Shown one piece after another: positions 1-64,000 of a DNA stretch of 64,000 bases. Both the position numbers and the translations under genes were made by a program. Each line of letters opens with the position of its first letter. Positions within the stretch are counted from its first letter, which is position 1. The notes below the pieces were generated by a model that did no database searches, had not been told where the DNA came from, and worked only from the letters and a program-made list of their open reading frames with translations. This stretch comes from Halococcus agarilyticus (GTDB taxonomy: Archaea; Halobacteriota; Halobacteria; Halobacteriales; Halococcaceae), in assembly GCF_000334895.1 (NCBI RefSeq), contig NZ_BAFM01000012.1, forward strand, positions 1 through 64,000. The letters run 5' to 3'.

Positions 1-61
1 TTAAATATCTTGTTTATTCTGGCGTTGTTAGCTGTGTGGCTCCTATCTATTTGGCTATCTG

Positions 62-892
62 GTGTATCTTCCACTCTTTCAGCCAGGCGCTCTCAACGCA
101 TATCTGGTAGTAGTTCTATTGTTGATAGTAGTCACACCACTAGTAGTATATTTTGACGCTGAACGAATTCCAGAGTTTGTAAAACGTATGGCTCTATCGG
201 GTACAAATAACCCTCCAACTGGGAACGTTGAGGGGGGAAGTACGTCTGTAGCGGAGGATTCTAACTCTGATTTTGACGACGCCTATGACAAACTGATTGA
301 AATCGCTGAGAGAGAATCGGCAAATCTGGCTCACCAGTTGCGGAAAATTAAGTTTGAAGGTACCCAAGACGAGGAAATGACGGCCCTTATGGAGGTGCTA
401 GAAGCAGGCATAGAGTCAGGGTCCTCTATTGATTTGGATGAGTTGCTGGAAGAAATGAGGCACGAACTGGCCAGGCGAGAATATATGGAAGCTACCAACG
501 GAGAAAAAATGGAGATTGTCCGAAGTAACAATACCCAGCTAGTTGTGCAAGCGTTAAACAAAGGGGAGTTGCCAGCGGTTGGAGTAGAATTTGATGTCTA
601 TGCAAATTTTGTTGACGAGCAAGGTGGTAATTACGAAGAATATCGCGGAGTTGTCGCAGAGGCTACATGCACCGGCCATAGAGGTCAAGATGAATATACA
701 GTTGAAATAGATGGGTGGATAAAAGACATTGGTGATGACGCATCAGGAGTAAAGGGCAAACTCATGAGTAGAAATCCGGAGGTGAAAGTTAAGAACGAAA
801 AACGAGAAAAGAATGATTGGCGTAACTTAGAGGAGCTGGAGGATGGGTTTTTAGTGCTGAGGAGAGTAGCGAATCAACAGGAGAATTCGTAA
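62..892 (+). CDS. Membrane-anchored protein of unknown function, accessory region
   Basis: 276 residues from a GTG; in-frame stops lie just upstream, so the gene starts near here. A single hydrophobic segment at residues about 12-31 anchors it to the membrane. A Ser/Asn/Gly-rich linker (about 48-65) and a charged helical stretch (about 65-150) follow, then a beta-rich C-terminal domain (about 155-275). Part of that domain, around the motif EFDVY, can be aligned by eye with the N-terminal domain of the next gene. Its stop overlaps the next start (TAATG), so the two are probably co-translated. DNA is clearly AT-richer than the rest of the window, suggesting acquisition. I do not recognise a named family. 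Confidence 0.75.
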   Translation: MYLPLFQPGALNAYLVVVLLLIVVTPLVVYFDAERIPEFVKRMALSGTNNPPTGNVEGGSTSVAEDSNSDFDDAYDKLIEIAERESANLAHQLRKIKFEGTQDEEMTALMEVLEAGIESGSSIDLDELLEEMRHELARREYMEATNGEKMEIVRSNNTQLVVQALNKGELPAVGVEFDVYANFVDEQGGNYEEYRGVVAEATCTGHRGQDEYTVEIDGWIKDIGDDASGVKGKLMSRNPEVKVKNEKREKNDWRNLEELEDGFLVLRRVANQQENS

Positions 893-1350
893 TGCTGGAA
901 GGACAGGTGGCTCGGGTACTAGATGACCAAACTCTAGTAGCCACTTTTGGAGCGAATGATGGCGTCAAGCGGGAAATGAAATTCCAGGTGTATGAGGATA
1001 CAGGCCCTATAAGACATCCTGAAACTAGAGAGAAGCTATCTGATGGCGAGACGATTGTGAAGGCTAATTTAGATGTTCAAGAAATCAGAGAAAAGGTGAC
1101 AATAATGAAAACCACAACCAACCAGTATACGATGTCATTCAGTGAGATTGCATCAATAGGGTCATCATTAGGGGGGGGAGGATTCACTACCTCCTCACAA
1201 GAGCAGATGGACACAGCCGACGACACGCCCGAGAACATCATGGTGGTTGAAAGGGGCGACCCAATACGGCAGGTGGTAGAAGAAGATAACGACCCCATAG
1301 CTGAAGAAACGGACGAGAAAGAGACACCAGAAAGCGACGAGCAAGAATAA
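892..1350 (+). CDS. Soluble partner protein with small beta-barrel-like domain
   Basis: 152 residues. The ATG shares its A with the preceding TAA stop, indicating translational coupling. Residues 1-70 read like the small beta-barrel seen at the C-terminus of FlgT-like proteins: alternating strands, then GANDGVK and FQVY, then a loop with HPETREKL. That is a pattern judgement, not a database hit. The C-terminal half (about 95-152) is low-complexity, Ser/Gly then strongly acidic, and probably disordered. No signal peptide or membrane segment. Function unknown; presumably it works with the membrane protein encoded upstream. About 150 bases without a gene separate it from the next pair. Confidence 0.7.
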   Translation: MLEGQVARVLDDQTLVATFGANDGVKREMKFQVYEDTGPIRHPETREKLSDGETIVKANLDVQEIREKVTIMKTTTNQYTMSFSEIASIGSSLGGGGFTTSSQEQMDTADDTPENIMVVERGDPIRQVVEEDNDPIAEETDEKETPESDEQE

Positions 1351-1503
1351 AGTAGACCACCACATCTACACACTATCAGGAGTTGGATGGTCACGGTGAG
1401 TTCAAAAAACTGAAAGTGAACTAGATTGGGATCTCTAAGGAGGAGAATGTGAAGTCTTATCCAATGTTCCTTACGGAATATCACCACCTCAACGGATTCA
1501 GTA

Positions 1504-1929
1504 ATGGCTGAGATTGGACTCGTCAGTTGCGTCAAAACCAAGCGTGATGAGTCAGCCACTCCGAGAAATCTCTATACCTCTCCATACTTCGAGAAGATGC
1601 GAGACTACGCGGAGCAGAATCACGACGAGTGGTGGATTCTCTCGGCCAAGCACGGCCTGCTTCACCCTGATGGAGAGCCTATCGAACGATACGACGAGAC
1701 GCTCTCTGGCGCAAGGGTAGCTCGCAAGCGTGAGTGGGCCAAGGAGGTGGCCGAGCAGTTAGACGAGGAAGGACTACTCTCGGGAGATGTGACGCTCGTT
1801 CTCCACGCGGGCAAGGACTACTACGAGGAACTTCTCCCGCTCATTGAGGACAGCGGTGTATCCATTGAGATTCCGACCGAGGGTTTGGGAATCGGAGATA
1901 CGCAGGCTTGGTACAAGGAGCGACTATGA
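1504..1929 (+). CDS. DUF6884 family protein
   Basis: 141 residues. The N-terminal motif LVSCVKTK, the segment LYTSPYFEKMRDYAE and the motif WWILSAKHGLLHPDG followed by YDETL are the hallmarks of the DUF6884 family. The arrangement (Ser/Cys-Lys loop near the N-terminus, then ILSAKHGLL) recalls the YaaA stress family, which is inference. Biochemical function is unknown to me. Its TGA overlaps the ATG of the following GIY-YIG-like gene (ATGA), so the two proteins are probably made in fixed ratio. It lies in the accessory segment next to tRNA-Thr, so a role in DNA defence or mobile-element biology is possible but unproven. Confidence 0.75.
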   Translation: MAEIGLVSCVKTKRDESATPRNLYTSPYFEKMRDYAEQNHDEWWILSAKHGLLHPDGEPIERYDETLSGARVARKREWAKEVAEQLDEEGLLSGDVTLVLHAGKDYYEELLPLIEDSGVSIEIPTEGLGIGDTQAWYKERL

Positions 1930-2576
1930 CGACGAGGGAAGAAATCTGGCAGGAGTGGGCAGACCGCTATATCGATACGGAGAATCCCGTTCCCCTATTC
2001 GAGACTGACGAGAATCTCAACACCGAGTTCAAGTATTACGGGAAGAACGACCGCCGAATCCTGAAACGGAGTGAAGAGATGGAGGCTCTGATTCGAGGCG
2101 AAGGCCACAAGATCATCAACGACTGGCACACCACTGATGACACCTATGACGGCCTGATTTACTTGATGTACTGGTTGGTAGATGGGGAGGTCGTTCCCCT
2201 CTATATCGGGAAGGCGGGGAAGTACGGAAGGAGTGGGGAGGGTCTGAGTGCAAACCTGCGCGGTCTTCAAGGAAGCAGTACCGGAAAGTTCGCCAGATGG
2301 GGAGACGGCCACTACTACCATATCGGTAATCTCAGTGCTATCGTCTTCGACCACGACAAGAACCAGAAGCAGAAGTATAGGAAGTGGGCAGACAGGCTAT
2401 TCTCGAAGGGCAGGCAACTCCGTCAACCTACGTTCTTTTGGGCGAAAGCTTGGGAGCGGGATGACATAGGCCTATTTTACAACTTTGAGGTTCCTCTAGA
2501 ACAACTTGAATACCAGATTATCGGGTTAGCTTCTGACCTCTACCCTGACCTGCTTCTGAATAGCGAAGGTGCTTGA
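1926..2576 (+). CDS. GIY-YIG-like nuclease domain protein
   Basis: 216 residues from the ATG at 1926; an alternative GTG at 1908 is less likely because the ATGA overlap with the DUF6884 gene is standard coupling. Residues about 79-96 read LIYLMYWLVDGEVVPLYIG, a GIY-YIG core with the first Gly replaced by Leu and a perfect YIG. An Arg-rich segment (KYGRSGEGLSANLR) follows, and near the C-terminus LEYQIIGLASDLYPDLLLN supplies the expected Glu and Asn. Key catalytic positions therefore look present. The family cuts DNA in repair, restriction and homing enzymes. The pairing with DUF6884 suggests a two-component DNA-processing module (inference). Confidence 0.65.
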   Translation: MTTREEIWQEWADRYIDTENPVPLFETDENLNTEFKYYGKNDRRILKRSEEMEALIRGEGHKIINDWHTTDDTYDGLIYLMYWLVDGEVVPLYIGKAGKYGRSGEGLSANLRGLQGSSTGKFARWGDGHYYHIGNLSAIVFDHDKNQKQKYRKWADRLFSKGRQLRQPTFFWAKAWERDDIGLFYNFEVPLEQLEYQIIGLASDLYPDLLLNSEGA

Positions 2577-2923
2577 GAGGTTACAAAGCGCCGACTACCT
2601 CTGATAGAAGGAAGCCGCGACCAATTCAATTATATGTAATGATTCGACACGCTATATTCAGAGTGTTATTGGAGATTCAAAAGGTCGATTCATTAACAAA
2701 GTTACCACACCATGGCAACATATTGAATGATGGCGGTGGAGCGACACCTACTGTCAAAATCTGCTTAGGAGGTGTGCCTAACGGCACGAGAACAAAATAC
2801 CCCGCACCACTCCGCGCCGCGACGCTCGACACGAAGCACTCGAAACGGGGGTCTGACCGTGGGAAACAGGCTGATTATGCCGATTTCAGCGGGTCAGGCA
2901 AGTGTTGCCACTCATCGGGGAAT
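2577..2923. other. Intergenic region without a supported gene
   Basis: About 350 bases between the GIY-YIG-like gene and the convergent DUF7845-type gene. A 126-codon open frame crosses it but shows no domain, has poor composition and runs antisense into the next gene. A short inverted repeat (GTGCC, 4-base loop, GGCAC) lies near 2775. No TATA box linked to a start was seen. Confidence 0.5.
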
Positions 2924-4453
2924 TCAGCCGAGGGCGGGAACTCGGTAGTTTGACCGGCCCTCACTGTCCTGCCAGCGAGCGCGTCCGGTCTTGAACCGTC
3001 GTGGGTCTCGACCGGACGTGAGCCACGCCCGGAACCCGTCGCGGAGCGCATTGGTCACGTCGCCGGGAACACGACCGAACCGGAGCTGAAGACGCGCATC
3101 AGACGGGTCCTCAACCTCGACACCGTAACGGCGCTTCCACTCCGCGAACGCACTTCCCTCGCTCTCGCCGTCCGTGTCCTGGCGGAGCGCGTCGAGCGTG
3201 TCCGAAAGTGCCGACCGAACGACGTCCCCGAGATATTCGGACGCGAACCTTACCGTGCCGTCCCGAAGTGAGAGTAGGCCGTCGAGACGGTCGAGGACGC
3301 GGTACACCGTCCGCTTCGACCACCCTGTTTCGTCCCCGACCGCATTCACGGGTTTCCCACCGTCCGCGACGGCTTCGAGTACGTCGCGGTCGGATGGGTT
3401 GAGGTCCGGGTCCACCGGCAGGGAACACACGAGTGCGTTCTGCTCGCGGCGAATCTCCGGCGTCGGGTCGTCTATCAGGGTGAGCGGACGGGCGGACTCT
3501 CGTACCTGAAAGTAGGCGTCCGCGACGTACACCGACGGGTCCGCCCGCGTCGGCAGGCCAGCCCATGACAGCAGGTTCACCAGCGTTTCGTCCAACTCCC
3601 GCCGGAGTGCGTCGCGGTCCGACCATTTGACCGACCCGCCATTCAGGTTCGACTGTAACGATACCCCGACCTTCGGGTGATACAGCGGGTCCGAAGGGTC
3701 CGAACGCGGATGCTCCGGATGGTAGTGCTTGAGCTTCTTTCCCAACTCGTGGCCCGGCACGAGTACCGCCGCGCCGTCGCTGTCTATCTTCACCCGGTGG
3801 TGGTAGCCCTCGACGCAGTTCCGGTCGTCTTCCCGAAGCTCGCGGAACTTCCCCTCGCCCGCGACGTGCTCGAATATTCGTTGCATCGGCGAGTTCATCC
3901 CGACGACCTTCCCCGACTTCGACCGCCGGACACGGGCGTACCGCTCGAAGGCGAAGATGTTGGAATGACGGTGAGGTTCCTCGAAGTACGCCGAGTTCAC
4001 GTCGAGCGCGCCCGCCGCCTTCCGGAGTAGCACCGGGTAGGCGTCGAGCAACAGGTTCGACCCGTCACAACGGACATTCACGCCGACTATCTTCGGCGTC
4101 GAAGGGTTCGGTGCGTCCCCTTTGCTTTCCATGTTCGGCCAGCGCGGCGCGACGTGATAGCTCGCCTTCCGCTCACCCACGTCGTCGCGCGCTTCGAGTC
4201 GGATACGGAACTCTCGGACCGTTTCAAGACAAAAATCCGGGTCGTCGCGCGGCTTCAATCCCGACCGCTGGTAGGAGAGCGTCGCGTCGAACACCTCGCC
4301 CTCGTGCCGGACCGTCGCGGACGCGGACCCGCCGCCGTCCTTCACCCGCCGGTCGAGCGCGAAGTACGGCGACAACTCGTGTTCGGTGAAAATCAGGTTT
4401 CCGCCGAACTCGTGTGGAGCCGGGTCGAGGACCGGCGCGCTCACGCCGGACAC
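2924..4453 (-). CDS. DUF7845-type protein with C-terminal winged helix
   Basis: Up to 509 residues from a GTG at 4453; a second GTG three codons in is an alternative. The long N-terminal two thirds has no motif I can assign biochemically. Residues about 350-420 form a helix-turn-helix (NPSDRDVLEAVADG, then VGDETGWSKRTVYRVLDRL), implying DNA binding. The C-terminal 70 residues are basic and aromatic. The protein resembles the haloarchaeal DUF7845 group, which I know from integrated and plasmid elements. It sits directly against the 3' end of tRNA-Thr, as integrated-element genes often do. An inverted repeat at 4466-4494 and a TATA-like AT run at 4513-4520 lie upstream. Confidence 0.7.
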   Translation of the reverse strand: MSGVSAPVLDPAPHEFGGNLIFTEHELSPYFALDRRVKDGGGSASATVRHEGEVFDATLSYQRSGLKPRDDPDFCLETVREFRIRLEARDDVGERKASYHVAPRWPNMESKGDAPNPSTPKIVGVNVRCDGSNLLLDAYPVLLRKAAGALDVNSAYFEEPHRHSNIFAFERYARVRRSKSGKVVGMNSPMQRIFEHVAGEGKFRELREDDRNCVEGYHHRVKIDSDGAAVLVPGHELGKKLKHYHPEHPRSDPSDPLYHPKVGVSLQSNLNGGSVKWSDRDALRRELDETLVNLLSWAGLPTRADPSVYVADAYFQVRESARPLTLIDDPTPEIRREQNALVCSLPVDPDLNPSDRDVLEAVADGGKPVNAVGDETGWSKRTVYRVLDRLDGLLSLRDGTVRFASEYLGDVVRSALSDTLDALRQDTDGESEGSAFAEWKRRYGVEVEDPSDARLQLRFGRVPGDVTNALRDGFRAWLTSGRDPRRFKTGRARWQDSEGRSNYRVPALG

Positions 4454-4465
4454 CCCTGTTCACGA

Positions 4466-4494
4466 GGGAGTGACCGTCGAGCGTCGCCACTCCC
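4466..4494 (-). promoter_or_regulatory. Inverted repeat upstream of the DUF7845-type gene
   Basis: Arms GGGAGTG and CACTCCC are separated by 15 bases, with the whole repeat 13-41 bases before the GTG start at 4453. The spacing fits a dimer-binding operator; because the gene product carries a winged helix, autoregulation is possible. It could also be a 5' leader hairpin. Confidence 0.35.
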
Positions 4495-4528
4495 CCTTGT
4501 CGTGGTAAGATGTGAATAATTTGTTATG

Positions 4529-4600
4529 AGCCTAGGCCGGGATTTGAACCCGGGGTCTCGTCCTTACCAAGGACGCGCTTTACCGCTAAGCTACCCAGGC
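4529..4600 (-). tRNA. tRNA-Thr (anticodon GGT)
   Basis: Read on the minus strand, the acceptor arm GCCTGGG pairs with CCTAGGC (one G-U). The anticodon stem CGTCC/GGACG encloses the loop TTGGTAA, giving anticodon GGT. The T arm contains GGTTCAAATCC. The discriminator base is U73, the usual identity base of archaeal tRNA-Thr. No intron and no encoded CCA. Length is 72 bases. The 3' end points into the AT-richer accessory segment (1-4528), the classic orientation for an element integrated at a tRNA 3' end. Confidence 0.95.
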
Positions 4601-4643
4601 AGGCACCTGTGAGTACCGCCGACCCGTGTTTATCCGTTTCGAT

Positions 4644-5345
4644 TCACGGGTCGGTCACGGAGGGGTGCACGCCCTCGCCGGACGCGGCGGATGCACCCGA
4701 GAGCGTCCGGAGCGACTCGCGCACCGACGCATCGAACACCGCCTCGGGGGCGAGCGGCCGGTCGCCCTCCCGCGCGAGATCGGCGACGAACTCGCGACAC
4801 TCGACCGAGGGGTGTGTCCCGACGGCCGTCGCCCCCGCGACCGTGGCGAGTTCGAACACGTCGGCTTCGAGGTCGGTGTCGATCGCTTCCTCCCCAGAGG
4901 ATCGGCGGCGCGTCTGGTCGTGGCCGAAGTTCCGGACCGTCTCGACCGCCCGCCCGGCGGCCTCGGTCCGGGCGAGCAGGTGAAAGCCCCGAGCGACGAG
5001 GACGTCGGCCACGAGCACGTCGACGTTCGCCGTGTCCACGTCGCCGGCGTCGGTGGCAGTCCCACCACCGGCGTTCACAGTGTCGACGGCCTCCCACGGC
5101 GGATCGCCAGCGAGCGTGCGCGTCAGTCGGAGCCCCTCGTAGATGAGCTGGGTCCCGGCGGCGCGCTCGGCGACGGCCTCGAACGCGACCGACTCGTCGA
5201 CCGCGCGCGCACAGAGCACCGCGAGCACGCCGGGCGTCATCGCCCCCTCGGCGACGACGAGACCGACCGCGTCGCCGAACGCCGCGGGCCCGACGTCCCG
5301 GACGGCCTCCCGCGCGGCACGCCGGACCTGGGAGGCTTCCTCCAT
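4644..5345 (-). CDS. Conserved haloarchaeal alpha-helical protein (DUF7114-like)
   Basis: 233 residues from MEEASQV at 5345; a further upstream in-frame start would add 17 unlikely residues. Almost entirely helical and Ala/Glu/Asp-rich with no signal or membrane segment. The layout of helices, with ERAAGTQLIYEGLRL and DVLVADVLVARGFHLLART, recalls the fold of isoprenyl diphosphate synthases, but the DDxxD motifs are absent, so any relationship would be to a non-catalytic relative. I associate it with the haloarchaeal DUF7114 group from memory only. Divergent from the enoyl-CoA hydratase gene, 59 bases away. Confidence 0.7.
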   Translation of the reverse strand: MEEASQVRRAAREAVRDVGPAAFGDAVGLVVAEGAMTPGVLAVLCARAVDESVAFEAVAERAAGTQLIYEGLRLTRTLAGDPPWEAVDTVNAGGGTATDAGDVDTANVDVLVADVLVARGFHLLARTEAAGRAVETVRNFGHDQTRRRSSGEEAIDTDLEADVFELATVAGATAVGTHPSVECREFVADLAREGDRPLAPEAVFDASVRESLRTLSGASAASGEGVHPSVTDP

Positions 5346-5404
5346 CGCCCGGAAATAGCCGCGGCGAGGGCAAAGGCCTTTGGAAACCGCACTCACTGTC
5401 GGAC

Positions 5405-6097
5405 ATGATCGAGACGACGGTCGAGGGTCGCGTCGCGTTCGTCACCCTCGATCGACCCCGCCGACGCAACGCGCTGACGCCCGACGGTCTCGACGCGCTC
5501 GACGCCGCGATCGGGGCGTGTGAGACGCCCGTGATCTGTCTTCGAGGTGAGGGAGCCGCGTTCTGTGCCGGCGCGGATCTCGACGTCGTCGGCGACCTCA
5601 CTCGCGAGGAGGCGACCGCGTTCGCCGAACAGGGCCAGCGAGTCGCCAGGACGATCGAGGACTCGCCCGCGGTCGTGGTCGCGGCGATCGACGGCGCGGC
5701 GCGCGGCGGTGGGGTCGAACTCGCGCTCGCGTGTGATCTCCGGGTCGCCTCCCCGGCAGCGACGTTCGCCGAGACGGGGGTGCAACTCGGCCTGTTCGGC
5801 GCGTGGGGCGGCACCGTCCGCCTCCCACGGATCGTCGGCGAGGGCAATGCGATGGACCTCGCGCTCTCCGGGCGGACCGTCGACGCGGAGGAAGCACTCC
5901 GGATGGGGCTCGTCTCGCGGGTCACCGACGACCCCACAGGAGTCGCTCGCGAAGTGGCGGCGAACGACCGCGCCGCACTCGAACGGCTACAGCCGTTGCT
6001 CCGGAATCGGGGAAGCGACGCCGACCGCGAACGCGACGAGCGCGAGGCGTTCGCGGCGCTGGTCGCGCGGAACGCCGGCGTGCTCGGCGACGACTGA
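5405..6097 (+). CDS. Enoyl-CoA hydratase/isomerase family protein
   Basis: 230 residues, compact for the crotonase family (usually about 255). The oxyanion-hole motifs are clear: GEGAAFCAGADLDVV near residue 50 and AAIDGAARGGGVELALACD near residue 95, followed by ETGVQLGLFGAWGGTVRLPRIVG. Members add water to 2-enoyl-CoA or isomerise acyl-CoA double bonds in fatty-acid and amino-acid degradation. The Glu at the second catalytic position of hydratases is not obvious in GLFGAWGGTV, so an isomerase or other crotonase activity is possible. Likely monocistronic. Confidence 0.9.
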   Translation: MIETTVEGRVAFVTLDRPRRRNALTPDGLDALDAAIGACETPVICLRGEGAAFCAGADLDVVGDLTREEATAFAEQGQRVARTIEDSPAVVVAAIDGAARGGGVELALACDLRVASPAATFAETGVQLGLFGAWGGTVRLPRIVGEGNAMDLALSGRTVDAEEALRMGLVSRVTDDPTGVAREVAANDRAALERLQPLLRNRGSDADRERDEREAFAALVARNAGVLGDD

Positions 6098-6162
6098 GAT
6101 CGCGCGAACACGGCGGTCCGATGCTGACGGTGGTGGCGAGCGCGACCGACGGGCCGGTCAGG

Positions 6163-7845
6163 TCAGTCGCGGAGCCGCTCGCGCAGTACCGGCGGCAGCG
6201 TCGCCAGCACGTACGCAGTCATGGCTCCGAGACCGACCAGCACGCCCAGCCCCGGCAGGCCCGGACCGGGCGACGGCGGTTGGACGGTCGTGTTCCGGAT
6301 CGTCGGGACGTCGCCCGGCACGCCGAACCGGCTGTCGAGTGGGTGGCTGGCGGTGCAGTCCGGACCGTAGCCGACGTTTCGCGTCCGAACCGTCCTGACA
6401 TCGTCGGGACCCGCCTCGGGGATCCGGATACAGCTGTCCGCGAGCAGGGAGTTCGGTCGGTCGGTGGTGCCACGGACCGCGGGCGCGCCCGTCATCGTAC
6501 CTCGGATCTCGACGTGTGTCATCCGCACGGCCTGCGCTCCCGAGGCCGCCGGCCGCCGGCCGGATCCCGGCGCGTCGATGGCGATCGCCGGCGTTCCGTC
6601 GAGGTGAGTCGTCAGCCGACAGCGCTCCATCCGCCCCGCGCCGGCGCTGCCGCGATAGACGACGAGCGCCGGGCACCGCTCCATCGCGTACGCCCGGACG
6701 TCGAGGTTGCTGAGTCGCGGACCCGCTTTGTCGAGACCCCCGGTCTCGACGCGGACGGCGCTCACGCCCTGGATCTCGCCGACCGTGAACGCGCCCGGCT
6801 GGCTCGCGGGCCACCGGCGTGCATCGAGGACGATGGTGGCTCCGTCACAGAACGATTCCGCGCCGCTGATCCGGACGGCCGTGTTGTTGTTGTTGACGAA
6901 CCGACCTCCGATCACCTGGACGGCTCCTCGCGTCCGGGTGGCGTAGATGCCGTTCTCCCAGCCGTGAAGTACGGGATCGACGAACTGCACCACACCCCGG
7001 TTCGCGCGGCCGACGAACGCGCCCACGACGCCGCCGGCGACGTGGTTCGGGGGTGGGTCGGAGCCCACCCACGCGTGCGAGCCGGCGTTGGTGCCGCCGC
7101 GGGCACGGAGGCCGTCGATCCGGATGCTCGCCGATCTCGTTGCCGCGACCGGGCGCAGCAGCGCCCCCTGGTCGTCGTCGACGGCCTCGGCCACGCCACG
7201 ATACGTGATGTCGCGAACGTCGAGGTGGCCGTCCGTGCGCAACAGCACCGAGACGGCGGCCCGGTCGGCGCGCTGATCGAAGGTGATTCCCTCGAACAGC
7301 CCGCGCGAGAGGCCGTGGATCTTCACCTCACACCGGAGGCCGCGGTCGAGTCGAAACACGGCCCGGGGACCGACGATACCGAAGACCCCGTCGGGAGCAA
7401 TGTTGCACCCGTCCGTGAGGCGGTAGGTACCGGGCGGGAAGTCGAGAAGCACGCCGCCGAGATCGCCGGCGGCGTCGGCTCGTTCGAGCGCCGCGTTCAC
7501 CGGTTCGTCCGAGCCGAGTCCGAGATACTCGACCGCGTTCACGACGCGATCGAACGACGGCGAGCCCGATCGCTGCGCGACCGATCGCTCGACCCCCGCG
7601 AGCGCGCGGTGGGCGGCCCGCGACGGCTGGCCCGGGGTTCGGAACCCGCCGTCGTCGGGAGCCGGGTTCCCGAGCCGCGCCATCGCGGGAGCTGGTGCAT
7701 CGGTCGGCGTCGCGGCTCCCGCATCCGCGAGCGTCCCGGCGGTGGCGACCCCGACGCCGGCCCGGAGGAACGCCCGCCTCGCGATCGGGGCGTCCGCGTT
7801 CGGCGACCCGTCACTCACGCGGCGGCGCTCCCGTCGTCGAGCCAC
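6163..7845 (-). CDS. Exported right-handed beta-helix protein, Tat signal and C-terminal anchor
   Basis: 560 residues from 7845, or 551 from a GTG at 7818, which places the signal more naturally. The N-terminus carries a twin-arginine signal (ARRAFLRAGVGVATAGTLA). Residues about 130-480 are successive short beta strands with Asn-rich turns (GGRFVNNNNTAVRISG), the pattern of a parallel beta-helix as in pectate lyases and tail-spike-like proteins. A Pro/Gly linker (PPSPGPGLPGLG) precedes a C-terminal membrane helix (about 530-552) with a basic tail, so it is displayed on the cell surface. Catalytic residues cannot be assigned; carbohydrate binding or cleavage is plausible. Confidence 0.8.
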   Translation of the reverse strand: MARRRERRRVSDGSPNADAPIARRAFLRAGVGVATAGTLADAGAATPTDAPAPAMARLGNPAPDDGGFRTPGQPSRAAHRALAGVERSVAQRSGSPSFDRVVNAVEYLGLGSDEPVNAALERADAAGDLGGVLLDFPPGTYRLTDGCNIAPDGVFGIVGPRAVFRLDRGLRCEVKIHGLSRGLFEGITFDQRADRAAVSVLLRTDGHLDVRDITYRGVAEAVDDDQGALLRPVAATRSASIRIDGLRARGGTNAGSHAWVGSDPPPNHVAGGVVGAFVGRANRGVVQFVDPVLHGWENGIYATRTRGAVQVIGGRFVNNNNTAVRISGAESFCDGATIVLDARRWPASQPGAFTVGEIQGVSAVRVETGGLDKAGPRLSNLDVRAYAMERCPALVVYRGSAGAGRMERCRLTTHLDGTPAIAIDAPGSGRRPAASGAQAVRMTHVEIRGTMTGAPAVRGTTDRPNSLLADSCIRIPEAGPDDVRTVRTRNVGYGPDCTASHPLDSRFGVPGDVPTIRNTTVQPPSPGPGLPGLGVLVGLGAMTAYVLATLPPVLRERLRD

Positions 7846-7875
7846 GTCCTTCCGGAATCGATCCCATCGCGACCG

Positions 7876-8238
7876 TCACACCTCCGGGACGCCGAGTGCG
7901 GAGAGCGAGACGACGTCCATGGTTCCGAGCGCGTACAGCGCTCCGACCGAGGCGAGCCACGCGACGAACCCGAGCACGGCGGCGGTCGCCCAGCCGCCGG
8001 GGTATCGGAGGGCGAGGACGACGATCCAGACGACGAGCGCCGACAGCGGGGCGACGATCGGCACGCGGCCGGCGTAGAGGGCGACGGCACCCCAGGCGAC
8101 GGCCCCGGTCGCCGCCGTGAGGAACGCACTCTCCGGCGGGAGCGTGTCGTCCGCGACGAGTCGGAGGCCAACGAAGAGCACGCTCCCGCCGAGCAGCAGG
8201 CTCACCGCGATCGTGACGATCGTGTCGAGTATCGCCAT
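7876..8238 (-). CDS. Small integral membrane protein, four helices
   Basis: 120 residues with about four hydrophobic helices (5-27, 40-57, 61-80, 84-107) and short loops. No charged residues suggest a transport path and no family is recognised. It is transcribed in the same direction as the beta-helix gene, with a 30-base gap to that gene's outermost start, so the two may be co-transcribed. Confidence 0.7.
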   Translation of the reverse strand: MAILDTIVTIAVSLLLGGSVLFVGLRLVADDTLPPESAFLTAATGAVAWGAVALYAGRVPIVAPLSALVVWIVVLALRYPGGWATAAVLGFVAWLASVGALYALGTMDVVSLSALGVPEV

Positions 8239-8398
8239 CCATCACCCTGCTCGTGTCCGGCGAAGTTATCCCTTTGCCGTCCCGGCCGCGGCGATCGACT
8301 GGGGCGTGCCGGGCGATCGAGAACCGAACGGGTCGCCGGATCCGGAGCGGGCGCTGTCGAGTTCCGCAACGAAGGGCCGAGAGTCGAGGTTCGTCGAG

Positions 8399-9250
8399 TC
8401 AGTCGAGCGGTTCGGGCGCGGGCGGCATGTGACGTTTGTGCTCGCTTCGCGCGACCAGACTCTCGACGGTCTCGACGACTCCCTCCTCGACGTCGAGCTC
8501 GCGTACGGTCGCCGACTTCGAGAGCGGCCCGTCGACGTGGAGCGCGAGCACCGCGTCGAGAGTGTCGTAGCCGAGGCCCATCTCGTCCTCGTCGGTCTGG
8601 CCGACCCACATCCCTGCCGTGGGAGTCTTCTCCACGAGATCGTCGGGGACGCCGACGTACCGGGCGAGCTGGCGGACCTGCATCTTGTAGAGGTTGCCGA
8701 TGGGGTTGCAGTCGACCGCTTGATCGCCGTACTTCGTGAAATAGCCCGCGAGCGCCTCGCTCCGGTTCCCGGTCCCGAGCGCGAGCCGGTTCTCGAGGTT
8801 GGCGGCGAAGTAGTTGAAGACCGCGCGCGTGCGGACGCGGACGTTGCCGACCGCCGTCGTGAGCGGCTCGGAGTCCGGTTCGGTGTCGAGGTCGGCCGGG
8901 AACGCCTCGCGGAACGACTCGACGACCGGTTCGATCGCGATCACGTCGTACGCGACGTCGAGATCCTCGGCGACGCGCTCGGCATCGCTCATGTTCGCCT
9001 CGTCGTTGACCTCGCTCGGCATCACCAGGCCGTGGAGCCCGTCGGTGCCGAGCGCCTCCACGGCCAGATACGCCGTCAGGGTGCTGTCGATCCCGCCGGA
9101 GAGCCCGAGCACCGCACCCTCCGCCCCCGCGTCGTCGACCGTCTCGCGGATGAACTGGACGATGTGTTCGCGGCGCGCGTCGAGTTCGGCTTCGGAAAAG
9201 GTGAGGTCGAGCGGTACGTCAGTCCCTGCGACCGCCTCTGCGTCTGGCAT
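8399..9250 (-). CDS. nadE: NAD(+) synthetase, ammonia-dependent
   Basis: 283 residues. Converts nicotinate adenine dinucleotide to NAD with ATP and ammonia. The PP-loop SGGIDS is at residues 51-56. Family motifs LGTGNRSE, YFTKYGD, and KTPTAGMWVGQTDEDEMGLGYDTLD follow, the last covering the substrate-binding and adenylation residues. There is no glutaminase domain, so free ammonia is the nitrogen donor. A TATA-like sequence lies around 9280 upstream. Length is normal for archaeal NadE. Confidence 0.95.
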   Translation of the reverse strand: MPDAEAVAGTDVPLDLTFSEAELDARREHIVQFIRETVDDAGAEGAVLGLSGGIDSTLTAYLAVEALGTDGLHGLVMPSEVNDEANMSDAERVAEDLDVAYDVIAIEPVVESFREAFPADLDTEPDSEPLTTAVGNVRVRTRAVFNYFAANLENRLALGTGNRSEALAGYFTKYGDQAVDCNPIGNLYKMQVRQLARYVGVPDDLVEKTPTAGMWVGQTDEDEMGLGYDTLDAVLALHVDGPLSKSATVRELDVEEGVVETVESLVARSEHKRHMPPAPEPLD

Positions 9251-9360
9251 TGCTGGCTGTAAGCGTCCAACTCACTAATACCTGCCACCCGATCAGAGAA
9301 ACTGGCCGTTCGGTCGCTTTCGTCACCGAGACCGCTCCGTTGAAAGCCAAGTTGCGCGAC

Positions 9361-9465
9361 TCAGGCGAGCCGATCGAAGAGTTCGCGGCGTTCCTCGACG
9401 ATCCGTTCGATCCGGTCCTTGTACGCATCGAGGTCGTCTGGGTCGCTCCCTTTTTGCTGGCTCAT
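9361..9465 (-). CDS. 34-residue ORF downstream of doc, possible antitoxin fragment
   Basis: Starts MSQQKGSDPDDLDAYKDRIE and ends ERRELFDRLA. Very acidic N-terminus then one amphipathic helix. Its start is 34 bases after the stop of the Doc/Fic gene and on the same strand, so the pair probably share a transcript. Antitoxins are usually longer and upstream of doc; here nothing sits upstream. It may be a minimal antitoxin, the remains of one, or an unrelated microprotein. Confidence 0.45.
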   Translation of the reverse strand: MSQQKGSDPDDLDAYKDRIERIVEERRELFDRLA

Positions 9466-9499
9466 GGCTGTATATTGGTAGTACTGTCTCGGCCCACCA

Positions 9500-9895
9500 T
9501 CAATGCTCCGGCAGCCGAGACTCGTCGATATCACCGGTTTCGAACCATGCTGCGAGTTCGTCGACGTCGAACTTCCCGGCCCGCCGCACGACACGTGCGA
9601 CCTGTTCGTTGTCAGAGGGTGGCTCGATGTCGTTCTCTCGAAGATAGTTTTCGGTCACAGCCCATGCCGTCCGCTTGTTCGCATCCTCGAAGACATGGGC
9701 ACTCTCGATTTTCCAGAGTAGCGTCGCTGCCCGGTGGTATGGGTCGTCGTGCTCGGCAGCCGGTTCGAGCACTTCGCGGCGGAGCGTGCGCTTTGGAGCC
9801 GCCGTCATCGTTCCCGAATATTTGAGATCGTATATCTCCTCGATCCTGTCGTGGGCGGCGATGATTTCCGCCGGTGTCGGGAGATCGTGGGTCAT
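9500..9895 (-). CDS. doc: Doc-type toxin of the Fic family (death on curing)
   Basis: 131 residues. The Fic motif reads HVFEDANKRTAW (residues about 67-78), matching the Doc form HxFxDANKRT; His is the catalytic base and the altered glycine positions are those that make Doc a kinase of the translation elongation factor rather than an AMP transferase. N-terminal PAEIIAAHDRIEE matches the family. Base composition is slightly less GC-rich than the neighbours. A GA dinucleotide repeat lies 15-29 bases upstream of the start and could vary expression. Confidence 0.85.
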   Translation of the reverse strand: MTHDLPTPAEIIAAHDRIEEIYDLKYSGTMTAAPKRTLRREVLEPAAEHDDPYHRAATLLWKIESAHVFEDANKRTAWAVTENYLRENDIEPPSDNEQVARVVRRAGKFDVDELAAWFETGDIDESRLPEH

Positions 9896-9909
9896 CGAAG
9901 TCGTATCGG

Positions 9910-9924
9910 CTCTCTCTCTCTCTC
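9910..9924 (-). repeat. GA dinucleotide tract in the doc leader
   Basis: On the minus strand seven GA units lie 15-29 bases before the doc start codon. Such tracts are prone to slippage and would change the distance between promoter elements and the start. The tract is rare in this otherwise GC-rich intergenic DNA. Confidence 0.7.
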
Positions 9925-9952
9925 CGCGATTGGTTCCCGCTGTGAGATAAAT

Positions 9953-10801
9953 CTACGGGGAGGCGATGGTGAATAGCAACAGGTTGTGCGCCCCGGGACC
10001 GAGTCCGACGGCGGCGACCGCTCCAAGGAGGAGATAGCCCTCGGCGGGCTCGTCGCGGACGTACCCGGCGAGGAGGAAGACGACGGCCGCCGCGAGCGCG
10101 AGTTTGACGAGGACGAACAGCCAGGCCGCGCCGAGAACCGGTGCCGTCGGGAGATCGGCGGCGAACGTGATGATCGCCCGCGAGATCGGCGACTGCTCGC
10201 CGAAACCCAGTACGTCGATCCCGACCGCGGTCGAGACGCCATCGAGCGCGTGCCCGAACACCGCGAGCGCGCCGACACCGCCGGTGATCCGGGTTTCGGG
10301 GGCGACGCGCCGCAGGCCACTCCAGACGATGGCCGCCAAGACCACGGCGATCACGAGGCCGACCGACGGCCACGCCACCGTGAGGCCCTGGCGCGTCTCC
10401 ACGCCGAACGCGAACGCCCACCCGACGGCCGCAATCGCGGCCGCGCTCCCCACGAGCGCGACGATCCCCGGCACCGACGGCGGCCGCCACCGATCCGCAG
10501 GAAACCCGGCCGCCGCCGTGGCCGCCCACACCGCGCCCGCGAGCACCGCGATCGAGACGTACACCGTCGGCGAGCCGAAAAACGGGGCCACGCTTCGGGG
10601 CACCGCCTCGACCTGATAGAGCACGTAACAGCTCGATCCGGCGACCATCCACGGTCCGAACGCGACCACCACCTGGTCGGTGACCTGCGGTGCGACCCGT
10701 CGGAGCGCGAGGACGACGCCGACGAGCGCGGTCGCCAGCACGAGGAGGACGCCGGGCGGCGGGAGCGTCGACCCCTCGGGAAGCAGCTGGACGGGAACCA
10801 T
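9953..10801 (-). CDS. DUF63 family integral membrane protein
   Basis: 282 residues from the ATG at 10801. About eight transmembrane helices; motifs such as FGHALDGVSTAVGIDVLGFGEQSPISR and GLGPGAHNLLL near the end are typical of the archaeal DUF63 family. Function is unknown; the conserved His, Asp and Gly residues in membrane regions suggest an enzyme or transporter. Divergently arranged with deoC, whose start is 83 bases away. Confidence 0.9.
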   Translation of the reverse strand: MVPVQLLPEGSTLPPPGVLLVLATALVGVVLALRRVAPQVTDQVVVAFGPWMVAGSSCYVLYQVEAVPRSVAPFFGSPTVYVSIAVLAGAVWAATAAAGFPADRWRPPSVPGIVALVGSAAAIAAVGWAFAFGVETRQGLTVAWPSVGLVIAVVLAAIVWSGLRRVAPETRITGGVGALAVFGHALDGVSTAVGIDVLGFGEQSPISRAIITFAADLPTAPVLGAAWLFVLVKLALAAAVVFLLAGYVRDEPAEGYLLLGAVAAVGLGPGAHNLLLFTIASP

Positions 10802-10884
10802 GACCGACGGGGCGGCCGGCGGCGGCGAAAGGGTTCCGATCGCCGGAGGCGCAGAGTTTTGTCCGTGGCTCCGCTCGCCCCCGC

Positions 10885-11526
10885 ATGGACCGCGCCGCCT
10901 TCGCCGCGAAAATCGACCACACCATCCTGGGGCCCGAAACCACACCGCGCGACGTCGAGCGAGTCGTGGGAGAGGCCGACGAGTACGGGATGAACGCCTG
11001 CGTACCGCCGTGTTATCTCGACACCGCGAGCGAGACCGCTCCTGAAACGACGCTCGCCACCGTGATCGGGTTCCCGCACGGCCAGCACGCCCCCGCAACG
11101 AAGCGCATCGAGGCGGTCCGGGCGTGGGAGGACGGCGCGGACGAGCTCGACGTGGTGATCAACGTCGGCCGGCTCCGCGCGGACGAGGACGACGCCGTGA
11201 CGTCGGAGCTCGCCGAGGTGGTGGCCGCGGTGCCGCTCCCGGTGAAGGTCATCATCGAGGCCCCCCTGCTGAGCGACGACGAGAAGCGCCGTGCGTGTGG
11301 CTGTGCGGTCGACGCCGATGCTGACTTCGTTAAGACTTCGACTGGATTCGCAGAGGGGGGTGCGACGGTCGCCGACGTCGAACTCATGAGCGAGTTCCTC
11401 CCGGTGAAAGCAAGCGGCGGCGTCGGCAGCTACGAGGCGGCGAAAGCGATGCTGGAGGCGGGTGCGGAGCGGATCGGTGCGTCGAGCGGCGTCGCGCTCG
11501 TCGAAGGGTTCGAGGACGGCGAGTGA
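10885..11526 (+). CDS. deoC: Deoxyribose-phosphate aldolase
   Basis: 213 residues. Cleaves 2-deoxyribose 5-phosphate to glyceraldehyde 3-phosphate and acetaldehyde in deoxynucleoside breakdown. [11 protein letters not shown] is the N-terminal signature. LPVKVIIE carries one active-site Lys, and [16 protein letters not shown] carries the Schiff-base Lys. [29 protein letters not shown] forms the phosphate-binding C-terminus. Length matches short archaeal DeoC. No other deoxynucleoside genes are adjacent. Confidence 0.95.
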
Positions 11527-11640
11527 GGCCTGGTCGTCGCTCGGGTGGTGAGCGATACACGATCGTGGCGACGAGCGAAACCGGTTGAAGTCGATCGTTC
11601 TTCAAAAGCGGAACTGATGGCCGATAGTTCCCCACCGTCA

Positions 11641-11648
11641 AGTATATG
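11641..11648 (+). promoter_or_regulatory. TATA box of the MFS gene
   Basis: AGTATATG about 38 bases before the ATG at 11683, the only AT-rich octamer in the leader; consistent with a haloarchaeal core promoter and a short 5' leader. Confidence 0.5.
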
Positions 11649-11682
11649 TAGCGGCGATTCTTCGACACGGGAAGTCGAATCG

Positions 11683-13074
11683 ATGTCGAAGGGAGAAACG
11701 GTCACCGTCGCGGAGGTGCTCGATCGCATCCCGATCGGCGCGTTCCACCGCCGGCTGCTCGCGGTCTGTGGCAGCGCGTGGGCGCTCGACGGGATGGAGG
11801 TCATCATCATCAGTTTCACCCTTCCTGTACTGATCGAGGCGTGGACGCTCTCGGGGCTCTCGGCCGGGCTGCTCGGCTCGGCGAGCCTGATGGGGATGGT
11901 GCTCGGCAACTGGGGCTGGGGCTGGTACGCCGACCGGCACGGCCGCCAGGTCGCCTTCCAGTGGACAGTACTGGTCTACGGCGTCTTCACCGGATTGACC
12001 GCGCTCGCGGTCGGCTTCTACTCGGGGTTCGCGCTGCGCTTTCTCACCGGTGTGGGCCTCGGCGGCGCGCTCGCGGTCGATACGTCCTACCTCTCCGAGC
12101 ACCTACCGACCGACCGCCGAGGTCGCTATCTCGTCTACCTCGACGCGTTCTGGCCGGTGGGCTACGTTCTCGCGGTGGTGCTCGCGTGGGTCTTCCTCGC
12201 CGCGCTCCCCTCTGGAGGGATGATCTCGTTGCCGGTCGTGGGTGCGGTCGCGGGCTGGCGGCTGCTGTTCGCGGCCGCCGCGTTCCCCGCACTCCTCGTG
12301 TTCGTGATCCGCTCACAGCTCCGCGAGACCCCCTACTACCTCGCGCGCACCGGCGACGTCGAGGCCGCGAACGAGCGCCTCGCGGCGATCGCCGAGGAGA
12401 ACGGCGAGGCGGACACGCCGCCTGCGGTCGAGGGCGTCGAATCGTCCGCCGCCGCGAGCGTCTCGCGACTGTTCGCGCCGGACATCCGCCGGCAGACGCT
12501 GATGATCGCGGCGGCGTGGTTCGCGATCAACTTCGGCTACTACGGCGTGTTCATCTGGCTGCCCCAAACCGTGGGCGCGGCGGGCGTGGTCGGCAACGTC
12601 TACGGCTACTTCCTGCTCGTCGGCCTCGTCCAGTTCCCCGGCTACTTCAGCGCGGCCTATCTGGTCGAGAAGATCGGTCGCAAGCCAACGCTCGGGAGCT
12701 ACCTCGTGCTCTCGGGCGTCTTCACGTTCGTGTTCGCCACGTCGATGCCCGGCGTCTCGCTGTTCGGCCTCGGCCTCTCGGGCTTTTGGCCCTTCTTCGG
12801 TGGGCTGCTCGCGGCGAGTTTCTTCTCGCTCGGAGCGTGGGGCGCGATCTACGCCTACACGCCCGAGCTGTTCCCGACCGAGGCGCGCGCGACCGGCAAC
12901 GGCTTTGCGGGCGGGGTCGGCAAGATCGCGGCCGTCATCGGCCCGATCCTCGCGGGTGCGTTGGTCGAAAGCGGCTATCTCGCCGCGCTCGTCCCGCTCG
13001 CGATCGCGTTCGCGGCGGGCGGGATCGTGGTGCTGGCGTTCGGCCGCGAGACGCGGGGCGAGCCGCTCCAGTAA
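11683..13074 (+). CDS. MFS transporter, metabolite:H+ symporter type
   Basis: 463 residues from the ATG at 11683; the frame is open further upstream but without hydrophobic or coupled features. Twelve membrane helices. The conserved loop after helix 2 reads GNWGWGWYADRHGRQ, and the second half has EKIGRKPTLGSY, the paired MFS motifs. The start (IPIGAFHRRLLAVCGSAWALDGMEV) and YTPELFPTEARATGNGFAGGVGKI near the end place it with the SV2/NiaP-like carriers of organic acids and related metabolites. Substrate cannot be read from sequence. Confidence 0.9.
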   Translation: MSKGETVTVAEVLDRIPIGAFHRRLLAVCGSAWALDGMEVIIISFTLPVLIEAWTLSGLSAGLLGSASLMGMVLGNWGWGWYADRHGRQVAFQWTVLVYGVFTGLTALAVGFYSGFALRFLTGVGLGGALAVDTSYLSEHLPTDRRGRYLVYLDAFWPVGYVLAVVLAWVFLAALPSGGMISLPVVGAVAGWRLLFAAAAFPALLVFVIRSQLRETPYYLARTGDVEAANERLAAIAEENGEADTPPAVEGVESSAAASVSRLFAPDIRRQTLMIAAAWFAINFGYYGVFIWLPQTVGAAGVVGNVYGYFLLVGLVQFPGYFSAAYLVEKIGRKPTLGSYLVLSGVFTFVFATSMPGVSLFGLGLSGFWPFFGGLLAASFFSLGAWGAIYAYTPELFPTEARATGNGFAGGVGKIAAVIGPILAGALVESGYLAALVPLAIAFAAGGIVVLAFGRETRGEPLQ

Positions 13075-13210
13075 ACCGACTCGTCCGCATCGTGGCGAGA
13101 TGGCGGCACGAATCGTGATCGACACACCGCGGCGGTCCTGTGGTGGCGGTCGCGATTCGTACTCATCCAGCCAGCGCTGAGACGGCCCTCGACCGTCAAG
13201 GGAGTAGATT

Positions 13211-13218
13211 TTTAATAA
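13211..13218 (+). promoter_or_regulatory. TATA box of the small membrane protein gene
   Basis: TTTAATAA centred about 24 bases before the ATG at 13238. The distance favours a leaderless transcript starting at that ATG rather than the GTG at 13220. Confidence 0.5.
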
Positions 13219-13237
13219 AGTGTTTATAATACTGGAC

Positions 13238-13576
13238 ATGGGGGCAAGTTCATCAGATCTTCGACCAGACACTATTGCTCGTGGGACAGCGATTCTCGCT
13301 GCTTTCTATCTCACAGGTGGCCTACTGTGGCTTCTCCCGTCAGAAGGATATACAACAGTACGTCTTCTCTTCTTTTTGTCTATACTCGCCTGTGGCTGGA
13401 TTGGGACATTCGGCGTTCTTCAACAACGACGATCACTATTAGCAATGAGTGTGGGTGGGCTCGTACTACTCGGATTCTGGCAGGCTGTCCTGTGGGTATT
13501 CATGATCCCAACTGCACTTGTTCTCCTTATCTCCGGTCTTGCCACGAGTCGAATACCGAACACAAACAGCATATAA
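13238..13576 (+). CDS. Small membrane protein, unknown
   Basis: 112 residues from MGASSSD. Four hydrophobic helices (about 16-36, 43-63, 70-88, 90-108). AT-richer than the neighbours, with different codon choice, so possibly acquired. No recognised family. A strong hairpin follows 18 bases after the stop. Confidence 0.65.
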   Translation: MGASSSDLRPDTIARGTAILAAFYLTGGLLWLLPSEGYTTVRLLFFLSILACGWIGTFGVLQQRRSLLAMSVGGLVLLGFWQAVLWVFMIPTALVLLISGLATSRIPNTNSI

Positions 13577-13593
13577 TCATACGTCTCATCCCT

Positions 13594-13616
13594 GTCAGCA
13601 GACACTCTCTGCTGAC
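13594..13616 (+). terminator. Hairpin after the small membrane protein gene
   Basis: Nine-base perfect arms (GTCAGCAGA and TCTGCTGAC) around a five-base loop, 18 bases after the stop at 13576. No long T run follows directly, so it may be a 3' stabilising structure rather than a terminator proper. Confidence 0.5.
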
Positions 13617-13662
13617 GGGTAGTACTCCGGCATGATCTAGAAGGTCCTCGAATAGAACGGAC

Positions 13663-13668
13663 CTTTAT
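13663..13668 (+). promoter_or_regulatory. TATA box of the dual-specificity phosphatase gene
   Basis: CTTTAT centred 28 bases before the ATG at 13693, the spacing of leaderless haloarchaeal promoters. Confidence 0.45.
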
Positions 13669-13692
13669 CGCTGGCGAGTACTTGGTGCGGGC

Positions 13693-14187
13693 ATGAATCC
13701 GGACGAAACGGCCGCCACGCAGAACCAGTTGGAGACTCCGGAGCCGATCGTTCGACCGTTCGGCTACGTGGCTGACGAACCGATCGTCCGTCGGATCGGC
13801 GAGCGGGAACTGTTTCTCGGCAACGAGATCGCCGCCGATCCTGCGCGTCACGAGCGAACGTTCGAGTTCGTCCTCTCTGCCACCACGGACGAACAGCCGC
13901 TGACGACTCACCACCATCCGCTCGACGACGGTCCTGACAACGACTGGCCGACGTTCGAGGCCGCGGTGGATGCTGCACGAGCGCTCTACCGACGTGACGG
14001 CTCACTACTGATCCATTGCAAGGCCGGGATCTCGCGGAGCAGCGCGCTCGTGGCGACGACGATCGCCGCGGAGGAGGATCAGCGGCTCGACGACGCGTTC
14101 GCCATCGTCCACGGCGCTCGCCCGCACGCGGTCGTGCATCCGGCACTCCACGAATCGGCGGTGATATATCTGGCCGCCAGGCGATAG
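13693..14187 (+). CDS. Dual-specificity protein phosphatase
   Basis: 164 residues. The CX5R phosphatase loop is HCKAGISRSS, with nucleophile Cys109 and Arg115. Upstream HHPLDDGPDNDW supplies candidates for the general-acid Asp, and FLGNEIAADP matches the N-terminal DSP strand. Removes phosphate from Ser/Thr/Tyr residues or possibly from other phospho-substrates. Cytoplasmic, single domain. No partner kinase is adjacent. Confidence 0.9.
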   Translation: MNPDETAATQNQLETPEPIVRPFGYVADEPIVRRIGERELFLGNEIAADPARHERTFEFVLSATTDEQPLTTHHHPLDDGPDNDWPTFEAAVDAARALYRRDGSLLIHCKAGISRSSALVATTIAAEEDQRLDDAFAIVHGARPHAVVHPALHESAVIYLAARR

Positions 14188-14299
14188 TCGTCCTCGTTCG
14201 AAAGACGACGCGAGACCCACTCCGGGAGGACGAATCGTCACCCAGAAGAGCGAGTCGTCGCGCTTTTTGCCGCGCACGCCCGAGGACCGACGAGAGCGG

Positions 14300-15544
14300 A
14301 TGGCCAGCTACCACCTCGAAACCTACGGCTGCACCGCGAACCGCGGGGAGAGCCGCGCGATCGAGCGCCGGCTCCGCGACGGCGGCCATCACCCGGTCGA
14401 CGGCCCCAAAGCGGCCGACGTGGCCATCCTCAACACCTGCACCGTGGTCGAGACAACCGAGACCAACATGCTCAGTCGGGCGCGCGAACTCGAAGCCGAG
14501 ACTGCAGACCTCGTCGTCACCGGCTGCATGGCGCTCGCTCAGGGCGAGGAGTTCGCCGACCTCGACGCCACGGTCTGTGGCTGGGACGAGGTGCCCGAGG
14601 TCGTGCTGAACGGCGAGTGTCCGACGACGACCCCCGGCACGGAACCGATCCTCGACGGCGTGGTGGGGATCCTCCCGATCGCCCGGGGCTGCATGAGCGA
14701 CTGCTCGTACTGCATCACCAAGCACGCCACCGGCAAGATCGACTCGCCGCCAGTAGAGGAAAACGTCGAGAAAGCCCGCGCGCTGGTCCACGCCGGCGCG
14801 AAGGAGATTCGCGTTACTGGTCAGGACACCGGCGTGTACGGCTGGGACGACGGCGAACGGAAGCTCCACGAACTCCTCGATCGGATCTGTGCCATCGACG
14901 GCGACTTTCGGGTACGTGTGGGGATGGCGAACCCGAAAGGCGTCCACGGCATCCGCGAGGAGGTGGCCGACGTGTTCGCGGACAACGAGAAGCTCTACAA
15001 CTTCCTCCACGCACCGGTCCAGAGCGGGAGCGACGAAGTATTGGGAGAGATGCGCCGCCAGCACCAGGTGCGCGAGTTCCGCGAGGTGGTCGAAGCCTTC
15101 GACGACCGCCTCGATCACTGGACGCTCGCGACCGACTTCATCACGGGCTTCCCGACCGAGACCGACGCCGATCACGAGGCGTCGATGGAGCTCCTCCGCG
15201 AGACCCAGCCCGAGAGAATCAACGTCACGCGCTTTTCGAAGCGGCCAGGCACCGACGCCGCCGGCATGAAGGGCCTCGGTGGCACGAAAAAGAAGGAGCG
15301 CTCGAAGGCGATGTCCGACCTGAAGATGGACGTCGTGGGTGCGGCCTACGAGTCGATGGTCGGCGAGCGCCACGAGGTGCTGGTCGTCGAACCCGGTACT
15401 GAGGAGTCGGTCAAGTGCTACGACGAAGCCTACCGCCAGGTCATCATCCAGAACGCACCCGAGTACGGCGTCGAACCGGGGGACCTCCTCACCGTCGAGA
15501 TCACCGGTCAGAACACGGTGTACGCGTTCGGCGAACCGGTTTGA
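14300..15544 (+). CDS. tRNA N6-threonylcarbamoyladenosine methylthiotransferase (archaeal/MtaB-type)
   Basis: 414 residues from the ATG at 14300, giving the typical N-terminus MASYHLETYGC. UPF0004 domain (residues 1-110) with cysteines in YGCTAN, LNTCTVV and VTGCMA for one FeS cluster. Radical SAM domain with Cys131, Cys135 and Cys138 (CMSDCSYC) for the second. C-terminal TRAM domain (about 350-414). Converts t6A37 to ms2t6A in ANN-decoding tRNAs. Length and domain order match the archaeal/eukaryotic CDKAL1 group. Confidence 0.93.
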   Translation: MASYHLETYGCTANRGESRAIERRLRDGGHHPVDGPKAADVAILNTCTVVETTETNMLSRARELEAETADLVVTGCMALAQGEEFADLDATVCGWDEVPEVVLNGECPTTTPGTEPILDGVVGILPIARGCMSDCSYCITKHATGKIDSPPVEENVEKARALVHAGAKEIRVTGQDTGVYGWDDGERKLHELLDRICAIDGDFRVRVGMANPKGVHGIREEVADVFADNEKLYNFLHAPVQSGSDEVLGEMRRQHQVREFREVVEAFDDRLDHWTLATDFITGFPTETDADHEASMELLRETQPERINVTRFSKRPGTDAAGMKGLGGTKKKERSKAMSDLKMDVVGAAYESMVGERHEVLVVEPGTEESVKCYDEAYRQVIIQNAPEYGVEPGDLLTVEITGQNTVYAFGEPV

Positions 15545-15620
15545 GTCGGTCGTGGCAGACGACCGGTCGGGAACAGTGCGGGGAGAAAACACTTACCACA
15601 TCCTTCCGTTGGAGAAAGCG

Positions 15621-16733
15621 ATGGCTCCGACGAGGCGCGACGCCCTCCGCACCGCTGCGCTGCTCTGCGGCCTCGGCGGACTCGCCGGCTGTGCCGCCGA
15701 AGACACGCCGTCCGCGAACGAGACGAATCGGAGAGACGGCGAGGCGACGGCGCGCACGGGGACCGAATCGACGGCACGGAGCCCAACGGACGCCGAACCG
15801 ACGACGGTCAACCTGACGTCGACCCCAACGGCGACCGAACAACCGCCGACCGAACCGCCACAACCCGATGAGACGGCGAAACCCGAACAATCGACCGACG
15901 CCACGACGGACGCGACCTCCAGCCACGAGACGTCGCCGAAGTCACCCGACGCACCGCCACCCGATGGCCAGGTCCGATCGATCGGCGGCGTTCGGGTCGC
16001 CGTGTCGAACCCGGTCGCCAGGAAGGCGGTCACCTACCAGCCTATCCTGGGATCGGGCGGCGTCCTCGTTCGGCCCGACCGGCAGTTCGTCGTCGCCGCA
16101 GTGCGGAGCGCTACGGGGGATGAATTCGACGCTGGTGCGCCACCGGGACTCGGTTCGTTCTCACTGATTGCTGACAGCGGGACGTTCTCGGCCGTCGGCA
16201 CCGAGGCACAGACGACCGATGCGTACAACCGGGGAAGCCTCGCCGGGCGCGGGACGGTCGGCTACGCCGCCAGCAGGGCGGAATACCGATCCGTCGGCTG
16301 GGTCGTTTTCGAACCACCGTCGCCGCTCGAAACCGGGAAAGCGCAGATCCGCTGTCGACACGGCGGCGAGACGGCGACGTGGTCGCTGCCGAGCGGGGCC
16401 GTCGAGACGCTTGCCAAACCTGCACCGTCGTTCGAACTCCGATCGTTCGACGCCAAGCGGAACGGCAGCGTCGAACTCTCGTTCGTCGCCGCGAACACGT
16501 CGGATGTCGACGGCGAGTTCCTCGCAGCGGTCTACTGGCCGACGACCGCCATCGCCGACGACGACGAGTCCATCGTCGTCCGGCGCGAGGTGGCGGCCGG
16601 CGACCGCGTCGAGTGGTCGAAGACCGTCAGCACCAGTGCGACCGGCGGCAGCGAGGACGGCACCGTCACGGCGCGGATCGATGGCGTCGTCACGGGCGAG
16701 GCAAGCGTTGCAGTCCCCCGAACGACGGTCTAG
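15621..16733 (+). CDS. Exported Tat lipoprotein with Thr/Pro-rich linker
   Basis: 370 residues. N-terminal TRRDALRTAALLCGLGGLAGC is a twin-arginine signal ending in a lipobox (LAGC), so the mature protein is lipid-anchored outside the cell. A linker of about 90 residues rich in Thr, Pro, Ser and Glu follows, then a beta-rich domain (about 120-370) resembling two Ig-like units. A Shine-Dalgarno-like GGAG sits 7 bases before the ATG and a TATA-like element near 15590. Ligand unknown. Confidence 0.8.
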   Translation: MAPTRRDALRTAALLCGLGGLAGCAAEDTPSANETNRRDGEATARTGTESTARSPTDAEPTTVNLTSTPTATEQPPTEPPQPDETAKPEQSTDATTDATSSHETSPKSPDAPPPDGQVRSIGGVRVAVSNPVARKAVTYQPILGSGGVLVRPDRQFVVAAVRSATGDEFDAGAPPGLGSFSLIADSGTFSAVGTEAQTTDAYNRGSLAGRGTVGYAASRAEYRSVGWVVFEPPSPLETGKAQIRCRHGGETATWSLPSGAVETLAKPAPSFELRSFDAKRNGSVELSFVAANTSDVDGEFLAAVYWPTTAIADDDESIVVRREVAAGDRVEWSKTVSTSATGGSEDGTVTARIDGVVTGEASVAVPRTTV

Positions 16734-16763
16734 CCGAGCGTTTCGTGGCTGCTCGCCCTGCAA

Positions 16764-16770
16764 GCTTATC
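16764..16770 (+). promoter_or_regulatory. TATA box of the acetamidase/formamidase gene
   Basis: GCTTATC centred about 31 bases before the ATG at 16798 in an otherwise GC-rich leader. Confidence 0.4.
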
Positions 16771-16797
16771 GGTGTTCGTCGCGTCGATTGTGACCGC

Positions 16798-17766
16798 ATG
16801 TCACGTAGCGAGCGCGAGTACACCGTTGATCACCGACTGAGCGATCGCGACGAGAACATTCACAGCGCGTGGGACAACAGCCTCGATCCCGCGCTGACCG
16901 TCGAGCCGGGCGACGTCGTCCGGTTCGAGTGCCGCGACGCGGTCGACGGCCAGATCGACGTCGAGACCACCGTCGCGGACGTCCCGGACGTGAGTTTCGA
17001 TCCCGTCCACCCGCTCACGGGCCCGGTCGCGGTCGAGGGCGCGGAGCCGGGCGACGTCCTCGAAGTCGAACTCCTCGACTGCCAGCACAAGGGCTGGGGG
17101 TACAACGTCTTCTTCCCCGGCGAGATGGGGCTCGGACTGCTGCCCGACGATTTCGAGGAGCCAGGCCTCCACATCTGGGATCTGGAGGGCGACGTCGGCC
17201 AGTTCGTGAACGGCATCGAGATCCCGCTCGACCCGTTCCCGGGGACCATCGGGGTCGCGCCAGGCGAGGACGGTGAACACGACACGCTCCCGCCGCGCGA
17301 CGTCGGCGGGAACATGGACGTCAAACACCTCACCGAAGGCTCGACACTCTTCTTGCCTGTCGAAGTCGAGGGCGGCCTGTTCTCGACCGGCGACTGTCAC
17401 GCGGCCCAGGGCGACGGCGAGGTCTGCGTGACGGGGATCGAAGCGCCGATGTTCGTGACCGCACGGTTCGACGTGCGCTCGGACATGGCGATCGAACAGC
17501 CCCAGTTCCGAACTGGAGGGCCGTTCACCCCCACCGGCGTCGACGAACCGATGTACGGGACCACGGGCATCAGCGACGACCTCATGACGGCGACGAAGAA
17601 GGCAGTACGGCACATGATCGACCACCTCCACGACGAGCGCGGGCTGACCCGGGCGGAGGCGTACATCCTGTGTTCGGCCGCGGTCGATCTGAAGGTCAGC
17701 GAGGTCGTGGACGCTCCGAACTGGACGGTCTCGGCGTACCTCCCCGAGAGCATCTTTCCGGAGTAG
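16798..17766 (+). CDS. Acetamidase/formamidase family amidohydrolase
   Basis: 322 residues from MSRSERE. Family signatures: HPLTGPVAVEGAEPGDVLEVE, WGYNVFFPGEMGL, HDTLPPRDVGGNMDVKHL, and GLFSTGDCHAAQGDGEV, which hold the conserved Gly, Asp and His residues of the FmdA_AmdA fold. Hydrolyses short amides such as formamide or acetamide, releasing ammonia. The ammonium channel fused to PII elsewhere in the window handles the same nutrient, but the genes are 30 kb apart. Confidence 0.92.
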   Translation: MSRSEREYTVDHRLSDRDENIHSAWDNSLDPALTVEPGDVVRFECRDAVDGQIDVETTVADVPDVSFDPVHPLTGPVAVEGAEPGDVLEVELLDCQHKGWGYNVFFPGEMGLGLLPDDFEEPGLHIWDLEGDVGQFVNGIEIPLDPFPGTIGVAPGEDGEHDTLPPRDVGGNMDVKHLTEGSTLFLPVEVEGGLFSTGDCHAAQGDGEVCVTGIEAPMFVTARFDVRSDMAIEQPQFRTGGPFTPTGVDEPMYGTTGISDDLMTATKKAVRHMIDHLHDERGLTRAEAYILCSAAVDLKVSEVVDAPNWTVSAYLPESIFPE

Positions 17767-17769
17767 TCG

Positions 17770-18759
17770 TCACTGGCGGCTCCCGTTGGGTGAGGGTTCA
17801 CCGTCGTCGGGCGGCTCCTCGGGTCGACGAACCAGCCGATCGGCGTCCGGATCCGCCTTCCACTCGTCGAGTTCCTTCGGGTCGAGATGAACGAACACGT
17901 CGTCGACCCGGTCGAGCGCGCGGATCGACTCGACGACCGCGCTCTCGATCGCGTGGGCATCTCTCAGCGTGCGGTCGCCCTCGACCTCGATGTGGAGGCT
18001 GACGTCGATCTCCGGACCCACGTAATGGGCGATCACGTCGTGTGCGCCCTCGACGTCCGGATGGGCGAGCGCGCGCCTGAGGATTCTGGCCTGGAAGTCC
18101 TCGGAGGGCGCGCCACCGACGAGATACGGCAGGTTGTCCCGGACGACCTCGACGCCCGTGTAAAGAATTCCCACCGAGACGATCGCGGCCGCGAGCGGGT
18201 CCAGTAGTGGAAAGCCGAGTCGTGCGCCGAGCACGCCACAGAGCGCCGCGCCCGCGGTCAGCACGTCGTTGCGGTTGTCGAGCGCGGTGGCGGTCAGTGC
18301 GGGCGAGTCGTGGGTTCGACCGGCGGCGAGACAGTACCGATACAGTCCGAACTTGCCGATCGCCGCGCCCCCGAGCACCGCGACCGCGATCGGGCTGCCG
18401 GTGGCGGTCACGTCACCGGACCCGATCGCGGTGAGCGACCGCCACAGAACTGTGCCGCCGGTCAGAAAGACCGCGAGCGCGATCGCAAGTGCGACGAACG
18501 GCTCGATCCGCTCGTGACCGTGCGGGTGTTCGCTGTCGGGTGGCTGGGTCGTGAGGTAGAGCCCGCCGAGCACGACGGCGGCGTAGCCCGCATCCACGAG
18601 GGAGTTCGCGGCCTCCGAGCCGACCGCGAGGCTCCCGGTGGTGACCCACGCCGCCCCCTTGACCGCGACGAGCACGACGTTCGCGGCGAGCACGAGCAGC
18701 CCGACCCGCCGGACCGCGGCCGCGCGACTCATCGTCGACGGTTGGCGAGCGGTCGGCAT
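17770..18759 (-). CDS. Cation diffusion facilitator (CDF) metal exporter
   Basis: 329 residues from MPTARQP at 18759. Six membrane helices in the first 200 residues. The metal-site motifs appear as NSLVDAGYA (helix 2) and TALDNRNDVLTAG (helix 5); the His/Asp of classical Zn transporters is replaced by Asn/Asp here, so Mn or Fe is as likely as Zn. A His-containing loop (DSEHPHGHER) follows helix 3. A cytoplasmic C-terminal dimerisation domain covers about 215-300, then an acidic tail. Convergent with the formamidase gene, 3 bases apart. Confidence 0.9.
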   Translation of the reverse strand: MPTARQPSTMSRAAAVRRVGLLVLAANVVLVAVKGAAWVTTGSLAVGSEAANSLVDAGYAAVVLGGLYLTTQPPDSEHPHGHERIEPFVALAIALAVFLTGGTVLWRSLTAIGSGDVTATGSPIAVAVLGGAAIGKFGLYRYCLAAGRTHDSPALTATALDNRNDVLTAGAALCGVLGARLGFPLLDPLAAAIVSVGILYTGVEVVRDNLPYLVGGAPSEDFQARILRRALAHPDVEGAHDVIAHYVGPEIDVSLHIEVEGDRTLRDAHAIESAVVESIRALDRVDDVFVHLDPKELDEWKADPDADRLVRRPEEPPDDGEPSPNGSRQ

Positions 18760-18794
18760 AGACGCTTCGACACCGCGCGTGCGGGGATGTGACC

Positions 18795-19325
18795 TCACTC
18801 GACGACGATCGCCTCGTCGGGCCCGGGGTCGCGAACGTCGTCCTGATCGGCGAACGCGTCGTGGAGGTGATCGTAGGTGTCCTCGATCGCCTCGACGATC
18901 ACCTTCGTGTCGCTCACCACCGGCATGAAGTTGGTGTCGCCCGCCCAGCGCGGGACGACGTGGGTGTGGAGGTGATCGCCGATCGAGCCGCCGGCCGAAT
19001 CCCCGAGGTTCATCCCGGTGTTCGCCCCGTCGGGATCGAGTCCCTCGTCGATCGCCGCGAGCGTGCGCTGGACGAGCCGCGAGTGATCGAGGAGTGCCTC
19101 GTCGTCGAGATCGGGGTACGAACCGGTGTGGCGGTAGGGAATCACCATCGCGTGACCCGGATTGTACGGGGCGTTGTTCAGGAGGCAGAAGGCGTGCTCG
19201 CTCCGGGCCACGATGCGGGATTCGCGGTCCGCATCGCGTTCGGGGAGATCACAGAACGCACACCCGTCCGGGTCGCCGTCGCGCTCGACCCACTCGATGC
19301 GCCACGGGGCGAACATCTGGTCCAT
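18795..19325 (-). CDS. HIT family nucleotide hydrolase
   Basis: 176 residues. The histidine triad is HLHTHVVPR near residue 120. A zinc-binding-like CAFCDLP motif is near the N-terminus, followed by LLNNAPYNPGHAMVIPYRH. Members cleave diadenosine polyphosphates or AMP-lysine type conjugates. The N- and C-terminal acidic extensions are normal for haloarchaea. Upstream of the CDF gene on the same strand with a short gap. Confidence 0.9.
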   Translation of the reverse strand: MDQMFAPWRIEWVERDGDPDGCAFCDLPERDADRESRIVARSEHAFCLLNNAPYNPGHAMVIPYRHTGSYPDLDDEALLDHSRLVQRTLAAIDEGLDPDGANTGMNLGDSAGGSIGDHLHTHVVPRWAGDTNFMPVVSDTKVIVEAIEDTYDHLHDAFADQDDVRDPGPDEAIVVE

Positions 19326-19567
19326 ACGGGAACTGGACGGCGGTGCGCCTTAGACGCTTCCGGATGAATCGGTCGCAGGGCACATCTTATATAATTCTTT
19401 CGGCCGTTTTCGATTGTTTCGGTCGCGATGAACGGTTGAACGATGATCGCCGCAATGGGATGCAGAGCACCGTTCCCGGCGTATTTGGCGTTTCTGGCCG
19501 TTGAAACGTCGGAACAGAGCATAACGGAATCGGTGGTTTATGTCCCTCTCCTCCTGAGCATCTGTCG

Positions 19568-19768
19568 ATGTCAACCCGCACCGATGCTGCCGACGGCGTC
19601 AGCGAATCCTGCGACGTCTGCGAGCGCGACACGACACACAGCGTCTCGATCGAGCTGCGGACCGAGAGCGGCAAGGCGGAGAACGCGGAGTTCTCGCGCG
19701 AACCCTATCGGATCAGCGAGTGCATGATCTGCGGCGACGAGACGGCGCTGCGGATGAACAACGCGTAA
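19568..19768 (+). CDS. Small zinc beta-ribbon protein (DUF7835-like)
   Basis: 66 residues with two Cys pairs, CDVC (residues about 15-18) and CMIC (about 52-55), that would bind one zinc ion; a short beta segment lies between. Such haloarchaeal microproteins occur widely without known function and may bind nucleic acid. A TATA-like TTTATG lies about 28 bases upstream. A 240-base gap separates it from the divergent HIT gene and contains a second AT-rich stretch near 19386. Confidence 0.75.
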   Translation: MSTRTDAADGVSESCDVCERDTTHSVSIELRTESGKAENAEFSREPYRISECMICGDETALRMNNA

Positions 19769-19903
19769 TCGGGCCTTCTCCACGCCACCGCCACGACGGA
19801 GCAGCCCGTGGCTCGTGATCGATTCGTCCACCACAGCCACGGGACCGGGCGGCGACCGCGCTCCTCTCGAAGGTGGTTTGAAGCTCGGTGTCCGAACCAG
19901 GGT

Positions 19904-21046
19904 ATGAACGCGCGCGACGGGACCGTTCGCCTGGCGACGCGGGGCTCGGATCTCGCCCTTCGTCAGGCGGCGACGGTGAAAGAACGCCTCGAAGCCCGCC
20001 GCCACACGGTCGAGCTGGTCGAGGTCGACACGAAAGGCGACCAGCTCCGCGACGAACTCATCCACCGGCTCGGCAAGACCGGCGCGTTCGTCCGCGCGCT
20101 CGACGAGCGGGTGCTCGACGGCGACTGTGACGCCGCGGTCCACTCGATGAAGGACGTCCCAACCGAGAGCCCCACAAACCTCGTGATCGCTGGCGTCCCC
20201 CAGCGCGCCACGCCCGGCGATCTACTCCTCACGCCCGACGGAACACCGTTCGACGATCTCTCCGAGAGCAGCGTCGTCGGCACGTCGAGCCTCCGGCGGA
20301 AGGCGGAGCTGCTCGCGGTGCGGCCCGATCTCGACGTCCGGCCACTCCGGGGGAACGTCGACACTCGAATCGAGAAGCTGCTCGCGCCGCACCGCCAGCG
20401 CGAACACGAACGGCGGATGGAGGCCGCGAAAGCGGACGAGGAGGGGGACGAGAGCGGCAAGGACGATGACGGCGAGAGTGCGGACGACCTGCCGGCGTAC
20501 GACCGCACGCCTCAGGAGTGGTTCGACGACCTGAACGAGATCGAGCGCCGGTCGCTCGAGCGTGAGACCGAGACCGAATTCGACGCCATCGTGCTCGCGG
20601 CGGCGGGACTGGAGCGTGCGGGTCTCGCCCGCCACGTTCCGACCGAGGAGCTGCCGACCGACGAGTTCGTTCCAGCGCCCGGCCAGGGCGCACTCGCGAT
20701 AACGGCCCAGGACGGCGACCTCGCGGAAACGCTGCACGAGGTGCTGGATCACCCCCGAACGCGGGTCGAGACCACGGTCGAGCGAGTGGTTCTGGAGGAG
20801 CTCGGCGGCGGGTGTGTCGCGCCGATGGGCGCACACGCGGTGATCCAGGGCGAGTACGTCCGGGTCGCGGTCCGCGTGCTGAGTCGGGACGGCACCGAGG
20901 AGGTGGCCGCGACCCGCGACCTCCCGATCGAACGCCATCCGACGGCAGCGCGCGAGCTCGCCGCCGAACTCGCCGACCGGGGCGCGGCCGATCTGATCGA
21001 CGAGGCCCGGGCGGACGAGGAACGGGAGGCGAAACGCGCGGAATGA
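19904..21046 (+). CDS. hemC: Hydroxymethylbilane synthase (porphobilinogen deaminase)
   Basis: 380 residues. Polymerises four porphobilinogens to hydroxymethylbilane. Signatures: RLATRGSDLALRQA, DAAVHSMKDVPTE with the catalytic Asp, VGTSSLRRKAELL, and GGGCVAPMGAHA with Cys304 for the dipyrromethane cofactor. A charged insertion of about 60 residues (162-226; runs such as GKDDDGESADD) lengthens the usual 310-residue protein. First gene of an operon: its TGA overlaps the ATG of cobA. Confidence 0.95.
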   Translation: MNARDGTVRLATRGSDLALRQAATVKERLEARRHTVELVEVDTKGDQLRDELIHRLGKTGAFVRALDERVLDGDCDAAVHSMKDVPTESPTNLVIAGVPQRATPGDLLLTPDGTPFDDLSESSVVGTSSLRRKAELLAVRPDLDVRPLRGNVDTRIEKLLAPHRQREHERRMEAAKADEEGDESGKDDDGESADDLPAYDRTPQEWFDDLNEIERRSLERETETEFDAIVLAAAGLERAGLARHVPTEELPTDEFVPAPGQGALAITAQDGDLAETLHEVLDHPRTRVETTVERVVLEELGGGCVAPMGAHAVIQGEYVRVAVRVLSRDGTEEVAATRDLPIERHPTAARELAAELADRGAADLIDEARADEEREAKRAE

Positions 21047-21840
21047 CCGACGCCGACACCGGGTCCGCGGCCGAAACGTCCGACGGAGCCGACTCGAACG
21101 GCGTGGTCCACCTCGTGGGGAGCGGCCCCGGCGATCCCGAGCTCCTGACGCTGAAAGCGCGCCGACTCATCGACGAGGCCGACGTCGTACTCCACGACAA
21201 GCTCCCCGGCCCCGAGATCATCGAGACCATCCCCGAAGGGAAGCGCGAGGACGTCGGCAAGCGCGCGGGTGGCGAGCGCACCAGTCAGGAGTACACCAAC
21301 GAGCGCCTCGTCGAGCTCGCGCGCGAGGGGAATCAGGTAGTTCGGCTGAAGGGCGGCGATCCGTTCGTGTTCGGCCGTGGGGGCGAGGAGGCGGCCCATC
21401 TCGCCGAGCACGGCGTCGAGTTTCGGGTGGTGCCTGGCGTGACCTCGGCGCTCGCCGTCCCCGCACTCGCGGGCATCCCCGCGACCCACCGCGAGCACGC
21501 CTCGTCGGTCTCGGTCGTGACCGGCCACGAGGACCCCACGAAAGAGGAATCGGCAGTCGACTGGAACGCGCTGGCTGCCACCGGTGGAACGATCGTCGTG
21601 CTGATGGGCGTCGGCAAACTGCCCGAGTACACCGCAGCACTCCGTGAGGCCGGGATGCGTGGTGAAGTGCCGGTGGCGCTGGTCGAGCGCGCGAGCCGAC
21701 CCGACGAACGGGTCGTGACCGGCACGCTCGAAACGATCACCCGAGTCGCCGACCGCGAGGACGTCGAACCGCCCGCCGTCACCGTCATCGGCGAGGTGGC
21801 CGGCGAGCGCGACCGGGTGCGGGAGTTCCTCCGACGATGA
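21043..21840 (+). CDS. cobA: Uroporphyrinogen-III C-methyltransferase
   Basis: 265 residues. Methylates uroporphyrinogen III at C2 and C7 with SAM, giving precorrin-2 for siroheme, cobalamin and archaeal heme. N-terminal VHLVGSGPGDPELLTLKA is the SAM-pocket signature; RLKGGDPFVFGRGGEE and VVPGVTSALAVPA are the other conserved segments. ATGA overlaps join it to hemC before and hemD after, so all three are translated together. Confidence 0.95.
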   Translation: MTDADTGSAAETSDGADSNGVVHLVGSGPGDPELLTLKARRLIDEADVVLHDKLPGPEIIETIPEGKREDVGKRAGGERTSQEYTNERLVELAREGNQVVRLKGGDPFVFGRGGEEAAHLAEHGVEFRVVPGVTSALAVPALAGIPATHREHASSVSVVTGHEDPTKEESAVDWNALAATGGTIVVLMGVGKLPEYTAALREAGMRGEVPVALVERASRPDERVVTGTLETITRVADREDVEPPAVTVIGEVAGERDRVREFLRR

Positions 21841-22556
21841 AGGTCGCGGTGTTCCGGCCGGCCGACGAGCGGATCGAACAGGCGACCGAACTCCTCGAAT
21901 CGCTCGGCGTCGAGCCGGTGGCGGACCCGATGCTCGCGATCGAATCCACGGGAGCCGTGCCGCGAGCGGACGCCGAGTACACGATCCTGACGAGCAAGAC
22001 CGGCGTCGAGATCGTCGCCGACGCCGGATGGGAACCCGACGGATCGGTGTGTGCGATCGGCACCGCGACCGCCGACGCGCTCCGGGCGGCGGGCTATCAG
22101 GTCGATCGCGTCCCCGACGAGTTCTCTTCGGCAGGTCTCGTGGCTCATCTCGCCGAGGACGTGCCTGGCGCGCGCGTCGAGGTCGCCAGAAGCGATCACG
22201 GCTCGGCGGTACTCACCGACGGGCTCGCCGAGCACGGCGCGTACGTCCACGAGACGATCCTCTACGAACTCGCTCGCCCGCCGGACGCAGGCCGCTCGAC
22301 CGAGCTCGCCGCTTCGGGGGATCTCGGGGCCGCACTGTTCACCTCCTCGCTCACGGTCGAGCACTTCCTCGACACGGCCGCCGATCGTGGAATTCGTGAG
22401 GCGGCGATCACGGGGTTGGAGGGCGCGGTCGTCGGGGCCATCGGCGAGCCGACCCGGCTGACCGCGGCAGCCGCGGGGATCGGGGTCGATGTCGTGCCCT
22501 CGGAGGCGTCGTTCGAGGCCCTGGCCCGCGAGACGGCCGAGCGACTTCCTGGTTAG
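21837..22556 (+). CDS. hemD: Uroporphyrinogen-III synthase
   Basis: 239 residues. Cyclises hydroxymethylbilane with inversion of ring D. The family diverges strongly, but the two-domain layout (FRPADERIEQ start, ILTSKTGVEIVADAG, AIGTATADALRAAGY, FTSSLTVEHFLD, VGAIGEPTRLTAAAAG) is diagnostic. Third gene of the hemC-cobA-hemD operon with a 4-base overlap. Confidence 0.93.
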   Translation: MKVAVFRPADERIEQATELLESLGVEPVADPMLAIESTGAVPRADAEYTILTSKTGVEIVADAGWEPDGSVCAIGTATADALRAAGYQVDRVPDEFSSAGLVAHLAEDVPGARVEVARSDHGSAVLTDGLAEHGAYVHETILYELARPPDAGRSTELAASGDLGAALFTSSLTVEHFLDTAADRGIREAAITGLEGAVVGAIGEPTRLTAAAAGIGVDVVPSEASFEALARETAERLPG

Positions 22557-22703
22557 TACGGGTCGTCCTCCGGAACTCCGCTGCCAGCTGCTAAGAGCGT
22601 CAGGCGTCGTTTCGAGCTCTGCCCAGGAGCGAACGGTAAAACAGGCCGGCCACACAACGATGGAACAGCTACAGGACAGCAGGTAGCAGCGGTAGAGGAT
22701 GAC

Positions 22704-23231
22704 TTAGCTCGTTGTAGATGTCACGTCAGTGTTTGCTCCATCCGACTCCGGTGGCCTGTACCCGTTCTTTGAGAAGTGGGTGAGTGCTGCACCAGCAAAT
22801 ACACCGACTGCAACTGGCAACGAGATAGTGGCAAACAAGCGCAGAACCATTGCTGTCGTCGCAAGAACGCTGAACCCGCCAAAGCTCCCGAGGACAAACG
22901 CCCCCGCCACTACCACCCACGCTACGATGAGAGGTATCGTCGTACCAGCCACGACTGCCCCGCAGAACTGCCGGTACTCATAGCGAAGGTCAAGCTGTCG
23001 GCTCGCATAATACCCGAAGCCGACCGCGAGGGCTACCATCAGAAGTGCTCCAACGGTATCTATTCCATAGATGTACAGTATCGTTGATTGTCCAACCGTT
23101 CCGAACATCGGTAGCCAGCTCGGAGGCCCACCCTCGAACGAGCCATCGAGAAGAATCCCCGGTACAGTTTTCACAACCGCACTCAGGACACCAATCACAC
23201 CGGCGAGTATGGCGACACGTTTGCTGTCCAT
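22704..23231 (-). CDS. Membrane protein, five helices, unknown
   Basis: 175 residues from MDSKRVA at 23231. An alternative ATG at 23249 would put the TATA box only a few bases from the start, so it is less likely. About five hydrophobic helices. AT-richer than its neighbours. A perfect palindrome lies between the TATA-like TTTATT and the start codon. Possibly an acquired gene; no family recognised. Confidence 0.65.
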   Translation of the reverse strand: MDSKRVAILAGVIGVLSAVVKTVPGILLDGSFEGGPPSWLPMFGTVGQSTILYIYGIDTVGALLMVALAVGFGYYASRQLDLRYEYRQFCGAVVAGTTIPLIVAWVVVAGAFVLGSFGGFSVLATTAMVLRLFATISLPVAVGVFAGAALTHFSKNGYRPPESDGANTDVTSTTS

Positions 23232-23233
23232 AG

Positions 23234-23248
23234 TGGGACCAAGTCCCA
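23234..23248 (-). promoter_or_regulatory. Operator-like palindrome upstream of the five-helix membrane protein
   Basis: Arms TGGGAC and GTCCCA around a 3-base spacer, 3-17 bases before the ATG at 23231 and just downstream of a TATA-like element at about 23253-23260. Position suits a repressor site overlapping the transcription start. Confidence 0.4.
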
Positions 23249-23350
23249 TTTTGCAATAAACCTATTGACGACATGCCACGAACGTGGCGACACCGAGCGA
23301 GAGCTACCGGGGCCCGGGAGGCCATTCGACACCGCCATCCAGGCCGGAGG

Positions 23351-23356
23351 TTTAAA
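23351..23356 (+). promoter_or_regulatory. TATA box of the RecJ-like gene
   Basis: TTTAAA centred 28 bases before the ATG at 23382. Confidence 0.5.
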
Positions 23357-23381
23357 CGCGATTGCGACGTACCCGACACCG

Positions 23382-24818
23382 ATGGGTGGTCCGGTCCCCG
23401 AACTCGACGCACGTGCGGTGGCCTGTGCCGACCGGCTCCGCGACGCCGACTCCGTCCTGGTCGCATCTCACATCGACGCCGATGGGCTGACGAGCGCCGC
23501 GATCGCCGCAAGCGCGCTCGAACGCGCCGAAGTCCCGTTCGAGGTCGTTTTCGAAAAGCAGCTCGACGCCGACGCGATCGCCGCGATCGCTGAGCGCGGG
23601 TTCGAGACCGTGCTGTTCACCGACTTCGGCAGCGGCCAGCTCGATCACATCGCCGAACACGAGGCCAGCGGTGCGTTCACACCGGTGATCGCCGATCACC
23701 ACCAGCCCGCCGACGCCGATACCGAATACCACCTGAATCCGCTGCTCGTCGGCCTCGACGGATCGTCGGAGCTCTCGGGGGCGGGGACGACGTACGTTCT
23801 CGCGCGAGCGCTGGCGGAGCGTGACGGTGACACGAGCGGGGAGGCGACGACGGACAACCGCGATCTCGCCGGGCTCGCGGTCGTCGGCGCGGTGGGCGAT
23901 ATGCAGGCGAGCGACGGCGAGCTCACGGGCGCGAACGGGGCGATCGTCGCCGAGGGCTGCGAAGCGGGCGTCGTCGAGGAGGCCACCGACCTCGCGCTCT
24001 ACGGCAAGCAGACGCGGCCGTTGCCGAAACTGCTGGAGTACGCGACCGACGTGCGGATCCCGGGGATCTCGGGGAGCGAGCGCGGGGCACGCGAGTTCCT
24101 CTCGGGGCTCGGTCTCGATCTCGAAGACGGCGACGGCTGGCGGCGGTGGGTCGACCTCGACGACGGCGAGCGCCAGGCGGTGGCGAGCGGGCTCGTCCAG
24201 CGCGCGGTCGAGCGCGGCGTCCCCGCCGGACGGATCGACGACCTCGTGGGCACGACCTACACGTTGGCCGAGGAACCGACGGGCACCGAACTCAGAGACG
24301 CGAGCGAGTTCTCGACCCTGTTGAATGCCACCGCCCGCTACGACCGCGCGGACGTGGGCCTCGCGGTCTGTCTCGGCGATCGCGACGCGGCGCTCGACCG
24401 GGCGCGACGCCTGCTCTCGAACCACCGTCGGAACCTCGCGACCGGGCTCGACTGGGTGAAGCGAACGGGAGTGACGGGCGAGGAGCACCTCCAGTGGTTC
24501 GACGCGGGCGAGGAGATTCGCGAGACGATCGTGGGGATCGTCGCCGGGATGGCGCTCGGAGCCGACGCGACGCGCTCGGATCGACCGATCATCGCATTCG
24601 CGGCGAAGAGCGACACGGAGAGCAAGGTCTCGGCCCGCGGGAGCCATCGCTTGGTGCGAGAGGGGCTCGACCTCTCGGCGGTGATGGGCGAGGCCGCCCG
24701 CGCACTCGGGGGCGACGGCGGCGGTCACGACGTCGCCGCCGGGGCCACCATCCCGGCGGACGAGAAGGAGGGGTTCGTCGAGCGCGCGGACGCGATCGTG
24801 GCCGACCAGCTCGGCTGA
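23382..24818 (+). CDS. Archaeal RecJ-like single-strand exonuclease (GAN/DHH family)
   Basis: 478 residues from MGGPVPE. DHH phosphoesterase motifs: ASHIDADGLTSAAI (motif I), FTDFGSGQ (II) and IADHHQP (the DHH-like triad), then AVVGAVGDMQASDG. The DHHA1 domain at the C-terminus has KVSARGSHRLVREGLDL and GGDGGGHDVAAGATIP. Archaeal RecJ-like proteins degrade single-stranded DNA or RNA and associate with the replicative helicase (GINS/MCM). Mn or Mg dependent. Confidence 0.92.
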   Translation: MGGPVPELDARAVACADRLRDADSVLVASHIDADGLTSAAIAASALERAEVPFEVVFEKQLDADAIAAIAERGFETVLFTDFGSGQLDHIAEHEASGAFTPVIADHHQPADADTEYHLNPLLVGLDGSSELSGAGTTYVLARALAERDGDTSGEATTDNRDLAGLAVVGAVGDMQASDGELTGANGAIVAEGCEAGVVEEATDLALYGKQTRPLPKLLEYATDVRIPGISGSERGAREFLSGLGLDLEDGDGWRRWVDLDDGERQAVASGLVQRAVERGVPAGRIDDLVGTTYTLAEEPTGTELRDASEFSTLLNATARYDRADVGLAVCLGDRDAALDRARRLLSNHRRNLATGLDWVKRTGVTGEEHLQWFDAGEEIRETIVGIVAGMALGADATRSDRPIIAFAAKSDTESKVSARGSHRLVREGLDLSAVMGEAARALGGDGGGHDVAAGATIPADEKEGFVERADAIVADQLG

Positions 24819-24878
24819 GTCGCGGCCCGCTGGTCGAGATCAGGCGTGTTATGGGCCACCCCTCGGTAGCACGGGGCG

Positions 24879-25901
24879 ATGAGCGCGAGTCAGACCCTCC
24901 TGTACGGGGTGATCGCGGTCGCGGCCACCGCCGGCGTCTGGAAGGGGAGCAGCCTGCTGGAGCGCGCCAGCGACCGGCTGTCGGCACACTACGGCCTGCC
25001 GGCGGTCGTCCAGGGTGCGATCGTCGCGGCGATCGGATCGAGCTTCCCCGAACTCTCGGCGACCGTGCTCTCGACGCTGCTCCACGGCGAGTTCGAACTC
25101 GGCGTGAGCGCGATCGTCGGCTCCGCGGTGTTCAACGTCCTGGTGATCCCGGCGCTCAGCGGCTTCTTCAGTTCCGGAGACCTGGAGGCGGATCGCACGC
25201 TCGTGTACAAGGAGGCCCAGTTCTACATGCTCGCGGTCGCGGGGCTGCTGATCACGTTCGCGCTCGCGGTCATCTACAACCCGACCGCACCGGGATCGCT
25301 CGTCGGCACCGTCACGCGGCCGCTCGCGCTCGCGCCGCTCGGACTGTACGCGCTGTACGTGTTCATCCAGTACCAGGACGTCGTGGAGTACGAGCCGGCG
25401 GAGCCAGGCGAGGAGATCGACGCCGTGCGGGAGTGGGCGGTGCTCGCGGCGAGCCTCGTGCTCATCGTGATCGCGGTCGAGGGCCTGGTGCAGGCGGCGC
25501 TCGGGTTCGGCGAACTGTTCGACACGCCGAGTTCCCTCTGGGGGCTGACCGTCGTCGCGGCCGGCACCAGCCTGCCCGACGCGTTCGTGAGCGTCCAGGC
25601 CGCTCGGCGGGGTGAGGGCGTCACCAGTCTCGCGAACGTGCTCGGGAGCAACACGTTCGATCTGCTCGTCGCCGTGCCCGCGGGCGTGCTGGTCGCCGGC
25701 ACCGCGCCGATCGACTTCGCCGCCACCGTCCCGATGATGGGGTTTCTGACCGTCGCGACGCTGGTGCTGTTCACGGTGCTCAGAACCGACCTGACGCTCA
25801 CCGAACGGGAGGGGTACGTCCTGCTGGGCGTCTACGCGGCGTTCGTCGCGTGGCTCGTGCTCGAAACCGTCGACGTCACGGCGCTGATTCCCGGAATGTG
25901 A
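24879..25901 (+). CDS. Sodium/calcium exchanger family transporter
   Basis: 340 residues with ten membrane helices in two inverted repeats. Alpha-1 holds GSSFPELSATV and SAIVGSAVFNVLV; alpha-2 holds GTSLPDAFVSVQAAR and NVLGSNTFDLLVAVP. In classical CaCA proteins the ion site is GxSxPE/GNxxGSNxxN; the second repeat has Asp for Glu, as in YrbG relatives with other ion preferences. Exchanges Ca (or another cation) for Na or H across the membrane. Confidence 0.92.
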   Translation: MSASQTLLYGVIAVAATAGVWKGSSLLERASDRLSAHYGLPAVVQGAIVAAIGSSFPELSATVLSTLLHGEFELGVSAIVGSAVFNVLVIPALSGFFSSGDLEADRTLVYKEAQFYMLAVAGLLITFALAVIYNPTAPGSLVGTVTRPLALAPLGLYALYVFIQYQDVVEYEPAEPGEEIDAVREWAVLAASLVLIVIAVEGLVQAALGFGELFDTPSSLWGLTVVAAGTSLPDAFVSVQAARRGEGVTSLANVLGSNTFDLLVAVPAGVLVAGTAPIDFAATVPMMGFLTVATLVLFTVLRTDLTLTEREGYVLLGVYAAFVAWLVLETVDVTALIPGM

Positions 25902-25928
25902 GACGGAGAGAAGAACCCTGCAGCGTCG

Positions 25929-27176
<1,248 letters not shown>

Positions 27177-27287
27177 ATCATCAGAACTCGTCGTGGGGCG
27201 CTCAAAGGTCTACCGTTCTCCGATCCGGGACACGACGGCGACGCGCCGGTTCGTGAGGGTTATGCGACCGGCCCCGGTGGCGCACTC

Positions 27288-28199
27288 ATGCAGCTCATCG
27301 TCCACGGTGGGGCGGGCAGCGCACCAGACGAACCCGCGTCGCGCCAGGCAGTCCTCGACGAGGCTGCGGCGACCGGCGCGGAGGAACCGACGCCGACCGC
27401 CGCCGTCGTCGCCGCGATCGGCGTCCTCGAACGTGCCCCGCGGTTCAACGCCGGTGTCGGCGGGGCGATTCAGGATGACGGGGTCGTCAGAACCGATGCG
27501 GGGATCATGACCGACGAGCGCGAGGTGGGGGCGGCGTGCTCGATGCCCGGCGTCCGCGACGCCGGGACGGTCGCCCGGGTAGTGATGGAGGAAACGCCGC
27601 ACGTGCTCGTCGCCGGCGAGCACGCCGTCTCGCTGGCCGAGGGGTTCGGGATCGAGACCGACGTCGATCTTACGACCGAGCGGACCCGCGAGCGGTGGGC
27701 CGACCTCTCGCCACCCGGTGAGGGCGATACCGAGGAACGGCTCGCATGGGTGCGCGAGCAGTTCGGCGTCCCGTCGAGCGGCGCGAGACGGGAGTCGGAG
27801 CGCGAGGGGACCGAGTGCTCCGGAAGGGGGGATACGGTCGGGGCGGTCGCGGTCGAGGATGGGAAAATTGCGGCGGCGACCTCGACCGGCGGGCGGTGGT
27901 GTGCGCTCGCCGGGCGAGTGGGCGACGTCCCCCAGGTCGGGAGCGGGTTCTACGCCACGCCGGCGGGCGGCGCGAGCGCGACCGGGGCCGGCGAGGACAT
28001 CGCGCGGGTGACGCTCTCGCGCTTGGCAGTCGAGCGCCTCGAAGCCGGCGACGATCCCGAGGCGGCCGCCGAGCACGCCATCGACGAGCTGGCGGACGTG
28101 ACCGGGAGCGAGGCGGGGATCATCGTGCTCGACGAGACGGGGCGGGCGGGCAGCGCGTACAACACCGAAGCGATGCAGACGAGCACCGCACGGAAGTGA
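27288..28199 (+). CDS. Isoaspartyl peptidase / L-asparaginase (Ntn hydrolase)
   Basis: 303 residues from MQLIVHGGAG. A proenzyme that self-cleaves before Thr183 in RGDTVGAVAVEDG; the freed Thr is the nucleophile. FNAGVGGAIQDDGVV and RVGDVPQVGSGFYA are other family motifs. Hydrolyses isoaspartyl peptides or asparagine to release ammonia. The segment before the cleavage site contains a poorly conserved charged loop, as expected for the alpha-chain tail. Confidence 0.93.
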   Translation: MQLIVHGGAGSAPDEPASRQAVLDEAAATGAEEPTPTAAVVAAIGVLERAPRFNAGVGGAIQDDGVVRTDAGIMTDEREVGAACSMPGVRDAGTVARVVMEETPHVLVAGEHAVSLAEGFGIETDVDLTTERTRERWADLSPPGEGDTEERLAWVREQFGVPSSGARRESEREGTECSGRGDTVGAVAVEDGKIAAATSTGGRWCALAGRVGDVPQVGSGFYATPAGGASATGAGEDIARVTLSRLAVERLEAGDDPEAAAEHAIDELADVTGSEAGIIVLDETGRAGSAYNTEAMQTSTARK

Positions 28200-28297
28200 C
28201 GGTGTCGAGGAACGACTGGAACGGTGGCTGTGAGGGCGGGGCGATCGAGCGTCGAGCGAACGGCAGGCGTTTTGGTGGTTCGGTCCAACGTCGAGCC

Positions 28298-29191
28298 ATG
28301 AGCGACGTGGACCTCTCGTCGGAGCAGTACGAGAAACACCGCGAGGCGGGCGAGATCCTCGCCCAGGTGCGCGAGGAGGCCGCAGAACGCGTCGAGGTCG
28401 GCGCGAGCCACCTCGAACTCGCGGAGTGGACCGAGGATCGCATCCGGGAGCTCGGTGGCGAGCCCGCCTTCCCGGTCAACATCTCGATCGACGAGGAGGC
28501 CGCCCACGCCACGCCGAGCGCCGACGATGAGAGTACCTTTGGCGAGGAGATGATCAACCTCGACATCGGGGTGCATATCGACGGCTGGCTCGCCGACACC
28601 GCCATCACCGCGGATCTCTCGGGGCACGACGAGCTCGCGGAAGCACCCGAGGCCGCGCTCGATGCGGCGCTCGATCTCGTCGAGCCCGGCGTCGAGACCG
28701 GCGAGATCGGGGCGGCGATCGAGGAGGTCATCGACGACTACGGCTACAACCCGGTGGTCAATCTCACGGGCCACGGGCTCGGCCGATGGGACCAGCACAC
28801 GCCACCGAACATCCCGAATCGGGCGGTGAGCCAGAGCGTCGAACTCGAAGCGGGCGACGTGGTCGCCGTCGAGCCGTTCGCCACCGACGGCGGCGGGAAG
28901 GTCTCGGAAGGAAGCGACGAACAGATCTTCGCGCTCGACCGCGAACAGTCGGTCAGGAATCGTGACGCGCGCAAGGCGCTCGATCAGATCACCGAACAGT
29001 TCCGGACCCTCCCATTTGCCACCCGGTGGCTCGACGTCGATCGGCCCGAGATGGCGCTGCGACGGCTCGAACGCCAGAGCGTGGTCCACGGCTACCCGGT
29101 GTTGAAGGAGGACGAGGGCGCGCTCGTGAGTCAGAAAGAGCATACCGTCATCGTCACCGAGGACGGCTGTGAGGTGACGACGCGGCGCTGA
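28298..29191 (+). CDS. map: Methionine aminopeptidase, type II
   Basis: 297 residues from MSDVDLSSEQYEKHREAG. Removes initiator methionine. Metal ligands: Asp in MINLDIGVHIDGWLADTA (two Asp), His in LTGHGLGRWDQH, Glu in VVAVEPFATDG, and Glu in SQKEHTVIVTEDG. The type II helical insertion is present (about 195-250, including RDARKALDQI). The gene ends just before the first of three intergenic hairpin mosaics. Confidence 0.95.
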   Translation: MSDVDLSSEQYEKHREAGEILAQVREEAAERVEVGASHLELAEWTEDRIRELGGEPAFPVNISIDEEAAHATPSADDESTFGEEMINLDIGVHIDGWLADTAITADLSGHDELAEAPEAALDAALDLVEPGVETGEIGAAIEEVIDDYGYNPVVNLTGHGLGRWDQHTPPNIPNRAVSQSVELEAGDVVAVEPFATDGGGKVSEGSDEQIFALDREQSVRNRDARKALDQITEQFRTLPFATRWLDVDRPEMALRRLERQSVVHGYPVLKEDEGALVSQKEHTVIVTEDGCEVTTRR

Positions 29192-29740
29192 GGCGGCGGT
29201 TGCGGTGCGACGGTGTGGCGGCGGTTGCGGGGCTGTTGTGGCTGCGATGTGGTGGCGGTGCGGGCCTGGCGTCTCGACGAGTGCCGGAGCACGTTCCACG
29301 TGCTCCGAACTTTCGTTCACGAGAACGCAGCGAGTTCGTCCGAAAGACGCTTCGCGTCCTTCGTGATGACGAAAATCTCTGATTTTCGAACCACGAGACT
29401 CAGGAGAGCTTGCTCTCCTGGTGGATGAAGGGCGAGGGAACGAACGGAGTGAGTGACCGAGGGCTTCGGCGGTTGCGGTTGGAGTGTGGTGTAGTTCCTG
29501 GTGGATCGAGGGCGAGGCCGTGAGCGAAGCGAACGGCCGAGGGCTCGGGCGGTGCTGTGCGGAGCGGACGGTGGGAGCATCCGCGCGAGCGAAGCGGGCC
29601 GTAAGCGAAGCGAGCGCGGTCCACCGCGAGTGAGCCGAAGGCGAACGAGCGGGTGTTTTTAGTCCAGGTTTTTGCGAGGAGTGGTGCCCGCAGCGCGCCT
29701 CCGGCGCGCGAGGACACCCGACGAAGGAAAAAAGTGGGTC
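29192..29740 (-). repeat. Intergenic hairpin mosaic, copy A (downstream of carS)
   Basis: About 550 bases with no gene between convergent map and carS. Built of short perfect hairpins with 2-3 base loops, for example GGAGAGC/GCTCTCC near 29403-29418 and GCGCGCC/GGCGCGC near 29693-29709. Read from carS, it begins directly after the stop with a T-rich tract (bases about 29728-29738) and a CTTCGTCGGGTG-like segment, then a 32-base core at 29647-29678 that matches copy B at 29 of 32 positions. Two heads of the type CCTGGTGGAT occur at 29417 and 29497. Confidence 0.75.
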
Positions 29741-30286
29741 TTACCACGGCTCGCTCTTCAGTCCCATCCGATAGGCCACGACGTTGGTGCCGACGTGCAG
29801 CAGCGGGGTGAGGACGAGGACGACCAGCAGGACGGGGAGCGTGAAGGTCGCGACGAACCACTCGAACGCGCCGAGAGCAGTCAGGAAGAGTGCGCCGAGG
29901 ACGAAGTCGAACTGGTCGACGCCGGGGAAGGCCGCGCCGCGGGCCCGCCCCGTGCGGCGCTTGAGGAAGGAGGCGGCCGCGTCGCCGACCATCGCGCCGA
30001 TCGGGAGCGCGACCATCGCAGCCGGGGGAAAGGTGGGGAGCGGAATGCCGGTTGCAGCCGAAACAGTGGGTTCGATGGCGTTCAGGACGAGGGCGAGCGC
30101 GATCCCCGCGAGCGCGCCCGCGAGCGTCCCGCGCCAGGTCTTGCCGTCGCCGAGCACGCGCGCGCCGCGCCAGGTCCGCCCCGCGTCGATGGGACGACCG
30201 CCGCCGACGAGGACCGCAGCGTTGTTCGGGACGTACGCCGGCAGCATCGCCCAGAACGCGACGGCGACGACCGCGACGGGTTCCAT
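29741..30286 (-). CDS. carS: CDP-2,3-bis-(O-geranylgeranyl)-sn-glycerol synthase (CDP-archaeol synthase)
   Basis: 181 residues from MEPVAVVAVA. Transfers CTP to the geranylgeranylated glycerol phosphate, activating archaeal lipids for head-group addition. Five membrane helices. The CDP-binding segment GDGKTWRGTLAGALAG and GDAAASFLKRRTGRARGAAFPGVDQFDFVLGAL, with its conserved Asp/Lys/Arg, identify the family. Length is standard. Confidence 0.95.
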   Translation of the reverse strand: MEPVAVVAVAFWAMLPAYVPNNAAVLVGGGRPIDAGRTWRGARVLGDGKTWRGTLAGALAGIALALVLNAIEPTVSAATGIPLPTFPPAAMVALPIGAMVGDAAASFLKRRTGRARGAAFPGVDQFDFVLGALFLTALGAFEWFVATFTLPVLLVVLVLTPLLHVGTNVVAYRMGLKSEPW

Positions 30287-30396
30287 ACCGTCGGATCGGC
30301 GGTCGGCGGTATGATACTGTCGGAGACGGCGCGATCGCGTGGACCACATCAAAGAGCAGGACGTAGTTCACCGGAGCACTGGGGGCCGGTTTCGAC

Positions 30397-30405
30397 AGTA
30401 TATTG
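30397..30405 (+). promoter_or_regulatory. TATA box of the proline dehydrogenase gene
   Basis: AGTATATTG centred about 28 bases before the ATG at 30429, a strong core-promoter match. Confidence 0.6.
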
Positions 30406-30428
30406 ACGGGCCGGGCAAGAATTGCGGT

Positions 30429-31262
30429 ATGATCCCGCCGATCGCGAGTCGGTTCGTCGCCGGCGAGACGCCGGCCGAACTCCTCGAACACGCCCGCCAG
30501 CTCGAAGCGCGCGGCGTGCGGACCATCTGCAATCGGCTCGGCGAGCACTACGAGCGCCCGGAGCCGGCGATCGAGGACCGCGACGCCTACTGCGAACTCC
30601 TCACGGACATCGCGAACGCCGGATTGGGGGCGTGTGTCTCGGTCAAACCCTCCCAGATCGGGCTCGGGATCGGCGAGGCGACCTTCCGGGAGAACCTCGC
30701 GGTCATCGTGGACCAGGCCGCGGAGCACGACCAGTTCGTCTGGATCGACATGGAGGACCACTCGACGACCGACGTCACGCTCGACGCCTACGCCGAGCAC
30801 GCAGCGGAGTACGAGCGGGTCGGCGTCTGCATCCAGGCGAACCTCAAGCGCACCCCCGAGGACCTCCACCGACTCGCGGACCTGCCGGGGAAGGTCCGCC
30901 TCGTGAAGGGCGCGTACGACGAGCCGGCGGCGATCGCCCACCGCGAGAAGAGTCGGGTCAACGAGGCCTACCGCGACTGTCTCGATCTCGTGTTCGAGGA
31001 GTTCGACGGCGGGATCGCGGTGGGGAGTCACGACCCGGCGATGATCGAACACGCGATCGAGCGCCACGACGAGTTCGGAACGGAGTTCGAGATACAGATG
31101 CTGATGGGCGTGCGCGAGGAGGCTCAGGTCGAACTGGCCGAAGAGTACGACGTCTGGCAGTACGCCCCGTACGGCGGGAAGTGGCTGTCCTATTTCTCCC
31201 GGCGGGCGATGGAGCGAAAGGAGAACCTCGCGTTCGCGCTCCGGGCGGTCGCGGGCCGGTAG
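30429..31262 (+). CDS. Proline dehydrogenase
   Basis: 277 residues from MIPPIAS. FAD-dependent oxidation of proline to pyrroline-5-carboxylate. Barrel segments: CVSVKPSQIGLGIG with the catalytic Lys, FVWIDMEDHSTTDVTL, VGVCIQANLKRTPEDL, KVRLVKGAYDEP, GGIAVGSHDPAMI, and FEIQMLMGVREEAQ; near the end YAPYGGKWLSYFSRRAMER binds substrate. Stand-alone domain as in Gram-positive bacteria and archaea. No pyrroline-5-carboxylate dehydrogenase is adjacent. Confidence 0.93.
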   Translation: MIPPIASRFVAGETPAELLEHARQLEARGVRTICNRLGEHYERPEPAIEDRDAYCELLTDIANAGLGACVSVKPSQIGLGIGEATFRENLAVIVDQAAEHDQFVWIDMEDHSTTDVTLDAYAEHAAEYERVGVCIQANLKRTPEDLHRLADLPGKVRLVKGAYDEPAAIAHREKSRVNEAYRDCLDLVFEEFDGGIAVGSHDPAMIEHAIERHDEFGTEFEIQMLMGVREEAQVELAEEYDVWQYAPYGGKWLSYFSRRAMERKENLAFALRAVAGR

Positions 31263-31303
31263 AACGGAGGCCCGGGTAGGGGAAGCGCTCATTACGATCG
31301 GCG

Positions 31304-31924
31304 GTGACCGACGAACAAATGGCCTCCTGGAAGCGCGACGCCACGAGCGGGCTGATCGTGCTCGTGCCGGTTATCGTCACGCTCTACGTCATCGCGTTCA
31401 TCTACGGCCGGATCGCCACCCTGCCGTTCGTCGAGAGCATCGAACCGCCGTGGGTTCGAGTCCCGCTCACGCTGGTCCTGTTCGCCCTCCTCGTGTTCGC
31501 GATCGGTTACCTGATGCGCACGGCCACGGGGCCGCTGGTCGAGGGCGCGATCGACGACGTGATGAACAGCCTCCCGGGGCTCCGGGTGGTCTACAACGCC
31601 TCGAAGATGGCGGTCGAGACCGCGGTCACGGGCACCGGCGATCTCCAGGCCCCGGTGAAACTCGAAACGTGGAACGGGATGCGGATGACGGCGTTCAAGA
31701 CCGGCAAGCAGACCGAGGACGGCCGCGACGTCCTCTTCCTGCCGACCGCGCCGAACATTACCACCGGGTTCGTGATCGAGGTCACTCCCGACGACTACAC
31801 CGAGACCGACGAGCGCGTCGAGGACGCGCTGACCCGGGTCCTGAGCGCGGGCTTTGGCGAAACCAACGAGGACATCGGCGTCTCGATCAACGTCACCGAG
31901 GAGCCGGCGAAAACCGACGACTGA
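31304..31924 (+). CDS. DUF502 family membrane protein
   Basis: 206 residues from a GTG; an ATG five codons in (31319) is an alternative. Two membrane helices (about 14-36 and 52-73), then a cytosolic or external beta domain. PGLRVVYNASKMAVETAV and FLPTAPNITTGFVIEV are typical of DUF502. Function unknown; related plant proteins act in membrane trafficking (COV family), which does not transfer directly. Confidence 0.9.
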   Translation: MTDEQMASWKRDATSGLIVLVPVIVTLYVIAFIYGRIATLPFVESIEPPWVRVPLTLVLFALLVFAIGYLMRTATGPLVEGAIDDVMNSLPGLRVVYNASKMAVETAVTGTGDLQAPVKLETWNGMRMTAFKTGKQTEDGRDVLFLPTAPNITTGFVIEVTPDDYTETDERVEDALTRVLSAGFGETNEDIGVSINVTEEPAKTDD

Positions 31925-32396
31925 GCCGCACCGAAACAGGTCAGTGATCTCGTGGTTCACCACCAGGAAGTCGTGTGAGAGATGCCTTCCACGGGTTTGC
32001 AGAGATCAGTGCGCCAGTCATGGTCGCCGTTAGTGCGAACCTACATGGCGCAGTTCGCACACGGAGCCCGGGAAAACGTCCCTCAGAGGAGGCATACTTG
32101 CGGCAGTACGCGAAGAATACCGATAGTTGACGTCTGCTGTGGGATTCTGGTTTCGGTTGAGGGGTTGATATCGATGACCACTGGGCGAGTATCCAACAGA
32201 GTGTGAACAGCTTCCGGACAATAGGGATTAGCTGAAGTCTTCGTCCTATCCAAATCACAGAGTGGTTATCTGCTGAAATCGGCGTGCAAGATACAGCGCG
32301 CGAATCGGTCACCGACGAAAATCGTGATTGGGGCTGCTCAAATCGGGAGAGAGAAGCAGATGAGTTGGGACGATATGGATAAGCGGGAACAGTTGT
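31925..32396. other. Gene-poor, AT-richer intergenic segment
   Basis: About 470 bases without a convincing gene. Composition is lower in GC than flanking genes, and short open frames on both strands carry no recognisable domain. It lies on the side where the adjacent Nudix gene loses its C-terminus, so it may be debris of an insertion, but I cannot identify transposase motifs or terminal repeats. Confidence 0.45.
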
Positions 32397-32794
32397 CTAA
32401 CCCGCGTCGCTGCCTTCAGGATATTGAGCTGTATCAGGTTCGGTTGCCGGATGAATTGATTGACCGTTGTTCCCCCCAGCAGACAGGACGGGATCGTCGG
32501 GTGTGGCCACGATGCCGGCCTCTTCTTCGAGTTCGCGAACGGCTCCCTCGCGCGGCGCTTCGTCGAATTCGAGGTGACCACCGGGAACCGTCCACGAACC
32601 GGCGTCCGGCGCGACCGCTCGGCGAACGGGGAGGAATTCGGCGTCCCGCACGATCGTCACACCGGCAAGGGCACTGCAGTTCGCCAGACAAACCGCTCGC
32701 AGCCGGGACAGTACCGGCGCTCGCGGCCCCCGAACGTGCGCTGAGTCGTCCCCGCACCGCAGTCGGGACAGTACGCCGCTGATCGCTGGGTCAC
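32397..32794 (-). pseudogene. Broken Nudix hydrolase with zinc ribbon, coupled to the threonine-synthase-like gene
   Basis: A GTG at 32794 overlaps the stop of the upstream gene (GTGA). The frame encodes a 45-residue zinc ribbon (CPDC and CPGC) and stops at 32657 within RTAVPLPV. A second frame overlapping by four bases (from 32660) continues with TIVRDAEFLPVRRAVAPDAG and an intact Nudix box (GHLEFDEAPREGAVRELEEE plus AGI). These parts are one protein in typical archaeal relatives, so a frameshift has split them. The C-terminal half of the Nudix fold is also missing: after VATPDDPVLSAGG the sequence becomes unrelated. The product is unlikely to work. Confidence 0.7.
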
Positions 32795-33912
32795 GTGTTC
32801 GATCCGGTTAGCGGTACCACTACTCGATCGTTTTCACGTGTCACCCCACGTTCGCAATATTCGCGGAGGGCGGCCGGCGCGACCGCACACGTCGGCTCGA
32901 CATCGAAGCCTGCCCTGGCGAGCCGGTCGTGTTCCTCGCGGGTGGTCTCGGCGTCGATCGCGATCGCGTCGCCATTGGTGGTTTCGATCGCCTCACAGAT
33001 CGCCTCGATCCGGACTGGTTCGCGGATCTGGATGCCGTCCGCGAGATCGTTCGGGTCGTCGGGATCGGTGCGGGCGTCGAGCCTGGCGACGACCGGCGCG
33101 TAGCCGGCTGCCTGGGCACCGAGCAGTCGCGGAATGCGGTCGATCCAGCCGGCCGCGCGGAGTGCGCGAAAGCCCCGGTACGCACCCAGAAAGAGGGTCC
33201 CGTGACCGATCGGACACACGATCGCGTCCGGCACGCTCCAGTCGCACTGGGCGGCGAGTTCGAGCGCGAACGTCGCGGTTCCGGCGTAAAAGGCAGGGTT
33301 CCACGCGTGGCTCGCGTACCAGCCCTCGCCGTTCTCGACGGCCTCGATCGCGGCCGCCGTGACGTCTTCCCTGGTCCCCTCGATCCGTACGACGTCGGCC
33401 CCCGTGCGCTCGATCGCCCGGAGTTTGGCTGACTTCGCGTCGGCGGGCACGTAGATCGTGGCGTCGAGGCCCGCGCGGGCGGCGTAGGTCGCGATCGCGG
33501 TTCCGGCGTTGCCCGAGGAGTCCTCGATCACGCGGTCGGCTCCACACTCGACCGCGCGTGCGATCGTCGTCGCCGCGCCGCGATCCTTGAAACTGCCCGT
33601 CGGCGAGACGTATTCGAGTTTGAACGTCGCGTTCCACTCGGACGCATCGCCGGCCGATGGCCGGCTTTCCGAGGGACGTCGTCCCTCGCTATCGACTCCC
33701 GGTGTCCAGCCCGCGCCGAGATCCACCGCCCGTTCGACGGGCAGGAAGTCCGTGAACGCCCACAGCCCGTTGCGGGTGTCGAGATCGGCGAGCGCGGGCG
33801 CGGGGCCGTCGGGCAGCGGCTGGGTGGCGAAGTCGAGCGGCTGACCGCACTCGCAGCGCCAGCGGTCGGCGTCGGTGTCGCCGCAGGCGGGACAGCGGAG
33901 GTCGGCGGGCAT
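32791..33912 (-). CDS. thrC: Threonine synthase family PLP enzyme
   Basis: 373 residues. N-terminal zinc ribbon (CPAC and CECG, residues 7-22). PLP-binding Lys109 in SPTGSFKDRGA; EDSSGNAGTAIATYAARAG binds the cofactor ring; PIGHGTLFLGAYRG binds phosphate. Converts O-phosphohomoserine to threonine, or acts on a related beta- or gamma-substituted amino acid. A variable loop (about 72-92) is rich in Ser/Arg. Its stop overlaps the degraded Nudix start. Confidence 0.85.
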   Translation of the reverse strand: MPADLRCPACGDTDADRWRCECGQPLDFATQPLPDGPAPALADLDTRNGLWAFTDFLPVERAVDLGAGWTPGVDSEGRRPSESRPSAGDASEWNATFKLEYVSPTGSFKDRGAATTIARAVECGADRVIEDSSGNAGTAIATYAARAGLDATIYVPADAKSAKLRAIERTGADVVRIEGTREDVTAAAIEAVENGEGWYASHAWNPAFYAGTATFALELAAQCDWSVPDAIVCPIGHGTLFLGAYRGFRALRAAGWIDRIPRLLGAQAAGYAPVVARLDARTDPDDPNDLADGIQIREPVRIEAICEAIETTNGDAIAIDAETTREEHDRLARAGFDVEPTCAVAPAALREYCERGVTRENDRVVVPLTGSNT

Positions 33913-33983
33913 GGTTGGGAAAGCGGGCGCGGCGAACCAGTAGGTGACGGTTGTGGGGCGGTGCGGCTGCGGTGCGGTGCGGA

Positions 33984-34371
33984 CCTGGTGGATGAAGGGC
34001 GAAGCCGTGAGCGCAGCGAACGGCTCGCGGGTCGTCCCGCCCCGCTCGCTCGTTCCGAGACGCTCACTCCGTTCGCGTCTCGTGGCCGAGGGCTTCGGTG
34101 GTGCTGTGCGGTGGCGGTTGCGGAGAGTGCCAGCAATCGCACCGTGAACGAGGCCGGAAGCCGAGTGAGCGGGTGTTTTTGGTCCGGATTTTTGCGAGTA
34201 GCGAGGGACGCGGAGCGTCCCTCGTACCGTGCGAGCGGGCCTTCGGCCCGGACGCAGAGAGTGGTGCGCGAGCGGTGCGAGGCGCGAGCGAAGCGAGTGC
34301 CTCGATGCGAACGGGGAGCGTAGCGACCCGTGAGCGGAGCGAGCGCACCCGACGAAGTAAAAAGGTGGGGC
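33984..34371 (-). repeat. Intergenic hairpin mosaic, copy B (downstream of the deacylase gene)
   Basis: About 390 bases with no gene. Like copies A and C it starts right after the stop of a minus-strand gene with a T-rich tract, then carries hairpins such as GAGGGACGC/GCGTCCCTC (34203-34223, 3-base loop) and a GGGCC/GGCCC unit near 34238. The 32-base core is at 34167-34198. The block 34024-34112 matches copy C (47575-47663) at 87 of 89 positions. The far end is CCTGGTGGATGAAGGGCGA at 33984. Confidence 0.8.
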
Positions 34372-35328
34372 TTAGAACCGATCGATGTCGGTCCCGACCG
34401 AGCAGACGTACTCGCCGGTCGCGACCTGTGGCAGCCGGCGGGTCCGCCAGAACACCCCCTCGGCGTCGGCGGTCGACTCGGCCTTCACGGAGCCGAACGC
34501 GTCGGTGACATGGAAAAGGCGGTCGCCCTGTTCGACCCGCTCGCCGAGTTCGGCCTCGAAGTCGACGAGGCCGCCGGCAGGTGCGCCGTACTGCTCGAAC
34601 CCGGTCGCGCGGACCTGGTCGTCGGGATCGACACTCCCATCGAGAAAGCCGTACGCCGTGAGCACGTTGAACACGCCCTCGACGCCGATCGCGACGCTCT
34701 CGGGATCGAGCCCGACCGCACCACCGAGTTCGGGGTCGATGGTCGGGACGCCCTCGTCGGGGGCGGCGCGGGCGAGCTGGCCGTCGGGCCCCTTCTGATC
34801 GAGGACGTGGCCGCAGTCGAACGTCTTCGCGAGGTCGAGACACTCACTATGAAGATGGTGACGCGGACCACATCGGACTCTGGTCTCGTGGATCATCCGG
34901 CTCGTCGAGCCCTGGTGGAGGTCGAGCACGAGATCCGCGCCGGTGGCGGCGTCGAACGCCGCAGCGGCGATGCGTTCGGAGGAGGAGCCGTGTTCGTCGC
35001 CCGGAAACGCCCGGTTGAGCTTGGTGTCGTCGATCGGGTTGCGGTGTTCGGCCACCTGGTAGGCGTGGAGGTTGACGATCCCGACGAGCAGAACTGTGCC
35101 GGCGAGGTCGTCGGGATCGAGCCGTGGAACCAGCGACCGGACGACGCCGACGCCGTTGAGTTCGTCGCCGTCGCTCGCGGCCTGGATGTAGAGGGTGTCG
35201 CCCTCGGTTGCGCCGTTGACGACACAGACCGGCAGTCCCAGCGGGCTCCCGTCGCGGGTCTCGCCGACCGACAGCCGCCCAGTGTCGATCTCGCCGGGAG
35301 CCGCGCTCGCGCTTCCGAGACTCGTCAT
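34372..35328 (-). CDS. Succinylglutamate desuccinylase/aspartoacylase family zinc deacylase
   Basis: 318 residues from MTSLGSA. Zinc carboxypeptidase-like fold: ASDGDELNGVGVVRSLVPRL supplies the metal-binding Asp/Glu, and LVLDLHQGSTSRM supplies the His; HRNPIDDTKLNRAFPGDEHG is the conserved substrate loop. Usually the first ligand motif is HGxE; here it is SDGDE, an altered metal site. Removes acyl groups from amino acids or related metabolites. Followed directly by intergenic mosaic copy B. Confidence 0.85.
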   Translation of the reverse strand: MTSLGSASAAPGEIDTGRLSVGETRDGSPLGLPVCVVNGATEGDTLYIQAASDGDELNGVGVVRSLVPRLDPDDLAGTVLLVGIVNLHAYQVAEHRNPIDDTKLNRAFPGDEHGSSSERIAAAAFDAATGADLVLDLHQGSTSRMIHETRVRCGPRHHLHSECLDLAKTFDCGHVLDQKGPDGQLARAAPDEGVPTIDPELGGAVGLDPESVAIGVEGVFNVLTAYGFLDGSVDPDDQVRATGFEQYGAPAGGLVDFEAELGERVEQGDRLFHVTDAFGSVKAESTADAEGVFWRTRRLPQVATGEYVCSVGTDIDRF

Positions 35329-35417
35329 CGTTCGATGACGGCCGCCGAACGGTCTTGAGGCGTTCGATATCCGTGTCGAACCGACGGGAATTTGGGGTCG
35401 CCAGTCGTAGGGAACAC

Positions 35418-35693
35418 GTGTCGGACGACGCCCCGGAGCGCCCACCCACCGCGGAGTTCGCCGCGGCGCTGTCGGTCCCGCGCAACGCGAAGATCGGGCT
35501 CGCGGCCGGCGTCGGAGTCGCCGTCTGTATCTACGCCTACCGGGTGTTCGAGCTGCTGGGTCCGGTGGCGGATCCGCGTGGCTCGCCGCTGCTCTTCGCC
35601 GTCCTCGCCGTGACGCTCGCGTTCGGGAGCGCGACGCTCGTGACGGTACTCCTGACGCTGGTCTCGGCCTACCGGCTCGCTCGCGAACGATAG
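35418..35693 (+). CDS. Small two-helix membrane protein
   Basis: 91 residues from a GTG (VSDDAPERPPTAEFAAALSV); upstream in-frame codons have no protein-like character. Two membrane helices (about 28-48 and 58-80) preceded by an acidic/proline-rich cytosolic segment. A conserved haloarchaeal type, function unknown. Confidence 0.6.
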   Translation: MSDDAPERPPTAEFAAALSVPRNAKIGLAAGVGVAVCIYAYRVFELLGPVADPRGSPLLFAVLAVTLAFGSATLVTVLLTLVSAYRLARER

Positions 35694-35813
35694 CCGATCA
35701 CAGCGGCAGCGCGAAACGGCAACACCGTCGTCAGCCCGGATCCGTCCGTCGTAGTGATCAATGAGAGTATCATGTGTCGGATTCTTTTCAGTCAATGGGA
35801 CGAACGCCGGAAC

Positions 35814-36029
35814 ATGCCGGAACCGATACTGTTTGGGCTACTAGCCGTCGGTCTCCTCGGTGGCAGCCTCGTTCACGCCCTCGTCGACTGGCGATCGTCG
35901 CTTCCGTTCGTCGGCGACTCGGATAACGGTGGAGACGATGTGGGCGACGACGACCACGAGACGGACGACGACGATCACGATGCGGACGATCGGGACGATC
36001 CGGACGAAGACGACGAGGACCGAAACTGA
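35814..36029 (+). CDS. Membrane-anchored acidic microprotein
   Basis: 71 residues from MPEPILFG. One hydrophobic helix (about 5-22), then WRSSLPFVGD, then an extreme Asp/Glu/His tail from residue 38 to the end (DDDHETDDDDHDADD and similar). The tail could bind divalent cations. Ends immediately before the convergent PhoU/TrkA-C gene (stop codons abut). Confidence 0.6.
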   Translation: MPEPILFGLLAVGLLGGSLVHALVDWRSSLPFVGDSDNGGDDVGDDDHETDDDDHDADDRDDPDEDDEDRN

Positions 36030-37274
36030 TTACGGTACCGTGCCGGCGAGCGCCCGGAGTCGTTCGGCCGCCGTCTGCGGCCCCTTCGCGAGTAGGACGT
36101 CGCCAGCGGCGAGTTCGGTGGCCGGACCGGGCGAAACCACCCAGTCGTCGCGAACGGTCGTCACCGACTCGTCGGTCACCGATGCGGCGGTGACGGTCTC
36201 GCGAGTCGTCCGCCGGACGGCGATCACACCCATCCCGGTCTCGGTCCTGACCATCCGGCCGCCGAGCGTCGCGCCGTCGAGGGCGCTGCCCGACTCGACG
36301 CTCAGCCGGACGATCACCTCGTCGGACTCCTTGACCGCCTCGGCGATCACCGGATGCGAGCCGAGTCCTCGAAGCACGCCCTCCGAGATCTCGACCGCCG
36401 CGTCCGAGATGACCTCCGTGCTCCGAGCGAGACGGACGAGGCCGCGGAGCGAGACCGGCTCGTCGACCCGCGTGGCTGCCTGGAGCGTCCACGCCTCGAA
36501 GCGCGACTGGAGGTGATCGACCTCCGCTTCGAGGGACACCACCTCGTGCGCGAGGTCCTCGCTGTCGAACAGCACCGCGCCGTAGGCGAGATCCACCCCG
36601 AGTTCGCTCATGTTCTTCATCAGCACGACCGAGTCCATCGCCCGATCGAGGTCCGCGATGGTGGGGTCGGGGGCCTCGGGCGGCGCGTAGTGCTCGCCGG
36701 TGGTGCTCCGGTAGACGCCGGCGATCCCCGCCTCCGGACCCCGAAGGAACACGGCGTCGTCGGGCCGGAGGACGGTGTCGCGGTCGGGGTTCATGAGCCA
36801 CTCCTCGCCGCGCCGGATCGCGATCGCGCGCACCCCGGTCTCGCTCTCGAGGTCGATCCCACCGAGGGTCCGCCCGGCGAAGCGTGCGTCGGGAGCGACG
36901 CGGGCACGGACCAGCGTCTCGACCGCCGCGGGGAGCGCGGCGCGCATCGCAGGGGGGAGCCCGATGTCCTCGACGACGACCTTTGCGATGTCGCCGGTCG
37001 CGTCGCTGATCTTCTCGGTTGCACCCACGATCCCGAGCACGGGTGCGAGCGCTTCGGCGTCGTCGGTGCTCCGGGCAGCCATCAGCAGGCTCATCCGGGT
37101 CCGGAGCTGGAGCACGTCCATCTCGGCTTCGAGGTCGAGCACCGCCGCCGCGACCTCATCGCTGCCCAGCAGGACGGCGGAGTACGAGAGATCGATCATC
37201 AGCTCCGCGATGTCTTTCATCTCCGCGAGGAGCTGTTTGACGCTCCGGGGCTCGTAGCCCACCGCCCGTGTCAT
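36030..37274 (-). CDS. PhoU-TrkA_C duplicated regulatory protein (potassium channel family)
   Basis: 414 residues from MTRAVGYEPRS. Two tandem units: PhoU-like helical domain (about 1-100), RCK/TrkA C-terminal domain (about 115-200), PhoU-like domain (about 215-310), TrkA_C domain (about 325-412). In each TrkA_C the Gly-Gly and Arg pattern (GRTLGGIDLESETGVRAIAIRRG, repeated as GATLGGRMVRTETGMGVIAVRR) is seen. TrkA_C domains bind nucleotides such as c-di-AMP or regulate K+ transport. No pore domain is encoded, so it must act on a separate channel. Confidence 0.88.
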   Translation of the reverse strand: MTRAVGYEPRSVKQLLAEMKDIAELMIDLSYSAVLLGSDEVAAAVLDLEAEMDVLQLRTRMSLLMAARSTDDAEALAPVLGIVGATEKISDATGDIAKVVVEDIGLPPAMRAALPAAVETLVRARVAPDARFAGRTLGGIDLESETGVRAIAIRRGEEWLMNPDRDTVLRPDDAVFLRGPEAGIAGVYRSTTGEHYAPPEAPDPTIADLDRAMDSVVLMKNMSELGVDLAYGAVLFDSEDLAHEVVSLEAEVDHLQSRFEAWTLQAATRVDEPVSLRGLVRLARSTEVISDAAVEISEGVLRGLGSHPVIAEAVKESDEVIVRLSVESGSALDGATLGGRMVRTETGMGVIAVRRTTRETVTAASVTDESVTTVRDDWVVSPGPATELAAGDVLLAKGPQTAAERLRALAGTVP

Positions 37275-37910
37275 GCAACTCGATTCGGCCGTACCGGCAA
37301 AAAGGGTTCGTGGGTCGCGTTGGACTGCCGCTTCGACCAATCTATATCGTCGAATGTGATTTATGAAAGCGGTCGCTGCCGTTTCTCCTGATCCGAGACC
37401 AACGAAGCAAACCCTGCTTGGCGACAGACTGTGGTCGGAGGTTGCTACAAAGCGGTCGCGAGTCGTCTCGCGGTCCCGGCTGCACTGCCACCCGACGATC
37501 ACAGCCGGAAAAGTACTGATACTGACGCGACTGCATGGCTTCCAGGTCAGTCACTGGTGTTGGTGGCGAACTGCGACCGTCGAGCCATCGATCGCCGTTC
37601 GTGGACCACGCCCGGAGCTATCGAAGTGGGTTGAGCGGTAGCACGATGAATCGTACCCTTGACCGCCGGTGACGAGGCCCTGATCTCGAAGTAAACGACA
37701 AAGAGCGACAGAATAAATCACATACCGATATACACAATCGCGGTCGTCGGAGAGGACACTTCCGATCGTCTCGCCGGTAGAGCGTGGCCCAGCCAAACAG
37801 CAACGACAGGTCGCTTGCGAAGAATCACTCCGTAAACGGCTTCTCCAGAGGATATCTCGGGGAGACCTGAACGTCTCACCACGACGGAACCCTCTTCGGA
37901 GACGGTGTCT
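37275..37910. other. Long intergenic region, no supported gene
   Basis: About 635 bases. A few open frames cross it but none shows a domain. On the minus strand near 37670-37740 a membrane-helix-like reading (FILSLFVVYFEI) is interrupted by a stop, which could be a decayed membrane gene. AT-richer stretches near 37340-37370 and 37700-37735 could hold promoters. Confidence 0.4.
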
Positions 37911-39170
37911 TCAGAACTCGCCCGCGAACTCGTCGTCGGTCAGCAGCGGCGGGAAGTCGGTGCGGGCGCTGAGGAAGTCGTCCCCCGAGACCGCCCGGTT
38001 GTATGCCTCGTACACCTGATACTCGTTCGAAAGCGTGACCCGCTCGGTCCCGCGCTCACCCCCGAACACCGCCCAGTCGGCCTCGTCGGCCCCGCTCTTG
38101 TCGACGTTGAACCAGCACGTCATCTTGATGTCGTTTTCCGCGACGTACTCGAAGGCCGCCTCGATCCACGCGGCCTTGCGCTGGGGCCGGTACTCGCCGT
38201 CGCCGTTCGGCCCCGTGAACGAGGCCGAGGCGAACTCGGTCAGCGCCACCGGTTTGTCGGTCAGCTCGCGGAGTCGCCCGAGCATCGGGTCGAACAGCTC
38301 TTCGGGGGTGCGCCAGCTCGAATACGACTGGCTCCCGCCGAAGTTGAACCCGTCGAGCCCGACCCAGTCGACGTACTCGTCACCGGGGTAGTACCGCTCG
38401 GCCCGGATCCCACCGACCTCGTCGGCGTTGGCCGTCCAGACCCACTGGACGTTCGACCCGTCCAGATCGGTCGCCCCGAACGTATCGTGGAGTCGCCGCC
38501 ACATCTCGACGTAGTCCGCCGGCGTTCCAGCCGCTCGGCTCTCCCCGCCACTCTCATTCTCGCTGCCGGAGGCGTTCGGGACGGGCGTGACGGTCGCGTC
38601 GATCCGCGAGGAGTCGACCGCGCTCCACGGGAACCAGTCGCCGTTCATCTCGTGGGCCGGTCGGAAGTAAAAGCGCCGACCGCGCGTGCGGTCGCCGTAC
38701 GGCTGCGCCCACGATTCGAGCAGCGACGCCCACGACGACAGGTGGCCGTCGTGCTCGCCGCCGGCGATCGCCCGCTCGACGGTCTCGCTCGTCGCCTGCA
38801 TCTCGCGTTCGAACGGCTGCCACGTGATCATCGGGACGTGGCCCGCGTTCCAGATGGCGGTCAGCGGTCCGTCGACGAACCCCTGCTTCGCGTCGTCGGG
38901 GAGCAGCGCGTCGACGAACACGAGCGCGACCGCGGGCGGTTGGTCGAGCCATTCGGTGGCGGACGCGAGGTTCGCGATCGCGTTCTCGCGGTTCGGCCCG
39001 CCGGGGTAGATCCCCGTGAGCGCCGTGCCCGCCCGCGTCGGCGGTGCTTCCGGTGTCGGCGTGAGTTCCGGGGTCGACGGCCCGGAGAAGGGGTCGAGCT
39101 TGGCCGAACAGCCGGTCGCCGCGACGGCCCCGAGCACGCCCGTCGATCGGAGGAACGACCGGCGGTTCAT
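37911..39170 (-). CDS. Secreted GH26-like glycosidase, Tat lipoprotein
   Basis: 419 residues. NRRSFLRSTGVLGAVAATGC is a twin-arginine signal with lipobox Cys21, so the enzyme is anchored outside the cell. The catalytic domain resembles glycoside hydrolase family 26 (beta-mannanase type): acid/base candidate Glu174 in FYFRPAHEMNGDWFPW and nucleophile candidate Glu312 in PVALTEFAS, 138 residues apart as expected for a TIM barrel. Substrate is a beta-linked glycan, possibly mannan or another exopolysaccharide. Last in a row of minus-strand genes with the HAD protein and Dpp transporter. Confidence 0.82.
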   Translation of the reverse strand: MNRRSFLRSTGVLGAVAATGCSAKLDPFSGPSTPELTPTPEAPPTRAGTALTGIYPGGPNRENAIANLASATEWLDQPPAVALVFVDALLPDDAKQGFVDGPLTAIWNAGHVPMITWQPFEREMQATSETVERAIAGGEHDGHLSSWASLLESWAQPYGDRTRGRRFYFRPAHEMNGDWFPWSAVDSSRIDATVTPVPNASGSENESGGESRAAGTPADYVEMWRRLHDTFGATDLDGSNVQWVWTANADEVGGIRAERYYPGDEYVDWVGLDGFNFGGSQSYSSWRTPEELFDPMLGRLRELTDKPVALTEFASASFTGPNGDGEYRPQRKAAWIEAAFEYVAENDIKMTCWFNVDKSGADEADWAVFGGERGTERVTLSNEYQVYEAYNRAVSGDDFLSARTDFPPLLTDDEFAGEF

Positions 39171-39424
39171 CGGCTGTGTGGGGGGCGGGTGGCGTTTCGA
39201 CCGCTGCGTGCCGGCGGGGCGTGCGGCGTCGGCAGCGGTGTCTCGGTGGGAGCGGGCATCAGGTGAAGATCGGGAGACGGCCGTTCGACAGGTGTCTATC
39301 TATCGATGCTCTCCGGCTGGGTGACGGATATACGTACTGGATTCGTCGGGCGTGGTCGTCGAATCGACCGGGTCCGAAGCCGAAACCGGACGGTTGCGGA
39401 GTCGGGGGCGTAGCGGGGGCCTCG

Positions 39425-40681
39425 TCAGTCGAGGCGCGCGAGCTGGTTGAGCGCGTAGACGACCCGAAGGATCTCGGCGGCGTCACCCTGATCGTAGACG
39501 AGTTCGTCGGTTCGGATGACGTGATCGAGCACGTCGATCGAGGCGTGTTCTGGCGCGGCCGCGATCCCCATGTCCCCCTCGGCGACCCACTCCATCACCC
39601 GGAGATCGCTCTTCGAGTCACCCATCACGAGGGCGAAGGGATCGTCGAGCCCGAGCACGTCGAAGGCGGCCTCGACGCCGACGACCTTGTTGAGTTCGCG
39701 GCTCCCGATCTCGGCGGCGTCGCCCTCGTAGTAGGCGACGTCGATGCGCTCGAAGAGATCCCCGAGGTCGTCGGGCACGCTATCGGCCGAGCGGTCGGGG
39801 AGTTCGTTCTCGGCTTCGAGCACGGCCCGGATCTCGGGGTCCGAGTCGGCGTAGAACGCGCGCGCCCACGCCGCGGCCTCGGTCTCGTTCGCGTCGCACG
39901 CCCCGCTCGCCGCGCTGCCGAGCAGGCCGAGCTGGTGGAGTAGCGCCCGATCGATCACGTGGGTTGCGTCGGTCGAGCCGATCTCGAAGTTGGGTTTGAG
40001 GGTGACGTTGAACTCGTTGCCCTGAAGGTGACAGCCCCGCCGGATTCCCTCGGGGGCTTCCGAAAGCACGTCCGAGCGAAGCCGATAGAAGACGTCCTGG
40101 ATGGTGTCGTCGAGCTCCTCGTAGAGGAGCTGTTTGGTCTCGGGGCCGTGGCCTGGCGTGAACGCACCAGTCCCCGCCTCGTACACCACGCTGAGATCGC
40201 CGGAGTGGAAGATCTCGCTGCCGAGACCCTGGATCAGGAACCCCTTCACGTTTTCGAGGGTCTGGCCGGTGCAGATCACGATCGGCATCCCGGCCTCGTG
40301 GAACTCGGTCAGGAAGCCGAGCGTCTCGCGGGGGATCTCGTTGTCGGTGCTCCCGGCGGAGCGCAGCGTCTCGTCGACGTCGAGGACGAACGCCGACACC
40401 GGCCGGCCGTGGCGCTCGTGGAGATCGAGCGCGGTGAACGCCTCGTCGCGCGAGGCGTGGGCCGCGATCGCCGCGAGCGGTTCGCCCCGATCGAACGCCT
40501 CCCGGATCTCGGCCTTCGACTCGGCGAGGGCGCTCTCTGCGTCCTGCCAGTGATCGAGTGCGACCCGCGAGTCCACCGGCGGGAACACGTCGACGAACGT
40601 CTGGTACGCCCGGAGCGTCCGGGTGTCGAACCGATCGTAGAGTTCGTAGAGGAGATCGTAGCGGTCGCGGGTGCGGTTCAT
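39425..40681 (-). CDS. HAD-superfamily hydrolase with helical N-terminal domain
   Basis: 418 residues from MNRTRDRYDLL. A helical N-terminal region of about 90 residues precedes the HAD core. Motif I is VLDVDETLRS (Asp101 and Asp103), motif II is ICTGQTLENV, and motif IV is VMGDSKSDLRVM. A long cap sits between II and IV. The layout suggests a sugar-phosphate or nucleotide phosphatase (inference). It lies 51 bases after dppF on the same strand and is probably the last gene of that transporter operon. Confidence 0.82.
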   Translation of the reverse strand: MNRTRDRYDLLYELYDRFDTRTLRAYQTFVDVFPPVDSRVALDHWQDAESALAESKAEIREAFDRGEPLAAIAAHASRDEAFTALDLHERHGRPVSAFVLDVDETLRSAGSTDNEIPRETLGFLTEFHEAGMPIVICTGQTLENVKGFLIQGLGSEIFHSGDLSVVYEAGTGAFTPGHGPETKQLLYEELDDTIQDVFYRLRSDVLSEAPEGIRRGCHLQGNEFNVTLKPNFEIGSTDATHVIDRALLHQLGLLGSAASGACDANETEAAAWARAFYADSDPEIRAVLEAENELPDRSADSVPDDLGDLFERIDVAYYEGDAAEIGSRELNKVVGVEAAFDVLGLDDPFALVMGDSKSDLRVMEWVAEGDMGIAAAPEHASIDVLDHVIRTDELVYDQGDAAEILRVVYALNQLARLD

Positions 40682-40732
40682 GTGGAAGAACGGCGACACG
40701 GCAGTATAAATCTCCGCCGGCAACGCCGCCGC

Positions 40733-42052
40733 TCAGTCCTCGGCGGGCACCGATCGGCCTTCCTGGGAAGCGTCGAAATCGGCGGCCGCGTGGAGATGAC
40801 ACGCCGCCGGGTGGCCGGCGTCGGTCTCTTGGAGGGAGGGGTGCTCGCGCTCGCAGACGGAGGTGAACGGAGCAAGCGCGTCCTCGGCGGTCGCGAGGTC
40901 GCCGTCGACGATCGCCGGCAGGGCGTCCGCGAGCACCGCTTCGGCGTCGGGATCGTCGAGTTCGTCCGGGATGTCGTACGTCGTGCGGATCGCGTTTCGG
41001 AGCTGTGCCGGGGACACGTCGTCCGCGCTCGCCGCGCTGCCCTCGTCGACGAGCCGTTCGCGGAGCCGATCGGGTTCGATGGTTCGGTCCCGCACAGCGA
41101 TCCGGAGGTCGAACACCGACCGCCACACCGACTGATCGAGATCGTACTCGTCGGACTGGATGACCGCGGGACACCGGGTGTGGAACCGACAGCCCGACGG
41201 TGGAGCACCCGGGTCGGGAACCTCGCCGGAGAGGTCGGCGCGCTCGCCCCGACTGGCGGGGTCGGGCGTCGGCATCGACGCGAGCAGCGCCCGGGTGTAG
41301 GGATGTTGGGGATCGTCGAACACGTCTTCCGTGGGACCGCGCTCGACGATCTCGCCGAGATACATCACCGCCACCCGATCGCAGACGTCCCGGACCACGC
41401 TCATGTCGTGGGTGATGAGGAGGATCGAGAGGCCGAAGGCCGCCTGGAGATCGTCGATCAGCGAGAGGATCTCGGCCTCGACCGAGACGTCGAGCGCACT
41501 CACTGGCTCGTCGGCCACCACGAACGCCGGATCGGTCACCAAGGCGCGCGCGAGCGCGACCCGCTGCTTCTGGCCGCCCGAGAGCTCGTGCGGATACCGA
41601 TCGTACTCGGCGGCCGAGAGGCCCACCCGTTCGAGCATCGTCTCCGCGACCGCCCGCTGGCGCTCCCGGTCGCGCAACCCGTGGATCGCGAGGGGTTCGG
41701 CGACCGACTCGCCGATCGAGAGCCGGGGATCGAAGCTCGACGTGGGATCCTGAAAGATCATCCCCGCGCGCCGCCGGAAGCGCTTTCGCTCCGCGTCGGT
41801 GTGCGCGTCGAGGGACTCGCCGTCGAACAGCACCTCGCCGTCGGTGGGATCTTCGAGGTGGAGCAGGCTGCGCGCGGCGGTTGATTTCCCACAGCCCGAC
41901 TCGCCGACCAGACCGAGGGTCTCGCCTCGGCGCACGTCGAAGCTGATCCCGTCGACCGCGCGGACCCGGCCGACCTCGCGGCGCAACAGCCCCTCGGTGA
42001 TCGGGTAGTGTTTCGTGAGATCGCGGGCCGCAACCAGCGGATCGTCGGTCAT
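40733..42052 (-). CDS. dppF: Dipeptide/oligopeptide ABC transporter ATPase (DppF-type)
   Basis: 439 residues. Walker [10 protein letters not shown] near residue 50, Q-loop [12 protein letters not shown], signature [15 protein letters not shown], Walker [13 protein letters not shown]-loop LLITHD. C-terminal oligopeptide-transporter motif with the FeS-like cysteines (GCRFHTRCP) and then an unusual extension of about 110 residues (from [10 protein letters not shown]) not found in typical DppF, ending with a second Cys/His segment. ATG overlaps the dppD stop by 4 bases. Confidence 0.92.
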
Positions 42053-43167
42053 CGTTCGTCCTCCATCGGATCCGAACGCTCGCCGTCGGTTCGGCCCGCT
42101 GGCCCCGTTGCGTCTGGTCGGTCGTCGGCTGGTCTCGATCCCGTCCGTCCGGCGGTCGACCGCGCCGCGCTCGCCGCGCCCTCGTGGACCGCCGCCGCGT
42201 CGTACCCCTCGCCGTGGAAGACACACGAGGCGGTGTGGTCGGGATCGACCGGTTCGAGCGGCGGCTGGTCGCCCTCGGCGCACGCCTCGATCGCGTGGGG
42301 ACACCGGGGGTGGAACCGACAGCCCTCGGGCGGATCGGTCGGGTCCGGGAACGATCCGCCGATGGTCTCGCGGTCGCCTCGACCGGGGAGACACCGGAAG
42401 AGCGCCTGGGTGTAGGGGTGGGCGGGCGTCTCGAAGATCGCGTGGACGCCGCCGCGCTCCATCACCTTGCCGGCGTACAGCACCACCACCCGGTCGGCGA
42501 TCTCGGCCACGACGCCGAGATCGTGCGTGACGAACAGGATCGCCATGTCGCGCTCGGCCGTGATGTCGTTCAGGAGGTCGAGGATGCCGGCCTGCGTCGT
42601 GACGTCGAGCGCCGTGGTGGGTTCGTCGGCGATCAGGAGGTCGGGCTTGCCCGCGAGCGCCATCGCGATCACGACCCGCTGTTTCATCCCGCCGGAGAAC
42701 TCGTGGGGGTACTCGTCGAACCGGGACGCGGCCTCCGGGATCCCGACCCGTTCGAGCAGGTCGATCGCCCGTTTCCGGGCCGCCGCGTCGTTCGCGTCGT
42801 CGTGGAGCTGGATCGTCTCGACGATCTGTGCGCCGACCGAGTAGACGGGATCGAGCGCGCCCTGGGGGTTCTGGAAGATATGAGCGATCCGGCCGCCGCG
42901 GACCTCGGTGAGCTGGCTCGGCGGGCGCTCCGTGAGATCGTCGCCGTCGAAGCTGACCCGGCCGCCGACGATCTCGCCCGGCGGGCTCGGCAGGATCCTG
43001 GTGATCGACTCGCACGCCACCGTCTTGCCGGACCCGCTCTCGCCGACGAGACACACCGTCTCACCCTGCGAAACGTCGAAGCTCACGCCGTCGACCGCTT
43101 TCACTGTGCCCTCGTCGGTGTGGAACTGCGTCCGGAGGCCCTCGACGGAGAGCAGCGGGTCGCTCAC
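42049..43167 (-). CDS. dppD: Dipeptide/oligopeptide ABC transporter ATPase (DppD-type)
   Basis: 372 residues. Walker A GESGSGKT near residue 42, Q-loop IFQNPQGALDPV, signature FSGGMKQRVVIAMAL, Walker B LIADEPTTALD, H-loop FVTHDLG. GCRFHPRCPHAIEAC near residue 280 is the C-terminal oligopeptide-family motif. A low-complexity Ala/Arg/Asp tail follows. Couples ATP hydrolysis to solute import with DppB, C and F. Four-base overlaps with dppC and dppF. Confidence 0.93.
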   Translation of the reverse strand: MSDPLLSVEGLRTQFHTDEGTVKAVDGVSFDVSQGETVCLVGESGSGKTVACESITRILPSPPGEIVGGRVSFDGDDLTERPPSQLTEVRGGRIAHIFQNPQGALDPVYSVGAQIVETIQLHDDANDAAARKRAIDLLERVGIPEAASRFDEYPHEFSGGMKQRVVIAMALAGKPDLLIADEPTTALDVTTQAGILDLLNDITAERDMAILFVTHDLGVVAEIADRVVVLYAGKVMERGGVHAIFETPAHPYTQALFRCLPGRGDRETIGGSFPDPTDPPEGCRFHPRCPHAIEACAEGDQPPLEPVDPDHTASCVFHGEGYDAAAVHEGAASAARSTAGRTGSRPADDRPDATGPAGRTDGERSDPMEDER

Positions 43168-44357
43168 GTTTCCCCCCGTGGATCGAGGGTGTCACGGAGC
43201 GCGTCGCCGACCACGCTGAACGAGAACACGGTGGCGACGAGGAAGACGAGCGGGAATATCGACAGCCACCACGCCTCGGGGAATCGTGGCTGGGAGGTCA
43301 TCGTCGCGATCTGCTGGCCCCACGACGGCACGTTCTCGTCGCCCAGCGTCGCCATGAAGGCGATCGCGGCCTCGGTCAGGATCAGGAGCGGGATCTGGCG
43401 GGTGATGGCCGTGACGACCGTGCTCGACACGTTCGGGAGGACGTGTTTCCGGACGAGCTGGAGCCGGCTCGCGCCGGCGCTCTCGGCCGCCGTGACGTAG
43501 AGTTCGCCCCGGCGCTGTTTCACTTCGCTGCGCACGAGGCGAGCGACGCCGCCCCAGCTGAGGAGACCGAACGCGAGGATGATCAAGAAGAGGCTCTGAC
43601 CGAAGGCGATGCTGGCGAGGACGTAGAGCAGGAACGCCGGCACCGTCTGCTGAACGTCGACGTATCGCATCAGGAGGGTGTCGACGCGACCGCCGAAGTA
43701 GCCCGCGACCACCCCGACCGTCGTGGCGATCGGGACGATCAGCATCGACGTGACCAGCGCGACCAGGAGGCTCACGCCCATTCCGGTGGCGACGAGGCCC
43801 ACGACGCTCCGGCCGAGGTCGTCCGTCCCGAACGGGAATCGCAGGCTCCCCCGACAGACCGATTCGAGCGCGGGGCCGGTCACGGTCCCCGCACAGTTTC
43901 GCACCGTCGTTCCCTGTTCGGCAGTGAACAGGAACGGCGGCTGGAAGGAGTACGTGATGTTGGGCTCCGGCCGGCCGAGAAAGAGGAGGCTCGCGGTGCC
44001 GACGACGAGGAAGACGCCGAGATACAGGAGACAGACCACGGCGAGGCGGTTCCGGCGGAACCGTCGCCAGTACCGGAGGGTTCGTGCCCGATGGGTGGCG
44101 AGCGGCACGACGACGTAGAAGACGAACACCACCAGCGAGAGCAAGAAGAGCCAGTCGAGGCGCGACGGGGTGTACCACGCCCCCACCATCAGGCTGTACT
44201 TCGTGAGCCGATAGTAGAGGAACGCGGCCCCGAGGAGGCAGAGAGCGACGAGGAACCCCTGGGTGCGTCGCCCGACCCGCAACGCGCCGGCGTCGAGTTC
44301 GTCCCAGTCGATCGCGTCGCGTTGCACGTCGAGACCCGCCTCGGTGTCCGTCGACAT
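43164..44357 (-). CDS. dppC: Dipeptide/oligopeptide ABC transporter permease (DppC-type)
   Basis: 397 residues, about 100 longer than bacterial DppC because of an N-terminal extension with two extra helices (residues about 32-90). The BPD permease domain is C-terminal; the EAA loop, contacting the ATPase, reads YVTAAESAGASRLQLVRKHVLPN. FPFGTDDLGRSVVGLVATGM is the family's conserved segment. First gene of dppC-dppD-dppF-HAD. Start 244 bases from the divergent dppB. Confidence 0.92.
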   Translation of the reverse strand: MSTDTEAGLDVQRDAIDWDELDAGALRVGRRTQGFLVALCLLGAAFLYYRLTKYSLMVGAWYTPSRLDWLFLLSLVVFVFYVVVPLATHRARTLRYWRRFRRNRLAVVCLLYLGVFLVVGTASLLFLGRPEPNITYSFQPPFLFTAEQGTTVRNCAGTVTGPALESVCRGSLRFPFGTDDLGRSVVGLVATGMGVSLLVALVTSMLIVPIATTVGVVAGYFGGRVDTLLMRYVDVQQTVPAFLLYVLASIAFGQSLFLIILAFGLLSWGGVARLVRSEVKQRRGELYVTAAESAGASRLQLVRKHVLPNVSSTVVTAITRQIPLLILTEAAIAFMATLGDENVPSWGQQIATMTSQPRFPEAWWLSIFPLVFLVATVFSFSVVGDALRDTLDPRGET

Positions 44358-44601
44358 GTGTTGAGGTTCCCGCGGTACTCGCCACGAACGTAGAATAAGT
44401 TTTCTGGCCGTTGACGAGCCGATCGGCCTGAAAGCTTATGCCGCGGCGATACACAGCCGGCGACGGCATCGAGAATGAAGGTCAGACAGCCACGGACGGT
44501 CGCGGACCACGCGGCGTGCCGTGACAGCCACCGACGGTCGCCGTCCCGCGGAAGCGGTCGGCGTCGCAGTGAGCGAACGCGCCGTTTCGGGGTGACGTAG
44601 C

Positions 44602-45588
44602 GTGGGCCTCGGCTGGCCAATCGCCCGTCGGGTCGCGTTCGCCGTGATCGCGGCGTACCTCGTCGTCTCGGTCGTGTTCGCGTTCGTCGCGGTCGCGCCC
44701 ACCACGAACACCGGCTGGATCAAGTGGACGAACATCGGGGGGAGCGACGGGGCCTCGGAGGAGGTCGCGGCGTACAAGGAGGCACGAAACCTCGACGAGC
44801 CGCTGCTCGATCGGTACGCCGACTGGCTGGTCGACGTGACGACGCTCGACTGGGGCGAGGCGTACGGTGGCGTCGGCCCGGGGACCCCCGGGATGCGGTA
44901 CGAAGCGGGAACGCCAGTGACATCGTTAGTGGGAAGTGCGCTCGCCGCCACCCTCCGGTACGTGGTTCCGGCGATGGTGATCGCGGTCGTCGGGGGGATC
45001 GCGATCGGGCTGTACACCGCGACCCACCAGCACACGCTGCTCGACCGGCTGGGGACGAGCGTCGCGTATCTCGGGTTCTCCGTGCCGAACTTCTGGATCG
45101 CCCAGATACTCCTGTTGTTCGTCCTCGGAGCCGGCGTGCGGTCGGGGCTCGGGCTCTCGCCCGGCACGATCGAGCTCCTGCGGACGACGGTGTTCCCGGC
45201 GCTCGTGCTCACGACCAGTCTGCTCGCCGGCCAGATGCGCTACGCGCGGGCGCAGTCGCTCGAATACCGCAACAGCGAGTTCATCAAGCTCGTCCGGGCG
45301 AAGGGAGCCGACGGGTGGCGCGTCGCCCGTCACCTCCTCCGGAACGCCGCGCTCCCGCTGTTCTCGCTCTTTTTCACCGAGATGCTCGGGCTCGTGGTGT
45401 TGAACGTCTTCGTCATCGAGTACGTGTTCGGGATCCCTGGACTAGGGGGGCTGAGCCTCTTCGCGTACCAGGAACAGGACCTGCCCGTGATCCTCGGTTC
45501 GACGATGGTGATCGTGCTGTTCGGCGTCGCCGGCAACCTGCTGCAGGACGTCGCCTACCTCGCGCTCGATCCGCGAGTCGAGGAGTGA
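44602..45588 (+). CDS. dppB: Dipeptide/oligopeptide ABC transporter permease (DppB-type)
   Basis: 328 residues from a GTG. Six membrane helices; the EAA loop is LVRAKGADGWRVARHLLRN, and YVFGIPGLGGLSLFA is the family's C-terminal motif. A loop of about 65 residues after helix 1 holds conserved NLDEPLLDRYADWL and DWGEAY. Unusually it is transcribed away from dppC-D-F, and no substrate-binding protein gene lies nearby. A TATA-like GCTTATG is near 44434. Confidence 0.9.
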   Translation: MGLGWPIARRVAFAVIAAYLVVSVVFAFVAVAPTTNTGWIKWTNIGGSDGASEEVAAYKEARNLDEPLLDRYADWLVDVTTLDWGEAYGGVGPGTPGMRYEAGTPVTSLVGSALAATLRYVVPAMVIAVVGGIAIGLYTATHQHTLLDRLGTSVAYLGFSVPNFWIAQILLLFVLGAGVRSGLGLSPGTIELLRTTVFPALVLTTSLLAGQMRYARAQSLEYRNSEFIKLVRAKGADGWRVARHLLRNAALPLFSLFFTEMLGLVVLNVFVIEYVFGIPGLGGLSLFAYQEQDLPVILGSTMVIVLFGVAGNLLQDVAYLALDPRVEE

Positions 45589-45703
45589 TGGGGACTGGGG
45601 GAGTAGTCCCCGCACGAGTTCGCGACGACGATCCGATCGTCGGAATGGGGCAAACGAGTCGCCCACCGACAGCGTATTTCACCGTCGCGGCGCTACGGAC
45701 GAT

Positions 45704-46714
45704 ATGATCGATCTCCGGAGCGACACCGTCACTCGGCCCAGCGACGAGATGCGCGCGGCCGCGAGCGAGGCCGAGGTGGGCGACGACGTCTACCGCGAGG
45801 ATCCCACGGTGAACGAACTCGAAGCCGAGGCTGCGGCGGCGGTCGGGATGGACGCCGCCCTCTACGTGCCGACCGGGACGATGGGCAACCAGGTCGCGGC
45901 GCGGACCCACACCAGCCGAGGCGAGGAGCTGCTCTGCGAGCGCGAGAGCCACGTCTACAAGTGGGAGGTCGGCGGGCTCGCCCAGCTCTCGGGGCTCCAG
46001 CCCCGCACCGTCGACGGGGGGTCTCGCGGAACGATCACGCCAGGCGACGTCCGCGAGAGCTACGTCGAGGAGGACGTCCACCGTCCCGGTACGGGGCTGC
46101 TCTGCCTCGAAAACACGCACAACAGCAAGGGCGGCGTCGCGATCGCCCCCGAGGAGATCGACGCCGCGGCCGAGGCGGCGCACGATCTCGATATTCCTGT
46201 TCACGTCGACGGCGCGCGCGTGTTCAACGCCGCGGTCGCCCACGACGTGGACGCGAGCCGGATCGTTCGGGAAGTGGATTCGGTGATGTTCTGTCTCTCG
46301 AAGGGGCTCGGCGCACCCGTCGGCTCGGTGCTCGCGGGGAGCGAAGGATTCATCGAGCGCGCCCGCCGCCACCGGAAGCTGTTCGGCGGCGGGATGCGCC
46401 AGGCAGGCATCATCGCCGCGCCGGGACTCGAAGCGCTCTCGAACGTCGACCGTCTGGCCGAGGACCACGCAAACGCCGAGCGACTCGCCGCGGGCCTCGA
46501 CGGGATCGACGGGCTCGCCGTCGAACCACCCGAGACCAACATCGTCCTGGTCGAGACCGAACAGTCGGCCGAGGCGTTCCTCGAACGAGTCGAAGCGGAG
46601 GGAGTGCAGGGGACGGCGTTCGGCGAGCACGTCGTCCGCTTCTGTACCCACCTCGACGTCGATCGAGAGGACGTCGAGCGCGCCGTCGAGAGCGTCGAGC
46701 GGGCGCTGGCCTGA
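45704..46714 (+). CDS. ltaE: Low-specificity L-threonine aldolase
   Basis: 336 residues. PLP enzyme cleaving threonine or allo-threonine to glycine and acetaldehyde. Starts MIDLRSDTVTRPSDEMR, the family signature; VGDDVYREDPTVNELE, PTGTMGNQ, HVDGARVFNAAVA and CLSKGLGAPVGSVLAG (PLP Lys) follow; GGGMRQAG is the conserved cofactor loop. A TATA-like GTATTTC is about 28 bases upstream. Confidence 0.95.
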   Translation: MIDLRSDTVTRPSDEMRAAASEAEVGDDVYREDPTVNELEAEAAAAVGMDAALYVPTGTMGNQVAARTHTSRGEELLCERESHVYKWEVGGLAQLSGLQPRTVDGGSRGTITPGDVRESYVEEDVHRPGTGLLCLENTHNSKGGVAIAPEEIDAAAEAAHDLDIPVHVDGARVFNAAVAHDVDASRIVREVDSVMFCLSKGLGAPVGSVLAGSEGFIERARRHRKLFGGGMRQAGIIAAPGLEALSNVDRLAEDHANAERLAAGLDGIDGLAVEPPETNIVLVETEQSAEAFLERVEAEGVQGTAFGEHVVRFCTHLDVDREDVERAVESVERALA

Positions 46715-46746
46715 GAGAACGTTCGATGGCGGGTGCGTCGCGTCGG

Positions 46747-46878
46747 CTACCGCCGACCGCGTCGGCTGCCCTCGCGGAACGCGGTCGCGGTGCGCCGGAT
46801 CAGCAGGTAGGCCGCGAAGACGACGAGCAAGATGATCACGAGAAGCCCGAGGAGCACCGGGTCGATACCGAAGACCAT
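46747..46878 (-). CDS. 43-residue single-helix membrane microprotein
   Basis: Reads MVFGIDPVLLGLLVIILLVV, then FAAYLLIRRTATAFREGSRR and a short basic end. One membrane helix (about 7-27) with positively charged residues after it, a pattern of a real small membrane protein rather than random sequence. I recall similar conserved haloarchaeal microproteins (DUF7859 type), from memory only. Convergent with ltaE. Confidence 0.6.
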   Translation of the reverse strand: MVFGIDPVLLGLLVIILLVVFAAYLLIRRTATAFREGSRRGRR

Positions 46879-46959
46879 GAGTGGTGATACCGACGCCAGC
46901 CTAAAGCCGTTTCGGGCGGTCGGAAGAGGGCAAGAGGTCGGGTTGATCGGGGCGTCGAG

Positions 46960-47475
46960 CTACGTGTCGACGCGAAACTCCTCGAAGACGGTTCCGTCGG
47001 GCTCGCGGAGTCGGCCGTCGAGATGGTTCGATTCGGCGTCGGTCGTGAGTTCGGCGTAGGCAGGGCGGTTCCATCGTGGATCGGCGTGACTTCCCGGATT
47101 CAGGAGCGTGCGGTCGCCCGCATCGACGACTCCCGGCCGATGTGAGTGGCCCGAGATCACGAGGTCGGCGCGCTCCTGCCGACCGAACAGACCCAATCCC
47201 GTGTCGTCGCGGTCGTCGCCGTGGGTGAGTGCGATCCGAACCCCCTCGTGCTCGACGACGCGCTCGGCTGGCAGGCGGTCGCGGACCGCGGGCGTGGCGT
47301 TGTTGCCGTGGACGGCGACGAACGCCCGGCACTCGGCCTCGAACGCGTCGAGGACGGCCTCGGTGGTGAGATCGCCGGCATGAACCACGAGATCCGCTTC
47401 ACGAACGACCTCCAGCAGTCGATCGTCGAGGCGGTGGCCGTCCGTGCCGTGGGTGTCGGCGAGAGCGACGATCAC
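46960..47475 (-). CDS. YfcE/MJ0936-type metallophosphoesterase
   Basis: 171 residues from a GTG (VIVALADTHGTDG). Metal ligands: Asp and His in ALADTHG, Asp in VHAGDL, Asn and His in VHGNNA, His in ALTHGDD, and His-x-His in SGHSHRPG. Hydrolyses phosphodiesters or phosphomonoesters with Mn or Ni; the small cytoplasmic group acts on cyclic nucleotides or model substrates. A sense-frame upstream extension crosses intergenic mosaic copy C and is not coding. Confidence 0.88.
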   Translation of the reverse strand: MIVALADTHGTDGHRLDDRLLEVVREADLVVHAGDLTTEAVLDAFEAECRAFVAVHGNNATPAVRDRLPAERVVEHEGVRIALTHGDDRDDTGLGLFGRQERADLVISGHSHRPGVVDAGDRTLLNPGSHADPRWNRPAYAELTTDAESNHLDGRLREPDGTVFEEFRVDT

Positions 47476-47536
47476 GGGCGAAGCTACGCGCCGAGATGCA
47501 AAAGCCGACCGACGTGGGGACGGGCGATCCTCGTCG

Positions 47537-47954
47537 CCTGGCGGATGAAGGGCGAAGGCGCGAGCGGAGCGCGGCTCGCGGGTCGTCCCTCCCCGCTCGC
47601 TCGTTCCGAGACGCTCACTCCGTTCGCGTCTCGTGGCCGAGGGCTTCGGCGGTGCTGTGCGGTAGTGTGGCTGTGCGGTAGTGTGGCTGTGCGGTCGCGG
47701 CAAGCGCCAGCAGTCCCGCCGCGAGCGAACGAAGTCGTTCGAGAGAGCTACGCTCTCTCGTGATGACGAAAGACGCTTCGCGTCTTTCGAACCATGAGCG
47801 AGCGGGCCGAGGAACCCCCAACGGGGGTGACGAAGGCTTTTGGTCCAGATTTTGCCAGGGAGCGAGCGTCGAGCGGCGCTTCGCGCCGCTGACCATTCGA
47901 GCGGGCCTTCGGCCCGCGAGAAGAAAGCGAGCGACCGCAGCAAAAGGTGAGTTC
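47537..47954 (-). repeat. Intergenic hairpin mosaic, copy C (downstream of the Amt-PII gene)
   Basis: About 420 bases with no gene. Starts after the stop of the minus-strand Amt-PII gene. Contains hairpins AGCGGCGC/GCGCCGCT (near 47873-47891), GAAAGACGC/GCGTCTTTC (near 47768-47788), GAGAGAGC/GCTCTCTC (near 47741-47759) and a GCGGGCC/GGCCCGC unit near 47902, all with 2-3 base loops. Shares the 89-base block 47575-47663 with copy B and a degenerate core (47831-47858). Also holds a 16-base tandem repeat. Confidence 0.8.
47655..47694 (+). repeat. 16-base tandem repeat within mosaic copy C
   Basis: The unit CTGTGCGGTAGTGTGG occurs twice in tandem and then for 8 more bases. Copy B has only one equivalent of the CTGTGCGGT end at this place, so the expansion is specific to copy C. 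Confidence 0.85.
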
Positions 47955-49673
47955 CTAGACGGCTTCCCGCCCCCGACTCCCGGTCCGGATCTGGGCCGCG
48001 TCCTCGACCGGCGTGACGAACACCTTGCCGTCGCCCGGCTGGCCCGTCGCGGCGCGCTCGACGATCGCCTCCACCACGTCGTCGGCGGCGATGTCGGCCA
48101 CCACACACTCGACTTTGACCTTCTGGTGGAGGTCGACGGTGTACTCCTCGCCGCGCCACTGTCCCTTCTTCACGGGCTGGCTGCCCCGTCCGGAGACGTT
48201 CGTCACCGTGAGCGAGGGCGCGCCGACCTCCGCGAGCGCGCTCTTGACCGCACCGAGCTTGTCGGGCCGGACGACGGCCGTGACCATCTTGATCCCGCCG
48301 TCGTTCGGAACGCCACCATCGGTCCGGACCTCCTCGTCGGCGGTCGCGTGGACCGCACCGCCGTCCGCGACCGGCCCACCCGAGTCGCCGAGACCGAACT
48401 CGGGGTAGGTGTCGACGCCGTGTTCCGCGCTGTCGAGTCCGTCGCGTTCGTGCTCGGGCGTGACGCGCGCCTGGCCGACCGCCTTCAGCGCACCGAACAC
48501 CGCGGCAGTCGCGACGATCGTCCAGCCGGCGATCACGGCGATCCCGACGACCTGCGCGGCGAGCACGTCGACCGCGAACCCGTCGACCGCGACGAACGGG
48601 AAGGCGAGCGCGCCGAGCACGCCGGCCGAGCCGTGGACCGGGAACACCGCACAGACGTCGTCGATCCGGAGGCGTTTCTCGACGAACTCGAAGACCAGCG
48701 GGAGCTGGATCCCGGCGAGCAAGCCGACGGCCACGGCTCCGGGCCAGACGATCGCGTCGGTGATCGAGGTGATCGAGACGAGGCCGGCGAGCATCCCGTT
48801 GGCGACGTACAGCGTGTCGACCTTACGAGTTTTCGCGAACGAGGCCGCGCCAGCACCGATCGCACCCGCAGCCATTCCGAGGGTGGTCGTGAGCGCGACC
48901 CGGCCGACGTAGCTGAACGAGCCGAGCTCGACCGTCCCCTCGGCCATCGCGAGCGGTGCGGCGGCGGTGCCGACGTTGAACCCGTACCAGCCGAAGCAGA
49001 GGATCAGCGTGCCGAGCACCGCGAAGGACAGCGAGTGGCCGGGGATGACGTTCACCGAGCCGTCCGTGCCGTAGCGCCCGATCCGCGGGCCGAGCACCCA
49101 CGCCGCCGTCAACCCCGCGATCCCGCCCATCCCGTGGACGATCATCCCGCCGGCGAAGTCGTGAAAGCCCACACCGAGAACGTCGGCGAGGAAGCCACCG
49201 GCCCACGTGAAGCCCGTGACCACGGGGTAGATGATCGCCGCGAGCAGGATCGTGTAGCCGACGTACGCCCGGAGCTTGCACCGACCCGCGACCGCGCCGC
49301 TCACGATGGTGGCGGCGGTCATCGCAAAGACCGCTCCAAATAGCCAGCTCACCCACGCGGCCGAGTCGCCGCTCCAGACCGCGGTCAGATCCGCGAGCGC
49401 GGCCCCACTGCCGCCGGTGAGTCCGCCGACGACCGACGAGACGCCCGCACCGACGAGGAAGAAGGCCACGACCCCGATCGACCACGTCAGCATGTTCTTC
49501 GTGAGCTGGTTGGCGACGTTCTTCGCGCGGACCTGGCCAGCCTCCAACATTGCGAACCCCGCGTGCATGAAGAAGATCAAGAACGTGACCGTGAGCACCC
49601 AGACGAGGTTGACGCTCTCGACGACCGCCTCCATCCCGCCCGCCTGGAGTGGTATCGTCGCACCCCCGATCAT
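47955..49673 (-). CDS. amt: Ammonium channel fused to a PII regulator (Amt-GlnK fusion)
   Basis: 572 residues. Residues about 15-420 are a complete Amt channel with eleven helices; [38 protein letters not shown] and [13 protein letters not shown] hold the twin His and the Phe gate. A linker of about 45 acidic residues joins it to a full PII domain (about 460-572). The PII T-loop region is [19 protein letters not shown], with the Tyr that is modified in other PII proteins, and the tail has the ADP/2-oxoglutarate-binding [14 protein letters not shown] 5-residue insertion (SQPVK) precedes the T-loop. The fusion would place the regulator permanently at its channel. Confidence 0.93.
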
Positions 49674-49679
49674 TCCACT

Positions 49680-49693
49680 ACCACCGAAGTGGT
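49680..49693 (-). promoter_or_regulatory. Palindrome between the TATA box and start of amt
   Basis: Arms ACCAC and GTGGT around CGAA, 7-20 bases before the amt start codon and just downstream of the TATA box. Fits an operator overlapping the transcription start or a leader hairpin. Confidence 0.4.
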
Positions 49694-49700
49694 CGCCGCT

Positions 49701-49707
49701 ATTTTAC
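49701..49707 (-). promoter_or_regulatory. TATA box of the Amt-PII gene
   Basis: GTAAAAT on the minus strand, centred about 31 bases before the start codon at 49673. Confidence 0.55.
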
Positions 49708-49982
49708 CACAACTGTCGTCGTTTTCGCGTTCTTCGACCGTGTTCGTCATCCGTATCACGCTGGGGACGCAGGACATCGGATTACATAACTGTTGGGTTG
49801 TTGTTTGAATATTTTTGGCGGTGTGAGTATGGATATGTCCGGTTTGGGGTAGAGTGTTATCGATATAAGGTCGTATTGTGTACGGAAATCGGCCGATTCC
49901 CGCGGAAAAATCGAACGTTCGTCGATTCCGATTCCGGCAGGTGTTGCGCGAGGGCGGCGTTCGCGCCCGAGTTCGACGACGA
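49708..49982. other. AT-richer spacer between amt and the acyl-CoA dehydrogenase gene
   Basis: About 275 bases, visibly richer in A/T than surrounding DNA, with several TATA-like runs (around 49809-49818 and 49857-49866). No open frame with a recognisable protein. It probably holds amt promoter elements and the 3' end of the dehydrogenase transcript. Confidence 0.4.
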
Positions 49983-51764
49983 TCAGTCGTCGACCGACGC
50001 GGGTTCGGCGAGCGTCGCCGGTTCGATGGGGGCGTACCGCACGACCGCGTCGAACCGTTCGACCGCGAACCGTTCGCCCTCGGTGATACCGCGCGCGTCG
50101 GGCTCACGCAGGCGGGTGTCGACGAACCGCTTCGCGACGAGGGCCTTCCGGGCGTCGTCCGCGCTGTCGATCCGATCCTGCGCTTCCCTGACGAGCAGCG
50201 CGGCGGTGTAGACGTCGAAGACGTAGTTCGCGAGCTCCTTCGCCTGGAGCTGGGCGTACTCCCCGTCGGCCCCGGCGAGGTGGGCCAGCGACTCCTGGAG
50301 GCCGGCGAAGGAGTCCTCGATCGCTGCGGTCGGCTCGTCGAGGCAGGGATGCTCGGCCGCATCGAGATTGGCACGGATCGTGGGCAGCAGCGCCTCGTGG
50401 GCGTCCTCGCGGTCGAGCGCCCGGAGCAGGTCGAGCGAGAGCACGTTCGACGTGCCCTCCCAGATCGGGAGCACCTGGGCGTCCCGGAGCAGGCGCGGCG
50501 TGACGAACGATCGGACGTAGCCGTTACCGCCGAGCACCTCGCACGCGTACGAGACGGTCTCGACCGCCATCCGTGCGGTCACGTACTTCGCCACCGGCAC
50601 GAGCGCGCGCACGAGTTTGAACGCCCGCTCGCCGGCCTCGGTCTCGCGTCCCTCGCGCCGGTAGCGGTCGAGGACGCGCGCGCCGTCGAAGGTGAACGCG
50701 GCGGCGGCCTCGTAATCCACGGCCATGTCGACGAGGTCGCGGCGCATCAGCGGGTACTCCTGAATGACCTCCCCGAACGCCTCGCGGTTCGCGGCCTGGA
50801 CCTTGGATTCGAGCAGCGCACGCCCCATGATCCCGACCGCGGCGCTGGCGTTCGAGAGGCGCTCGAAGTTGAGCATCGCGGTCATCTGCCGGAACCCGTT
50901 CTCGGGTTCGCCCACCAGGTATGCCTCCGCACCACGGAACTCGATCTCTCCCGTGGGAACCGAGATCGTCCCGAGTTTGTCCTTCAACCGGCGGAACAGG
51001 GCGTCGTTGACCTGGCCGTTTCGCTTGGTGTGCGGAACGAGAAACAGCGAGAGACCAGCGGTCCCGTCGGGTGCGTCGGGCCGACGGGCCAGCGCGAGCG
51101 CACCCTCGGCGTCGATGTTCGAACAGAACCACTTCTCGCCGGTGAGGCGGTAGCTGCCATCGGGAGCCTCCTCGGCGACGGTCTCGTTCGCGCCGACGTC
51201 GCTGCCGCCCTGTTTCTCGGTGAGGAACATCGCGCCCTCGATGTGCTCGTCGGCGTCGCGGCTGGTGAGGCGCTCGAAGTAGCCGTCGAGGCTCCCGTCG
51301 TCGAATTCATCGAGCACGAGCGCGACGCCGGTCGTCATCGACACCGGACAGACGAACCCCGGATCGGCGTACGAGAGCAGCGCCTGCTGAGTCAGGGTAT
51401 GCGTGAGTCCGACTGGTTCGTCGCGGCCTGGCGGCGCGTGGAAGGCGTCGTGGGCCAGCCCGAAATCTCCATAGGCGATCCGTTCGTTCTCGTGCTGTTT
51501 GGGGTGGTACTCGACCTCGTTGCTGATCTCGCCGTGCCGGTCGTAGGTGTGGAGTTCCGGGCCGTGGCGGTCGATCCGATCGGCGTTATCGGCGATCGTC
51601 GACCCGATCACGTCGCCGAACTCCTCCAGGCGGGATTCGGCCCACGAGAACTCCTCGTCCGGGTACGTCCGTCGTGCCTCGTACTGGAGGGTACGATCGA
51701 GATCCCAGTAGTTCACGTCGCGGCCAGCCTCCCATTGTCCGTAGTCGATGGCCTCGCGTGTCAT
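49983..51764 (-). CDS. Acyl-CoA dehydrogenase, AidB-like
   Basis: 593 residues, longer than the usual 380-residue enzymes. The extra N- and C-terminal domains and segments such as EGAMFLTEKQGGSDVGANE, LTGEKWFCSNIDAEGALALARRP and LPIWEGTSNVLSLDLLRAL place it with the AidB group (DNA-binding or alkylation-response flavoproteins and their metabolic relatives). The catalytic Glu is in WEGT. Oxidises acyl-CoA with FAD and passes electrons to ETF, or acts protectively on DNA. Confidence 0.9.
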   Translation of the reverse strand: MTREAIDYGQWEAGRDVNYWDLDRTLQYEARRTYPDEEFSWAESRLEEFGDVIGSTIADNADRIDRHGPELHTYDRHGEISNEVEYHPKQHENERIAYGDFGLAHDAFHAPPGRDEPVGLTHTLTQQALLSYADPGFVCPVSMTTGVALVLDEFDDGSLDGYFERLTSRDADEHIEGAMFLTEKQGGSDVGANETVAEEAPDGSYRLTGEKWFCSNIDAEGALALARRPDAPDGTAGLSLFLVPHTKRNGQVNDALFRRLKDKLGTISVPTGEIEFRGAEAYLVGEPENGFRQMTAMLNFERLSNASAAVGIMGRALLESKVQAANREAFGEVIQEYPLMRRDLVDMAVDYEAAAAFTFDGARVLDRYRREGRETEAGERAFKLVRALVPVAKYVTARMAVETVSYACEVLGGNGYVRSFVTPRLLRDAQVLPIWEGTSNVLSLDLLRALDREDAHEALLPTIRANLDAAEHPCLDEPTAAIEDSFAGLQESLAHLAGADGEYAQLQAKELANYVFDVYTAALLVREAQDRIDSADDARKALVAKRFVDTRLREPDARGITEGERFAVERFDAVVRYAPIEPATLAEPASVDD

Positions 51765-51829
51765 ACCGTCTCAACCGTCGCTCGCGGCATAACTGCTCGG
51801 CCCGTCGCGATCGAACCCGCGTCGACGCC

Positions 51830-52891
51830 TCAGAGTTGCTCGGCGACGTCCTCCGCGAAGTACGTCAGAATCAGGTCCGCGCCTGCACGCTTGATCGAGA
51901 GCAACGACTCGTGGGCCACGCTTTCGAGGTCAAGCCACCCCTTCTCGGCGGCGGCGTGGAGCATGGCGTACTCGCCGGAGACGTTGTAGGCCGCCACGGG
52001 TTGGTCGGTCCGATCGTCGACCGCGCGGACGACGTCGAGGTAGGGGAGCGCGGGCTTGACCATCAGCACGTCCGCGCCCTGGTCGACGTCGAGATCCACT
52101 TCCCGGAGCGCCTCGTCAACGTTCGCGGGGTCCATCTGGTAGTGGCGGCGATCACCGAAGGCGGGCGCGCCGTCGGCGGCGTCGCGGAACGGCCCGTAAA
52201 AGCTGCTCTCGTACTTCGCGGCGTAGCTCATGATCGGCACGTCCACGTGGTTCGCGTCGTCGAGCGCCGCCCGGATCGCGCCCACCATCCCGTCGGTCGC
52301 GCTGCTCGGCGCGACCATATCTGCGCCAGCGTCGGCGTGGCTCGTCGCGATCTTTCCCAGCAAGTCGAGCGTCGCGTCGTTGTCGACCGTCAACCCCGTT
52401 TCGTGGTGTTCGTGCAGCCCCGCCGCGCCGTCGTCGGCCTCTGCCGCGCCACCGTCGGCCGCCGTAGCGCCCTCTTCCCAGCGCTCACGCGCTTCCTCGG
52501 CGAGCACCCCGCAGTGACCGTGATCGGTGTACTCACAGAGACAGACGTCGGTGATGCAGAACACGTCGGTTTCGTCGGTGATCCGTCGGAGCGCGCGCTG
52601 GACCACGCCATCCTCGGCCCACGCGCGTGTTCCGTGGGCGTCCTTCGATTCGGGGATGCCGAAGACGATGACGCTCTCGACGCCCGTTGCGGCGATCTCC
52701 TCGACGCGCGCGGCCGCCTCGCCCACGGGCACGCGCTCGTGGTCCGGCATCGACTCGATCGGGACGCGTTCGTCCGTGGTGGCGTCGACGAACACCGGCG
52801 CGATCAGATCGCTCGCCGCCAGGCTGGTTTCGCTGACGAGATCACGGAGCCCGTCCCGGCGAAGCCGTCGCGGGCGGTGCGTGAGATCCAT
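51830..52891 (-). CDS. hemB: Porphobilinogen synthase (5-aminolevulinate dehydratase)
   Basis: 353 residues from MDLTHRPRRLRRD. Condenses two 5-aminolevulinates. The zinc site DVCLCEYTDHGHCG has Cys117, Cys119 and Cys127. Active-site Lys residues are in IMSYAAKYESSFYGPFRDA and VLMVKPALPYLD; VAAYNVSGEYAM and LTYFAEDVAE complete the barrel. An Ala/Asp/Glu-rich insertion (about 138-166) is not found in bacterial HemB. Not linked to the hemC-cobA-hemD operon 30 kb away. Confidence 0.95.
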   Translation of the reverse strand: MDLTHRPRRLRRDGLRDLVSETSLAASDLIAPVFVDATTDERVPIESMPDHERVPVGEAAARVEEIAATGVESVIVFGIPESKDAHGTRAWAEDGVVQRALRRITDETDVFCITDVCLCEYTDHGHCGVLAEEARERWEEGATAADGGAAEADDGAAGLHEHHETGLTVDNDATLDLLGKIATSHADAGADMVAPSSATDGMVGAIRAALDDANHVDVPIMSYAAKYESSFYGPFRDAADGAPAFGDRRHYQMDPANVDEALREVDLDVDQGADVLMVKPALPYLDVVRAVDDRTDQPVAAYNVSGEYAMLHAAAEKGWLDLESVAHESLLSIKRAGADLILTYFAEDVAEQL

Positions 52892-52981
52892 ACCGTGACT
52901 GGGGTCGCGAGCGTCAAAACCTCTTCTCGTGAGCGGCGCGTGACGCAAACGATTTAGGAGCTACCGGCGAACTCCCTGCCG

Positions 52982-53509
52982 ATGTCCGCTCCGGTCCTCC
53001 AGATCGCGGAGATGCCCGCCACCCTCCGGGACCTGCTCGACTCGGAGTACGCGCTGCTCGCCCTCCTCTGTGTGTTCGTGCTCGAAGGAGCCATGCTGAT
53101 GTACTTCATGCCGAGCGAGGCGATCGTCCCGGTCTCGATCGGCCTCATGGGGAGCACGGTAACGGACGTCGCGACGATCATCGGTGTCGCGGTGATCGGG
53201 GCGACGATCGGCCAGGTCGGGCTGTTCGTCCTCGCGAAGCGCGGCGGCCGGGAGTGGCTCCTCGAAAAGCGGTGGTTCCGGGTGAGCGACGAGGCCCTCA
53301 CCAGGTTCGACGGCTGGTTCGACCGCTGGGGCCCGATCGTCGTCCCGGTGAGCAACGCCCTGCTGTTCACCCGGGGGATGCTCACCGTCCCCGCGGGGTT
53401 CGCCGAGATGCGCACCCGGACGTTCGTGCTTCTCTCGGCTGCGGGTACGGTGGTGTTCGAGACGGCGCTCGCGGCGATCGCGCTCGGCGTGATCGAGGTC
53501 GCGTTCTGA
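52982..53509 (+). CDS. DedA/VTT-domain membrane protein
   Basis: 175 residues with four to five membrane helices. Motifs FVLEGAMLMYFMPSEAIVP, GATIGQVGLFVLAKRGGREWL (the conserved Gly/Arg region), FDRWGPIVVPVSNALLFTRGMLTVPAGFAEM and a C-terminal helix match the DedA family. Known relatives move lipid carriers across the membrane or maintain proton-motive force. Confidence 0.88.
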   Translation: MSAPVLQIAEMPATLRDLLDSEYALLALLCVFVLEGAMLMYFMPSEAIVPVSIGLMGSTVTDVATIIGVAVIGATIGQVGLFVLAKRGGREWLLEKRWFRVSDEALTRFDGWFDRWGPIVVPVSNALLFTRGMLTVPAGFAEMRTRTFVLLSAAGTVVFETALAAIALGVIEVAF

Positions 53510-53661
53510 GGAGATCCACCGGGCTGTCCCGCGTCCGTGACGTATCTGAGGACGGCTGTGATATCGGGAGTCGTGGCTGTCGTCAGTCCGTTTCTCGTCG
53601 GTGTGAGAGTACTCTCAACGGGGAACACCTCGCGACGGTCATCGTCGTTTCCGAAGCGCGA

Positions 53662-54303
53662 TCAGTTACCGCCGGTGCCGGCGATCCCGCCGACGCCGCC
53701 GCTGCCGGATCCACTCCCGCCCTGGTTACCGAACTGCACCTGTCTGTTGGTGACGTCGACGCTGAACGGGGCTTCCTTCGTGTCCGTGTGCGTGGCCCCA
53801 CCGTTCGTGGTGAGTTCGGCCTTCACCCGCACCGTCATGTCGACCACGTTGCTCTCGCCGTCACCGTCGGCATCGAACGCGGATTCGTACCACGACGTGT
53901 TCTCGATCAGGCTGAGTTCGTTTTGGAAGTCGTAGCTTCCCGATGCCGACGTTCCGTCCTCCAGGGCCTCGTTGTACTTGGATTCGCTGCCGACTGTTTC
54001 GAAGTACCCACCGTCGGGGCCTTCCGTCGAGAGGACGAACGTCAGCGTGTGTGGTGACGAATCGAGATTCGCCCACGAGTACGTGAGCTCGGGCTGGAAC
54101 CAGACGTCGTCGATCGTCCCGTCCGCCGAGGCGATGCTCACGTCGGCGGCCGTGAACGTCTCCTCGTCGAGCGCGAAGGCCGGCTCCGTTGCGAAGAGCT
54201 GGAACCCGCCGATCCCGACTGCACCGGTGACGCCGAGTGCCCCCATCCGTCGGAGCAGTCCGCGCCGATCGAGTCGACTGCCGCTGTCGTCGCTTTCCGA
54301 CAT
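53662..54303 (-). CDS. Tat-exported protein of unknown function
   Basis: 213 residues from MSESDDSGSRLDRRGLLRRM; the double Arg with following hydrophobic stretch is a twin-arginine signal (cleavage near AFALDEE). Mature region is a beta-sandwich-like domain rich in Thr, Ser and Asp with no catalytic motif, ending in a Gly/Ser-rich tail (GGSGSGSGGVGG). Haloarchaea encode many such surface proteins. Confidence 0.75.
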   Translation of the reverse strand: MSESDDSGSRLDRRGLLRRMGALGVTGAVGIGGFQLFATEPAFALDEETFTAADVSIASADGTIDDVWFQPELTYSWANLDSSPHTLTFVLSTEGPDGGYFETVGSESKYNEALEDGTSASGSYDFQNELSLIENTSWYESAFDADGDGESNVVDMTVRVKAELTTNGGATHTDTKEAPFSVDVTNRQVQFGNQGGSGSGSGGVGGIAGTGGN

Positions 54304-54706
54304 ACAAGTCCACAACTCTCCCGAGGTTTGTATCGCTGAGGGCTAGCCGTTTAGATTCCTGTCGAAAGACCGTTGGTTATACCATCTGCCGTCTGCTGTT
54401 GTGTGACGCTATCGCGAGTGTCGTTCGATCCGATCGGTCACGGGAGCACGCGCACTGAACCCCGGTGTCGGTCTCGGCGTGTCGTTTGCCGCCGACCGCT
54501 CACGAGAGGCGCTCGGTGGGGAACGAGCGGTCCTGGGCGACGAGGAATCGAGGAGGGCGCTACCGCACCCAGCTCAGTGGTTCGCCCCCTCGACCGATAG
54601 CCCCGCTCCGGCCATGCGTGGAAGTTCGAACCGCCGGGACGGGTGAGCGCCGATCGAAATAGTTCGCCGACAGTCGCTCCCGCTCGTCAGCGCGATCGGC
54701 AGCGAA
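54304..54706. other. Intergenic region, no gene seen
   Basis: About 400 bases between two minus-strand genes. No open frame with protein-like composition and no recognisable RNA fold. AT-richer bases near 54350-54400 could hold the promoter of the Tat-exported protein gene. Confidence 0.4.
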
Positions 54707-54946
54707 CTACCCGACCCAGGAGTCGTCGCCCATCGCTCTGTCGATCTCGGTTCGCACGAACTCCTCGGCGATGACCTCGTAGCGGAGCGTGCCGTCGCCG
54801 TCCTCGGTGGCACACGCCGTGCAGAAGGTCATGCGACGCTGGGTGCCGTCTTCGAGCACGTACTCCTCGGTTTCGCGATCGGCCGCCGCAGTCGAACCGC
54901 AGTCCGGACACGGGCGATCGGTCGCGGCACGCGCGTCGTTCGCCAT
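54707..54946 (-). CDS. Small zinc-ribbon protein
   Basis: 79 residues from MANDARAATDRPCPDCG. Cys pairs CPDC (13-16) and CTAC (about 42-45) form one zinc site. The rest is acidic with an alpha-helical end. Divergent from the MgsA-C-like gene, with starts 99 bases apart. Likely nucleic-acid or protein binding; function unknown. Confidence 0.75.
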   Translation of the reverse strand: MANDARAATDRPCPDCGSTAAADRETEEYVLEDGTQRRMTFCTACATEDGDGTLRYEVIAEEFVRTEIDRAMGDDSWVG

Positions 54947-55045
54947 CGTCGATGGTTGTGTACGCACGGGACGTGACTTCAATCTACTGCACCCGTCGAA
55001 CCCGGATGGTCACGCACATGTGTGCGCCGTGACGAGGACACAGCC

Positions 55046-55834
55046 ATGAGTGACGGGAAACAGGCCACGCTCGGCGGCGGCGAGGCCGACACGAGGGACC
55101 CGGACGACCACGCGACCAACGATTTCGGCGACGAGCTCGACGAGCACGAGACCAGGGGCGGGTACAGCCGGTACGACGTCGCGAGCCTGCTCCAGAAGGC
55201 CGTCCGGCGTTCCGACGAGGAGTGCGCGGCGTGGGCAGCGTGGGAGCTCGTCCGCTCCGGGTACGCGTGGAACTGCTGGGATCGGCTCGCACTCTACGTC
55301 GTCGAAGACCTGCGAGCGGGCGCGGACGTCGTCCTCACTATCGATCGCTACGAGCGCCTCGCGACCGAGCGGTGGGACGACGATGGGTGGGAGGGTCGGC
55401 TCTGCGGGATCCACGCGGCGCTCGCCGCCGCCCGGGCCACCTCGACCCGCGAAGCCACCTACGCGAACGAGTACTTCGAGCGGGTGGCCGAAGAACGCGC
55501 CGCGGCGCGCGAGGCGGGTCGCGAGCCAGCGTACGACTTTCCGGTCGGCGATCTCGAACCCGGCGGCGAGTTCGACGTGATCTTCGATCAGCACACCTAC
55601 GACGGCAAGAAGATGGGGCGCGACGGTCGGTACTTCACCGTCCACGGCGCGCGCGTCGGGCCGACGGGGGAACCGGAGCTGAGTCGGCGGTGGCGACGTC
55701 GGAGCCTCGCCCTCGCCGATCGCTCGTACAGCGACGCGGAACGATCGCACGCGCTCGCGCCGGTCGATTCCGACGACCGCTGGGCCGAACCCGAACAGCC
55801 CGGGCCCGAGTCGTCGGCCAGTGACGAAAACTGA
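55046..55834 (+). CDS. Stand-alone MgsA/WRNIP1 C-terminal-like protein
   Basis: 262 residues from MSDGKQATLGGG. Residues about 45-150 (YDVASLLQKAVRRSDEE, AAWAAWELVRSG, RLALYVVEDL) resemble the helical domain that follows the AAA+ module in MgsA/RarA/WRNIP1 replication-recovery proteins. About 180-210 (VIFDQHTYDGKKMGRDGRYF) matches a segment found in related phage-borne proteins. The ATPase domain is absent: no Walker A or B. It could be an adaptor at stalled forks or of viral origin. The match is by motif reading only. Confidence 0.6.
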   Translation: MSDGKQATLGGGEADTRDPDDHATNDFGDELDEHETRGGYSRYDVASLLQKAVRRSDEECAAWAAWELVRSGYAWNCWDRLALYVVEDLRAGADVVLTIDRYERLATERWDDDGWEGRLCGIHAALAAARATSTREATYANEYFERVAEERAAAREAGREPAYDFPVGDLEPGGEFDVIFDQHTYDGKKMGRDGRYFTVHGARVGPTGEPELSRRWRRRSLALADRSYSDAERSHALAPVDSDDRWAEPEQPGPESSASDEN

Positions 55835-56187
55835 CGTCTGGCGAGGATCGGTTCGAACTGAAACGATGTTCGGAGCGCTCCAGCCCTCCCGAGCCGGGCG
55901 CTTCGAGTTCGGCGGCGAAAATGGGCCGGTCGTGCTCCCCCCGGCCCATGGTTCGCGTATGCTCCCACGCTCGGTGGCCCCGTGTCGACCGAGCGTAGCA
56001 CAGGCAACCCGCCTGCACGAGCTACTACGTCATCCGACTCGCTTAGTAGTTGTTACCAGTTACCACCGTGGGCGAGGGAGTCGACCGATCGACGCGAGCA
56101 CACGTCTTCGGGGACGCCATCGAGATGGGAAACCGTGACCGATCGGCCCCGATCGGCGCGACCCGACTTCCGGCGACGATTCCGTTC
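55835..56187. other. Intergenic region between convergent genes, with a strong hairpin
   Basis: About 350 bases without a gene. It contains the 9-base-arm hairpin listed separately (55921-55949) and an AT-richer stretch near 56040-56070 with a repeated TTACCA unit. Confidence 0.5.
55921..55949 (+). terminator. Perfect 9-base hairpin between convergent genes
   Basis: Arms ATGGGCCGG and CCGGCCCAT with an 11-base loop, 87 bases after the stop of the MgsA-C-like gene and about 240 bases before the convergent acetyltransferase stop. Likely a 3' end structure usable from either side; no T run follows. Confidence 0.45.
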
Positions 56188-57390
56188 TCAGAAGCGCTCC
56201 GGCAGGAACACCTCCTTTTCGGGGAACAGTTCGGCCAGGGCGTCGGTCGCCGCCGTCGAGCGCACGTCGAGCCCGCCGATCCGTCGAGCGCGCTCCGCCG
56301 AGCAGTAGCCGACGAGGAGCTGTGAGAGCGTGCCGATGTCGACGGTCGCGGCCGGTTCGTCGTCGGTCGTCGCGACGCTCGCTTCGCCCTCGGCGACCTC
56401 GATCGCGAACGTCGCGTCGTTCCACGGCGCGTGCGGATCGTCGACGGCGATGGTGAGGGTAGCGTCGTCGACGTCGGGATACGGAACGGCTTCGAGCGCC
56501 CCCGGGACGTCGACGATCCGGACCATCTTACCGGCGGCCACCTCGACCTCGATCGCGTCCCGGTCGGTGACCACGTCGAGGAGTCGGTCGTGGTCGTGGC
56601 CGTACAGTTCGACCGTGCTCACCTGGGAGTCGTGGTCGTGGCAGAAGCGCAGCAGGTTCAGATACGCCTCGTGGTCGGTGGACGCCATCTCGTCGACCAC
56701 GAGGCACCGACCGTCGTCGTCCTCCCGGACGCGATACAGCAGGTAGCCCCGTGGCTCGCCATCGCGGAGCCACGCGTAGCAAAAGCGCTCCGTGTCGTGA
56801 GCCTGAAAGACGCGATCGCGCCACCAGTCGGCGCTCCGGCGGGTCGCGAGGTTCACACCGTGGAGCCATCCCTCGAAGACCGGCTCCAGCGTGGCGTACT
56901 CCTCGGGCTCGATACGGCGGAACTCGCCGGCCGCGGCGGATCGCACCGTCGACAGCGCCGCGGGATCGACGGTCGCCGTCTGATACCGACAGCCGGTCGC
57001 CCAGCCGTAGCGCGCGTAGAAATCGTGCTCGAACGGCCGGAGCGCGGCGATCGGCCACCCCCGTTCGCGGTACTCCCGAAGGGAGGCTTCGAGGAGTTCC
57101 CCGACGAACCCCTGGTGTCGGCGTTCCGGTGGGGAGGCCACCCCCGAGAGGCCGGCCACCGGCAGCCACTCGCCGCGCAGCCGGGCGGTGAACTCGATGT
57201 GGGTGCCACAGGCAACGAGATCGTTGTCGTCGAATACGCCCCGATCCTCGCCGAACGCCCACCGTCGCCGACGGCGTTCGTCGATCGGCTCGTCCGGATC
57301 GTACGGCCCCGATCCGGCGTCGAAGGCGTAGCCCGTGATCGCGTGGTGGCGGTCCTCGTACTCCTCCTGGATGGGACGGTACTCGGTCAT
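56188..57390 (-). CDS. Eis-type GNAT acetyltransferase with SCP2 domain
   Basis: 400 residues from MTEYRPIQEEYED. Three parts: N-terminal GNAT domain with the acetyl-CoA loop PPERRHQGFVGELLEASLREYRERG (residues about 87-111), a second GNAT-like domain (about 150-280), and a C-terminal SCP2-like domain (about 290-400). This order matches Eis, which acetylates aminoglycosides and proteins. Substrate is unknown here. Confidence 0.88.
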   Translation of the reverse strand: MTEYRPIQEEYEDRHHAITGYAFDAGSGPYDPDEPIDERRRRRWAFGEDRGVFDDNDLVACGTHIEFTARLRGEWLPVAGLSGVASPPERRHQGFVGELLEASLREYRERGWPIAALRPFEHDFYARYGWATGCRYQTATVDPAALSTVRSAAAGEFRRIEPEEYATLEPVFEGWLHGVNLATRRSADWWRDRVFQAHDTERFCYAWLRDGEPRGYLLYRVREDDDGRCLVVDEMASTDHEAYLNLLRFCHDHDSQVSTVELYGHDHDRLLDVVTDRDAIEVEVAAGKMVRIVDVPGALEAVPYPDVDDATLTIAVDDPHAPWNDATFAIEVAEGEASVATTDDEPAATVDIGTLSQLLVGYCSAERARRIGGLDVRSTAATDALAELFPEKEVFLPERF

Positions 57391-57454
57391 ACCGATCCGG
57401 GGGTACCGTGCGTCAAATACTTTCAGGCCATCCGGTAGATCGCCGTCATCGATC

Positions 57455-59617
57455 TCAGTCGTTCGCCGGGGCCGCACCCGTCTCCGCGTCCGTGTCCGCC
57501 GTCGCTCCCGCTCCGCCCGCATCGAGTGCCTCCGCGAGGAGTTCGGCAAGCCCGACGATCTCGATCTCGTCCTCGAAGCTCCCGGTCTTGCGGCCGTCCT
57601 CGTACATCGTCATGCACATCGGGCACGCGACCACGAACTTCTCGACCGCCCTTCCCGCGTCGGTGTCTTCCAGCGCCTCGCGGAGTCGTTCCTCGCTCGG
57701 CTTTGGCTCCTCGTCGAAGTCCATCCAGAGCCCGCCGCCACCGCCACCACAGCAGAAACTGTTCGCGCGATTTCTGGGCATCTCGTTCAGGTCACAACCA
57801 GTCCGGCGGACGAGATCTCGGGGAGCCTCGTACTCGTCGTTCATCCGGCCGAGGTGACAGGGATCGTGGTACGTCACGGTGTGATCGAGCTCGGTCCCCG
57901 CGAGGTCGAGCGCGCCACTATCCGCGAGTTCCTGAACGACCTGCGTGTAGTGGTGCACGTCGATCTCGCCATCGGCGTTCCACTCTACGCCGTCGAGTTC
58001 GGGGTACTCGTTCGCAAACGTGTTGTAGCTGTGGGGGTCGGTGCAGACCAGCGTGTCGAACTCACAGCTCTCGAACGCGTCGACGTTGTCCTCGGCGAGC
58101 ATCTCGTAGAGGCCCTCTTCACCGACTCGGCGAACGTCGTTGCCGTCGTTCTGCTCGTCCTCGTAGAGGATGCCGTAGTCGACGCCCGCGTGCTCGAAGA
58201 TGGTGGCGAGCGACCGGGCGACTCGCCGGTTTCGCTCGTCGTAGGAGGGGTAGTCGCCGACGTACCAGAGGTACTCGACGGGTTCGTCGCGCGCGTCGGG
58301 CACCGCGAAGTCGAGCTCCTCGGTCCACTCGGGGCGCTTGCGCTCGGGATCGCCGAAGGAGTTGCCCTGGCCGAAGATGTCCATCATGGTCTCCTGGACG
58401 TTCTCGTCCATCTCGCCCGACTCGGTGAGCCGGCGGTTCATCTCGGTGAACTGCGGGACGTGCTCGATGTCGACGGGGCAGGCGTCCATGCAGGCCATGC
58501 AGGACATACACGACTCCATCGTGCGCGAATCGATGACGCTCGTGCCGCCGTCCGCGACGATCTCCTTCGTCTCGCCGCCCGCGTTCACCGACTCGCGATA
58601 CCCCTTGAGATCGAGGATCACGTCGCGGGGGTCGAGCGGGCGGCCCGACGCCTTCGCGGGACAGACCGACGAACACCGGCCGCACTTGGTGCAGGCGTCC
58701 TGATCGAGGATCTGTCGCCACGACATGTCCTCGACCTCCGTGAACCCGATCTCGTCGGGGTCGGCGTCGGCGGGGACGCCCGGCAGCCGAACCCCTGCCT
58801 TCTCGTCGCGGGTGACGACGTTCGCGAACGAGGAGAGCATGTGGAACGGCTTGGCGTAGGGCACCCACGCGACGAACCCGAGCGCGAGCAGCGAGTGCGA
58901 CCACCACGCCGCCGGGTAGATCGTCGTCGCGAGCCCTTCGGAGATGCCCGCGCCCTGGAGGACGAGCGCGACGAACCAGCCGACGAAGCTCACCGTCTCG
59001 AACTCGGGAAAGCCGGTCGCGAGGATCCGGACGCCCTCGACGAGATACCCTCCGAGGGCGAGGAGAAACAGCGTCCAGACGAACAGCCCGTCTTCGAGGC
59101 TGGTGTGTTCGCCCCAGAGCCGCTCGTTCCGGACGACGTATCGTCGGTAGATCGCCATCCCGAGACCGACGACGAACAGAAAGCCCATCGCGTCCATCAC
59201 CAGCGAGTACGAGAGGTAGAAATCGCCGACGAAGAACGACTGTGTCTCGCCCAGCAGTCCCGTAATGAGACGATAGCCGTCCATGTCGATGCCCAGAATG
59301 GTGGTGCCGATCAGCAGCGTGAGGAAGCCCCACATGATGAACGCGTGCATCAGCCCGCCGTAGAGGTCGCGGTTGAACTGGTTCTCGTTGGTGGCGACGG
59401 TTTTGGCGGCGCTCACGATCCGGTTCGGGAGGTCGTCGAGCCTGGCGAAGGCGTCCTCCGTTCCCCGAGTGTAGCGGGCGAACCGCTCGTAGACCCCGTA
59501 CAGGAACACCGCGACCGCGAGCGCCGCGAGGAAATAAAAGAGCGCCTTCCCGACGGGACCCACCAACCAGAACGTCTCTCGGGTGACGGTCTCTCCCGTC
59601 TGGAGCACGAGTGTCAT
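57455..59617 (-). CDS. HdrD-like FeS oxidoreductase with NarI-type membrane domain
   Basis: 720 residues. N-terminal membrane domain (about 20-270) with about six helices resembling the cytochrome b subunit NarI. Two 4Fe4S motifs follow: CTKCGRCSSVCPAKA and CMSCMACMDACPVDI. Two CCG cysteine-rich domains end it, including DPCHLGRMN and CCGGGGGG. The pattern matches the ETF:menaquinone oxidoreductase family, which carries electrons from acyl-CoA dehydrogenases through ETF to menaquinone. An Ala/Asp tail is of low complexity. Confidence 0.9.
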   Translation of the reverse strand: MTLVLQTGETVTRETFWLVGPVGKALFYFLAALAVAVFLYGVYERFARYTRGTEDAFARLDDLPNRIVSAAKTVATNENQFNRDLYGGLMHAFIMWGFLTLLIGTTILGIDMDGYRLITGLLGETQSFFVGDFYLSYSLVMDAMGFLFVVGLGMAIYRRYVVRNERLWGEHTSLEDGLFVWTLFLLALGGYLVEGVRILATGFPEFETVSFVGWFVALVLQGAGISEGLATTIYPAAWWSHSLLALGFVAWVPYAKPFHMLSSFANVVTRDEKAGVRLPGVPADADPDEIGFTEVEDMSWRQILDQDACTKCGRCSSVCPAKASGRPLDPRDVILDLKGYRESVNAGGETKEIVADGGTSVIDSRTMESCMSCMACMDACPVDIEHVPQFTEMNRRLTESGEMDENVQETMMDIFGQGNSFGDPERKRPEWTEELDFAVPDARDEPVEYLWYVGDYPSYDERNRRVARSLATIFEHAGVDYGILYEDEQNDGNDVRRVGEEGLYEMLAEDNVDAFESCEFDTLVCTDPHSYNTFANEYPELDGVEWNADGEIDVHHYTQVVQELADSGALDLAGTELDHTVTYHDPCHLGRMNDEYEAPRDLVRRTGCDLNEMPRNRANSFCCGGGGGGLWMDFDEEPKPSEERLREALEDTDAGRAVEKFVVACPMCMTMYEDGRKTGSFEDEIEIVGLAELLAEALDAGGAGATADTDAETGAAPAND

Positions 59618-59727
59618 CGATTATCGTCGTAGAGCCGACCGGCGGGGTTAAATCTTGTCCACCCGGCACGATCGGGCCGCAGTCGGTCGGGAATCAACAA
59701 TGAATTTATCGTTTCCGGGCGGTAGCG

Positions 59728-59964
59728 TCACTGGCCTTCCGCTTGCCACTCATACCGATCCGGCAGTACGCCCACCACAGACAGTATCCCGTACAGAACC
59801 AGAAGAGCGCCAATAACTATCGCCAGAAGTGGCACTACAGGTGTTCCTGTTGGAGACACGCCGGTGAACAGCGCAAACGGATTATCGTTTGTCCAGAAGC
59901 CGATAGCGATTATCAGGAGACCGAAGCCCCCAGTGAAGAGGCCCCCTTCTGTCGCAGCGTCCAT
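59728..59964 (-). CDS. Small two-helix membrane protein
   Basis: 78 residues. Helices at about 10-26 and 43-65 separated by a Pro/Thr-rich loop, then a charged end (PDRYEWQAEGQ). Composition is AT-richer than the neighbours. Function unknown, possibly acquired. Confidence 0.6.
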   Translation of the reverse strand: MDAATEGGLFTGGFGLLIIAIGFWTNDNPFALFTGVSPTGTPVVPLLAIVIGALLVLYGILSVVGVLPDRYEWQAEGQ

Positions 59965-60069
59965 GTGCCGGTGCTCGGGTGGACCTTAGTTATCTGTTAT
60001 CGTTTCCGCATCGATGTTTGAGAGTCGATTAGCGAGTGCTCATCGACCGCTCCGCTGTGATCGTCCCGG

Positions 60070-60786
60070 TCAGAGCGGATTTCCGACGAGTGCCCAGCCG
60101 ACGAGCACCGCGGCGAAACCGAGCGCCGGCAGGTCGCGGCGGGCGAATCGGAGGTGTGGCAGGGTCGGGTTCCACGCGAAACACCGGGCACGGAGCGCCA
60201 CGCCCAGCCGGTCGGCCCGCCCGAACGCCCGCCGGATTCCCGCGTTCGCGACGATTCCCATTCGATCGGTGAGCCCGCGTTCGCTCCCGAGGCGTGCGCG
60301 CATCGCCGCGCGCGTCCGCGAGAGGTCGGCCACCAGGACGGGAAGGAACCGGAAGACGAGCGCCACGCCGACGCCGAGGAAGCGACCCGGACGGCCGGGC
60401 ACGAGCGACTGGACCGCCGTCCGGGAGTCACGCACGCGCGTCGTCCGGACGTAAGCGACGCTCACGGCGAGGACGAGCAGGACGCGATAGCTCGCAAGCG
60501 CCGGCGCGACAGCTTGCGAGAGGGCGATCCACGGCGGTCCGAGGGTGAGGGCGGCGATCGCCGGCCCGGCGATCAGGAGGGGGAGCGCATAGCGCGCCTC
60601 GGCGAGGGCGGCGACCGGTGACACCGCCGAGGCCGCGAGAACGACGCCGGCGAGCGCGGTCAGCACCGCGAGGCCGCGCGGCGTGGTGTGAGCGAACGCC
60701 GCAAGCGCGAATCCCACCTGCACTGCGATTTTCGCCCGCGGATCGAGTCGGTGGGCGAGCGAGTCGCCAGGCTCGTAGGTCAGCAC
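60070..60786 (-). CDS. bioN: Biotin ECF transporter T component
   Basis: 238 residues from a GTG. Integral membrane EcfT protein with about five helices. The Ala-Arg-Gly coupling motifs that grip the ATPase read SRTRAAMRARLGSERG and RADRLGVALRARCF. LDPRAKIAVQVGFALAAF is the family N-terminus. Last gene of bioY-bioM-bioN; overlaps bioM by 7 bases. Confidence 0.9.
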   Translation of the reverse strand: MLTYEPGDSLAHRLDPRAKIAVQVGFALAAFAHTTPRGLAVLTALAGVVLAASAVSPVAALAEARYALPLLIAGPAIAALTLGPPWIALSQAVAPALASYRVLLVLAVSVAYVRTTRVRDSRTAVQSLVPGRPGRFLGVGVALVFRFLPVLVADLSRTRAAMRARLGSERGLTDRMGIVANAGIRRAFGRADRLGVALRARCFAWNPTLPHLRFARRDLPALGFAAVLVGWALVGNPL

Positions 60787-61487
60787 GGCGCGCGAACGCC
60801 GAGCCCCGGAAGCCGATCGATCGCGCCGTCGGGCGGTGCGTCGAGCGCGACCCGCCCCTCGTTCATCACGATCACCCGATCGGCGGGAGCGACGAGATCG
60901 CGAAGGTCGTGGGTGACGACCACGATCCCCGTTCCATCCATGTGAAGCGCACGCATCCTGTCCAGCACCGACTGTCGCGCCGGCTCGTCGAGGCCCGCGA
61001 ACGGCTCGTCGAGCACGAGGTGATTGGGTTCCATCGCGAGCGCACCCGCGATCGCGACTCGCGCCCGCTCGCCGCCGGACAACCTGTCGATGCGCTCGTC
61101 CTCGCGGCCATCCAGCTGTACTGCCGCGAGCGCGTCGGCCACCCGATGGTCGATTTCATCCCTGTCGAGCCCGAGGTTCTCGGGCCCGAACGCGACGTCC
61201 GCGCCCACGGTCGCGGCCACGAACCCGTCGCGCGGATCCTGAAACGTCATCGCGACCGCGGTTCGCGCGGCCACCACGCTCTCCGCGACCGCCTGGCCGT
61301 TCACCGACACGCTACCCGCATCGGGTTCGAGCAGGCCGTTGAACTGCCGGACGAGCGTCGTCTTCCCCGAGCCGTTCGGCCCCGCGAGCACGACGAACGA
61401 CCCGTCATGGATGGTGAGCGAGACACCGTCGATCGCCGGCCCGTCGGCTCCGTCGTAGCGATGGACGAGATCGCGGGTCTCGATCAT
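60780..61487 (-). CDS. bioM: Biotin ECF transporter ATPase
   Basis: 235 residues. Walker A GPNGSGKTT near residue 38, Q-loop TFQDPRDGFVAATV, signature LSGGERARVAIAGAL, Walker B LVLDEPFAGLD, H-loop VVTHDLRD. The Q-loop form with FQ(D/N)PR is that of ECF-type importers. Drives BioY with BioN. ATGA overlap with bioY. Confidence 0.93.
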   Translation of the reverse strand: MIETRDLVHRYDGADGPAIDGVSLTIHDGSFVVLAGPNGSGKTTLVRQFNGLLEPDAGSVSVNGQAVAESVVAARTAVAMTFQDPRDGFVAATVGADVAFGPENLGLDRDEIDHRVADALAAVQLDGREDERIDRLSGGERARVAIAGALAMEPNHLVLDEPFAGLDEPARQSVLDRMRALHMDGTGIVVVTHDLRDLVAPADRVIVMNEGRVALDAPPDGAIDRLPGLGVRAPC

Positions 61488-62065
61488 CGAGCGGCGGCGA
61501 TCGCGTCGCTCCGAACGATCCCCACGCCGGCCACGATCTTCAGCACCTCGGCCGGAATGAACGCGGCCGCACCCCCGAGGAACGCCTCGACAGGGCCGAG
61601 ATTTTGGACGGCCATCAGTCCGACCACCCCGAACGCGTAGATTACAACCACGCCGAGGGCCATCGCGCCGACGAGGCGGAGCAGCGAGATCGACGTGGGA
61701 TCCACGAGCGAGGTGCCGCCGTGGACGACGACGCCGATCGCGGCGGCCGCGAACGGGTACGACCAGAGGTAGCCCGCGGTCGGCCCCACGAGGACGCCGA
61801 GTCCCGCCGACCCACCGGCGAACACCGGTGCGCCGAGTGCGCCCGCGAGGAGATAGAGCCCACAGGCCGCTCCGCCCCAGACCGGGCCGAGCAGGATGCC
61901 CGCGAGGAACACGCCGAGCACCTGGAGCGTGACCGGGGCGGGCGAGACGGGGTTCGGGAAGCTGACGTAGGCGAACGCGCCGATCAGGGCGGCGAACAGC
62001 GCCGCGCGCGCGAGGTTGCTCGCGGTCGCGTCACCAACGAGCTCCACGTCGCGAGTGGCGCTCAC
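61484..62065 (-). CDS. bioY: Biotin transporter substrate-binding subunit
   Basis: 193 residues from a GTG. Six helices. VSPAPVTLQVLGVFLAGILLGPVWG and LYLLAGALGAPVFAGGSAGLGVLVGPTAGYLWSYPFAA are the BioY signatures forming the biotin pocket. First gene of the operon. No biotin biosynthesis gene is in the window, in line with biotin import by this organism (inference). Confidence 0.95.
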   Translation of the reverse strand: MSATRDVELVGDATASNLARAALFAALIGAFAYVSFPNPVSPAPVTLQVLGVFLAGILLGPVWGGAACGLYLLAGALGAPVFAGGSAGLGVLVGPTAGYLWSYPFAAAAIGVVVHGGTSLVDPTSISLLRLVGAMALGVVVIYAFGVVGLMAVQNLGPVEAFLGGAAAFIPAEVLKIVAGVGIVRSDAIAAAR

Positions 62066-62173
62066 GATGCCCCCGTTCGACGGTCGCAGCGTGGTTCGGT
62101 CATCGGTACAGTCACCCGACCGTCGACTCTCTTAGCCTCGTCGGTTGACGAACCTCCTGTATCGCCGGCAGAC

Positions 62174-62179
62174 TTTTAT
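62174..62179 (+). promoter_or_regulatory. TATA box of the Cmi4-type gene
   Basis: TTTTAT in GACTTTTATG, centred about 36 bases before the ATG at 62212. Confidence 0.4.
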
Positions 62180-62211
62180 GGATCGGTGTCAGACGCTTCG
62201 TTCGCGCGACG

Positions 62212-62880
62212 ATGGACGAGAAAACTGCAGAGCTCCGTGACATCTTCGTCGACGTCACCGACGAGTCGACGGTCACCGAGCGCCAGGAGGACACCCCCGG
62301 CTCGCTCACGCGCGACGAGCCGGCGGCCGAGCGCGTCGAAGCGGTCGTGGCCTCGATGCGCGAACGCTACGACTTCGATACCGACCTTCCGGACGCGGCG
62401 CTCGCCGATCTGGTCGAGGGGTTCTACGACGGCGCGAGCGACGCCGCCCTCGCGGAGCGCGCGGCAGGTGCGGTTGACGAGACCGGCGCTGAGGACGAAG
62501 ACGGGGGTTCCGACGACACTTCGGCTGCCGACGTGACCGACCTCTCGCGCCGCGACGTCTTCCGCGCGCGGATGGATCTCCACCTCGTCCGGGAGGCCGA
62601 CACCGACGCCCCGTTCGCCCTCGGCGACCTCCGGGATCGACTCGCGAACGACGAGTCGATCGCCGGGATCGCCGACGAGTTCGACGTCGCGGAGTCGACG
62701 GTGCGGCGCTACCGGCGGGTGCTCGACACCCAGACCGAGCGCCGGCGCGTCGGCGATCGCTTCCGCGAGGAGTTCGACGAGATCCTCTCGGACGCCGATC
62801 TCGCCTCGCTCACCGAGGACGTCACTCGCGACGGTCTTGACGACGCCACCGACGGGATGGAAAACGACCTCTCCTTTTGA
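62212..62880 (+). CDS. Cmi4-type helix-turn-helix regulator
   Basis: 222 residues from MDEKTAELRDIFVDVTDEST. The start and overall layout match proteins annotated as conditioned medium-induced protein 4 in haloarchaea (recalled, not searched). Residues about 142-172 form a helix-turn-helix (SIAGIADEFDVAESTVRRYRRVLD) implying DNA binding. An acidic Gly/Asp-rich linker is at about 88-106. Control of growth-phase or density-linked genes is possible. Confidence 0.8.
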   Translation: MDEKTAELRDIFVDVTDESTVTERQEDTPGSLTRDEPAAERVEAVVASMRERYDFDTDLPDAALADLVEGFYDGASDAALAERAAGAVDETGAEDEDGGSDDTSAADVTDLSRRDVFRARMDLHLVREADTDAPFALGDLRDRLANDESIAGIADEFDVAESTVRRYRRVLDTQTERRRVGDRFREEFDEILSDADLASLTEDVTRDGLDDATDGMENDLSF

Positions 62881-62968
62881 TCCTGTCCCCGCTGCCGGCT
62901 GTCCTAGGCTTCGACCCGAGCGCCGCACGCGAACGGGTTATCCGTCCGTGGCTCGTCGTTTCTGGCGA

Positions 62969-63691
62969 ATGCAGGTCGCGCTCCTCACCGTCGGCGACGA
63001 GCTCCTCGCGGGCGACACCCAGAACACCAACGCGACGTGGCTCGCGGGTCAGCTCACCGATCGCGGCGCGACGATCGCACGGATCCTCGTGGTGCCCGAC
63101 GACCGCGACCTGATCGCCCGGAAGGTGCGCGAGTTCGCCGGGAGTTTCGACGCCGTGATCGTGACGGGTGGGCTCGGTGGCACGCCCGACGACGTCACGA
63201 TGGACGCGGTGGCGGCGGCGTTCGATCGTTCGCTCGCGCCCGATGACCGTGCGCTCGCGGATATCGAGACCACGGTCGAGGCCGTTCGTGAGGAGTTCCC
63301 CGACATCGATCTCGACCACGAGGCCGAGGCCTCGATCCCCGACGGGAGTCGACCGCTACTGAACCAGCCGGGCCTCGCACCCGGTTGCGTGATCGAGAAC
63401 GTCTACGTGCTTCCCGGCGTCCCCAACGAGATGAAGGCGATGTTCGAGAACGTCGCCGAGTCGTTCGGCGGCGACGTCGAATCACGAACCTTCCACACCG
63501 CGACGCCGGAGGCCGATCTCGTCGCCGATCTCGAAGCGACTGGCGAGCGTTTCGACGTCGCCGTCGGCTGCTATCCCGATCCCGCAGTCCGTCACAACCG
63601 GATCAAACTCACGGGTGAGGACGAGAGCGAACTCGACACGGCGGCCGACTGGTTGCGCGAGCGCGTCGACGTGACGACGCCCGCAGAGTGA
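62969..63691 (+). CDS. CinA-like molybdopterin-binding-fold protein
   Basis: 240 residues from MQVALLTVGDELLAGDTQNTN. MoCF fold: VGDELLAGDTQNTNATWLAG, VTGGLGGTPDDVTMDAVAAAF, and LPGVPNEMKAMFE. Corresponds to the N-terminal half of bacterial CinA (COG1058), here without the nicotinamide mononucleotide amidase domain. Members process ADP-ribose or related nucleotide metabolites. The start is 88 bases after the cmi4-like stop. Confidence 0.9.
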   Translation: MQVALLTVGDELLAGDTQNTNATWLAGQLTDRGATIARILVVPDDRDLIARKVREFAGSFDAVIVTGGLGGTPDDVTMDAVAAAFDRSLAPDDRALADIETTVEAVREEFPDIDLDHEAEASIPDGSRPLLNQPGLAPGCVIENVYVLPGVPNEMKAMFENVAESFGGDVESRTFHTATPEADLVADLEATGERFDVAVGCYPDPAVRHNRIKLTGEDESELDTAADWLRERVDVTTPAE

Positions 63692-63703
63692 GCGGAAACG
63701 CGT

Positions 63704-64000
63704 TCAGCGCATCGTTTCGTCTGGCGACCGTGGCGCGTCCGGTGTAGATGTCGCGCTCTCGCTCGACTGGAGGATCGTGAGCGCGGTCATCAGATCGGTC
63801 CGGGAGACGAGACCGGTGAACTCCCCGTTGAGGTCGACGACCGGGAGCCGACCGACGCCCGCCGACTGCATCGTCGTGAGTGCGGTCATCGCGTCGGCGT
63901 CCGCCGGGACCGTCGTGAGCTCGCGGGTCATCACCTCCTCGACCCGGTAGGCGTCGCGCTCGACCTCGCGGACCTCGCGGGCGTCCGACAGCGTGACCAG
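63704..64000 (-). CDS. C-terminal part of a CBS-domain protein, probably a site-2 protease (runs off the window)
   Basis: Only the last 98 codons are present; the frame continues past the right edge. The visible part is a CBS domain: VEEVMTRELTTVPADADAM, then GVGRLPVVDLNGEFTGLVSRTDLM. The start of the visible part (LVTLSDAREVREVERDAYRV) resembles the junction before the second CBS domain in haloarchaeal membrane metalloproteases (M50 type). CBS domains sense nucleotides. The protease part, if present, lies outside. Confidence 0.65.
   Translation of the reverse strand: MVTLSDAREVREVERDAYRVEEVMTRELTTVPADADAMTALTTMQSAGVGRLPVVDLNGEFTGLVSRTDLMTALTILQSSESATSTPDAPRSPDETMR

Follow-up and report, generated by a model that had tools for sequence, protein, structure and literature searches.

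The canonical GIY-YIG superfamily takes in UvrC, YhbQ, and homing and restriction nucleases. PDC-M57 is a PADLOC candidate system, that is, a prediction, and in the literature we found no paper mentioning or testing it. DUF6884 is described by Pfam's authors as related to YaaA and as bearing CxxxK and LSAxxG motifs, and its Bacillus member YfjM was bound to abasic and ribo lesions, with a base flip modelled (PMC11701544). DpdC converts a deazaguanine in DNA and has been placed in DUF6884 (PMC11888242) as well as in PF03883 (PMC12839542). CMoRE (PD-T4-3) is a type IV restriction enzyme of the GIY-YIG type, a single protein whose sensor reads 5hmC and is without known homologue (PMC12923530).

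Here we describe a pair of overlapping genes from a 3.48-Mb haloarchaeal genome, located in the first 64 kb of its contig C12 (the window, meaning the whole stretch of 64,000 nucleotides that was analysed). We propose tentatively, with somewhat less than even confidence, that the two genes form a nuclease unit that moves horizontally and has a defence-type role, in which one protein acts as a sensor and the other as a cutter.

The DUF6884 gene and its overlapping nuclease gene

The initial annotation had recognised two open reading frames overlapping by ATGA, the first for a DUF6884 protein and the second for a GIY-YIG-like one, and these identifications hold (Table 1). The first protein, P0001, matches PF21818 over its full length (3.3e-41; 141 bits against a Pfam gathering cut-off of 30) and carries both the CxxxK and the LSAxxG motif, whose conservation was scored over 40 nuclease- or C5-linked DUF6884 relatives. 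In the PADLOC search it matched PDC-M57A (2.2e-33), and its match to the DpdC profile was insignificant (E 0.01). An AlphaFold model built on three sequences was poor (pLDDT 60) and had no significant fold match in the PDB; matches of P0001 to repeat-protein structures were rejected as artefacts of its helical region, and solved structures searched by sequence yielded nothing meaningful for either protein. The overlap, of a stop/start type that recurs at other GIY-linked DUF6884 loci, probably couples translation of the two genes. Immediately upstream, positions 1437-1511 (+) hold a strong Shine-Dalgarno-like sequence, AAGGAGGAG, and then a 20-codon open reading frame (GTG at 1449, end at 1509-1511) that overlaps the DUF6884 start and is possibly a leader peptide for coupling; it occupies the place held by a PD-(D/E)xK gene at other loci.

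Table 1. Features of the gene pair, in window positions.
Feature	Position	Strand	Basis
Unit of transfer, homologous to Halobellus L002 and to G239 (L065), with little homology outside	1504-2576	+	DNA comparison
P0001, DUF6884 protein, YaaA/DpdC-like, PADLOC PDC-M57A	1504-1929	+	141 aa; PF21818 and PDC-M57A matches
DUF6884 CxxxK motif, C9...K13	1528-1542	+	Motif from PMC11701544; invariant in 40 rows
DUF6884 LSAxxG motif, L46-S-A-K-H-G51	1639-1656	+	PMC11701544; L46 in 39/40, S47 and A48 in 40/40
ATGA start/stop overlap of P0001 and P0002	1926-1929	+	Sequence
P0002, divergent GIY-YIG nuclease (predicted), 'P0002 family'	1926-2576	+	216 aa, stop 2574-2576; profile links and invariant residues
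GIY-equivalent motif, G76-L-I-Y79	2151-2162	+	G76 and Y79 invariant in 31
YIG-equivalent motif, Y93-I-G95-K96 (YIGK)	2202-2213	+	Y93, G95 and K96 invariant in 31
Predicted catalytic Arg/His, R124-W-G-D-G...H132	2295-2321	+	Invariant in 31; aligned to canonical R..H of Deinococcus P0005
Predicted metal-binding Glu195 and conserved Asn212 (LEYQIIGLA...LLN)	2508-2561	+	Both invariant in 31

Searches with the second protein, P0002, gave no meaningful match in Pfam, NCBIfam, PADLOC, or PHROGs; in Pfam nothing, PF01541 included, appeared up to an E-value of 10, and none was found among INPHARED phages. Relatives of P0002 are present in 57 of 391 Halobacteria-class genomes. Ten positions are invariant in 31 relatives, namely G76, Y79, Y93, G95, K96, R124, W125, H132, E195 (codon 2508-2510), and N212 (codon 2559-2561), and the Tyr/Tyr/Arg/His/Glu/Asn active-site set is kept among them. 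The YIG motif and the C-terminal Glu and Asn that had been singled out from the sequence are thus real features. The Arg-rich segment listed beside them as typical of GIY-YIG enzymes does not mark the catalytic arginine: this stretch is not conserved among the 31 relatives and was rejected as a catalytic site, the invariant arginine being R124 (in FARWG, codon 2295-2297), about 30 residues past YIG.

About half of the P0002 relatives are tandem proteins of ~460 aa, in which the C-terminal half is P0002-like and the N-terminal half has canonical GIY-YIG spacing (YLYLIYL...PVYVGES..ISSRI.QH...ELEAKL). These tandem proteins give a weak Pfam GIY-YIG match (0.014-0.016, below the cut-off) and bear the PGAP name 'GIY-YIG nuclease family protein'; the P0002 profile (A1) aligns with that of the canonical tandem half (A2) at 99.4% in hhalign (E 2.7e-21). 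On a Deinococcus plasmid both halves occur as two separate overlapping genes, and the canonical one, P0005 (PGAP 'GIY-YIG'), matches the P0002 profile along its length (E 1.7e-12), its Arg and His falling on R124 and H132, with about 20 residues inserted after YIG in P0002. Direct comparison of the P0002 profile with haloarchaeal YhbQ/UvrC, or with the two other GIY types introduced below (GIYc and GIYdouble), was not significant. Because the tandem relatives and P0005 link the profiles, P0002 is assigned to GIY-YIG; judged by homology, and fold apart, it is a divergent nuclease of this superfamily, and its subfamily has no entry in Pfam, NCBIfam, PADLOC, or PHROGs. The AlphaFold model of P0002, made with five sequences, was also poor, with a pLDDT of 36. 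That P0002 might be a decayed pseudo-nuclease was rejected on the invariant active site and a dN/dS of ~0.1.

Co-transfer of the pair and its accessory setting

When compared in 60-nt blocks with Halobellus salinus (L002), the DNA of the pair is 66-91% identical inside 1504-2576 and 23-40% outside; against L002 and G239 (L065), identity runs at ~65-90% between the start of DUF6884 and the end of the nuclease gene and is near random beyond. By this comparison the two genes move together as a unit, and both are, by their substitution rates, under purifying selection (dN 0.11-0.17; dS near or above 1, often saturated). Of roughly 60 loci of the P0002 family, nine have a DUF6884 gene within 1.2 kb, with ~0.01 expected by a rough arithmetic of 60 x 62 x ~4 kb / (391 genomes x 3.7 Mb). 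A chance neighbourhood was rejected on this co-occurrence count and on the pair-wide DNA homology.

The pair had also been described as lying near a tRNA gene in accessory DNA of different composition, and both points were borne out. G+C rises from 45% in positions 1-1500 to 52-55% across the pair and 65-73% past 4.2 kb, and a tRNA-Thr gene lies at 4528-4600, separated from the pair by ~2 kb that include a DUF7845 gene. Positions 1-4528 are accessory, because the alignment of most genus mates ends at the 3' end of tRNA-Thr and the DNA after it differs between two genus mates. When the genome was scanned for a further copy of the tRNA 3' end, as an att site, the tRNA itself was the sole match, and no known defence gene adjoins the pair within the window.

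The intervening gene (2924-4453, -), which encodes a DUF7845 protein (phrog_3288, 'transcriptional regulator'), adjoins tRNA-Thr; in the genus mate G255 a DUF7845 gene adjoins the same tRNA too (G255:C7:43087-44725), which suggests an integrated-element family. On the other side of the pair, two overlapping low-G+C genes at 62-1350 (+) encode proteins of 276 aa, with an N-terminal membrane-like segment, and 152 aa; neither has a significant family match, and a homologue of the 276-aa protein is absent from 30 near relatives.

Exchange of nuclease partners among DUF6884 loci

Of 391 haloarchaeal genomes, 225 contain DUF6884, which also occurs in phages and bacterial plasmids. A survey of all P0001-type DUF6884 loci in these genomes (n=62) placed a GIY-YIG-type gene at most 1.2 kb away in 34, with partners divided among the P0002 family (9), a type that we term GIYc (15), which is PDC-M57B (3e-72), and a type termed GIYdouble (10), with two GIY-YIG domains (PF01541, 2.7e-6). 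The nuclease gene lies downstream on the same strand in 26 loci, where an ATGA-type overlap is frequent, and is convergent in most others. In the DUF6884 tree, the window protein groups with those of L123 (GIYc), L126 (GIYdouble), and L002 and L003 (P0002 family). Its identity to the L126 protein is 83%, and DUF6884 proteins of ~80% identity carry all three nuclease types. Partner types change at least five times on this tree, where individual branch support is 80-88. The DNA of L002, L126, and L123 is alike across the upstream gene and DUF6884 and then drops to ~30-40% right after the DUF6884 stop. Since homology ends exactly at this stop codon, the nuclease cassette has been swapped.

This upstream gene, often present at related loci, has a PD-(D/E)xK signature (D72...E85-x-K87) and stands before DUF6884 whichever of the three nuclease types is the partner; in L038 and L084 it abuts a tandem P0002-type gene without DUF6884, and it is absent from the window locus and from the whole of that genome. 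HNH nucleases adjoin DUF6884 too (for example in Burkholderia, L148, and L157), and in the cyanobacterium Tolypothrix a GIYdouble gene, 37% identical to its haloarchaeal counterpart, has a NACHT NTPase beside it and DUF6884 at a distance of 8 bp. To our knowledge, no earlier description exists of the exchange of cassettes, of the optional third gene of PD-(D/E)xK-like type, or of the occurrence in a cyanobacterium. In eight loci DUF6884 adjoins, mostly divergently, the gene of an unannotated 420-aa protein that has a PD-(D/E)xK-like 'VIEAKG' (EAKG) motif (L129, L131, L136, L145, L146, L148, L149, and L167).

DpdA/TGT-like genes adjoin DUF6884 in five loci, on separate tree branches. In L160, L162, L163, L169, and L170, two DUF6884 genes lie next to each other, one of them diverged and with weak DpdC similarity, flanked by a gene for a 310-aa unknown protein and a TGT/DpdA-like gene plus a GHKL-like ATPase; these loci are possibly an archaeal deazaguanine-DNA system distinct from Dpd.

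The initial annotation had named two checks, recurrence of the pair in other genomes, which the count given above bears out, and linkage with phage-defence genes, which is seen in some genomes. Hachiman HamAB and genes for type I restriction occur among the neighbours of 26 such pairs, as do a C5 methylase and an AspBHI-like enzyme, and in L002 a methyl-directed restriction enzyme (3e-36) lies just upstream of a PD-(D/E)xK-like/DUF6884/nuclease triple. PADLOC returned 193 families from 87 neighbour genes as compared with five from 43 chromosomal ORFs of the window, a contrast that is suggestive rather than a calibrated enrichment because the families are redundant and overlapping, and the control small. 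IMG/VR relatives of P0002 on prophage-like contigs (L172 and L173) sit directly after a phage integrase. Upstream of the integrase are a NACHT-like NTPase in L173 and two unknown genes in L172, an arrangement like a variable cargo hot spot.

DUF6884 is missing from the neighbourhood of most P0002-family genes, and in a 240-aa subfamily (L072-L080, L087-L090, and related loci) 17 of the 18 loci have the same chromosomal neighbours, with a peptidase-like gene close by. This shared setting and the solitary genes argue against a purely defensive role and imply that the nuclease is able to act on its own or in a housekeeping role; the 240-aa branch may have been domesticated.

Proposed mechanism, alternatives, and known systems

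Taken with the precedents of YaaA/YfjM, DpdC, and CMoRE, a sensor with an exchangeable cutter is the best reading of the pair, and we infer base recognition, recruitment, cleavage, and defence along the following lines. The DUF6884 protein would scan DNA until a flipped non-canonical base, modified or damaged, entered its CxxxK/LSAxxG pocket; it would recruit or license the nuclease partner, and the GIY-YIG enzyme would cut beside the mark by means of Tyr79, Tyr93, Arg124, His132, and a metal bound by Glu195. Viral or plasmid DNA entering the cell would be destroyed and normal host DNA spared; this would resemble type IV (modification-dependent) restriction, except that two separate, exchangeable genes would encode the sensor and the cutter. 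A wider proposal, which we consider possible though on the unlikely side, is that DUF6884 is the shared base-flipping sensor of a modular immune family of archaea and bacteria, to which unrelated nucleases are coupled by cassette exchange: the three GIY-YIG families and perhaps HNH and PD-(D/E)xK types too.

Of the alternatives, DNA repair fares best, albeit as an unlikely one. The DUF6884 protein would recognise an abasic site, a ribonucleotide, or a damaged base, whether in DNA of the cell itself or of a plasmid, with the GIY-YIG enzyme incising beside it as part of a two-protein analogue of UvrC, itself a canonical GIY-YIG protein. The conserved chromosomal setting of the 240-aa subfamily and the position of the split Deinococcus pair near recA would suit such a role, as would the lesion binding and modelled base flip of YfjM (PMC11701544); nevertheless, the patchy, plasmid-borne, tRNA-adjacent spread, the frequent replacement of nucleases, and the defence neighbours fit a conflict system better.

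It is improbable that DUF6884 alters a base of host DNA in the manner of DpdC and that the nuclease cuts unmarked DNA, as in restriction-modification. Such self-marking would accord with the placement of DpdC in DUF6884 or PF03883 (PMC11888242, PMC12839542) and with the five haloarchaeal loci in which two DUF6884 genes adjoin a DpdA/TGT-like gene, but the window pair has no adjoining TGT/DpdA or methyltransferase, P0001 does not significantly match DpdC, and the TGT-linked DUF6884s stand on long branches apart from the nuclease-linked ones. More doubtful still is a toxin-antitoxin pair, in which a self-harming nuclease would be kept in check by a DUF6884 protein synthesised before it. The small size and coupling of the genes, their place on mobile DNA, their antitoxin-like order, and the ATGA overlap would agree with this, yet nuclease relatives of 67-79% identity stand alone (L064 and L066), so an adjacent restraining gene is not needed; moreover, the DUF6884 pocket is conserved and enzyme-like, and the same DUF6884 pairs with dissimilar nucleases, unlike specific antitoxins. 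Least probable, and very much so, is that the pair aids the spread of an integrated element (that with the DUF7845 gene at tRNA-Thr) or its exclusion of competitors, for example by acting as a homing-type nuclease, since the accessory segment beside a tRNA and the integrase-linked IMG/VR relatives are outweighed by the occurrence of the pair on plasmids and chromosomes with unrelated flanks and by the lack of any intron, intein, or fixed insertion site seen.

The sensor-and-cutter pair is best placed by comparison with the systems from which we set out. It is a variant of the PDC-M57 candidate, with which it shares the PDC-M57A match of P0001 and a GIY-YIG-like gene following or facing DUF6884 in the same position, and from which it differs in that its partner belongs to another GIY-YIG family: P0002 has no PDC-M57B match in PADLOC, and its profile gave an hhalign E of 0.45 (A1 against A5). 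The view that this was a coupled unit assignable to no described system thus stands as to the coupling and falls as to the assignment, and the initial interpretation as a whole is partly supported. PDC-M57 in turn would be one case of a broader modular group, as these comparisons suggest. With the DUF6884/YaaA/DpdC family (PF21818, PF03883) the pair shares a full-length PF21818 match and both motifs; unlike DpdC, P0001 is standalone and nuclease-coupled, without DpdA/DpdB, and no TGT or ParB-like gene, as in the Dpd 7-deazaguanine system, occurs among the ORFs beside the pair. P0002 retains the residue set of the GIY-YIG superfamily but is longer by ~20 residues between YIG and Arg, carries a large insertion ahead of the Glu helix and an additional N-terminal part, and scores below the Pfam cut-off; the analysis thereby names a GIY-YIG subfamily new to the libraries, with a predicted active site. 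A GIY-YIG nuclease joined to a sensing module would work as CMoRE does, except that the sensor here would be a separate DUF6884 protein and P0002 is without a PADLOC match. Coupling to interchangeable nucleases gives the widespread DUF6884 a concrete candidate function, that of a base sensor for DNA cleavage. If the wider proposal of a shared sensor is true, the pair would belong to a class of restriction systems with a constant recognition subunit and a swapped cutter, the reverse of the specificity swap of type I enzymes.
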